Below, piece after piece: positions 1 through 43,651 of a stretch of 43,651 nucleotides of DNA. The notes beneath the pieces are model-generated. The model was not told where the DNA came from, did not search any database, and saw nothing but the letters and a program-made list of their open reading frames with translations. The DNA comes from an uncultured Alphaproteobacteria bacterium. Lineage in GTDB: Bacteria; Pseudomonadota; Alphaproteobacteria; HIMB59; GCA-002718135. A program made the position numbers and the translations under genes. Location of the stretch: assembly GCA_902635455.1 (NCBI GenBank), contig CACPNW010000011.1, positions 1 to 43,651 on the forward strand, written 5' to 3'. How positions within the stretch are numbered: the first letter of the stretch is position 1; each line of letters opens with the position of its first letter.

Positions 1-148
1 TAATTTCTTCATTAATTATTTTAATTTTTTCATTTAAATTAGAATTTGCTATTTCCAAATTTCTTGTTTTATGACCTACAAAAATCAAAACAAATGCGAT
101 TAATATATTTATAAAAACTATTACAACAATTGATTTTGTATATTTCAT
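1..148 (-). CDS. ftsL: FtsL-like cell-division protein, N-terminal part (runs off the window)
   Basis: The first 49 codons of a gene are visible, entering from the window edge on the minus strand. The ATG (146-148) overlaps the rsmH stop in a TAATG junction, so the two are translationally coupled. The peptide has a short basic N-terminus (MKYTKS), one hydrophobic segment at about residues 7-25 (VVIVFINILIAFVLIFVG) and then a polar, Asn/Glu/Lys-rich stretch that looks like the start of a coiled coil. That single-pass layout, together with position mraZ-rsmH-X, fits FtsL, the small bitopic divisome protein that works with FtsB and FtsQ. FtsL diverges quickly and only the start is visible. The name therefore rests on topology and gene order more than on sequence identity. 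Confidence 0.7.
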   Translation of the reverse strand, partial: MKYTKSIVVIVFINILIAFVLIFVGHKTRNLEIANSNLNEKIKIINEEI

Positions 149-1071
149 TATTGTATTTTTTTCGCTACCCGAAGTTTAGCTGATCTTGACCTGGGATTAA
201 GAATAATCTCATTGTCAGAAGGTCTAATTGGTTTTTTGGTAATTATTTTCAAGGTGATTGGACCTAAATCAACTAACTCCGGGTAGTGGCGGGAGGAACG
301 CCATCTTTTACCACTATTGTGGTTGAAGAAATCTTTCACAATTCTATCTTCTAGACTTTGGAAAGAAACTATAATTAATAAGCCATTCTTTTTTAATATT
401 TTTAAAGTTTTATTTAAAGAAAATTTTAATTCATTTATTTCATCATTAATATAAATTCTTAAAGCTTGGAAAGTTTTTGTTGCAGGGTGAATTTTTGTTT
501 TTTTAAATTTTGGAATACTTTTTTGTATTATTTCAGCAAGCTCAATTGTATTATTTATAAATTTAATTTTTCTATTTAAAACAATATTTTTAGCTATTCT
601 TCTTGAAAACTTTTCATTTCCTAATTCATAAATTATGTTTGCTATCTTTTTTTCATCATATAAATTTATTATATCATAAGCTTTAATATTTGAAAGTCCC
701 ATATTCATATCTAAAGGGCCTTTGTTTTGAAAAGAAAAACCTCTTTCTGCAATATCAATTTGATTAGAACTAATACCTAAATCAAAAATAATTAAGTCAT
801 ATTTTTTTGATTTCTTGATAATTTTATCAATATTACTAAATTTATCATTTATTAATTTAAAATTAAGGAATTTTTTCTTAATTTTTTTTGCAAATATTTG
901 TGAAATTGGATCTCTATCAATTGCTAAAAGTTCACTTACATTAAACTCTTCTAAAATTGAACTAGAATACCCACCTCCTCCGAATGTTGCATCTATTACA
1001 CTTATTTTTTTATCTTTAGGAATAAAAGATTTTACCTGATCAAGCATTACTGGAATATGTTTATTTATCAT
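148..1071 (-). CDS. rsmH: 16S rRNA (cytosine-1402-N4)-methyltransferase RsmH (MraW)
   Basis: This is a SAM-dependent methyltransferase that adds the N4-methyl group to C1402 in the ribosomal P site of 16S rRNA. The 307-residue length is normal for the family. The glycine-rich SAM motif DATFGGGGYSSSIL is at residues 27-40 and the family motif DLGISS at 97-102. A central helical insert carries the conserved region around HPATKTFQALRI, and the C-terminus has the typical NPRSRSAKLRVAKK ending. The start overlaps the mraZ end by 11 nt and the stop overlaps the ftsL-like start, so the gene sits inside a tightly coupled mra/dcw operon read on the minus strand. Identification is secure. Confidence 0.97.
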   Translation of the reverse strand: MINKHIPVMLDQVKSFIPKDKKISVIDATFGGGGYSSSILEEFNVSELLAIDRDPISQIFAKKIKKKFLNFKLINDKFSNIDKIIKKSKKYDLIIFDLGISSNQIDIAERGFSFQNKGPLDMNMGLSNIKAYDIINLYDEKKIANIIYELGNEKFSRRIAKNIVLNRKIKFINNTIELAEIIQKSIPKFKKTKIHPATKTFQALRIYINDEINELKFSLNKTLKILKKNGLLIIVSFQSLEDRIVKDFFNHNSGKRWRSSRHYPELVDLGPITLKIITKKPIRPSDNEIILNPRSRSAKLRVAKKIQ

Positions 1072-1534
1072 TTTGTTTTTTTTCTAATATAATATTACTT
1101 AGTGATTTATTTTCTTTAACTAACCTGTTTCTTGATCGAGTTTGCTTTTCTATAGCAGCCTTAGGGTGCCAAATTTGAAAGTAATGACCTTGGCCAATGA
1201 AAGTTGCTTCTGAAGCTATACCAGCATAAGTTTTTAAACTTTCTGGAATTAAGAACCGTCCTTCTTTATCTAAATTTGTAGGTATAATTTCTGAGAATAT
1301 TGATGTAGCAAAATCATCCTGATCTTCTGAAAAGAAATCTAAACTATTAACTCGTTTAGCAATTTCGTTTATCCGTTTAGAATCACAACCTTCAATTGAT
1401 TGGCTTTTTAATGATTTATATAAAATAATTTCATTCTTACTGCCTTTTGATAAAACACTTCTAAACAATGAAGGTAAAGAGATCCTTCCCTTTTTATCAA
1501 TTTTGTTAACAAACAATGAAACAAACAAATCCAT
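1061..1534 (-). CDS. mraZ: Transcriptional regulator MraZ
   Basis: MraZ is the first gene of the division/cell-wall cluster and encodes a ring-forming DNA-binding protein that represses its own operon. The 157-residue protein shows the two tandem AbrB-like (SpoVT/MraZ) repeats. The first is near residues 11-20 (KIDKKGRISLP) and the second near 88-98 (NLDKEGRFLIP). Both carry the family D-x-(K/E)-GR-hydrophobic-hydrophobic-P signature, and a Gln/His/Phe-rich segment with IWHP follows. The start at 1534 puts the first repeat at the expected distance from the N-terminus. rsmH follows with an 11-nt overlap. Four TGGG boxes lie just upstream of the start, consistent with autoregulation. Confidence 0.95.
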   Translation of the reverse strand: MDLFVSLFVNKIDKKGRISLPSLFRSVLSKGSKNEIILYKSLKSQSIEGCDSKRINEIAKRVNSLDFFSEDQDDFATSIFSEIIPTNLDKEGRFLIPESLKTYAGIASEATFIGQGHYFQIWHPKAAIEKQTRSRNRLVKENKSLSNIILEKKQNDK

Positions 1535-1543
1535 GGTATTTTA

Positions 1544-1577
1544 TGGGTTATCATGGGATAATATGGGCGTCAATGGG
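1544..1577 (+). promoter_or_regulatory. Candidate MraZ operator: four TGGG boxes, 10-bp period
   Basis: TGGG occurs at 1544-1547, 1554-1557, 1564-1567 and 1574-1577, each preceded by A, giving four copies at an exact 10-base period. The array lies 10-43 bases before the mraZ start codon. MraZ is known to bind direct TGGGN repeats separated by 5-base spacers upstream of its own gene, which is the same 10-base period. Here the TGGG motif is on the strand opposite to mraZ, so the coding strand reads CCCAT. The array sits where it could cover the ribosome-binding site or the promoter. Binding is inferred from motif and position. Confidence 0.75.
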
Positions 1578-1629
1578 AATTATTATTCATATTAAACATG
1601 TTCTCTAAATGTTCTTACTTATTAATAAA

Positions 1630-1972
1630 AGATGGTGCATAAGCCGGGTTCTGTAAATTTATAAAATTTGATGATCATCAATCTAGAACAAATGTCGCCA
1701 TTTGTTTCAAGCAGTCTACCCGAATAACTCAGCTGGAATACTGATAGTTACTCCTATTTGACCTTGCTCCTAAAAGGGTTTGCAATGCCACTTATGTTAC
1801 CATAAATGCGGTGAGCTCTTACCTCGCCATTTCAACCTTACCTATTAATAATAGGCGGTATATTTTCTGCTGCACTTTCCCTAAGCTTGCGCTTGCCAGG
1901 TGTTACCTGGTTTTATTTTCCAGTGGAGCCCGGACTTTCCTCTTGATTTCTCAAGCGATCATCGCACCATCT
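1630..1972 (-). ncRNA. rnpB: RNase P RNA (bacterial class A)
   Basis: This is the catalytic RNA of RNase P, which trims tRNA 5' leaders. On the minus strand the 5' end AGATGGTGC (near 1972) pairs with GCACCATCTT at the 3' end (near 1630) to close helix P1. Inside it lie the conserved blocks GAGGAAAGTCCGGGCTCC (5' core), AAGCTTAGGGAAAGTGC, GGTAAGAGCTCACCGC, GCAAACCC, GGGTAGACTGCTTGA and the 3' core ACAGAACCCGGCTTA. Length is about 343 nt, normal for a compact class A RNA. The 5' end begins about 8 bases after the stop of the upstream amidase gene. Its promoter must therefore lie inside that gene, or the RNA is processed from a longer transcript. End points are good to a few bases. Confidence 0.97.
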
Positions 1973-1979
1973 AATTACT

Positions 1980-2738
1980 CTAGCTATAAAAAGAAACTTT
2001 ATACGTCAAGACTTCTTTTATAAAATGTGTTTTAATTAGAGAATATCTCTTTTTTCTAATTAGTTTTAACTTATTAAAATTTATAAATCTATATGAATAG
2101 GACTTTAATAAAGTATTATATTTATTAATATCATTAATTGAAGGCTCAACTTCATAACCTATAAAAGCAAGCATAAAAAGAATTTTCCTCTTTTGATAAA
2201 TCAAATTATTTTTTTTGAACCACATTTCTAAATTATTATCAATGTTTTTTAAAACTTTTGTTTCTTTAAAACTATTTAATACATTTATTTTATTCCATGG
2301 AAAATATTTACCTGGATCAATTTTTCTATAAGGCGCTACATCAGAATGTCCTAATATATTTTTATTATGGATTTTATATTTTTTTTTTAATTTTAAGATT
2401 AAATTCATAAGTGATATAACTAATTTTTTTTTATAATATTTGTTTTTTTTAGGATTATAATCTAATTCCACACCAATAGAGCAGGAATTAAGATCTTTTA
2501 TGCCATCCCAATAAGACTCACCAGCATGCCAAGCCCTTTTTTTTTCATCAACTAAATTATAAATAAAACCTTGTTTTGATATAAAATAATGTGAACTAAC
2601 CTTATTTTTTGGATCACACAAATACTCTATCGCTTCTTTACTTCCATCCAAAGCTGTGTAGTGCACAATTATATGCGATATTTTATTTGATTTTCTTGTA
2701 TCAAAATTATTTGATTTAAACTTATTAATTAATTTCAT
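1980..2738 (-). CDS. N-acetylmuramoyl-L-alanine amidase, AmpD/AmiD type (Amidase_2)
   Basis: This is a zinc amidase that cuts the lactyl-amide bond between N-acetylmuramic acid and L-alanine in muropeptides, used in peptidoglycan recycling. In the 252-residue protein the expected metal ligands are His26 (IIVHYT), His131 (GHSDVAPYRK) and Asp141 (KIDPGKYFPW). Glu91 (IGVELDY) is in the catalytic-acid position. The C-terminal roughly 80 residues form a helical extension resembling the peptidoglycan-binding-like domain of AmiD. No signal peptide or lipobox is visible at the N-terminus (MKLINKFKSNN), so a cytoplasmic AmpD-like recycling role is more likely than periplasmic AmiD. The gene is divergent from bamD with only 34 bases between starts, and rnpB follows immediately. 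Confidence 0.88.
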   Translation of the reverse strand: MKLINKFKSNNFDTRKSNKISHIIVHYTALDGSKEAIEYLCDPKNKVSSHYFISKQGFIYNLVDEKKRAWHAGESYWDGIKDLNSCSIGVELDYNPKKNKYYKKKLVISLMNLILKLKKKYKIHNKNILGHSDVAPYRKIDPGKYFPWNKINVLNSFKETKVLKNIDNNLEMWFKKNNLIYQKRKILFMLAFIGYEVEPSINDINKYNTLLKSYSYRFINFNKLKLIRKKRYSLIKTHFIKEVLTYKVSFYS

Positions 2739-2772
2739 TCAAATTTGACCTTATTCAATATATAAATGTTAT

Positions 2773-7817
<5,045 letters not shown>

Positions 7818-7874
7818 TTTTTTGCTTTGATTAGACTATATATTAATATAAACATTCAGCAAAGATTGAAGTCT

Positions 7875-8660
7875 ATGAAAATTATTAAAAAAAAAATTTT
7901 TATTTTCTTATTTGTTGTATTAAGCACAAATATCTACGCAGCTGCATCTGACGAAGTAAAAACAGAATCTCAAGACTATCAAACAAGTGGTACAGATGAC
8001 GAAATATACGATCCATTAGAGCCAATTAATCGAGCAATATTTGGATTTAACAATTTTGCTGACAAAATAGTTTTAGAACCTGTAGCAAAAGGTTATAAAA
8101 ATATACCTACACCGATTCAATCTGGAATAAGTAACTTTATAGGAAACTTAAAAATGCCTTTAGTTATTGTTAATCAATTATTACAAGGACAAGGTAAAAA
8201 TGCTGTTGAGTCTAGTGGTCGTTTTATAGTTAATTCTACAGTTGGCTTATTGGGATTAGTTGATGTTGCTGATAAAATGGGTCTTGAAGAAAAAGAAGAG
8301 GATTTTGGTCAAACTTTAGCTACTTGGGGTTTAGGTGATGGCTTTTATATTGTTCTTCCTCTTTTTGGACCTTCAAATTTAAGAGATACGACAGGGATGG
8401 TATTAACTTATGTTTCTGACCCAATTAATGCTTATGCAATTAGAGAGGGTGAAGAATGGTTACTTCCTTTAAGAACAGCTACAAACGCTGTTGATCAAAG
8501 ATCAAGAATTATTGATGAAGTAAATGCCTTACGTAATAATTCTGTTGATTATTATGCTGCTGTAAGAAGTTCTTATTATCAAAACCGCAAAGCAGCTATT
8601 GACAATACTGATGATAATATTTTAACGCCGTTACCATTAATAAGTATAGAATTTGAATAA
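7875..8660 (+). CDS. mlaA: Phospholipid-transport protein MlaA (VacJ)
   Basis: MlaA is the outer-membrane component that removes mislocalised phospholipids from the outer leaflet and hands them to MlaC. The MlaA core begins at YDPLEPINRAIFGFN and continues with LEPVAKGYK, VGLLGLVDVADKMGL, FGQTLATWGLGDGFYIVLPLFGPSNLRD and the DPINAY segment, all typical. The start at 7875 gives a clean signal peptide (MKIIKKKIFIFLFVVLSTNIYA), whereas an upstream in-frame ATG at 7827 would add a polar 16-residue leader. The signal region has no cysteine, so the usual lipobox is missing and a type I cleavage after a small residue is predicted. mlaC follows 2 bases later. No MlaB/D/E/F genes are in the window. 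Confidence 0.94.
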   Translation: MKIIKKKIFIFLFVVLSTNIYAAASDEVKTESQDYQTSGTDDEIYDPLEPINRAIFGFNNFADKIVLEPVAKGYKNIPTPIQSGISNFIGNLKMPLVIVNQLLQGQGKNAVESSGRFIVNSTVGLLGLVDVADKMGLEEKEEDFGQTLATWGLGDGFYIVLPLFGPSNLRDTTGMVLTYVSDPINAYAIREGEEWLLPLRTATNAVDQRSRIIDEVNALRNNSVDYYAAVRSSYYQNRKAAIDNTDDNILTPLPLISIEFE

Positions 8661-8662
8661 AA

Positions 8663-9271
8663 ATGAAAAATTCATTTTTGTTTTTACTTATTTTGTATTT
8701 TGTTACAAAACCTGCTTTACTTTTAGCTAATGAAGCTGAAATTTGGCTAGAAAAAGAAATTGATATTATATTAAATGCTTATCAAAATGAAAATCTACCT
8801 AATGAAAATAGATTTTTAATGGTAGAGCAGACTATTAACAACAATTTCGCTGGAGCTGGTATTGCCAAATTTGTTGTTGGCAAAGCCTGGAATAGTGCAA
8901 ATAAAGAAACAAAGAAGGATTACATTAAGCATTTTAAAAGACATCTAGCATTAAATATTGCTTCAATGATGCAAGGTTATTCACATCAAAAATATTCACT
9001 AATAAATTCTAGATTTGATGAAAAAAGTAAAGTAACTATGATCGATATGGAAATTTATTCTGAAGCAAGTTCAATCGTTGTAACTTGGAGATTAAAAGAA
9101 TCTAAAAATAGGTTTTTTGTAATTGATTTATTAGTTGCTGATATATCATTAGTAGTTACTAAAAGATCTGAGTTTAATTCAATGCTGAAAACTGTTGATT
9201 ATAACTTATCTAATTTTAATGAAAAATTAAAATCTCAAAATGAAAAAAGCTATGAAAAAATTATTAAATAA
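8663..9271 (+). CDS. mlaC: Periplasmic phospholipid-binding protein MlaC (Ttg2D)
   Basis: MlaC carries phospholipids across the periplasm between MlaA and the inner-membrane MlaFEDB complex. The 202-residue protein has a signal peptide (MKNSFLFLLILYFVTKPALLLA, cut before NEAEIW) and the MlaC/tol_tol_Ttg2 fold. Typical features are the helix with RFLMVEQTINNNFAGAGIAKFVVGKAW, the FKRHLALNIASMM helix, and strand pairs ending VIDLLVADISLVVTKRSEF. It begins 2 bases after mlaA ends, so the pair is co-transcribed. Its 3' end overlaps the convergent oxidoreductase gene by 8 bases. The C-terminal tail is Lys/Asn-rich and lacks recognised function. Confidence 0.9.
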   Translation: MKNSFLFLLILYFVTKPALLLANEAEIWLEKEIDIILNAYQNENLPNENRFLMVEQTINNNFAGAGIAKFVVGKAWNSANKETKKDYIKHFKRHLALNIASMMQGYSHQKYSLINSRFDEKSKVTMIDMEIYSEASSIVVTWRLKESKNRFFVIDLLVADISLVVTKRSEFNSMLKTVDYNLSNFNEKLKSQNEKSYEKIIK

Positions 9272-10391
9272 ATAAAATTTTTTTAATATCCTCTTCCAAT
9301 AATATTTTAGGCTGATTACAAGTTGACTTAAGGTTATAAATTTTTTTATTTTCAGCACCTATTAAAATCCCTTCCATAACTTCTAAAACATGTAGTGATA
9401 GATCTATATTACATCTAGGAGTCCTACTATTTTGAATGCTATCAATCATATCTGATAACCCAATTCCTCTATAATTAGCTACTTCAGTATTGTTATTATC
9501 AAGAGTGTTTGGATTGCCTAATAACATTTTATCGTTATTTACTACTTGCCAATCTTTTTCTTTTTTTGATACTAAAATATTTCCACTAAAGAAATTTGGA
9601 TCAGGAATTATCATAGATCCTCCTAAGCCGTACAATTCAATCTCTGAATGCTTATGTTTCCACACATCCCACGAGCAAAAAAACTGTATTTTTGCATTAT
9701 TATAAAACTCTAAAGTTCCCATTAATGTTGTTGGAGTTTCAACTTTAATTTTTTCTCCACTTCTAGGCTGGCTTGTAATTATTCTCTCAGGGGTTGCAGT
9801 ACCACTAATTGAACTAATAGATTTTATAGGACCAATTAGATTTATTAATTGCGTAAGATAATAAACTCCTAAATCAAATACTGGTCCTGCTCCTGGTTTA
9901 AAAAAAAAATCAGGATTAGGATGCCAATCCTCCATACCATGTGACATAATATTAAATGTTCCTAAAACAACTTCTCCAATTTCATCATTTTCCAATAACT
10001 GTCTTGCCTTCTGTCCAGCCGCACCAAGAAAAGTATCAGGTGCACAGCCAATATAAAGATTTTTTTGTTTTGATAATTCATATATTTCTTTTCCCTCATC
10101 AAAATTCATAGCAAGAGGTTTTTCACTAAAACAATGTTTTCCAGCCTTTAAAGAATTTATAATAACTTCCTTGTGAGCAGAGGGAACAGTAAGATTAATA
10201 ATTAAATCAATATCTGAATTAGATAGCAAATCTTCAACACTTTGGGCCTTTACATTAAATTTTTCAGCACTCTTTTTTGCAATATCAATATCTAAATCAG
10301 CACAGGAAATTACAGTAAAATTATTATAAATATTTTGGCAATTAAAATACGTTTCTGAAATGTTTCCACATCCTATAATACCAACATGCAT
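9264..10391 (-). CDS. Gfo/Idh/MocA-family sugar oxidoreductase (second copy, operon end)
   Basis: This is an NAD(P)-dependent dehydrogenase of the Gfo/Idh/MocA family, which oxidises sugars, polyols or their derivatives, often at C3. The 375-residue protein starts with a Rossmann fold (HVGIIGCGNIS, residues 2-12) and has the cofactor-loop motif EKP at 90-92 with the expected lysine at 91. The C-terminal half is an alpha/beta substrate-binding domain, including GPVFDLGVYYLTQLINLIG where the catalytic Asp/His pair usually lies. Here the His position reads Tyr (DLGVYY), which is seen in some subfamilies. It is the last gene of the sugar operon, one base after the isomerase gene. The substrate is unknown. 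It is only loosely similar to the other MocA-type protein at 12133-13173. Confidence 0.85.
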   Translation of the reverse strand: MHVGIIGCGNISETYFNCQNIYNNFTVISCADLDIDIAKKSAEKFNVKAQSVEDLLSNSDIDLIINLTVPSAHKEVIINSLKAGKHCFSEKPLAMNFDEGKEIYELSKQKNLYIGCAPDTFLGAAGQKARQLLENDEIGEVVLGTFNIMSHGMEDWHPNPDFFFKPGAGPVFDLGVYYLTQLINLIGPIKSISSISGTATPERIITSQPRSGEKIKVETPTTLMGTLEFYNNAKIQFFCSWDVWKHKHSEIELYGLGGSMIIPDPNFFSGNILVSKKEKDWQVVNNDKMLLGNPNTLDNNNTEVANYRGIGLSDMIDSIQNSRTPRCNIDLSLHVLEVMEGILIGAENKKIYNLKSTCNQPKILLEEDIKKILFI

Positions 10392-10392
10392 T

Positions 10393-11160
10393 TTATATAT
10401 CTTTCAAATTTTCAATTGATTTAAGAGTATATTCTTTATAGTCTTTTGGATCATCATGTTCTAAAGCAAAAATTTCACAACTAGTTTTTTTTACTTCATT
10501 TAGTATTGAAATCCAATCGATAAATCCGTCTCCAACGGCGCATTGCGAGTCATGGCTAATTAAATTTAAATTAGCGGAAGTAAAATCTTTTAAATGACAT
10601 GCAACAATTCTTGAAGCATATTTTTTAGTCCAATAAATTGGATCTGCTTTACCAGCAACAACCCAACCGATATCTATTTCATATTTTAAATTTTCATTAT
10701 GATCTAAAATGCATTCAATAGGCATTTTACCACTTGGAAGTTGATTAAATTCAAAAGCATGATTGTGATAGCCTAAAGTCATTCCATTATCTTGAAATAT
10801 ATTAACATAAGAAGATAATTCTTTCCCAAATTCATTCCACTCATCTTCATTTTTATCAAAAATAGCTTCAAATTTACCTCCTGGCTTACCACTTGGGCAT
10901 GGAACAATAGCATGCTTAACATTTAATTTTTTTAAACTTGAAATTATCTCCTTAATATTCTTAAGTGTATCAAATCCAATATGAGAAGATCTAGCAGTTA
11001 AGTTATATTTTTTTAATAACTCCTTAGTTTCGTCAAATGCCTCAACTTCAAATAACTCAACGTTTTCCAAATCAGATTCAGATAAAAATTTAAATATATA
11101 TTCGTATGGTTTAAATTTTCTAGCAGTGTACACTTGCAACGATATTTGATTTTTATTCAT
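10393..11160 (-). CDS. Sugar phosphate isomerase/epimerase-like TIM-barrel protein (AP_endonuc_2 family)
   Basis: This is a member of the xylose-isomerase-like TIM-barrel family, whose characterised relatives include IolE/IolI, hydroxypyruvate isomerase, keto-sugar epimerases and 3-keto-glycoside eliminases. Family features are a His-rich barrel core (YHNHAFEF), the acidic ligand in YEIDIGWVVAG, His in VACHLKDF and a late Glu in FALEHDD. Together these would bind one divalent metal. The start at 11160 is chosen because AGGAG lies 7 bases upstream. An in-frame start 30 bases earlier would overlap the upstream gene and add MVKFKKIGVV with no SD. The gene is in a chain with the aldo/keto reductase upstream and a MocA oxidoreductase downstream. 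The exact reaction cannot be read from sequence. Confidence 0.82.
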   Translation of the reverse strand: MNKNQISLQVYTARKFKPYEYIFKFLSESDLENVELFEVEAFDETKELLKKYNLTARSSHIGFDTLKNIKEIISSLKKLNVKHAIVPCPSGKPGGKFEAIFDKNEDEWNEFGKELSSYVNIFQDNGMTLGYHNHAFEFNQLPSGKMPIECILDHNENLKYEIDIGWVVAGKADPIYWTKKYASRIVACHLKDFTSANLNLISHDSQCAVGDGFIDWISILNEVKKTSCEIFALEHDDPKDYKEYTLKSIENLKDI

Positions 11161-11164
11161 GACT

Positions 11165-11172
11165 ACTCCTAT
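11165..11172 (-). promoter_or_regulatory. Shine-Dalgarno site deciding the isomerase start
   Basis: The minus strand reads AATAGGAGTAGTC directly before the ATG at 11160. The AGGAG core with a 6-7 base spacer is one of the few strong ribosome-binding sites in this AT-rich window. It supports the shorter start over the in-frame ATG at 11190. Confidence 0.65.
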
Positions 11173-12140
11173 TTTTTTAAATTTAACCAATGAACTTCTT
11201 CTTCAGTTAACTCAACTTCTAAATTTTTTAAACTAGAATCCAACTCTTCAATTACTCTTGGACCTATAAGAGCAAAAGAAGGAAATTTCATATGGATAGG
11301 CCATGCACCCGCTATATTTTGGCTCTCAACATTCTTTTTTGAAGCCAACTCAAAAACCCTTTTTTTTCTCTCTCTGTTATCATTGTCATCAAAACAACTT
11401 AATGGACCGCTTGAATGAGAGCCTGGCTTTCTCCATGAGGACTCATCTAAAGTAATCTTATCTTCAATTTTTTGGGTAATATCATCTGGAAGAAAATAAC
11501 CCCTTCCCTGACTTGACCAAGATAAATGAGCAGTTTTATTTTTTTCCAAATACTCCAAAACTTTATCATCATTAGAAGAAATACACCCTTCCCATAATGG
11601 GTTAATCATTTTACATAAAGCTAAATTATTATTGAGTATATTTAGTTTGGTTTTATTATTTTCTTCAGCCCATAGATTTGCTTCTTTGAATCTATTTAAT
11701 GTCCAATTAGATCCACCAAAAATTTTTATTCTACCTTTATTTTTTTCTTCATTTAATACATCAACAAATTCACTAACTGGGATCGTGAGGTTATCACGAT
11801 GCATAATATAAATATCAGCAGTATCTGTTTGCAAACGATCTAAAGATTCTGTTAATTGATCAGATAAGTTTTTTGGATCACATAAAGGCGTATGAGCTCC
11901 TTTAGCGATAATAATGAGTTCTTTTAAATTATTTCTTTTTCTATGCCAATCACCTAAAAGTTTTTCCATAGAGCCATTTCCATATACATAAGCATTATCA
12001 AAAGCATTCCCTCCTACTTCGATCCAATGGTCCCATAACTTTTCTGCCTCATCAGAGTAAGTTTGATTATCATTTCCCATTATTAGTTTTGATATTTTTT
12101 TATCTAATCCATCTATTGAATCATACTGCATATTATTCAT
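11169..12140 (-). CDS. Aldo/keto reductase
   Basis: This is an NADPH-dependent aldo/keto reductase with a TIM-barrel fold, probably reducing or oxidising a sugar or sugar-derived carbonyl. The catalytic tetrad is complete: Asp48 (NAFDNAY), Tyr53, Lys80 (IIAKGAH) and His114 (YIMHRDN). The 323-residue length is usual. The nucleotide-binding end contains ALIGPRVIEELDSSLKNL, as in AKR families 11-14 and other bacterial members. It overlaps the upstream oxidoreductase gene by 8 bases, and the downstream isomerase begins 8 bases after its stop. All three are therefore one transcription unit. Expression with a sugar ABC transporter suggests a role in processing the imported sugar. The precise substrate is unknown. 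Confidence 0.87.
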   Translation of the reverse strand: MNNMQYDSIDGLDKKISKLIMGNDNQTYSDEAEKLWDHWIEVGGNAFDNAYVYGNGSMEKLLGDWHRKRNNLKELIIIAKGAHTPLCDPKNLSDQLTESLDRLQTDTADIYIMHRDNLTIPVSEFVDVLNEEKNKGRIKIFGGSNWTLNRFKEANLWAEENNKTKLNILNNNLALCKMINPLWEGCISSNDDKVLEYLEKNKTAHLSWSSQGRGYFLPDDITQKIEDKITLDESSWRKPGSHSSGPLSCFDDNDNRERKKRVFELASKKNVESQNIAGAWPIHMKFPSFALIGPRVIEELDSSLKNLEVELTEEEVHWLNLKK

Positions 12141-13173
12141 CCTCTACTAAATTATAGCCAATTTCTTTTCTCCATAAATCTAAAACTTTAATATTACCAA
12201 GAGTATCGTCCCAAGTCATACCTGGATATGGAACTTCATTACGTTGTTTAGAAATTGTTTGTGAAGCTAGCTCAGCTTCAAAGAAAAAAAGGTGTTCAGG
12301 TCCTTTAAATTCTTCAGTCTCTTCTTTGTTATTTTTTATAATTCTAATTTTAGTATTATACGGACCCCCATCCTTTCCTGGCATCCACGGATCATCTATT
12401 ATGATTTTTCCGTGTTCTCCTTCAATAATGGCATTATTATCCATATTTTGCATTATAGCTGCAGATACTTCAGCAACTATATTATTCTCAAATGTAAGTG
12501 TCGCTGAAGCTATTTCATCCACACCTGTCTCACCAATTTTAGCTTTTGCAGAAATTGAAATAGGATTAATAAATTTTTTTCCTATAGCAGCTCCAGCAAC
12601 CATTCTCGATAGTGAAACAGGATATAAACCAACATCTAATATAGAACCCCCAGCAAGCTTTTTATCAAATAATCTATGATCAGAAATAACATTCTCCATA
12701 TCAAAACCAAATGAAGAAGTAATCTTCTTAATATTCCCAATAGTGTTTTTTTTAATAATTTTTATTAAAGCAGGTATTTGTGGGTGACAACGATACATAA
12801 AACCTTCTTTGTAAAATACTCCTGCTTCCTTTATTTTTTCTATAACTTTATAAGCTTGAGCAAAATTTACAGCTCCTGGTTTTTCACATAAAATATGCTT
12901 ACCCTTACCTGCCGCCTTAATACTTAAATCAGCATGGAAAACATGCGGAGTTGCAATATAAACAGCATCAATATTTTCATTTTCTAATAAAGCATCATAA
13001 TTATTGAATCTAAACTCTTTTTTAATCTGATATTTATTTCCAAATTCTTCAAGCTTATTAGATGTTCTGCTTGCAATAGCTATTAACTCTCCTGAATAAA
13101 GTTGCTTTAATGCATCAGCAAAGTTATGAGCTATGCTTCCTGGGCCAATTATACCCCAACGAATTTTATCCAT
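12133..13173 (-). CDS. Gfo/Idh/MocA-family oxidoreductase (dihydrodiol/xylose dehydrogenase-like)
   Basis: This is an NAD(P)-dependent sugar or polyol dehydrogenase. The Rossmann motif GIIGPGSIAHNFADAL spans residues 7-22 and the EKPG motif residues 97-100, with Lys98 in the catalytic-support position. The C-terminal domain carries GGSILDVGLYPVSLSRMVAG. Its pattern CEKPGA plus EGFMYRCHPQ is typical of the dimeric dihydrodiol dehydrogenase / D-xylose dehydrogenase / glucose-fructose oxidoreductase branch. The 346-residue length fits. No Tat signal is present, so it is cytoplasmic, unlike periplasmic GFOR. It begins directly after the aldolase stop and overlaps the aldo/keto reductase start by 8 bases. 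With the second MocA-type gene at the operon end, it may give oxidation and re-reduction steps on one sugar. Confidence 0.86.
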   Translation of the reverse strand: MDKIRWGIIGPGSIAHNFADALKQLYSGELIAIASRTSNKLEEFGNKYQIKKEFRFNNYDALLENENIDAVYIATPHVFHADLSIKAAGKGKHILCEKPGAVNFAQAYKVIEKIKEAGVFYKEGFMYRCHPQIPALIKIIKKNTIGNIKKITSSFGFDMENVISDHRLFDKKLAGGSILDVGLYPVSLSRMVAGAAIGKKFINPISISAKAKIGETGVDEIASATLTFENNIVAEVSAAIMQNMDNNAIIEGEHGKIIIDDPWMPGKDGGPYNTKIRIIKNNKEETEEFKGPEHLFFFEAELASQTISKQRNEVPYPGMTWDDTLGNIKVLDLWRKEIGYNLVEDE

Positions 13174-14238
13174 TTAATTAATTGATGGTGAAAGTTCACC
13201 TGAATGATATTGGGAAGCAATAGTGGAAAGAGGAATTGGTTTTATTTTGCCTGCATTTCCAGCACAACCAAACTCTGTTAAACGAGATATTACAATTTTT
13301 TTCATCCATTCTTTTGAGTCAATCAAATATTTTCTTGGATCAAATTGTGAAGGATCATTAGCAAAATGTTTTCTTATTGCCGCGGTTGATGCAAGTCTTA
13401 AATCTGTATCAATATTTATTTTTCTAACACCATGTTTAATACCTTCTTGTATTTCAAAAATGGGCACCCCATAAGTTTCTTTAATCTTTCCACCATTTTC
13501 ATTAATAATTTTTATTAGATCTTGTGGTACTGAAGAAGATCCGTGCATTACTAAATGAGTATTAGGTAATTTATTATTGATTTCTTTAATTCTTTCTATT
13601 GCTAAAATATCTCCAGACGGTGGTCTTGAAAATTTATAAGCTCCATGACTTGTTCCAATAGCAATTGCTAGAGCATCCACATTAGTAGATTTAACAAAAT
13701 CAGCAGCCTCTTCAGGGTCTGTTAGTAATTGATCAAGAGATAAAACACCCTCTGCACCTACTCCATCTTCTTTTTCTCCCATACCTGTCTCAAGCGACCC
13801 TAGACATCCTAATTCTCCTTCTACAGACACACCTAAATTATGAGCCATATCAACAGTTTCTTTAGTAACTTTAACATTATAAGCAAAATCAGAAGGAGTT
13901 TTTTGATCTTCAAGTAATGAGCCATCCATCATTACAGAGCTAAAACCAAGATCTATACATACCTTACAATCTGCGGGTGATCCTCCATGATCTTGGTGCA
14001 TAACAATTGGAATTTTAGGAAACTCATCAACAGCGGCTTCCATCATACTTTTTATAAATTTTGAACCTGCATATTTTCTTGCACCTGCAGACGCTTGAAC
14101 TATTACAGGACTATTAACTTCACTAGCTCCTTCCATTATTGCTCTTATTTGCTCTAAATTATTGACGTTAAATGCAGGAACACCGTAATTGTTATCTGCT
14201 GCGTGATCTAGAAGTTGTCTGAGTGATATAATAGCCAT
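13174..14238 (-). CDS. fba: Class II fructose-bisphosphate aldolase
   Basis: This is a zinc-dependent aldolase that cleaves or forms fructose-1,6-bisphosphate (dihydroxyacetone phosphate plus glyceraldehyde-3-phosphate). The 354-residue protein belongs to the Calvin/class IIB-like group. It has [24 protein letters not shown], the metal/nucleophile motif [34 protein letters not shown] and a late [10 protein letters not shown]. The downstream oxidoreductase starts at the base after its stop, and the ABC permease stop lies 39 bases upstream. It may be the sole glycolytic aldolase placed in a sugar operon, or a dedicated one. It could also accept tagatose-bisphosphate, which sequence alone does not settle. 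Class assignment is secure, exact substrate less so. Confidence 0.93.
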
Positions 14239-14277
14239 TTAATTATATTTAAAGAATACTATAATTTATTCAAGATT

Positions 14278-15129
14278 CTAACCTTTTACAGCACCAAATG
14301 TAAGTCCGTGAATAAATTGCCTTTGAAGTATAAAAAACATGATTACTGGAGGTAGGGCTGCCACTACCGAGCCAGCCGAAACTAAGTTCCACGAGGTTGT
14401 CCACTGACCTCTTAAAACGTCAAGACCCACAGTTATTGGTTTTACACTATCTCCTTGGGTTAAGACAAGAGCCCAAAAATAATCATTCCAAATAAATGTA
14501 AATTCTAAAACACCTAGTGCAGCTAAAGCAGGTATTATACATGGTATAATTATTTTTCTATAAATAGTCCACTCAGTTGCACCATCAGCTCTCGCAGCTT
14601 CAATTAATTCAAATGGAAGTTCTTTAATAAAATTCCTTAAAAAGAATGTGCAAAAACCAGTCTGAAAGGCAATATGAAAAATTATTAAACCAAAATGAGT
14701 ATTATACATTCCCATTTCAATAGATATATTCCTTACAGGTATCATCAAGATTTGAAATGGAACAAAATTTCCAGCTATAAACATTGCAAAAACTAGTAAA
14801 TTTAATTTAAAACGGTGCATTGCTAAAGAATAGCCTGCTAGAGAGCTAAGAAACAAAGTTCCAATAACTGTTGGTAAGGTAATAATTAAACTATTCAAAA
14901 AAAATCTTCCCATTTTTCCACCTTCAAAAACTCTAGAGTAGTTAGAAATCAAAGCTGTTTCTTCAGGAAAAGTCCAATAATTACCAGCAAGTACATCTTC
15001 AAAAGTTCTAATGGAAGTTAGCATAACAGCTATTAATGGAAGAAGCCAAACCAGAAGAGTTAAAACAAGTAATACTCTATAACCAATATTAACTTTTAAA
15101 GAATAATTTTGAATTGGAGTTGGAAACAT
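14278..15129 (-). CDS. Carbohydrate ABC transporter permease, MalG type (CUT1)
   Basis: This is an inner-membrane permease of a CUT1 sugar transporter. The 283-residue protein has six predicted hydrophobic segments, starting with VLLVLTLLVWLLPLIAVMLTS. The ATPase-coupling loop (EAA motif) reads ELIEAARADGATEWTIYRKIIIPCIIPA, which is diagnostic for the MalG side. The C-terminus FFILQRQFIHGLTFGAVKG is classic for CUT1 permeases. The ATG overlaps the stop of the partner permease at base 15129. Together with that partner and the binding protein it forms the membrane channel. No ATP-binding subunit gene is adjacent. Confidence 0.94.
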   Translation of the reverse strand: MFPTPIQNYSLKVNIGYRVLLVLTLLVWLLPLIAVMLTSIRTFEDVLAGNYWTFPEETALISNYSRVFEGGKMGRFFLNSLIITLPTVIGTLFLSSLAGYSLAMHRFKLNLLVFAMFIAGNFVPFQILMIPVRNISIEMGMYNTHFGLIIFHIAFQTGFCTFFLRNFIKELPFELIEAARADGATEWTIYRKIIIPCIIPALAALGVLEFTFIWNDYFWALVLTQGDSVKPITVGLDVLRGQWTTSWNLVSAGSVVAALPPVIMFFILQRQFIHGLTFGAVKG

Positions 15130-16043
15130 TATTTTTCTGTTTTTTCACTTTTAAACAGCCTATACAAAAACCAAGCTATATAGATGTCCATAATTAAAAA
15201 TAATATAGTTGCAATAGCTGCACCATATCCCATCCTGTAGTTGAAAAGAGATTCTTGATACATTTTATAAGCTAAAACTTCTGAGCTACCCCAAGGGCCA
15301 CCTGCTGTCATTACTGCAATCAAATCAAAACTTCTAAGTGAGCCTACGATTGTTACAACAATTGCGATTAATGTTGCTGGTTTTAGTTGTGGCAATACAA
15401 CATGCCACAACATTGTAAAGCCAGCAGCTCCATCGATTCTACCAGCCTCAATCATTTCTCTATTTACTCCTGTCAATCCTGTAATGTATAAAATCATCGT
15501 ATAGGCAATTCCTGGAAAAAAAGATGCAATAATTATGCCATACGTAGCTAAGTTCTCCTCAGCCAAAAAAGGGATTGGATCCAATCCGAAGAAACCTAAT
15601 ACAAAAGTTAGTGCTCCATACTTAGGGTTATAAAACCACGTAAAAATTACACCTATTACAACTGCATTAATAACAAAAGGAAAATAAAATAGAGACTTGA
15701 TATATCTCATTCCAACAATTTTTTGGTTTACGAATAAAGCCAACATTAAACCAATAGGAATAGCTATAAGACTAAATACCAACCATCTAATATTATTAAA
15801 TAATGAAACATAAAATTCTTCATCATCTGTAAAAAGAGTTATATAATGATCTAAGCCAACCCACTTCCAGTTGGGTTCTCCATTTCCCCTAAGACCTTTT
15901 TTATCCATACCATTCCATTCATGAAAACTTACCCAAATTGAATCAACTATTGGATAAATAACGTAAATTAAAAAAATTAAAATTGCAGGCGCTAAAAAAA
16001 AGAATGGTGCTATTTTTAATTGGTTACGTTCCCAAAAAGTCAT
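15129..16043 (-). CDS. Carbohydrate ABC transporter permease, MalF/UgpA type (CUT1)
   Basis: This is the partner permease of the same CUT1 transporter. The 304-residue protein has a cytoplasmic start (MTFWERNQLK), a first membrane segment APFFFLAPAILIFLIYVIYPI, a periplasmic loop and five more hydrophobic segments. The EAA motif region is EMIEAGRIDGAAGFTMLWHVVLPQLKP. The stop overlaps the start of the MalG-type gene by one base. It follows the binding-protein gene after a 63-base spacer that holds a strong inverted repeat. The substrate is likely a mono- or oligosaccharide or glycoside, inferred from the neighbouring catabolic genes rather than from the permease itself. Confidence 0.94.
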   Translation of the reverse strand: MTFWERNQLKIAPFFFLAPAILIFLIYVIYPIVDSIWVSFHEWNGMDKKGLRGNGEPNWKWVGLDHYITLFTDDEEFYVSLFNNIRWLVFSLIAIPIGLMLALFVNQKIVGMRYIKSLFYFPFVINAVVIGVIFTWFYNPKYGALTFVLGFFGLDPIPFLAEENLATYGIIIASFFPGIAYTMILYITGLTGVNREMIEAGRIDGAAGFTMLWHVVLPQLKPATLIAIVVTIVGSLRSFDLIAVMTAGGPWGSSEVLAYKMYQESLFNYRMGYGAAIATILFLIMDIYIAWFLYRLFKSEKTEK

Positions 16044-16070
16044 TATTTATGATTGCGATTTATATTAAAC

Positions 16071-16095
16071 TTGAGGCGGAAAATTTCCGCCTCAA
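16071..16095 (-). terminator. Intercistronic hairpin between binding-protein and permease genes
   Basis: Bases 16071-16095 form an almost perfect inverted repeat (TTGAGGCGG arm, 7-base loop, CCGCCTCAA arm), 11 bases after the binding-protein stop. The 9-bp stem is GC-rich in a very AT-rich region. No long T-run follows on the minus strand. It is better read as an mRNA-stabilising or partial-termination structure that keeps binding-protein transcript levels above permease levels, as in mal-type operons. Confidence 0.7.
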
Positions 16096-16106
16096 AAATT
16101 AAAATT

Positions 16107-17327
16107 TTATAGTGCTCCGTGAATTCTAGCTCTTTCTTTTTCTAATCGAGCTCGAATTTTGTCTTCACGATCAGGTTTAACCATAAATTCTTGGAAACCT
16201 TCCATTGCAGCACCTGCCATATCAGGATTAGCATCACGATCCCAGAATTGTGCAATGTCATCTGCAGCTGCAAGCATTTTTGCTCCCATAACTGAGAATC
16301 TATTTTCTGGCTTATCGGCATTTTTATTTGGACTCAACATTCCTGCCATTTTTGCCCAATTAGTAGCTGCTTCAGCATTAGACATAAAAGCTAAGAATTT
16401 TTTTGCATCCTTAACATTTTTTGCTCCACTTGGAATGTGCATTGTGTCAGTTGGTGCATCTTCAGCAACACCTATACCTTCAACTATTGTAGGAAATTGA
16501 AAGAAATCCATTTTATCTACAACACCAGCACTTTCTAAAGTTGGTACATAAAAGTTACCTATTAGATACATAGCTGCTTCACCATTAATTTGTGGAGCTT
16601 GTGCATCCTGCCAAGAGAATGATGCATGATCTTCAAGGAAGTAACCAGGATCAATTAGCTCTCTCCAAGCATCAAAAACTGCATCTAAAGATGGGTCTTC
16701 ATAGCTCATTTTTCCAGCTGTAAGTTTCATATGATGATCGTAACCATTAATTCTTAAATTTAGATAATCAAACCATCCTCCTGCTGTCCAAAGATATTTA
16801 GTTCCAATAGTTATTGGAGTAATGCCATTCTTTTTAAGCATTGCACAGACCCACTTAAATTCTTCCCAATTTTTTGGAACATTTAAGCCTAAATTATCAA
16901 AAAGATCTTTACGATAATATACTCCCCACTGGTAGTAGCCCCAAGGAACTCCATATTGCTTGCCATCAACTGTTAAAGAGCCTTTTGTTGATGCCATTGA
17001 GTCATTAAGACCTGCATCTGCCCAAACATCACTTACGTCAGCAAACAAACCTTGATCAACAAAAAATTTCATTCTGTTACCTGCAAACCAAATCGCAACA
17101 TCAGGTGCCTCAGCAGTTAGAAAATTTCTTATAGCTGTTTTATAAGCCTCGTGCTCATATTCGTTTACAACTACTGTTACTTCTGGATGAGCTGCTTTGA
17201 ATGCATCAACATATGCATCAAAAGCTGCTTTTGAAGACTCACCTGATTGATTTGAATTGATTACAAGTGTGCCTGCTGAAGCAAAAGTAGAAGTAAAAAT
17301 TACTATTAAAGTTAATAATTTTTTCAT
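16107..17327 (-). CDS. Periplasmic sugar-binding protein of a CUT1 ABC transporter (SBP family 1)
   Basis: This captures the sugar in the periplasm and delivers it to the two permeases encoded next. The start at 17327 gives a 406-residue protein with a type I signal peptide (MKKLLTLIVIFTSTFASA, cut before GTLVIN) and a strong GGAGGA ribosome site. An in-frame ATG 57 bases earlier gives a leader that does not look like a signal peptide. Family features include PDVAIWFAGNRMKFFVDQGLF, the Trp/Tyr-rich segment YGVPWGYYQWGVYYRKDLF and the C-terminal MQ-FMVKPDR-like region (GFQEFMVKPDREDKI). No lipobox cysteine is present. Base composition looks less AT-rich than in neighbouring genes, as expected for an abundant protein. 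Likely substrate class is an oligosaccharide or glycoside. Confidence 0.93.
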   Translation of the reverse strand: MKKLLTLIVIFTSTFASAGTLVINSNQSGESSKAAFDAYVDAFKAAHPEVTVVVNEYEHEAYKTAIRNFLTAEAPDVAIWFAGNRMKFFVDQGLFADVSDVWADAGLNDSMASTKGSLTVDGKQYGVPWGYYQWGVYYRKDLFDNLGLNVPKNWEEFKWVCAMLKKNGITPITIGTKYLWTAGGWFDYLNLRINGYDHHMKLTAGKMSYEDPSLDAVFDAWRELIDPGYFLEDHASFSWQDAQAPQINGEAAMYLIGNFYVPTLESAGVVDKMDFFQFPTIVEGIGVAEDAPTDTMHIPSGAKNVKDAKKFLAFMSNAEAATNWAKMAGMLSPNKNADKPENRFSVMGAKMLAAADDIAQFWDRDANPDMAGAAMEGFQEFMVKPDREDKIRARLEKERARIHGAL

Positions 17328-17337
17328 TTTTCCTCCG
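17328..17337 (-). promoter_or_regulatory. Strong Shine-Dalgarno site of the binding-protein gene
   Basis: The minus strand reads CGGAGGAAAA directly before the ATG at 17327. This near-consensus SD is rare in the window and fits high translation of the binding protein. It fixes the start over the ATG at 17384. Confidence 0.75.
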
Positions 17338-17395
17338 AGTAATAATATTAAATTTTTACAACTATTAAGTTTAAAAAAAAACACCTATTTTAAGT

Positions 17396-17401
17396 ATTAT
17401 A
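17396..17401 (-). promoter_or_regulatory. Candidate -10 element of the sugar operon
   Basis: A perfect TATAAT lies on the minus strand, 17 bases after the tRNA 3' end and about 69 bases before the binding-protein start. No good -35 hexamer sits at 16-18 bases. In AT-rich DNA this motif is common, so the call rests mostly on position. Confidence 0.3.
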
Positions 17402-17417
17402 GGGATAAGATTAGATA

Positions 17418-17494
17418 TGGTGGGCCCTCGAGGACTTGAACCTCGGACCACTCCGTTATGAGCGGAGCGCTCTAACCAACTGAGCTAAGGGCCC
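17418..17494 (-). tRNA. tRNA with CAU anticodon, probably tRNA-Ile2 (lysidine type)
   Basis: A 77-nt cloverleaf with an encoded CCA end is present. The acceptor stem pairs GGGCCCT with AGGGCCC, the D arm is TAGCTCAGTTGGTTAGAGC, and the anticodon stem-loop CTCCG-CTCATAA-CGGAG has anticodon CAU. The T arm is CGAGG-TTCAAGT-CCTCG. CAU can be initiator Met, elongator Met or the isoleucine tRNA whose C34 is modified to lysidine. The GGGCCC acceptor stem and the GGCCCTTAGCTCAG start resemble the Ile2(CAU) group rather than elongator Met. Initiator features (three G:C pairs before the anticodon loop and a C1 mismatch) are absent. The isotype is inferred. Confidence 0.9.
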
Positions 17495-17532
17495 AAACTT
17501 GAGATCATCATATACAGATTATATTAAAAATA

Positions 17533-17739
17533 TTAAGAATTATTATTTTTAGAATTATAAAATTCTTTAATTTTTTCAAAAAAAACCTCAGTAACAGTAA
17601 AATAATGACCGTTCTCTTCATGAAGTGAGTTATCAGCTTCTTGATCTTGGTTTGTATGAAAATCTATTAAATGTTGAAAAAAGTTATTAATATCTTTTAT
17701 TTGATATTTTTTGCCCTCATTATCTAAAACGTAATACAT
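17533..17739 (-). CDS. Small hypothetical protein (68 residues)
   Basis: The product is not recognised. The 68-residue frame is acidic to neutral and predicted mostly helical after a short strand pair (YYVLDNEGKKYQIKD). It has a His-containing middle (FQHLIDFHTNQDQ) and ends FFEKIKEFYNSKNNN. There is no signal peptide, membrane segment or cysteine. It sits alone between the CAU tRNA and the divergent GH4 gene, with 60 bases to the latter and a weak purine-rich stretch before the ATG. Amino-acid use looks protein-like and it shadows no other gene, so I judge it probably real. It could be a clade-specific small protein. Confidence 0.55.
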   Translation of the reverse strand: MYYVLDNEGKKYQIKDINNFFQHLIDFHTNQDQEADNSLHEENGHYFTVTEVFFEKIKEFYNSKNNNS

Positions 17740-17799
17740 TGTATATTTCTAAATATATATTATCTCTTTCTATTCAATTTATTTTTATTCATAGGGTAT

Positions 17800-19155
17800 A
17801 TGACGAAACTTACAATTATAGGTGCTGGAAGTACAGTTTTTACAAAAAATATTGTTGTTGATTTGCTAAGTATTGAGAAATTAAAAACTATTGAAATAGC
17901 TCTTATGGACATTGATGAAAATAGATTAGATAAAACTTACAAATTATTAAAAGTTATTTCTAAAAAGATTAATGCTAAACCTAAATTAACAAAACATACA
18001 AATAGAAAAGAGGCTTTATTAAATGCAGACTTTGTCCAAACAACTATTCAGGTAGGAGGATATAAGCCCTCAACCATAATTGATTTTGAAATTCCAAAAA
18101 AATTTGGCCTTAAGCAGACTATAGCAGACACTTTAGGTATAGGCGGTATCATGAGAGGACTAAGAAGCATACCAGTACTTTTAGATATAGCAAAAGACAT
18201 AATTGAAATTTGTCCAAAGGCTCTATGGCTGCAATATGTAAACCCTATGTGTACTAATATGATAGCAATTAACAAAGTTTATCCTGAAATTAATTGTATA
18301 GGATTATGCCATTCTGTTCAAGGTACAGCTGAAATGCTAGCTAAAGATCTAAATGAAAATATTAAAGATATTGATTATTTATGTGCTGGTATTAATCACA
18401 TGGCTTTTTATCAAAAATTTCAGAAAAAAAACACAGGTGAAGATCTTTATCCAAAACTAAAATCTTTAGCAAACAAAATAATAAATGATGAGGTCATTTC
18501 ATCTAGAACAAAACAAAAAGAATTTTACACTAACAAAAACCTACATGAGAAAGTCCGCTATGAAATTTTAAGGTGTTTTGGTTATTTTGTTACTGAATCG
18601 AGTGAGCATTTTGCAGAATATGTTCCTTGGTTTATAAAAAAAAATAGAGAAGACTTAATTGACAAGTACAAAATACCTATTGAAGAATATATTGATAGAT
18701 GTGAGCTTAATGAAAATATTTGGAAAGAACTGGATAAAGATATAGGTCCAATAATAGATCAACCAATTAAAAGAAGTAATGAATATGCTTCATATATTAT
18801 TGATGCTGTGACCAATAACAATCAGACAACTATATATGGAAATATAATGAACAAAAAAATAATTAATAATTTACCGACTAATTGCTGTGTAGAAGTACCT
18901 TGTTTTATTGACACTAAAGGATGTCATCCTCAAAAAATTGGTTTTTTACCTGAACATTTAGCTGGTTTAATGAGGACTAACATAAATGTTCAGCTATTAA
19001 CTGCTGAAGCTGCTATAACAAAAAAGAGGGAGCATATATATCATGCTGCAATGCTTGATCCATTAACAGCTGCAAATTTATCGATTGACGAAATATATCA
19101 AATGACTGATGAAATGATTGAAGCGCATGGTCATTTTCTACCTAATTATGTTTAA
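17800..19155 (+). CDS. Glycoside hydrolase family 4, alpha-galactosidase (MelA)-like
   Basis: This is a cytoplasmic NAD+- and Mn2+-dependent glycosidase that oxidises the sugar at C3 and cleaves the glycosidic bond by elimination. The 451-residue protein has the Rossmann start KLTIIGAGSTVFTKN at residues 3-17. Asn148 lies in QYVNPMCTN and the metal ligands are Cys170 (GLCHSVQGT) and His200 (GINHMAFY). These are the motifs of the MelA alpha-galactosidase branch rather than the 6-phospho-glycosidase branch, and no phosphotransferase system is nearby. Related enzymes include alpha-glucosidase and alpha-glucuronidase, so the substrate is uncertain. It is divergent from the sugar operon and probably acts on the glycoside that the operon imports. 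Its 3' end overlaps the convergent MBL gene by 4 bases. Confidence 0.9.
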   Translation: MTKLTIIGAGSTVFTKNIVVDLLSIEKLKTIEIALMDIDENRLDKTYKLLKVISKKINAKPKLTKHTNRKEALLNADFVQTTIQVGGYKPSTIIDFEIPKKFGLKQTIADTLGIGGIMRGLRSIPVLLDIAKDIIEICPKALWLQYVNPMCTNMIAINKVYPEINCIGLCHSVQGTAEMLAKDLNENIKDIDYLCAGINHMAFYQKFQKKNTGEDLYPKLKSLANKIINDEVISSRTKQKEFYTNKNLHEKVRYEILRCFGYFVTESSEHFAEYVPWFIKKNREDLIDKYKIPIEEYIDRCELNENIWKELDKDIGPIIDQPIKRSNEYASYIIDAVTNNNQTTIYGNIMNKKIINNLPTNCCVEVPCFIDTKGCHPQKIGFLPEHLAGLMRTNINVQLLTAEAAITKKREHIYHAAMLDPLTAANLSIDEIYQMTDEMIEAHGHFLPNYV

Positions 19156-19979
19156 ATCTTTATTCTTAATAAATCCCTGCCTATAATTGGATTTTTTCCA
19201 AAATCTGCCTTAACTGTTTTAATTAACTTTTTTTCGTCAAATTGAGTTGGAACCAAATGAGTTAATACAAGTTTTTTACATCTTGTAATTTTTGCTATCT
19301 TACCAACCAATGAAGAAGGCGTGTGATAAGCCTTAACATTGTGTAAAGTTTTAGCAGTTCGCATTTTATTAGTTTTCATAATTTCCCCATCTATAAAAAC
19401 TTCATGTAACAGAACGTCTGCTAATTGACCAAATTTCATCACATTTTCGCATGGTCTTGTATCTCCACTAATAGTCAATTTTTTATTTTTATGAATGAAA
19501 TTAAATCCATATGCATATTTAACTGGCTTATGATCCACTTCAAAATATGTTATAACTATATCTTTAATATTTATTTTTCCAGTATTTTTAAACTCTTTAA
19601 CAATAATTTTAAAAGCTGCAGTTGAAGACCTTGATTCATATTTTATACGTTGTGATCTTTCTTGTTTCCAGGAATTCATAATTTTTTTAATAAAATTTTT
19701 TGTTCCTTTTGGTCCATATATTTTCCAAGGTTTAGTTCTATAAGAATGCCAAGATGAAATTATCAATTGATAAAAGTCTATAATATGATCTGAATGAAGA
19801 TGGGTTAAGAATAAAGCATCAATCTTTGATGAAGATAGTTTTAATTGATCTAATCTTTGCGTTATACCTGAACCACAATCTACAAGAATTTTTGTTTTCT
19901 TTGTGCTAATTAAATTTGCAGGACCAAATCTTTTATAATCTACTTTTGGACAACCTGTTCCTAGAAGTGTCAACTCCAT
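19152..19979 (-). CDS. Metallo-beta-lactamase-fold hydrolase, RNase Z-like
   Basis: This is a two-metal hydrolase of the RNase Z/ElaC branch of the MBL superfamily. In the 275-residue protein the metal motif is THLHSDH, with His60, His62, Asp64 and His65. A later His comes in FEVDHKPVKYAYGF, an Asp in TISGDTRPCENV and a His in LTHLVP. The N-terminal LLGTGCP is typical of RNase Z-like proteins. The long flexible exosite arm of true tRNase Z is not obvious. Its role may be tRNA 3' processing or small-molecule hydrolysis (AtsA-like proteins look the same). Since the tRNAs seen here encode CCA, an essential tRNase Z is not required. Its ATG overlaps the rpoD stop by one base, so it is co-expressed with the sigma-factor operon. 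Confidence 0.85.
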   Translation of the reverse strand: MELTLLGTGCPKVDYKRFGPANLISTKKTKILVDCGSGITQRLDQLKLSSSKIDALFLTHLHSDHIIDFYQLIISSWHSYRTKPWKIYGPKGTKNFIKKIMNSWKQERSQRIKYESRSSTAAFKIIVKEFKNTGKINIKDIVITYFEVDHKPVKYAYGFNFIHKNKKLTISGDTRPCENVMKFGQLADVLLHEVFIDGEIMKTNKMRTAKTLHNVKAYHTPSSLVGKIAKITRCKKLVLTHLVPTQFDEKKLIKTVKADFGKNPIIGRDLLRIKI

Positions 19980-22179
19980 TATTCATCAAGAAAAGTTTTA
20001 AGTTTCCTTGCTCTTGTAGGGTGTTTTAATTTTCTTAATGCTTTAGCCTCAATTTGCCTAATTCGTTCACGCGTTACACTAAATTGTTGCCCTACTTCTT
20101 CTAATGTATGGTCACTATTCATACCAATACCAAAACGCATACGTAAAACTCTTTCTTCTCTAGGAGTTAATGAGGAAAGTATTCGTGTGGTTGTATCTCT
20201 TAAAGAACTTTTAACAGCTGCTTCTATTGGTATAAGCGCATTCTTATCTTCAATAAAATCTCCAAGTGAGCTATCATCTTCATCCCCTACAGGAGTTTCT
20301 AAACTTATAGGCTCTTTAGCAATCTTTAAAACTTTTTTAACCTTATCCAAAGGCATTCGCAACCTATCCGCTAATTCATTTGGAGTTGGCTCTCTGCCAA
20401 TTTCAGTCATAATTTGTCTTGTAGTTCTTACAATTTTATTTATTGTTTCAATCATGTGTACAGGTATACGAATAGTTCGCGCTTGATCAGCTATTGATCT
20501 AGTAATTGCTTGCCTTATCCACCAGGTAGCATAAGTGGAAAATTTATAACCTCTTCTATATTCAAATTTATCAACAGCCTTCATTAAGCCTATGTTTCCT
20601 TCTTGGATTAAATCTAAAAATTGCAGACCTCTATTTGTATATTTCTTTGCTATTGAAATCACTAGTCTTAGATTTGATTCAATCATTTCCTTTTTTGCTC
20701 TATTTGCTGATCTTTCACCTTGTTGTACTGTACCAACTATGCGTCTAAATTCAGAAAGAGGCAATTCACAAGCAAGTTGAATTTCTTTTATTTCATCAAT
20801 TAATTTATTAATCTCAATGTGGTTTTTATTAATAAATTTTTCCCAGTTTTTGTCTTTTAAAGACAGTAAAGATTGTATCCAGTTTTTTTCAAAATTAAAA
20901 TTAATGTATTGTTCTATAAAATTTTCTCTAGGAACTCCTGAATTCATTGCTAAACGCAACATTCTTCCTTCACGAACTAATAATTTTTTATTTAACTCAT
21001 ATAGGGACTCCATCAATGCTTCAATAGTAGTTGAATTAAAGTGAACCTCTTTCATTGCAACTACCATTTCTTTTTGAATTTTTTTGTATTTTTTCTCTAT
21101 TGCTAAATATTTTTTTTCATCTTTTTTATTAGCATTAATAAGTTCTTGACTGTTTTTTTGGAGTTTTTTAAATAATTTAGTTATTTCATCAAAATCATTT
21201 AAAACTCTTGGTTTTAGTTTTTCCTCCATTGCAGCAAGAGAAACATTTAAACCCTCTTCTTCATCTTCTTCTTCAGAATTTTTTTGCTCTTGACTTTCTT
21301 CATTAGATTCATTTTTAGATTCTTTTTTTGGTTTTTTTTCTTCTTTTTTTTCTTCTTTAGCTCCTTCAATTAACTTCAAAGTATCATCTAATTTATTATC
21401 AGAAATATCAGACATGTCATAAGTTGCTTCAAGATCCACAATATCTCTAAGGAGCATTGTTCCATCTTTAATAGAGTCTTTCCAATTAATAATAGAATGT
21501 ATTGTCATTGGGCTTTCACAAATAGCGCCTATCATTTTTTCTCTTCCTGCTTCTATTCGTTTAGCTATTGCAATTTCTCCTTCTCTACTTAATAATTCAA
21601 CAGCACCCATATCTCTGAGGTAAAGTCTTACTGGATCATCGGTCTTGCCTGCCTGTTTTTTTTCTTCATCTTCACCATCTTCTTCAGATTTTTTTTGCTC
21701 TTCTTTTGCAGCTTTTATTAATTCTGCCGCCTCTTCTTCTTTAAGAATTGTAATTTTATTTAATTTAAGTTTTTCAACTACTTTATTAACGTTTTCTTCA
21801 TTTCTTAATTTTTTAGGTATACCTTTTTCAATAATTTTAAAGGTATAAATACCATCTACTTTATATTTTGTAATTAACTTAGATATAATTTCTTGAATAT
21901 GATCATCAAAATTAATTTCTTTTTTTAATTTCTTTTTTACAACTTTAGTAGGTTTAATTTTTTGTTTTTTTAATTTATTTAGTTCTGTTGATGATTTTTT
22001 AGCAACCTTTTTTTTAGATATATTTTTTTTGATAAAGATTTTTTTTTCTTGATATTAGTTAAATTTTTTTTCTTTTTTGGGGTTTTTTTCTTAATTATTT
22101 TTTTTTTAATTTTTGATTTACTTTTAATACTTTTCTTTTTGAGAATTTTTTTCTTTTGATTTTTCTTTTTTTTAGGCAT
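19979..22179 (-). CDS. rpoD: RNA polymerase primary sigma factor RpoD (N-terminus split by a frame change)
   Basis: This is the housekeeping sigma-70 factor. Regions 1.2 to 4.2 are intact: [22 protein letters not shown] (1.2), the acidic and helical insert of alphaproteobacterial Rpo[29 protein letters not shown] (2.1-2.2), the [14 protein letters not shown] motif (2.3-2.4), RIPVHMIET (3.0) and the helix-turn-helix [20 protein letters not shown] (4.2). This frame stays open back to a TAA at 22055-22057, but no ATG, GTG or TTG occurs upstream of 21610. Starting at 21610 would cut off region 1.1 and part of 1.2. A Lys-rich 66-codon frame starting at ATG 22179, which overlaps the dnaG stop by 8 bases, supplies the missing start in another frame. 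A -1 shift (or one extra A) between 22054 and 21979 joins them into about 733 residues. Confidence 0.9.
21979..22179 (-). other. N-terminal reading frame of rpoD and frame-change window
   Basis: This 66-codon frame is about half lysine (32 of 66), starts MPKKKKNQ and ends at a TAA at 21979-21981. Its ATG lies within the dnaG stop region, the kind of coupling seen between yqeY and dnaG. The main rpoD frame opens at 22054, so both frames are open for 76 bases. That window holds three A-runs on the coding strand: A9 at 22039-22047, A8 at 22023-22030 and A8 at 22008-22015. The last is read AAA AAA AGG in the first frame, and a one-base backward slip gives AAG GTT GCT, which is the main frame. The window therefore has the features of a slippage site or a homopolymer indel. 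Confidence 0.75.
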
Positions 22180-23917
22180 TGTACTCTTCTTTTAAAATCT
22201 CAGTATTAATTCTTTGAAGTTCTTCCCAATTTAAGGAATTTGCTTCAGATACAAACGTATCTAGGCTTTTATTTATTTTTTTCAATTTTAAAAGCCTTGT
22301 ATTTAAATTTTTTACAGAATCTTGTACTTCTAATAACACTTTTTCAGATCCATAGTTACTGTCAGAATAAGGAAAAAGTTGAGTTATTTCATTATCAAGG
22401 CTCTTCTTTAATATAATTAGGAAATCTTTATTTTTACAATTTTGCAAAATTTGATCCTTGTTTTGAACAAGAACTTCCATTTCTGAAAGATAATCCAAAA
22501 GATCAATATGAGTAATATCTAAAAAATTTGCTTCTTTAAGTATTTTAATAATATCAGACCTAAGCTTATCATGATTTAAAATTGTTGCAAAAAATGAATT
22601 AACTTGTTTTTCTATCAGAGGAGATGCTTTGGGTGGTGTTAAATTATTTTTATTTTCATTTTTTCTATTTTTTATTTTTTGAAAAAATAAACTTTTAAAT
22701 TCATTTCTATAAAAATATTGGATTTTTTTATCTTTAATTGTTGATACTATATCATCGAGGTATTTATCAAAAACAATTTTTTCATCTGCTTCTTGTAATT
22801 TTAATGTTTGGCTAGATTGCTCAAATACAAAATTAACTAATTGAATTGGTTTTTTAAGAATCTTAAGAAGTTCTTTAAAATTAAATTTTTCTAAAAAACT
22901 ATCTGGATCTAAACCATTTGGCAATCTAATAAACTGAAGAAATTTATTAGGTTGTAGTAATGGCAATGACATTATGGCTGTTTTATATGAAGCTCTTAAT
23001 CCTGCACCATCTCCATCAAACATTATAGTAGGTTTGTCTGCATATCTCCAAGCTTGAAATAATTGATCTTCTGTTAGAGCAGTGCCTAATGGAGCTACAA
23101 TACTATTAACTCCATTTTGATGTAAAGTTATTACATCCATATATCCTTCACAAATTAAAATACTATTTTTTTTCCTTGCGTGATTTTTTGCTTTTTCTAA
23201 ATTATAAAGTAGATATCTTTTTTGAAAAAATCGGCTTTCTGGAGAATTTATATATTTGGGATTTGATTCATCCAAGACACGACCACCAAAACCGACAATT
23301 TTTCCTTGTAGATTGGAAATTGGGAAAATTAAACGTTTATAAAAAAAATCTTTGATTTTTTTATTTTTATCATATTTCACAACATTACTTTTTAATAAGT
23401 CATCATCTGCAAATGAATGATCTTTTAAATATTTATAAAGATTGTTGTTTTTGTTGAATGAATAGCCCAATCTAAAATTTTTAATTGTTTCTATATTAAT
23501 GTTTCTTGATTCTAGATATTCAGTGCATAAATTTTTTTCATCATGCAAATTTCTCTCAAACCATTTAGTTGAGAGTTCTAAAATTTTATAAACATTTTCA
23601 TCTTTTGATGAAGTTTTAAACTCTTTAAAGTCTATATTTACACCAGCCCTTTTGCTTAGCTCTTTTACAGCATCTAAAAATGAGTAATTATACAAATCAG
23701 TATATAGAGAAAAAATATCACCTTTAGCGCCACAACCAAAACAATAGTAAGAACCTAGGTCATCATTAATCTTACATGATGGTGTTTTTTCATCATGAAA
23801 CAAGCAACAGCACCAAGAGTCTTTTCCCTTTTTAACTATTTTTGTTTTTTTTTCTATTTCAGTAGAAAGCGGTATTTTTGATTTTATTGTATCAAGATCG
23901 TGTTTAGAAAATGCCAT
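22172..23917 (-). CDS. dnaG: DNA primase DnaG
   Basis: DnaG makes RNA primers for replication. The 581-residue protein has the N-terminal CHC2 zinc ribbon (Cys38, His41, Cys59, Cys62 in CLFHDEKTPS and CFGCG). The catalytic core follows (RLIFPISNLQGKIVGFGGR), with the TOPRIM domain in ILICEGYMDVITLHQNG and IMFDGDGAGLRA. The C-terminal helicase-interaction region is weakly conserved, ending NWEELQRINTEILKEE. The gene lies in the yqeY-dnaG-rpoD arrangement, with its ATG overlapping the yqeY stop (TAATG). Its own stop overlaps by 8 bases the ATG of the N-terminal rpoD frame. Identification is firm. Confidence 0.97.
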   Translation of the reverse strand: MAFSKHDLDTIKSKIPLSTEIEKKTKIVKKGKDSWCCCLFHDEKTPSCKINDDLGSYYCFGCGAKGDIFSLYTDLYNYSFLDAVKELSKRAGVNIDFKEFKTSSKDENVYKILELSTKWFERNLHDEKNLCTEYLESRNINIETIKNFRLGYSFNKNNNLYKYLKDHSFADDDLLKSNVVKYDKNKKIKDFFYKRLIFPISNLQGKIVGFGGRVLDESNPKYINSPESRFFQKRYLLYNLEKAKNHARKKNSILICEGYMDVITLHQNGVNSIVAPLGTALTEDQLFQAWRYADKPTIMFDGDGAGLRASYKTAIMSLPLLQPNKFLQFIRLPNGLDPDSFLEKFNFKELLKILKKPIQLVNFVFEQSSQTLKLQEADEKIVFDKYLDDIVSTIKDKKIQYFYRNEFKSLFFQKIKNRKNENKNNLTPPKASPLIEKQVNSFFATILNHDKLRSDIIKILKEANFLDITHIDLLDYLSEMEVLVQNKDQILQNCKNKDFLIILKKSLDNEITQLFPYSDSNYGSEKVLLEVQDSVKNLNTRLLKLKKINKSLDTFVSEANSLNWEELQRINTEILKEEYNA

Positions 23918-24378
23918 TAACTAGAAAGCTTTGATTTAGCGATTTTACCTGCTAAACCCATATCAATTTGACCAGAATAATCAGATTTTAAAAAACCCAT
24001 TAATTTTCCCATATCTTTTAAAGAATTAATATTATTTGTTTTAATTATAGTATCTATTATTTCCTCAGTTTCTTTCTCATTTTTTTGTAGGGGTAAAAAA
24101 CCTTTTATTATTTCTATTTCTTCCTTTTCTTTTTCAATTAAGTCATTCCGATTCGCTTTTTTAAAAGAATCTATAGAGTCATTTCTTTGTTTTATTAAGC
24201 TTTGAAGCAAAGTCATAATTTGAGCTTCCTTTATTCCATCATCTATACCAGAAGTTCGAGCCTCAATATCTTTATCTTTGATAGAACTTTTAACTAATCT
24301 TAAAGTATTTGTTATATTGGGTTTTTTTTCCAATATTGATTTCTTATATTCTTTTTCTATTTTTTCACGTATGCTCAT
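23917..24378 (-). CDS. yqeY: GatB/YqeY-domain protein
   Basis: This 153-residue protein carries the YqeY domain, which resembles the tRNA-binding tail of the GatB subunit of aspartyl/glutamyl-tRNA amidotransferase. Typical features are an N-terminal helix with KPNITNTLRLVKSSIKDKDIEAR, the IMTLLQSLIKQRNDSIDSFKKANR helix and the tail GKLMGFLKSDYSGQIDMGLAGKIAKSKL. It is the first gene of the yqeY-dnaG-rpoD block, an arrangement common in alphaproteobacteria. Its precise biochemical role is not established, and a part in tRNA-dependent amidation is often assumed. It is divergent from carA with 127 bases between, which must hold promoters for both directions. Confidence 0.9.
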   Translation of the reverse strand: MSIREKIEKEYKKSILEKKPNITNTLRLVKSSIKDKDIEARTSGIDDGIKEAQIMTLLQSLIKQRNDSIDSFKKANRNDLIEKEKEEIEIIKGFLPLQKNEKETEEIIDTIIKTNNINSLKDMGKLMGFLKSDYSGQIDMGLAGKIAKSKLSS

Positions 24379-24505
24379 TATTTATTTCCACAGAATCGAT
24401 ATATTAATATCAAAATAACTAATATAATGGTTATTAATAATTTCAACTAATCCTTGACTAAGGTTTTCAAAAAATCTAGTAAACCTGCAGTTTGCTTCAC
24501 ATAAA

Positions 24506-25687
24506 ATGCTAAAAGAAAAAGAGAGCTATCCACAACTAAAATCTCCTACAGCTGCTCTCATTTTAGAAAATGGTGAAACCTTTTGGGGTCATGGATTAGG
24601 GCCTTTGAAAGGTAGTATTGGAGAACTATGCTTTAATACATCACAAACTGGGTATCAGGAGGCTCTTACTGATCCTTCCTATGCTAAACAGATAATTACA
24701 TTTACTTTCCCCCATATTGGCATTGTAGGTACTAATGATGATGATTTGGAATCAAAAGGTATTTATGCATCAGGTTGCGTCATTAACCAACCTCCTTCTT
24801 CTTACTCGAATTGGAGAGCAGAAAATGATTTAGATTTTTTTTTTAAAAAAAATAATGTACCCTGTATTTATAACATTGATACTCGCCAAATAACCAAAAA
24901 ACTAACTAAAAAAGGTGCTTTAAAAGCTGCAATCGTTCACTTTGGAAATAATATAGAAAAACTTAAATTGTTAAAAAATAAATTAAATAGCTGGTCAGGT
25001 TTACAAAATCTAGATGTTGCTTCAATAGTTTCTACCAAAAAAAATTATTTATGGAATAAAACAATATGGAGTGCAAATCTAAAAAATTCTAAAAAACAAA
25101 AATTAAATAAATATTCAATTGCTTGTTTTGATTTTGGTATAAAACAAAATATATTAAGAAATTTAGTTAATTTAAATCTTAAGCCTACAGTTGTGAATGC
25201 TAAAAGTTCTTTTGAAGATATTTTATCTTTAAAACCTGATGGTATATTTCTATCTAACGGTCCAGGTGATCCTTTTGCAACTGGTGAATATGCTATACCT
25301 GTAATAAAAAAATTAATAAAACATAAGATCCCAATATTTGGTATATGTCTGGGGCATCAAATATTAAGCCTAGCCTTAGGTGCTAAAACTAAAAAAATGT
25401 TCCAAGGCCATAGGGGCTGCAATCATCCTGTAAAAAATTTATTAACTTCTGAAGTCGAAATTACTTCTCAAAACCATGGCTTTGAAGTTGATAGAAATAG
25501 TTTTACAAATCAAATAACTGAAACCCATATTTCTTTATTTGATGGTTCTAATGAAGGTATTGAGCATAAGGAATTACCAGTTTTTAGTGTCCAATATCAC
25601 CCTGAAGCAAGTCCTGGTCCACATGACAGTCATTATCTTTTTAAAAAATTTTATAAAATAATATCAACAAATGCCAAAAAGAACTGA
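24506..25687 (+). CDS. carA: Carbamoyl-phosphate synthase, glutamine-dependent small subunit CarA
   Basis: CarA hydrolyses glutamine and channels ammonia to CarB for carbamoyl phosphate, used in arginine and pyrimidine synthesis. The 393-residue protein has the N-terminal small-chain domain ([36 protein letters not shown]) and a C-terminal class I glutamine amidotransferase domain. The nucleophile is Cys281 in GICLGHQ. The catalytic His/Glu pair is in [12 protein letters not shown], and the family SNGPGDP loop is present. The last 17 bases overlap the carB start, so the two subunits are translationally coupled. The gene heads a plus-strand block running through trxB. No UTP- or arginine-responsive attenuator is visible in the short leader. 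Confidence 0.97.
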
Positions 25688-28600
25688 TATTAAAAAAATA
25701 TTAATTATAGGTGCTGGCCCTATTGTTATTGGTCAAGCTTGTGAGTTTGACTATTCAGGTGCTCAAGCTTGTAAATCTCTTAAAGAAGAAGGTTATGAAA
25801 TTGTCTTGATAAATTCTAATCCAGCAACAATTATGACAGATCCAGAATTAGCTCACAAAACATATATTGAGCCAATAACAACGAAATTTGTTGAAGAAAT
25901 AATAAAAAAAGAAAATCCTGATGCATTGTTGCCAACCATGGGGGGTCAAACGGCTCTTAACGTTTCTATGGAGCTTTTTAAAGAAGGTATATTAAGTAAG
26001 TATAATGTCACAATGATAGGTGCAAATCCTCAAGCAATTGAACTTGCTGAAGATAGGCAAAAATTTAAAGATGCAATGAAAGAAATAGGTCTAAAATGCC
26101 CTAAAAGCATTATTGTAGATAATATTGATGAAGCTGAAAAAGTAAAAAATGAACTAAAACTTCCACTTGTTATAAGACCAAGTTTTACTTTAGGAGGAAC
26201 TGGTGGAGGCGTTGCTTATTCTAAAGATGAGTTTAATCAAATGGCTGTTAGGGGATTAAAAGCAAGTCCAACAAATCAAATTTTGATAGAAAAATCAGTT
26301 GCAGGATGGAAAGAATTTGAAATGGAAGTAGTTAGAGACTCAAAAGATAATTGTATAATAATATGTTCAATTGAAAATGTTGATCCTATGGGTGTGCATA
26401 CAGGGGACAGCATTACTATTGCTCCCTCTTTAACACTTACAGATAAAGAATATCAATATCTTAGAGATGCCAGTATCAAAGTTCTAAGAAAAATAGGGGT
26501 TGATACTGGAGGATCAAATGTTCAATTTGCAATAAATCCAAATAATGGAGAAGTAAATGTAATAGAAATGAATCCTCGTGTGAGCCGCTCATCTGCTTTA
26601 GCTTCCAAAGCTACAGGTTTTCCAATTGCAAAAATAGCAGCTAAATTAGCTATAGGATATACGTTAGACGAATTGAAAAATGATATTACCACAACAACGC
26701 CTGCAAGTTTTGAACCAACTATTGATTATGTAGTAACTAAAATCCCTCGATTTACCTTTGAAAAATTTACTGGAACTGACTCTAGTTTGACCACCTCAAT
26801 GAAATCTGTTGGTGAATCAATGAGTATTGGTAGGTCTTTTTTAGAATCTCTGCAAAAAGGATTTGCTTCTTTAGAATATGATCTTGATGGATTTGATTCA
26901 CCTAAAAATATTGTTTTAAATGAAAAAAACATATTAAGCGAATTAAAGGTACAGTCTTCTCAAAGACTTTTAATGATAGGTGAAGCAATTCGCCTTGGAA
27001 AGGAAATAGAAGAAATTCAAAAAATTACTAGTTATGACTTATGGTTTATTAAACAAATCAAATCTCTAATTAATATAGAGTCAATAATAATTAAAAATGA
27101 TTTGAGCTTTGATATTCTTTTACTTGCAAAATCTAATGGTTTTTCTGATAAAAAAATTGCTAAGCTAAAAAAAATTAGTGAGATTGAAGTTCGTAATTTA
27201 AGAAAAAAACTTAAAATAGATCCTGTTTATCGTTTGGTAGATACATGTGCAGGTGAATTTGAATCTAAGACGCCATATTTATATTCAACATATGATTGGA
27301 ACGAAAGTAATTCAAAATTTTGTGAATCATATCCAACTAATAATAAAAAAGTTATTATATTAGGAGGCGGCCCAAATAGGATTGGCCAGGGCATTGAATT
27401 TGATTATTGTTGTGTTCACGCCGTATATGCTTTGAAAGAAAAAGGTATTGAAACAATAATGATTAATTGTAATCCTGAAACTGTTTCAACAGACTATGAT
27501 ACAGCTGATAGGCTGTATTTTGAACCGTTAACTGCTGAAAGCGTTATTGAAATATATAATAAAGAATCAAGTAAAGGTGAGGTTCTAGGAGTTTATGTTC
27601 AGTTTGGCGGACAAACTCCTCTCAAAATTGCAAATGAATTAGAAAAAGAAGGAATAAAAATACTTGGAACTTCAACAGAATCTATAGATTTAGCAGAAGA
27701 TAGAGATAGATTTAGCAAAATTTTAAATTCTCTTAATATTTCACAACCTTTAAATGGGTTTGCAAATAATGTTGAAGAAACTTTAACTATTGCAAAAAAA
27801 ATTAACTTTCCTGTTTTAGTTAGACCCTCTTATGTCTTAGGGGGAAGAGCCATGGAAATCGCCTACAATGAAAATCATCTTAAAAGTTTTGCAAAAAATG
27901 CCATGGAAGTATCCTCAAATAATACTATTTTAGTAGATCAGTATCTTGAAAATGCTATTGAAATTGATGTAGATTTAATAAGAGACTCTGAAGGTGATAT
28001 TTTCATTGCAGGAATTATGGAACATATAGAAGAAGCAGGCATTCATTCAGGAGATAGTGCTTGTTCTTTACCACCCTTTTCAGTTAGCCAGTCAATACAA
28101 AGTTTAATTAAGGAATGGGTGTCAAAAATAGCAAATAAAATAAAAGTTGTAGGATTAATGAATACTCAACTAGCTCTTAAAGATAATAAATTATATGTTC
28201 TTGAGGTTAATCCAAGAGCAAGTAGGACAGTGCCGTTCGTTGCAAAAGCAACTGGCGTACCTATAGCAAAGATAGCTTCTAAAATTATGATAGGTGATAA
28301 ACTAAAAGATCTAATAAATTTAGATTTTGAAAAAAAAATGAATACGTTTAATGTAAAAGAATCAGTTTTCCCTTTTAATAAATTTGATGGTGTTGATTTG
28401 GTTTTAGGTCCTGAGATGAAGTCTACAGGAGAAGTGATGGGAATTGATAATTCTTTTTTATCAGCTTTTATAAAAAGTCAATTAGCAAGCGGTGTTATAT
28501 TACCAAGCAAAGGGAGTGTTTTTCTTTCTATTGATGATGATAATAAAAAAAATATAGTTGAAATGGCAAAAAAACTTTCTACTTTAAAATTTAATATAAT

Positions 28601-28901
28601 TGCAACAAGAGGGACAGCGAATTTTCTAAAAGATCATAAAATTAAAGTAAATGAAATAAATAAGGTTAAAGAAGGAAGTCCTCATGTTGTTGATTCCTTA
28701 ATTTCAAACAAAATACAATTAGTTATTAATACTACCAAAACTCAAGGCTCAATTAGAGATAGCTATAGTATTAGAAGGACTTCTTTAATGTATAATATTC
28801 CATATTATACTACCATAGCAGGTGCTAGGGTTGCAGTTGATGCTATAAGAGTGTTGAAAAATAATCAGCTTAAAGTTAATAATTTACAATCAATTCATTA
28901 A
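25671..28901 (+). CDS. carB: Carbamoyl-phosphate synthase large subunit CarB
   Basis: CarB makes carbamoyl phosphate from bicarbonate, two ATP and CarA-derived ammonia. The 1076-residue length is normal. Two homologous ATP-grasp halves are clear. The first starts near [23 protein letters not shown] and contains [12 protein letters not shown] and [16 protein letters not shown]. The second starts at [21 protein letters not shown] and contains [15 protein letters not shown] and [16 protein letters not shown]. The C-terminal MGS-like allosteric domain (about residue 940 onward) includes [12 protein letters not shown] and ends in a Leu/Asn-rich tail. It overlaps carA by 17 bases and is followed by a 40-base gap before greA. 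Confidence 0.98.
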
Positions 28902-28941
28902 TTTTATTGACTTTAAAATTAAATAAATCATCATACTTTAT

Positions 28942-29415
28942 ATGAATAAAATACCAATGACTTCACAAGGATATGACAGTTTGCAAGTAGAGCTAAAAAA
29001 GCTTATTAATGAGGATAGGCCCAATATAATTAGTGCTATAGCAGAAGCCAGAAGTCATGGTGATCTTTCAGAAAATGCTGAATATCAATATGCAAAAGAA
29101 CAACAAAGTTTAATAGAAGGTAAAATAGCTGATCTTGAAAGCATGATGAGTCATGCAGAGATAATTGATGTTAAGTCGATTTCAGGTAAAGAAATAAAAT
29201 TTGGAGCAACAGTAGAAATTCAAGATGAGGAAAAAGGTAAAAAATCAACGTACCAAATTGTGGGCGAGTATGAATCTGATATAGAAAATAAAAAACTTTC
29301 AGTTAATAGTCCTTTGGCAAGAGGTTTAATTGGTAAAATTAAAGGAGATGTTGTTGAAATAAATAGTCCAAAAGGAACAAAAACATACACTATTCTACTT
29401 GTTAAATTCATTTGA
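28942..29415 (+). CDS. greA: Transcription elongation factor GreA
   Basis: GreA rescues backtracked RNA polymerase by stimulating transcript cleavage. The 157-residue protein has the N-terminal antiparallel coiled coil. Its tip lies around DLSENAEYQYAKEQQ, including the conserved acidic DxxE-like pair that supports Mg2+ in the polymerase active site. The C-terminal FKBP-like domain includes FGATVEIQDEEKGKK, SVNSPLARGLIGK and GDVVEINSPKGTKTYTIL. Position after carB is common in alphaproteobacteria. The stop overlaps the TTG start of the next gene (TTGA), so that gene is probably translated by re-initiation. Confidence 0.96.
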   Translation: MNKIPMTSQGYDSLQVELKKLINEDRPNIISAIAEARSHGDLSENAEYQYAKEQQSLIEGKIADLESMMSHAEIIDVKSISGKEIKFGATVEIQDEEKGKKSTYQIVGEYESDIENKKLSVNSPLARGLIGKIKGDVVEINSPKGTKTYTILLVKFI

Positions 29416-30371
29416 ACATTACTAATTATAAAATTTGGACTTTAACAGATGGTTCTGAAGGAATGGTTAGTCAAGTTTTAGGACTTGCCAAAGAATTTAG
29501 TGATGAAATATTAGAGATAAAAACAAATCTATATTTCCCATGGTCTTTTTTGCAACCTGGAATTTTACCTATAAACAAATGGACGTTTAAAAATAATTTA
29601 CCTATTGAAGATAAACCAAATTTAGTAATCAGTTGTGGAAGGAAGAGTGTTTATCTCTCAATATTTTTAAAAAAAAAATATAATGATATTATTAATATAC
29701 ATATTCAAAATCCTAAAATTTCATTTGATAATTTCAATTATATAGTTGCCCCTAATCATGATATGATTTCAGGTAAAAATGTAATTAATTCTATTGGAGC
29801 TTTGCACAAATTTTCACCTACAATAATTACAAATACAAAAGATATTAAAAATTTGCCATCTAAAAACTTAATATCGTGTATAATTGGTGGGCAAAATAAT
29901 CATTATAATTTTGGACCAAAAGAAGCTGAAAGCTTATGTAAGAAATTGTTAGATTTAAAAAAACATAATCCAGAAATTAATTTGCTAATTATATCTTCTA
30001 GAAGAACAGAAAGTTCTATTAAAATAATTATAAAAAATAAATTAGGAGAAATCTCAAATTTATGGCTTGGTGAGGGCTACAACCCATATGTTTTTTCGCT
30101 AAAGTATTCTAGCCACTTTATACTAACTTCTGACTCAACCTCTATGATTTCCGAATCAGCAATAACAGGAAAACCTATTTACATACATCATTTGCCTTAT
30201 AAGAGAATAAGTAAAAGACTAGAAAGCTTTCACAATGAGTTCAGAATGCTAAATATAACAAGAGATTTTGTATTTACAAAAAGTCTTTCAAATTGGACTT
30301 ATAACCCTTTAAATGAATCCAAAAGAATTTCTGGAATAATAAAAGAAAGAATTATAGAAGATAGTAAATGA
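29412..30371 (+). CDS. ELM1-like protein (DUF1022 family), role unclear
   Basis: This belongs to the bacterial relatives of the plant mitochondrial-fission factor ELM1, which look like GT-B-fold glycosyltransferases. The 319-residue protein has the family N-terminus (IWTLTDGSEGMVSQVLGLA), a mid region with LVISCGRKSVYLSIFLK and IIGGQNNHYNFG, and a late SDSTSMISESAITGKPIYIHHLP that resembles a sugar-nucleotide-binding loop. The start is TTG at 29412, overlapping the greA stop. No nearby ATG keeps the conserved N-terminus. No signal peptide is seen. In other alphaproteobacteria this family often lies near greA/trxB or lipid A genes, and its biochemical function is not established. The next gene overlaps it by 4 bases. 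Confidence 0.8.
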   Translation: MNITNYKIWTLTDGSEGMVSQVLGLAKEFSDEILEIKTNLYFPWSFLQPGILPINKWTFKNNLPIEDKPNLVISCGRKSVYLSIFLKKKYNDIINIHIQNPKISFDNFNYIVAPNHDMISGKNVINSIGALHKFSPTIITNTKDIKNLPSKNLISCIIGGQNNHYNFGPKEAESLCKKLLDLKKHNPEINLLIISSRRTESSIKIIIKNKLGEISNLWLGEGYNPYVFSLKYSSHFILTSDSTSMISESAITGKPIYIHHLPYKRISKRLESFHNEFRMLNITRDFVFTKSLSNWTYNPLNESKRISGIIKERIIEDSK

Positions 30372-30985
30372 ATTTAAATAATGTAAGTTTTTGTGATTTT
30401 CCATTTTATCATTGGGAGATGAGTAATTTTCTTGACAAAGAAACATTAAATGAAATTTCTTTTTCATCAGTTCCTGACGGTGAAAGGTCTTATGATGGAA
30501 CTAGAGCTGCAGATTATAGTGGTAAAGGAAAAGATGGCAAATTAAGGTTATTTATAACAAAAGAAAACTCACTTGATTATCCAAATCTAACTAAGTTAAT
30601 TAATAAATTTCAAAGTAATGAATTTGTAAATAAAATTTCCTCACTAATGAAAAAGAATCTCTCAAATTCTTTTGTTAGATTAGAGGTCATTGGAGATAAA
30701 AAAGGCTTTTGGTTAAAGCCACATAAGGATATTAAAGAAAAACTAATGACAATGATGGTATGGGCAAACCCCTATAATGAATCAGAACAACTTGGTACAG
30801 ATTTATATGATAATGAATTTAAAATTGTAAAAACAGTAAAATATATTCATAATTCAGGATATTTTTTCTCATCAGGTGAGGATACCTGGCATGGATTAGA
30901 ATTAAAAGAAATTAAGAAAGAAAGACGTTGTATTCAAATTAATTATGTGACTTTTAAAACAGATTGGCCAATAGAAGTTGTATAA
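30368..30985 (+). CDS. Putative 2-oxoglutarate/Fe(II)-dependent oxygenase
   Basis: The 205-residue protein looks like a small 2OG-Fe(II) oxygenase of the prolyl-hydroxylase-like group. A candidate metal triad is His119-x-Asp121 (LKPHKDIKEK) and His175 (EDTWHGLEL), with Arg186/187 in the position that would bind the 2-oxoglutarate carboxylate. The barrel-type strands TMMVWANP and YFFSSGEDTWH flank them. It starts in an ATGA overlap with the ELM1-like gene and 20 bases separate it from trxB, so it is co-expressed with both. Related proteins hydroxylate protein side chains or small molecules. A substrate cannot be inferred. Confidence is moderate because the family is divergent. Confidence 0.7.
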   Translation: MNLNNVSFCDFPFYHWEMSNFLDKETLNEISFSSVPDGERSYDGTRAADYSGKGKDGKLRLFITKENSLDYPNLTKLINKFQSNEFVNKISSLMKKNLSNSFVRLEVIGDKKGFWLKPHKDIKEKLMTMMVWANPYNESEQLGTDLYDNEFKIVKTVKYIHNSGYFFSSGEDTWHGLELKEIKKERRCIQINYVTFKTDWPIEVV

Positions 30986-31005
30986 TAATATAATATTTTA
31001 AAATA

Positions 31006-31953
31006 ATGACAAAAGATATTAAAACAGATGTTCTAATTATAGGCTCTGGTCCCGCTGGTTATACAGCTGCAATTTACGCTGCTAGGGCTAATTTAAAACC
31101 TCATATAGTCTCTGGTTTAGAACCTGGGGGTCAACTTACTATAACTACTGATGTTGAAAATTACCCTGGATATGAAAATGTAATACAAGGACCTTGGCTA
31201 ATGCAACAAATGAAAGAACAAGCCATAAAAGTTGGTACAGAATTTCACAATGATATAGTTGCTGATGTAAATTTTGATAAAAAACCATTTTTTGCTTCTA
31301 CTGATGGGGGATTAATTTTTCAAGCTAAAACAATAATCATTACAACTGGTGCACAAGCAAGATGGTTAAATATTGAAAGTGAAAATAAATATAAAGGTTT
31401 TGGTATTTCAGCCTGCGCCACATGTGACGGTTTTTTTTTTAAAGATCAAGAAATAGCAGTGATTGGTGGAGGAAACTCTGCTGTCGAAGAAGCTTTATTT
31501 CTTACTAAATTTGCATCTAAAGTTACTTTAATACATAGAAGGGATCAATTACGTGCTGAAAAAATTCTACAAGAGCGATTGTTTAATAATCCAAAGATTC
31601 AAGTATTATGGAATAAAAAAGTTTTAAGTTTTGAAGGGAATGAGAATCCTCTTGCTTTAAACAAAATCAAACTTGAAGATACTATAAATAAATCTCATAC
31701 TGAGCTCAAGATATCAGGAGCTTTTATAGCCATAGGCCATGATCCAGCAACGTCACTATTTAAAAATAAAATAAAAATGGATAAAGATAATTACATTATA
31801 ACAAAACCTGATAGCACGGAAACTAGTATAAAAGGTGTTTTTGCTGCTGGAGATGTAAAAGATAAGATATTTAGACAAGCAGTCACAGCAGCTGGAATGG
31901 GTTGTATGGCAGCTTTGGAAGCAGAAAAATATATTGCAGAGTTAGATAATTAG
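31006..31953 (+). CDS. trxB: Thioredoxin reductase TrxB
   Basis: TrxB reduces thioredoxin with NADPH through FAD and a redox disulfide. The 315-residue protein has the FAD-binding motif [15 protein letters not shown] (residues 13-27) and the NADPH-binding [12 protein letters not shown]. The redox-active pair is Cys137-Ala-Thr-Cys140 in [10 protein letters not shown], and the C-terminal FAD motif is [23 protein letters not shown]. All family signatures are intact. It ends the carA-to-trxB plus-strand block. Its stop codon overlaps by 4 bases the end of the convergent L36 gene. Confidence 0.97.
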
Positions 31954-32075
31954 CCTTGTCTTGCTTTCATTCGGGGATTTTTTTTATTTATAATATAAAT
32001 GCGCCCCTTTCTTCTAACTAATTTGCAATCTTTATCCCTAGATTTAGCCGATTTAAGTGAACATCTAACTTTCAT
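31950..32075 (-). CDS. rpmJ: Ribosomal protein L36, zinc-free (YkgO-type) form
   Basis: This 41-residue gene is too short for most gene finders. It reads [17 protein letters not shown], then [18 protein letters not shown], then MKARQG. The ending and the SLKS-KSRD-x-C-VRRKGR-x-YIINK pattern match the YkgO-type (C-) L36, a component of the large ribosomal subunit. The four zinc ligands of canonical L36 (Cys11, Cys14, Cys27, His33) are not present, so this protein does not bind zinc. It is convergent with trxB and overlaps its end by 4 bases. It is the only L36 in the window, and whether the genome has a second copy cannot be seen. Identification by pattern is strong. Confidence 0.95.
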
Positions 32076-32139
32076 AACTGAGCAGAGCTATTAAATTCTA
32101 TGGTATATTTTGTCAAACATATATTAAAGACCATAACAA

Positions 32140-33726
32140 ATGCGCAAAATTTTTAAACCTGGAAGATCAAATATTATTGCCCAAAATGGTATGGCTGCTA
32201 CCTCACAACCATTAAGTACTTTAGAGGCTATTTCTATATTAAAAAAAGGAGGGAATGCTGTGGATGCGGCTATTGCTGCTTCAGCCGTCCAAGCAGTGGT
32301 TGAGCCAAGCTCAACAGGTATTGGAGGAGATTGTTTTGCTATTGTTGCTATGAATGGAAAAAAACCAATATCTGTGAATGGATCTGGTATATCTCCACTA
32401 AAATTGAACACTGATTATTTAAATAAAAACAAAATAAATAAAATTGAAAATACTAGCGTTCATTCTGTAACAATACCAGGTGCTGTAGAAGCTTGGTACT
32501 CAATGCATCAAAAATTTGGAAAGCTAAAATTTGCTGAATTATTCATTAATGCTGAAAATTATGCAAGAAATGGATTCCCTGTTCATGAAGTTGAATCAAT
32601 ATCTTGGAAGAAAAATATAAATAAATTATCAAAATTTAAAACTACTTCAAAATTATTTTTAAAAAAAAACGATTCTTATAAATTTGGAGAAATTTTTAAA
32701 AACATACCTCTAGCAAATACTCTAAATACAATTGGAAAGAAGGGGGCTAGAGGATTTTACCAAAGTAACATTACAAAAGACATGGTTCGAACACTTAATT
32801 CCTTAGGTGGTTTACATACTTTAACAGATTTTGAAGCCCAAAAAACAATATTTTCTGATACTATTAGTAATAAATATAAAAATTTTAATCTTCATCAGTG
32901 TCCAATAAATGGACCAGGAATAATTGTTTTAATAATGATGGAACTTTTTGAAAGATTTAATTTCAATAACTTGTTACCTAATAGTTTTGAAAGATTTCAT
33001 TTACAAACAGAAATTACTAAAGTTGCATTTGAAATTAAAGAAGCAGAATTGGGTGATCCAAATTTTTCAAAAGTGGATTTAAAAAAATTTTTAAAAAAAG
33101 ATTTTATTGATTTATTATATAAAAAAATAAAAATGAATAAAATTTATGATCCAAAAAAAGCATTTGTAACAGCTCATCCCGAGACTATTTATTTAACTGT
33201 TGTAGATAAGGATTTAAATGCTGTATCTTTTATAAACTCACTTTGCTATGCTTTTGGGAGTGGTATTTCTTCAAGAAAAACTGGGGTATTATTTCATAAC
33301 AGAGGAGTTAATTTTAGATTACAAAAAGGTCATCCAAACTCAATTGATGGCCATAAAAGACCTCTACATACAATAATTCCCGCTCTTTTAACTGATAAAA
33401 AAAATGATGTGGTATTTTCTTTTGGTGTTATGGGTGGGCAATACCAGCCAGTCGGCCAAACGCATGTTTTGCAAAACATATACGATTTTAATATGAGTGT
33501 TCAAGAAGCAATCGATTTTCCACGTGCATTTATGATAAATGGTAATTTAAAATTAGAAAAAGGCATACCTTTAAAAACATATAATAAACTTAAAAAATTA
33601 GGCCATAATGTTAGTTATGATAATAATTCTATAGGTGGCGGCCAAGGTATCATAGTAGATAGGAAAAGAGGAATAATGATAGGTGGTTCAGATCCTCGCA
33701 AAGATGGCTTTGCTTTAGGCTACTAA
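32140..33726 (+). CDS. Gamma-glutamyltransferase-family protein (GGT/YwrD-like)
   Basis: This is an N-terminal-nucleophile hydrolase of the gamma-glutamyltranspeptidase family. The 528-residue precursor has the large-subunit start (MAATSQPLSTLEAISILKKGGNAVDAAIAASAVQAVVEPSSTGIGGD). The self-cleavage site and nucleophile is at Thr349 (PET-IYLTVVDKDLNAVSFINSL). Downstream are small-subunit features such as NRGVNF, PLHTIIPALLTD and GVMGGQYQPVGQTHVLQN. There is no signal peptide, so it is probably cytoplasmic, unlike secreted GGT of enterobacteria. Intracellular homologs act on gamma-glutamyl amides or glutathione-like compounds. Its 3' end abuts guaC (convergent, no gap). Substrate is open. Confidence 0.9.
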   Translation: MRKIFKPGRSNIIAQNGMAATSQPLSTLEAISILKKGGNAVDAAIAASAVQAVVEPSSTGIGGDCFAIVAMNGKKPISVNGSGISPLKLNTDYLNKNKINKIENTSVHSVTIPGAVEAWYSMHQKFGKLKFAELFINAENYARNGFPVHEVESISWKKNINKLSKFKTTSKLFLKKNDSYKFGEIFKNIPLANTLNTIGKKGARGFYQSNITKDMVRTLNSLGGLHTLTDFEAQKTIFSDTISNKYKNFNLHQCPINGPGIIVLIMMELFERFNFNNLLPNSFERFHLQTEITKVAFEIKEAELGDPNFSKVDLKKFLKKDFIDLLYKKIKMNKIYDPKKAFVTAHPETIYLTVVDKDLNAVSFINSLCYAFGSGISSRKTGVLFHNRGVNFRLQKGHPNSIDGHKRPLHTIIPALLTDKKNDVVFSFGVMGGQYQPVGQTHVLQNIYDFNMSVQEAIDFPRAFMINGNLKLEKGIPLKTYNKLKKLGHNVSYDNNSIGGGQGIIVDRKRGIMIGGSDPRKDGFALGY

Positions 33727-34764
33727 TTATATTTTGCCAAAAGTATCATTATATTGGTTGTTGACCCTTATAAAAGTAGTACATTTACTTAGTTGTTTTA
33801 AAGTTGGCGCTCCAACATATGTACAACTACTTCTAATGCCTCCGAGTATATCTCTTATAGTTTCATCTAAACTATTTCTAAATGGTATTCGAACTTTTTT
33901 ACCTTCAGAAGATCTGTAATCAGCTAAACCACCATAATGTTTGTGATTAGCTTCTTCTGAGCTTGAACCATAGAATTCAATAAACTTTTTATTTTGAGAC
34001 TCAATTATCTTTCCGCCACCCTCTTTGTGACCTGCTAACATTCCTCCTAACATAACAAAATCAGCGCCTCCTCCAAAAGCTTTAGCAACATCTCCAGGAC
34101 AAGTGCACCCTCCATCAGCAATGATGTGAGCACCTAAACCATGAGCAGCGTCTGCACATTCCATTACAGCACTTAGTTGTGGGTAACCAACTCCGGTTTG
34201 GATTCTAGTAGTACATACACTTCCTGGACCTATACCAACCTTTACAATATCTGCTCCACTTAGAATCAGTTCTTGAGTCATATCTGCAGTAACCACATTC
34301 CCTGCTACTATAGTTTTTTTTGGATGCTTTGATCTGACTTGAGATACAAACTTACTAAAATTCTCTGAATAACCATTTGCAACATCAATACAAATAAACT
34401 GAAAATTTGGAAATTTTGATAAAATTTTGTTTAAACGCTTATAACTTTCTTGGCTTGTACCACAGCTTAAAGAAATAAATTTCTCAATACCTTTTTTTTT
34501 ATAAATAGACTTTATATGAGATATTTCGTGTTGTTTTGTTAGCGCTGTTAATAATTTATGAAATGTTAATTTTTTTGCAATTTCAATTTCACCAACTCCA
34601 TCCATATTTGATGCAATTATTGGTATTCCTTGCCAGCTATATTTTGAGTATTTAAAAGTATATTTTCTGCTTAAATCAACTTCTTTTCTACTTTTTAAAG
34701 TGCTCCTTTTTGGCCTAAAAAGCACATCTGAATAATCTAGTTTTATTTCTTCTTCAATTCTCAT
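33727..34764 (-). CDS. guaC: GMP reductase
   Basis: GuaC converts GMP to IMP with NADPH and release of ammonia, for purine interconversion. The 345-residue protein follows the GuaC layout. It has the N-terminal [22 protein letters not shown], the substrate loop with catalytic Cys184 in [11 protein letters not shown], the flap-like region HKEGGGKII, and [24 protein letters not shown]. There is no CBS domain insert, which separates it from IMP dehydrogenase (GuaB). It is convergent with the GGT-like gene with no gap, and divergent from the prenyltransferase gene with 76 bases between. Identification as GuaC rather than GuaB is supported by length and absence of CBS repeats. Confidence 0.93.
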
Positions 34765-34840
34765 AGAAAAGTTATAAATATAATAATCGAGTTATTTTAA
34801 TAAATAATTAAAATTTTAAAACAAATAATAAAAACTAAAA

Positions 34841-35722
34841 ATGTTGATAAAAACCTTAATAAATGATTATAAAACTAAATTTGATAAGTATTATTTTGGT
34901 TTACTTAAAGCTAATCTTAGCACCTCGATTCTGTCGAAAGCTATGATTTATGCCTCATTAAGTGGTGGTAAAAGAATTAGACCATTCTTAATCTACCAAG
35001 CAGCAAAGATAGCCAAAACAAAAAGAAGTCAATATCTTAGATTAGCAGCTTCAATAGAAAGTATTCATTCCTATTCATTAATACATGATGATTTACCCAG
35101 TATGGACAATGATGACTTTAGAAGAGGAAAATTAAGTACACATAAAAAATTTGATGAAGCGACAGCGATTTTGGCTGGAGATGCGTTACATGACTTTGCT
35201 TTTGAAATATTATCAAATGAAAAAACTAATAAAGATCCAAATATAAGAATTAAACTTGTTAACTATTTATCTAGATCATTAGGTCATCAAGGCTTAGCAG
35301 CTGGGCAGTCACTTGATTTATTATATGAAAATAAAAAAAATAATTTTGAAAATATAATTAATATGTATAGACTTAAAACTGGTTTGCTTTTTGAATTTTG
35401 TTTTAGTTCCCCTTTTATTTTAAATAATCAAAAAAAAGAAATTATAGATTTTTATAAAAAATATGGATTATTATTTGGTATGTTATTTCAGATTGTTGAT
35501 GATTTAATTGATGAAAACAAATCTTTTAAATTAATTGGTAAAACTCCAGGTAAAGATAGAAAACAAGGTAAAAGCACTTTGTTAGACTTGTTAGGAATTG
35601 AAAAAGTTTCTTTATTTTGTGAAAACGAAGTAAATAAGTTTATTAAAAAAAATCCTTATCACTTTAAAAAACATTCAATTTTAAAAGATTTGCTATTTTT
35701 CAATTTATCAAGAATAAAGTAA
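34841..35722 (+). CDS. ispA: Polyprenyl synthetase, farnesyl-diphosphate synthase type
   Basis: This trans-isoprenyl diphosphate synthase condenses isopentenyl diphosphate with allylic diphosphates. The 293-residue protein has the first aspartate-rich motif HDDLPSMDNDD starting at Asp83, and the second at residues 220-224 (DDLID in QIVDDLIDENK). It also has the GGKRIRPFLIY segment and the GQSLDLL loop. The size and the insertion in the first motif (DDxxxxD) fit bacterial FPP synthase (IspA) rather than octaprenyl synthase, which is usually longer. dxs and xseB, often next to ispA, are not here. The start is chosen because it gives the usual N-terminus, with no strong SD. Chain length is inferred. 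Confidence 0.88.
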   Translation: MLIKTLINDYKTKFDKYYFGLLKANLSTSILSKAMIYASLSGGKRIRPFLIYQAAKIAKTKRSQYLRLAASIESIHSYSLIHDDLPSMDNDDFRRGKLSTHKKFDEATAILAGDALHDFAFEILSNEKTNKDPNIRIKLVNYLSRSLGHQGLAAGQSLDLLYENKKNNFENIINMYRLKTGLLFEFCFSSPFILNNQKKEIIDFYKKYGLLFGMLFQIVDDLIDENKSFKLIGKTPGKDRKQGKSTLLDLLGIEKVSLFCENEVNKFIKKNPYHFKKHSILKDLLFFNLSRIK

Positions 35723-35848
35723 TTTAAATATTCAATATCTTTAATCAAATTTTTAAATTAACTTGTAGTCTTTAACTTATTACAAGAATAAAGTTTTATA
35801 AATTAGAAAATGTTATTTTTTACTAAAATATCTTTCATATACACCCTT

Positions 35849-35854
35849 TATAAT
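35849..35854 (+). promoter_or_regulatory. Candidate -10 element before ureD
   Basis: A perfect TATAAT lies 24 bases before the ATG chosen for ureD. No -35 hexamer is evident at the right distance. If real, it argues against the upstream in-frame ATG at 35810, which would lie before the promoter. Common in AT-rich DNA, so weak. Confidence 0.3.
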
Positions 35855-35878
35855 ATAACCTTATACTATAGAAATTTC

Positions 35879-36673
35879 ATGCAAACAAATTTACAAAGAT
35901 CTGATGGCAATCTAAATATAGAACTAAATAATAATGAGATCAAAACATTATTTCAAAGTGGGTCATCTAAGGTTTTATTACCAAATAGTTATAATGCAAA
36001 TAAAGAATTAGTTTTAATAAATACTACAGGTGGAGTTACTTGTAATGACTCACTAAAGATTAAAATTAATTTAGAAAATTCTAATGCCTCTATTTCAACC
36101 CAAGCAGCTGAAAAAATTTATGCTGGCATAGGAGAGCCAGCCCAAGTAGATATTGATATTATTTTAAAAAACACAAATTTAAATTGGCTTCCTAAAGAAT
36201 TAATACTTTTTAATAATTCCAAACTAAAAAGAAGAATAAATATTAATATTGAAGGTAATTCTAATTTAATTTTTTGTGAAACATCAATTTTAGGAAGAAA
36301 AGCAATGTCAGAAAAAATACAAAATATGTTTTTTTCTGATATTTGGAAAGTAACAAAAAATTCAAATCTTAAACATATTGAAGCTATAAATATTAATGGA
36401 AAAACTAATGAAGTTTTAAATAATAGATTTACACTTAATAATCATTCATCTTTTTCTACAATATTGATATTTGGTAAAATTGTCGAAAACATACAAAATG
36501 ACATTAGAAAAACCATAGAAAATATCAAAGATATATTTTGTGAACTATCTATTTGGAATGAAAAAATTGTTATTAGAAGTATAGCTAATGATAATTATGA
36601 TTTAAAAAAAACATTAAATTATATTTTAAAAAATATTATAAATGATAAACTTCCCAAAAATTGGAATTTATAA
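35879..36673 (+). CDS. ureD: Urease accessory protein UreD (UreH)
   Basis: UreD is the scaffold on which the other accessory proteins load nickel into apo-urease. The homologous part starts at LQRSDGNLNIELNNNEIKTLFQSGSSKVLLP, so the start at 35879 (MQTN-LQRSDG) is preferred. An in-frame ATG at 35810 would add a hydrophobic 23-residue leader. The 264-residue protein keeps the TTGGVTCNDSLKIKINL segment and the central TQAAEKIYAG motif typical of UreD. It abuts ureA with no gap and begins a seven-gene urease operon in the order D-A-B-C-E-F-G. About 155 bases separate it from the prenyltransferase gene, enough for a promoter. Confidence 0.93.
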   Translation: MQTNLQRSDGNLNIELNNNEIKTLFQSGSSKVLLPNSYNANKELVLINTTGGVTCNDSLKIKINLENSNASISTQAAEKIYAGIGEPAQVDIDIILKNTNLNWLPKELILFNNSKLKRRININIEGNSNLIFCETSILGRKAMSEKIQNMFFSDIWKVTKNSNLKHIEAININGKTNEVLNNRFTLNNHSSFSTILIFGKIVENIQNDIRKTIENIKDIFCELSIWNEKIVIRSIANDNYDLKKTLNYILKNIINDKLPKNWNL

Positions 36674-36976
36674 ATGAAATTGACTCCAAGAGAAAAAGAT
36701 AAATTAATGCTTTCTATTGCAGCAATTGTTGCTAGAAAAAGACTAGATCGTGGAATAAAACTAAATTATCCTGAGGCTATAGCTTTAATAACTGATTTTG
36801 TAATTGAAGGTGCTAGAGATGGAAAAAAGGTATCTGAATTAATGGAGTCTGGAGCAAAAGTTGTTAAAAAAGAAAATTGTATGGATGGTGTTGCTGATAT
36901 GATTTCTGAAGTACAAGTTGAAGCAACATTTCCTGATGGAACAAAACTAGTAACTGTACATAAACCGATAAGATAA
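36674..36976 (+). CDS. ureA: Urease gamma subunit UreA
   Basis: UreA is the smallest structural subunit of nickel urease. The 100-residue protein is colinear with the family: [23 protein letters not shown] at the start, [22 protein letters not shown] in the middle, and [20 protein letters not shown] at the end. It starts at the base after the ureD stop. Its stop codon overlaps the ureB ATG (TAATG), so translation of A and B is coupled. Identification is secure. Confidence 0.98.
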
Positions 36977-37284
36977 TGAAACCAGGAGAAATTATTACTA
37001 AAGAAAATAGTGAGTTAAAACTTAATGAAAATCGAACATCTATACTAATACAAGTATCCAATACAGGTGATCGCCCTATACAGATTGGTAGTCATTATCA
37101 TTTTGCAGAAGCAAATGAATTTTTAGAATTTGATAGAAATACATCAAGAGGAATGCGGTTAAATATACCATCTGGTACTGCTGTTCGCTTTGAACCAGGT
37201 CAAACAAAAGATGTTGAGCTAATTGAAATTGGTGGTGAAAGAAAAATTTTTGGTTTTAATAAAAAAATAATGGGCAATTTATAA
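36976..37284 (+). CDS. ureB: Urease beta subunit UreB
   Basis: UreB is the second structural subunit of urease and caps the alpha subunit. The 102-residue protein begins [20 protein letters not shown] and contains the conserved [46 protein letters not shown] and [20 protein letters not shown] segments. Its start overlaps the ureA stop and its stop overlaps the ureC start (TAATG), both by one base. Separate A, B and C genes are usual for bacteria other than Helicobacter. Identification is secure. Confidence 0.98.
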
Positions 37285-38990
37285 TGAAAAAAATAAATAG
37301 AAATGCTTATGCTGATATGTATGGTCCGACAACTGGTGATAAAATTAGATTAGCAGACACAGAACTTTTTATAGAAGTTGAAAAAGATCTTACAACTTAC
37401 GGTGAAGAAGTTAAATTTGGAGGAGGTAAGGTCATAAGAGACGGGATGGGTCAGTCTCAAGTTTCACGAAAAGATGGAGCAGTTGATACAGTTATAACAA
37501 ATGCTCTAGTAGTTGATGTAAACGGAATTTATAAAGCAGATATTGGCCTAAAAGATGGTTTAATAAATGAGATAGGAAAAGCGGGTAATCCTGATACACA
37601 ACCAAATGTAAATATTATAATTGGCCCTGGTACTGAAATAATTGCCGGAGAAGGAAAAATAATTACAGCTGGTGGTTTTGACAGTCATATACATTTCATT
37701 TGTCCTCAGCAAATTGATGATTCTTTACATTCTGGTATCACAACTATGCTAGGAGGTGGAACAGGCCCTGCTCATGGAACTCTAGCAACAACTGTCACTC
37801 CTGGTCCATGGCATATAGAAAAAATGATTCAATCAGCAGATGCCTTTTCAATGAATTTAGCTTTTGCTGGCAAAGGTAATAGTTCTCTCCCATTAGCACT
37901 TGAAGAACAGGTAATTGCTGGGGCGAGCTCACTTAAATTACATGAAGATTGGGGCACTACTCCTGCTGCAATAGATAATTGTTTAAATGTTGCAGACAAA
38001 TATGACATTCAAGTGATGATACATACTGATACATTAAACGAAAGTGGCTTTGTTGAGAGTACTATTAAAGCAATTAATGGAAGAACTATTCATGCATTTC
38101 ATACTGAAGGAGCTGGTGGAGGTCATGCACCAGATATTATAAAAGTTTGCGGTGAAAAATATGTCATTCCTTCATCAACTAATCCAACTAGACCTTATAC
38201 AATTAACACTGTTGAAGAACATTTAGACATGCTTATGGTGTGCCATCACCTTGATAAATCTATACCTGAAGATGTTGCTTTTGCTGAAAGCCGTATTAGA
38301 AAAGAAACTATTGCTGCAGAAGATATTCTTCATGACATTGGTGCGTTTTCAATTATTGCTTCAGATAGTCAAGCTATGGGTCGCGTTGGAGAAGTTATAA
38401 TTAGAACATGGCAGACAGCTCATAAAATGAAAGTGCAAAGAGGACAGCTAAAAGAAGAAAAAGGGAATAACGATAATTTGCGAGTAAAAAGATATATAGC
38501 TAAATATACTATTAATCCTGCTATAGCCCATGGGATATCGGAAAATATTGGAACAATAGAAAAAAATAAGCGTGCTGATATTGTAATTTGGGATCCAGCA
38601 TTTTTTGGTGTCAAACCAGAGATTATTTTAATGGGAGGAAGTATTGCTTGCGCTCAAATGGGCGATCCTAATGCGTCAATACCAACACCTCAGCCAGTCT
38701 ATTCGAGGCCCATGTTTGCTTCATTTGGAAAATCTCTTGAAAAGTCTTCTGTTACATTTGTAAGCCAAATATCTCTTGATAAAGACATGCACAAAAATTC
38801 AGGGATTAATAAATCATTATTGCCAGTAAAGAATATTAGAAATATTTCAAAAAATGATATGATATTAAATAATTGTTGTCCAAAAATAGAGGTTAATCCT
38901 GAAACATATGAAGTATTTGCTGATGGAGAGCTTATTACATGCGAGCCTGCTAAAATTTTACCTTTAGCACAACGATACTTTATGTATTAA
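37284..38990 (+). CDS. ureC: Urease alpha subunit UreC
   Basis: UreC is the catalytic subunit that hydrolyses urea to ammonia and carbamate at a dinickel centre. The 568-residue length is standard. Nickel-site features are all visible. The first His pair is in [11 protein letters not shown], and the carbamylated Lys218 is in [11 protein letters not shown]. Further His ligands are in HTDTLNESG and [15 protein letters not shown], and Asp is in ASDSQAMGR. The catalytic flap carries [21 protein letters not shown]. The N-terminus ([23 protein letters not shown]) and the C-terminal PLAQRYFMY are typical. It overlaps ureB by one base and ureE follows after one base. Confidence 0.99.
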
Positions 38991-38991
38991 A

Positions 38992-39438
38992 ATGCAAACA
39001 TCTTTTAAAGTCATTAGTTATAATGAAAAAAATAAAAAATTAATTGATAATATTTCTTTATCGTATGAGGAAAGGTTTATTCGGAGAAAAAAATTAATAG
39101 CTGATAATGGAACTGAATTTTTAGTTAATTTAAAAGAGACCATAAGCGTTGATGAAAATCATTTTTTTGAACTTGAAAATGGAAAAGTAATAAAAATTAT
39201 TTCTAAAGAAGAAAATTTGATTGAAATTAAGGGTAAAAATCTCAAGCAAATCATTTGGCACATAGGTAATAGGCATTTACCGTGTCAAATTGAAGAAACA
39301 AGAATACTAATTCAAGAGGATCCTGTAATTTTGGATATGATTTTAAAGCTTGATGGTAATGTCAATAAAGTGTTTGAAAAATTTAACCCAGAAGGTGGGG
39401 CTTATGGTTTGGGTCGGACCCATAGTCATAAACATTAA
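38992..39438 (+). CDS. ureE: Urease accessory protein UreE
   Basis: UreE is the nickel-delivery chaperone of the urease assembly complex. The 148-residue protein has the N-terminal peptide-binding domain with YEERFIRRKKLIADNGTEFLVNL. The C-terminal metal-binding domain includes IWHIGNRHLPCQIEETRILIQEDPVILDMILKLDG and a conserved His near HIGNRH. The tail is short (GLGRTHSHKH), far less His-rich than in Klebsiella, so nickel storage capacity is small. It starts one base after ureC and ends one base before the ureF ATG. Confidence 0.94.
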   Translation: MQTSFKVISYNEKNKKLIDNISLSYEERFIRRKKLIADNGTEFLVNLKETISVDENHFFELENGKVIKIISKEENLIEIKGKNLKQIIWHIGNRHLPCQIEETRILIQEDPVILDMILKLDGNVNKVFEKFNPEGGAYGLGRTHSHKH

Positions 39439-39439
39439 T

Positions 39440-40078
39440 ATGCATAATAATATTAAAGATCCTTTACAAATATTGCAAATTTGGTTTTCTTCATCATTTC
39501 CTGTTGGGTCTTATGCATATTCTCATGGCTTGGAAGCTATAATTGATAATAAACTGATTAATAACAAAAATGATGTTGAGGAATTTTTATGCGCACTTCT
39601 CTTTAACGGAACTCTAAGAAATGAATATATTTTTATTAAATCTATTTATGAAGGGAAAAAAATTAATGATCTTATCTTATCAAGTGCTTCTTCAAAAGAA
39701 AGACAAATAGAAATGATTGATATGGGTAATTCATTTAGAAAAATTATGAAGCAAAGCTGGGACCTTAAATTGCCTGAAAATACTGCTTTTACTTATTGTT
39801 TAACTAAAGCTGCTATTCATTTTAATATAAAGTTTGAGTATTTAATAAAATTTTACCTTCAGTCGTTTATTTCTAATTTAATAAATGTTTGTGTAAAGCA
39901 CATTCCCATTTCTCAAAAAGATGGGCAAAAATTAAATGTTATTTTTATAAATAAAATACAAGATTTTTTACAAAAATCAGATAAATTGAATCTTGATGAT
40001 ATAGGATCAGCCTTTTTTATTGGAGATATCTTTAGTATTAAACATGAAAATTTAGAAACAAGGATTTATTTAACATGA
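39440..40078 (+). CDS. ureF: Urease accessory protein UreF
   Basis: UreF binds UreD and gates UreG GTPase activity during nickel insertion. The start at 39440 ([32 protein letters not shown]) gives 212 residues, the usual length, one base after ureE. An in-frame start 90 bases earlier lies inside ureE and would add a nonsense leader. Conserved parts include [15 protein letters not shown], the [12 protein letters not shown] helix, [13 protein letters not shown] and the C-terminal region with [18 protein letters not shown]. The stop overlaps the ureG ATG by 4 bases (ATGA). Confidence 0.93.
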
Positions 40079-40686
40079 ATAATATTAACGGACCTCTGAA
40101 AGTTGGTATAGGTGGGGGAATAGGAACGGGTAAAACTAGTTTAACAGAGGCACTTTGCCGTCACTTATCTAAAAAAATTTCTATGGCTGTTATTTCTAAT
40201 GATATTTATACAATTGAAGACGCTGAGTATTTAATGAAGGCTCAAGTACTCCCCATAGAAAGGATTAAAGGAGTAGAAACTGGTGGATGCCCTCATACTG
40301 CTATTAGAGAAGATTGTTCGATTAATTTATTAGCTGTAGATGAAATGATAAAAAAATTTCCTGATCTGGAATTAATTTTAATTGAGTCTGGGGGAGATAA
40401 TCTCGCAGCAACATTTAGTCCTGAGTTGGTTGACTTAACAATTTACATGATTGATGTTGCAATGGGAGCTGATATTCCAAGAAAAAAAGCTCCAGCGATT
40501 AAAAAATCAGATTTGTTGATAATTAATAAAATAGACCTGGCACCATATGTTGAAGTCAATTTAAATGAAATGAAGGCAGATGTTGAAAAAGCCAGAAATG
40601 GTTTGCCGTATATTTTTGGTGAAATGAAAAAAAACAATGGTATCGATAAAATTTCTGAATTTATAATATCTCATGGAGGTTTGTAA
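40075..40686 (+). CDS. ureG: Urease accessory GTPase UreG
   Basis: UreG couples GTP hydrolysis to nickel insertion into urease. The 203-residue protein has the P-loop [10 protein letters not shown] at residues 13-22, the metal-related motif [16 protein letters not shown] with Cys-Pro-His, switch region [15 protein letters not shown], and the NKID base-recognition motif near [11 protein letters not shown]. It overlaps ureF by 4 bases and is the last gene of the urease operon. No nickel or urea transporter gene follows, so those must be elsewhere. Identification is secure. Confidence 0.98.
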
Positions 40687-40733
40687 TCTCTAATTGATTT
40701 TTCGCTACACACATTTGAAGGCAGAGAGTATTA

Positions 40734-40808
40734 TGGTGGGTGCAACAGGACTTGAACCTGTGACCTCTGCCGTGTCGAGGCAGCGCTCTACCACTGAGCT
40801 ACGCACCC
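40734..40808 (-). tRNA. tRNA-Val (GAC)
   Basis: A 75-nt cloverleaf with encoded CCA is present. The acceptor stem pairs GGGTGCG with TGCACCC (one wobble-type mismatch), the D arm is TAGCTCAGTGGTAGAGC, and the anticodon arm CTGCC-TCGACAC-GGCAG has anticodon GAC. The T arm is ACAGG-TTCAAGT-CCTGT. GAC reads GUC and GUU valine codons. It stands alone on the minus strand between ureG and the GNAT gene. Confidence 0.96.
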
Positions 40809-40866
40809 AAAAAAATTAATATTTTTTATTTTAAATTAATATAAAATCTATAAAAAAAATAGATAA

Positions 40867-41370
40867 ATGAAAAAAAATATTTTTCACCAATTAAAAGAAA
40901 AAGATATTAAAGATGTTTTATATATATATAATTATCATATTGAACACTCAATAGGTAATTTTGAAGAAAAAAAAATGTCTTTTGTTTCATTTAGTAAGTT
41001 TATTAATTCAATTAATAAAAAAAAACTTCCATTTATTGTTAGTAAAACAAACAATATAATATCTGGTTTTGCTTTTTTGAGCCAATATAGAAATAAAAGT
41101 GGCTACAGATTTACTTTTGAAAATTCAATTTATATTCACCCTGAGTTTGTAAACAAAGGCATAGGTAATCAACTTCTAAAAGAGTTAATAAAAAATTGCA
41201 AAAAAAATAAAACAATAAAAAATATAATTGCCGTAATTGGTGATTCTAAAAATTATAACTCTATAAAAATTCATAAAAACAATGGGTTTGTAAAAATTGG
41301 TATATTAAAAAAAGTAGGTTTTAAAAAAAATAAATGGATTGACTCAGTTTATATGCAAAAAAAACTATGA
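40867..41370 (+). CDS. GNAT acetyltransferase, phosphinothricin-acetyltransferase-like
   Basis: This is an acetyl-CoA-dependent N-acetyltransferase of the GNAT superfamily. The 167-residue protein has the Bar/Pat-like order. It has an N-terminal DIKDVLYIYNYHIEHSIGNFEE segment, then IYIHPEFVNKGIGNQLLKELI with the acetyl-CoA loop VNKGIGN at about residues 97-103. SIKIHKNNGFVKIGILKKVGFK and the WIDSVYMQK ending follow. Relatives acetylate methionine sulfone/sulfoximine or amino-group toxins. It overlaps the next gene by 4 bases (ATGA), forming a small operon with a flavin-reductase-like gene and the M23 peptidase. Substrate is not predictable. Confidence 0.85.
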   Translation: MKKNIFHQLKEKDIKDVLYIYNYHIEHSIGNFEEKKMSFVSFSKFINSINKKKLPFIVSKTNNIISGFAFLSQYRNKSGYRFTFENSIYIHPEFVNKGIGNQLLKELIKNCKKNKTIKNIIAVIGDSKNYNSIKIHKNNGFVKIGILKKVGFKKNKWIDSVYMQKKL

Positions 41371-41834
41371 AAAAATTTAATAATAAGCTTTTTAGGCAAA
41401 CTTTGAGTAAGTTTGCTACTGGGGTTACCGTAGTTGCTATAAATAGTAATGAAAAAATTATTGGCAAAACTGTAAATTCATTTTCTGCGCTATCTTTAAA
41501 ACCTCCATTAGTTTTATTCTGTTTGGATAAAAAAACATCTGATTTAAAAGAATTTATAAAAAATAACTATTTAAGTATTAATATACTAAGCAACAAACAA
41601 AGTGAGATTTCAAAAAATTTTGCAAAAAAAGATTCAAAATGGAAAAATATACCATTTAAATTAAGTAAACTAAACAGCCCCATAATTGATAAGAGCCTTG
41701 CAAATTTAGAATGTCAAATAGTCAAATCTTTAAAAGAAGGTGACCATATAATTGTAATATGTAAAGTTGTTAATCTTTATTTAAATGATAAATTAAAGCC
41801 ACTTTTATATTTTAACTCAAATTATATTAAATAG
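41367..41834 (+). CDS. Flavin-reductase-like domain protein (NTAB/HpaC family)
   Basis: This flavin-binding split-barrel protein is of the DIM6/NTAB family, which reduces FMN or FAD with NAD(P)H or uses bound flavin. The 155-residue protein shows the family N-terminus FRQTLSKFATGVTVVAINSNE, GKTVNSFSALSLKPPLVLFCLDK, the SINILS strand, NLECQIVKSLKEGDHIIVICKV and the C-terminal PLLYFNSNY. It may supply reduced flavin to a two-component monooxygenase not present here. The start overlaps the GNAT stop, and the stop is followed directly by the GTG of the M23 N-terminal frame. Confidence 0.9.
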   Translation: MKKFNNKLFRQTLSKFATGVTVVAINSNEKIIGKTVNSFSALSLKPPLVLFCLDKKTSDLKEFIKNNYLSINILSNKQSEISKNFAKKDSKWKNIPFKLSKLNSPIIDKSLANLECQIVKSLKEGDHIIVICKVVNLYLNDKLKPLLYFNSNYIK

Positions 41835-41984
41835 GTGATAGTTAGATTTAAATATTTTTTTTATTTCACTTTATTTCTTCTAGGTTATTATTTTTTTTTT
41901 ACAGGCTACCAAAATATTAATCTTCAAATAGAAAATCCTGTATTTATTGATGAAGAAGTTAGTAAAAAAACTAATATTAAATAA
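41835..41984 (+). other. N-terminal frame of the M23 peptidase gene (signal/anchor part)
   Basis: A 49-codon frame starts at a GTG placed directly after the stop of the flavin-reductase gene and ends at TAA 41982-41984. It reads MIVRFKYFFYFTLFLLGYYF and then FFTGYQN: a basic start and one hydrophobic segment, that is a signal anchor. The remainder (INLQIENPVFIDEEVSKKTNIK) is polar. Removing one A from the A7 run at 41964-41970 continues this frame as EEVS-KKLILNKEQT, which is exactly the start of the peptidase frame. The M23 frame by itself has no secretion signal. I read the two as one gene split by a one-base change. Confidence 0.7.
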
Positions 41985-43179
41985 AGAACAAACCAATACT
42001 TTACTAGAAACAAACACTCAAAATAACATTATAGTTAAGGATGAGAACGAGAACGAGAACGAGAACGAGAACGAGAACGAGAACGAGAACGAGAACTTAC
42101 TTACAACAGTTGTAAAAGTAAAACAAAATCAAACTTTTTCAAATATTTTAAAAAAATATATTCAATCGAGTGATTATTCTTTTAAAATTATTAACGAGAT
42201 AAATAAAAAATTTAATTTAAAGAAATTAAGAGCTAACCAGCTAATTTATTTTTATCAAAATAAAAAGGACAATAAATTAGAAAAAATAATAATTCCAATA
42301 GATTCTGATATTAATTTAATTATTAAATTAGGAGAAATTGTAGATGTTGAAAAAAATATACTTAATAGAACCATAGAAAAAAAATCTCAAGAATATACAA
42401 TTAATGATTCAATTTATAATGATGGAATTAAAAATAATATACCAGTTAATATTTTAATTAAATTAATTAAACTTTACAGCTTTGATTTAGACTTTCAGAG
42501 AGATATCAGAAAGGAAACTAAAATATCTATTTCTTATGACTCAATAATAATTGATAATAGGGATGAAATATTTTTTGGTGATATTAATTATGCTTTGATA
42601 GAAATTGAGGGGAATAAACTTGAATATTTTAAATTTATAACAAATGACGGATATACAGATTATTTTAATAGAAAGGGTGAAAATGTAAAAAAATCAATTC
42701 TTAAAACTCCTCTAGATGGTGCTAAATTATCATCAGGTTTTGGAATGAGAAAACATCCAATTTCAGGTTACAATAAAATGCATAGAGGTGTAGATTTTGC
42801 TGCTCCTTCTGGTACTCCTATTTATGCGGGTGGTAATGGTGTAATTGAATTTGCTGGTAACAATGGTGGATATGGTAAGTATATTAGAATTAGACATAAT
42901 AATGAATATAAAACAGCATATGCTCATTTATCAGGATATAAAAAAGGATTAGGTGTTGGTTCTAGAGTTAATCAAGGTGACGTAATTGGATACGTAGGTA
43001 GCACAGGCATTTCAACAGGACCTCATCTGCATTATGAAATTATATTTCAAAATAAACAAATTAATCCATTAAAATTAAAGCTACCATCAGGTAAAATATT
43101 GAAAGGTCAGGAATTAGAAAGATTTGTATCCGAGATGAAAACTATTTATGCAAATCATTTAAATTTGCTTTTTGAATAA
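41950..43179 (+). CDS. M23-family metallopeptidase (LytM/EnvC-like)
   Basis: This is a zinc endopeptidase that cuts peptidoglycan cross-links, or an activator of amidases. Residue numbers count from TTG 41947. The sequence has an acidic-polar spacer with (Glu-Asn)9, a LysM/OapA-like domain (KVKQNQTFSNILKKYIQ), and a linker. The C-terminal M23 domain has GFGMRKHP, zinc ligands His279 and Asp283 (HRGVDFAAP), catalytic His327 (AYAHLSG) and HLHYE with His360 and His362. All catalytic residues are present, so it is probably active. The frame opens at TTG 41947 or ATG 41950, both without a signal. The likely true N-terminus is the frame at 41835 (see that entry), giving about 447 residues. It is the last gene of the GNAT-flavin operon. 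Confidence 0.9.
   Translation: MKKLVKKLILNKEQTNTLLETNTQNNIIVKDENENENENENENENENENLLTTVVKVKQNQTFSNILKKYIQSSDYSFKIINEINKKFNLKKLRANQLIYFYQNKKDNKLEKIIIPIDSDINLIIKLGEIVDVEKNILNRTIEKKSQEYTINDSIYNDGIKNNIPVNILIKLIKLYSFDLDFQRDIRKETKISISYDSIIIDNRDEIFFGDINYALIEIEGNKLEYFKFITNDGYTDYFNRKGENVKKSILKTPLDGAKLSSGFGMRKHPISGYNKMHRGVDFAAPSGTPIYAGGNGVIEFAGNNGGYGKYIRIRHNNEYKTAYAHLSGYKKGLGVGSRVNQGDVIGYVGSTGISTGPHLHYEIIFQNKQINPLKLKLPSGKILKGQELERFVSEMKTIYANHLNLLFE
42043..42096 (+). repeat. (GAGAAC)9 hexanucleotide repeat encoding Glu-Asn repeats
   Basis: Nine perfect tandem copies of GAGAAC (54 bases) lie in the N-terminal spacer of the M23 peptidase and encode (Glu-Asn)9. The unit is a multiple of three, so copy-number changes alter spacer length but not frame. 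The repeat uses GAG and AAC codons, unlike the AT-rich preference of the genome, which suggests recent expansion. It may be polymorphic between cells. Confidence 0.97.
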
Positions 43180-43180
43180 C

Positions 43181-43621
43181 TTATTTAGTAGTCCTTGCTC
43201 TCTTTTTTTTAGCAGGTTCAGCAATAAAAGGAATTGATTCAATCGATTCTATACTCTCATTTTCTTCATTCAAATCAGAGTCTGGATCATTCTTTATAGT
43301 TTCATTTTTGTCTAATTCTTCTTTCTTACTTTCTAAATTAATACCTTGACTTTTACTTTCAAGATTTAAATCACTATCTTCAATGTTGATCCCCATTTCA
43401 ACCATCAATCTATAATAATGATCAGTAAATTGGTAATAATATTCAGATTGTATTCTGTCACCAGATGAAGAGGCTTCTTTAGCTAATTTTAAATATTTAT
43501 TATACTGTTGGGAAACATTTCCTTTGTTTCTAATTTTTCCGTTAGAATAATTATTATTTCGTCTAAAATTAGATCTTCTATTTGACTTAAACGTAACCCG
43601 TGGGCTCTTTTTTGTATACAT
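43181..43621 (-). CDS. DUF4167-domain protein
   Basis: This 146-residue protein belongs to a family found mainly in alphaproteobacteria. The conserved part is near the N-terminus. It has a basic Arg/Asn-rich stretch (KSNRRSNFRRNNNYSNGKIRNKG) followed by QQYNKYLKLAKEASSSGDRIQSEYYYQFTDHYYRLM, a helical pair characteristic of DUF4167. The C-terminus is acidic, low in complexity, and ends KKKRARTTK. It is convergent with the M23 gene (1-base gap). In many alphaproteobacteria it follows prmC/prfA, and the 30 bases beyond its start are too short to tell here. The basic N-terminus suggests RNA or ribosome contact, which is inference. Function is not established. Confidence 0.88.
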   Translation of the reverse strand: MYTKKSPRVTFKSNRRSNFRRNNNYSNGKIRNKGNVSQQYNKYLKLAKEASSSGDRIQSEYYYQFTDHYYRLMVEMGINIEDSDLNLESKSQGINLESKKEELDKNETIKNDPDSDLNEENESIESIESIPFIAEPAKKKRARTTK

Positions 43622-43651
43622 AGCTTTTTATATTTTTTTGGAAAATTCTAT

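Follow-up and report, generated by a model that had tools for sequence, protein, structure and literature searches.

Organization of the M23 peptidase locus

The DNA analysed here (the window, 43,651 nucleotides) is contig C11 of a genome assembly of 1.14 Mb in 43 contigs that is 68% complete. The source organism belongs to a group that we take to be HIMB59/AEGEAN-169 and, to judge from its relatives, the assembly would be a single amplified genome. Sampled over its first 431 kb, the genome has a GC content of 28.5%; values of 27.0–32.5% are given for HIMB59/AEGEAN-169 in PMC10308909. The locus consists of genes for a GNAT acetyltransferase and a flavin reductase, a short frame with a membrane-anchor segment, an M23 peptidase frame and, on the opposite strand, a DUF4167 gene. 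The same order surrounds the M23 gene in the relative G001. The features around the peptidase are as follows.

41367–41834, forward strand: flavin reductase gene, directly upstream of the anchor frame (and directly upstream in all 34 close orthologs described below)
41835–41984, forward strand: 5' piece in frame 0, 49 codons, with a GTG start, a membrane-anchor segment and a TAA stop (41982–41984)
41932–41981, forward strand: overlap, open in both frames, that holds the one-nucleotide register break
41947–43179, forward strand: M23 frame with linker, middle domain and peptidase domain; first start TTG 41947, then ATG 41950
41964–41970, forward strand: A7 run, longer than any other in the overlap and the probable, unproven site of the indel
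42043–42096, forward strand: linker repeat (GAGAAC)9, frame-neutral because its length is a multiple of three

The M23 frame (frame 1) is open from 41932 and terminates at 43179. It differs from the anchor frame in register by one nucleotide, and joining the two requires one base fewer or two more. The boundaries of both frames, their start codons and the position of the A7 run are as described in the original prediction, which also held this run to be the only place where the frames could be joined. The latter claim goes too far: a register change of one base at any point of 41932–41981 would join them, and the overlap contains other runs as well (AAAA at 41932–41935, TTT at 41943–41945 and AAA at 41979–41981); A7 is the longest. 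The T10 run at 41891–41900 was rejected as the break site because the M23 frame is closed there by a stop at 41929–41931. Alignment to a profile of the orthologs tracks frame 0 up to residue 46 of 49, the final part being weakly conserved; it points towards the 3' half of the overlap without pinpointing the indel, which probably lies in the A7.

The (GAGAAC)9 repeat is perfect and codes for Glu-Asn repeats, which were not seen in the first 95 residues of the orthologs. Elsewhere in the window, the Rfam family RF02514 (5' ureB sRNA) matches 37433–37719 on the reverse strand, antisense to the urease alpha gene, with 102.4 bits (gathering threshold 40); this match may simply mirror the conserved urease coding sequence. 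A plasmid search returned a single weak match, inside the peptidase region.

The open frame scores 112.6 bits (1e-32) against the M23 Pfam model, well above the cut-off of 28.7, and carries the HxxxD and HxH motifs at residues 284 and 365, which together make it a member of the M23 family. Among solved structures, the closest chains are 3slu, 6muk and 4rny, followed by those of ShyA (6ue4/6u2a). Compared to the NCBIfam models of MepM (NF008652) and of ShyA and ShyC (NF053825 and NF053824), the protein remains below every equivalog cut-off, with 159.6 bits against 341 for MepM, 142.3 against 700 for ShyA and 200.1 against 700 for ShyC. The match nevertheless spans the greater part of all three models, and likeness to MepM and ShyC extends past the catalytic domain (positions 47–433 of 439 in the MepM model and 56–413 of 429 in the ShyC model). 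The M23 motifs of MepM, ShyA and ShyC are present in the window protein and an N-terminal anchor is present in its orthologs, but in the assembly the anchor is out of frame and the scores are far under the curated cut-offs. The protein is thus a predicted MepM/ShyA-like M23 peptidoglycan endopeptidase that is related to these enzymes without being an equivalog of any. The genome contains one additional M23 match, on contig C34.

Anchor and peptidase share a single frame in orthologs

Excluding the window's own two loci, 57 matching loci were found, corresponding to 49 distinct proteins, 41 of which have a complete 5' end. The profile was built from the 34 close orthologs that remained once seven of the 41 had been excluded, namely six Flavobacteriaceae loci and L030, which belongs to another family. 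In every one of the 34, the gene starts −20 to +4 nucleotides from the flavin-reductase stop, a hydrophobic 19-mer (Kyte-Doolittle value of at least 1.6) is found within the first 60 residues of the M23 frame, and the anchor and the peptidase, which are out of frame with each other in the window assembly, lie in a single frame. A GTG that abuts the flavin-reductase stop serves as the start in 19 of the 34 orthologs, and GTG 41835 is placed likewise. The equivalent of the inner start at 41947 is used by none of the 34, and no ortholog that starts near it and lacks an upstream hydrophobic segment, the case named beforehand as speaking against an indel, was found among them. L030, the sole ortholog of the other family with its 5' end in hand, also has the anchor segment in the M23 frame, and 18 further entries of its family in the search listing have open frames of 439–500 residues.

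The short 5' piece was compared with the orthologs against a background of every stop-to-stop piece in the window with 15 or more residues (1569 in total). A profile of the ortholog N-termini matches 41835–41981 with an E-value of 5.5e-8, the next best piece having 0.33. The full-length profile matches 41932–43176 (2.6e-189) and then 41835–41981 (7.5e-5), with the next piece at 0.66; it places the anchor piece at model positions 2–45 and the M23 piece from position 32 onwards. Hydrophobicity alone was rejected as proof of an anchor. On the GES scale, the window's segment (1.85) is inside the ortholog range of 1.15–2.51, but equally hydrophobic 19-mers occur in 32 of 413 six-frame pieces of 30–80 residues, and its Kyte-Doolittle value of 1.24 falls below the ortholog minimum of 1.64 because the segment is rich in Phe and Tyr. 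The anchor read from this frame in the original prediction is upheld by the profile match, whereas its hydrophobic character proves little.

Judged by these alignments, the anchor frame and the M23 frame are parts of one gene, whose M23 3' part contains no further stop. The proposal that an indel separated the anchor from the M23 domain thus finds support in all 34 close orthologs.

Similar breaks in this genome and its relatives

Three further genes, one of them in two genomes, are split in a comparable manner.

19979–22179 of the window, reverse strand: rpoD, whose Lys-rich 5' piece and sigma-70 body lie in different frames, with A6–A10 runs throughout the stretch
L083, about 1254–1364: rpoD of G015, split in the Lys-rich 5' part at a place that differs from that in the window
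Contig C12 of the window's genome (G000), 13869–13041 (L103, 13041–13869), reverse strand: EamA-like transporter gene, split at an A10 run
Contig C2 of the relative G029, about 270400–270430 (L126), forward strand: lgt, divided in two close to the 3' end, near an A6

In the window, the Lys-rich piece of rpoD runs from ATG 22179, and the sigma-70 body, whose frame is open from 22054, lacks an ATG upstream of 21610. From the genus, 24 rpoD loci were fetched, two of which lie at contig edges; among the other 22, the gene is in one frame in 20 and split in two, and the splits in the window's genome and in G015 are at different distances from the start. The pieces of the EamA-like gene match the EamA model at positions 2–48 and 67–134. 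An order-wide search for lgt gave a match in 48 of 61 genomes, in two pieces in G029 alone; the other 47 genomes have one stop-free match each, which in G005 covers only positions 1–214 of 240. The first piece of the original lgt hit in G029 was discarded as upstream sequence of an overlong query frame. For rpoD and lgt, the break was located only approximately. In the relative G051, a genome of the other family, the Lys-rich N-terminus of rpoD is absent in frame and the frame begins within an upstream open reading frame (L088, about 799–1239), possibly the result of a deletion or a false join.

At least three breaks are present in 822 kb of the window's genome, those in rpoD and the EamA-like gene among 533 ortholog hits and that in the M23 gene. 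The reverse comparison, of the open reading frames of this genome with 1,196 kb of G029, gave 513 hits and at least one true break, that in lgt. Both counts are lower bounds: one flagging rule missed the M23 break, which has a short 5' piece, while another rule set caught it, and the counts leave out the flagged rows C15:8316, C11:14943, C11:25587, C11:1089, C11:1573, C9:26, C14:19803, C4:1875, C11:2773 and C1:16796. Several other candidates in the window's genome were rejected. The signal at C2:107934–108038 is the signal recognition particle RNA (L162, 7958–8051) before a coding start, C2:16180 is an overextension upstream of a conserved start, the stops at C14:18144 and C19:7250 lie solely before conserved starts, the differences at C5:16983 and C15:17151 lie solely upstream of them, and C7:19421 is a low-complexity match to a Phe-rich frame that is probably no gene.

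Origin of the break

The one-base break in the M23 gene is probably a technical indel introduced by single-cell amplification, sequencing or assembly. It is private to one assembly, its surroundings are free of decay, and similar breaks are scattered in essential genes; the first two of these properties would be equally expected of a recent real mutation. A single-cell workflow benchmark for marine genomes of this kind puts the rate at 3.0 indels per 100 kb (PMC11247762, with the same figures in PMC8443664), which corresponds to about 15 indels over the 491,580 ortholog-backed coding bases of the genome, so the three breaks found could be covered by error alone. Error also fits best because the breaks are in usually essential genes and each is private to one genome; those in rpoD and lgt, if neither errors nor rescued, would be difficult to square with a living cell. 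Counting against a technical origin, the P. marinus benchmark tended to show the fewest indels (PMC5519541), and thousands of A-runs in the relatives carry no detected break. We infer that the break is technical rather than a real mutation, two cases that are not separable on sequence.

In the relatives, the gene starts at or beside the flavin-reductase stop and runs in one frame through the anchor, a variable A-rich linker and the peptidase domain. In the assembly, the anchor is cut off from the enzyme by the loss of register by one nucleotide within the linker, and the living cell probably produces an ordinary anchored M23 enzyme.

A recent private mutation in the lineage of one cell, leading to loss of function or to a mislocalised enzyme, is unlikely, and less likely than a technical indel. 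The break is indeed private to the window's genome in an otherwise undecayed gene, indels are known to cluster in the A-runs of AT-rich genomes (PMC3017870), and the M23 gene on C34 would be a second one in the same cell. However, rpoD, normally an essential gene, would also have to be broken in the same genome.

Still less probable is a real break from which full-length protein is partly made by unregulated slippage of RNA polymerase or the ribosome, as proposed for Buchnera and Blochmannia, whose A/T-tract frameshifts are thought to be partly corrected in this way, with corrected transcripts reported in insect symbionts (PMC3017870, PMC5009743). The likeness consists of single A-rich breaks in otherwise intact genes, information-processing genes included, in an AT-rich reduced genome, and it is strengthened by the breaks in rpoD of two genomes, in lgt and in the EamA-like gene. 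In Buchnera transcripts, deletions in runs, too, increase with run length (PMC5574713). On the other hand, the run in question is only A7, the frame would be restored by one base fewer, and no break is common to relatives. Transcriptional slippage in A/T runs for the most part inserts bases. Among Buchnera transcripts, homopolymers account for 151 of 157 insertions as against 16 of 57 deletions, and a restored frame was not detected in that organism (PMC5574713). It is correspondingly improbable that a HIMB59-like lineage truly carries A-rich frameshifts in essential genes (rpoD of two genomes, at different places, lgt and the M23 gene) and copes with them by slippage of the polymerase or the ribosome.

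Two independent genes, one for a small membrane protein and one for a cytoplasmic M23 protein that starts at 41947 or 41950, are very improbable. A start codon is present in each frame, but the 41835 piece matches the ortholog N-terminus, which led us to reject an independent small membrane protein, and the inner start is unused in the orthologs.

The indel that splits one gene thus stands from the original prediction, and the alternative offered there, regulated slippage that switches the enzyme between export and the cytoplasm, does not. The break is common to none of the 34 orthologs, whose linkers carry A6–A10 runs of varying place and length while remaining in frame, so that a break with a slippery site conserved in relatives was not found. 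The ortholog-backed frames of the genome contain 758 A7, 406 A8, 111 A9 and 16 longer runs, and A7 is ordinary in this genome on account of its 758 occurrences. A canonical −1 slip of the ribosome on the A7 was rejected because, read from the sequence, it goes in the wrong direction. SAR11 was absent among the matches listed in a literature search on slippage and SAR11. Programmed slippage is poorly supported because the break is unshared, the runs are unfixed, the A7 is short and the sign of the slippage is the less common one; a regulated switch, supported solely by the overlap of two open frames at the A7, is scarcely credible. If true, such a switch would be a new control over the site of action of a cell-wall enzyme, and the orthologs speak against it.

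Implications

AT-rich and probably single-cell genomes show one-base A-rich breaks even in rpoD and lgt, which calls for caution. Where such a genome seems to lack a signal anchor or to contain a pseudogene, the gene should first be compared with relatives. Were reads to confirm the breaks, the set formed by rpoD, lgt and the M23 gene would render slippage rescue testable in a free-living bacterium and, if rescue proved true, the phenomenon proposed for Buchnera and Blochmannia would extend to a free-living streamlined marine bacterium.
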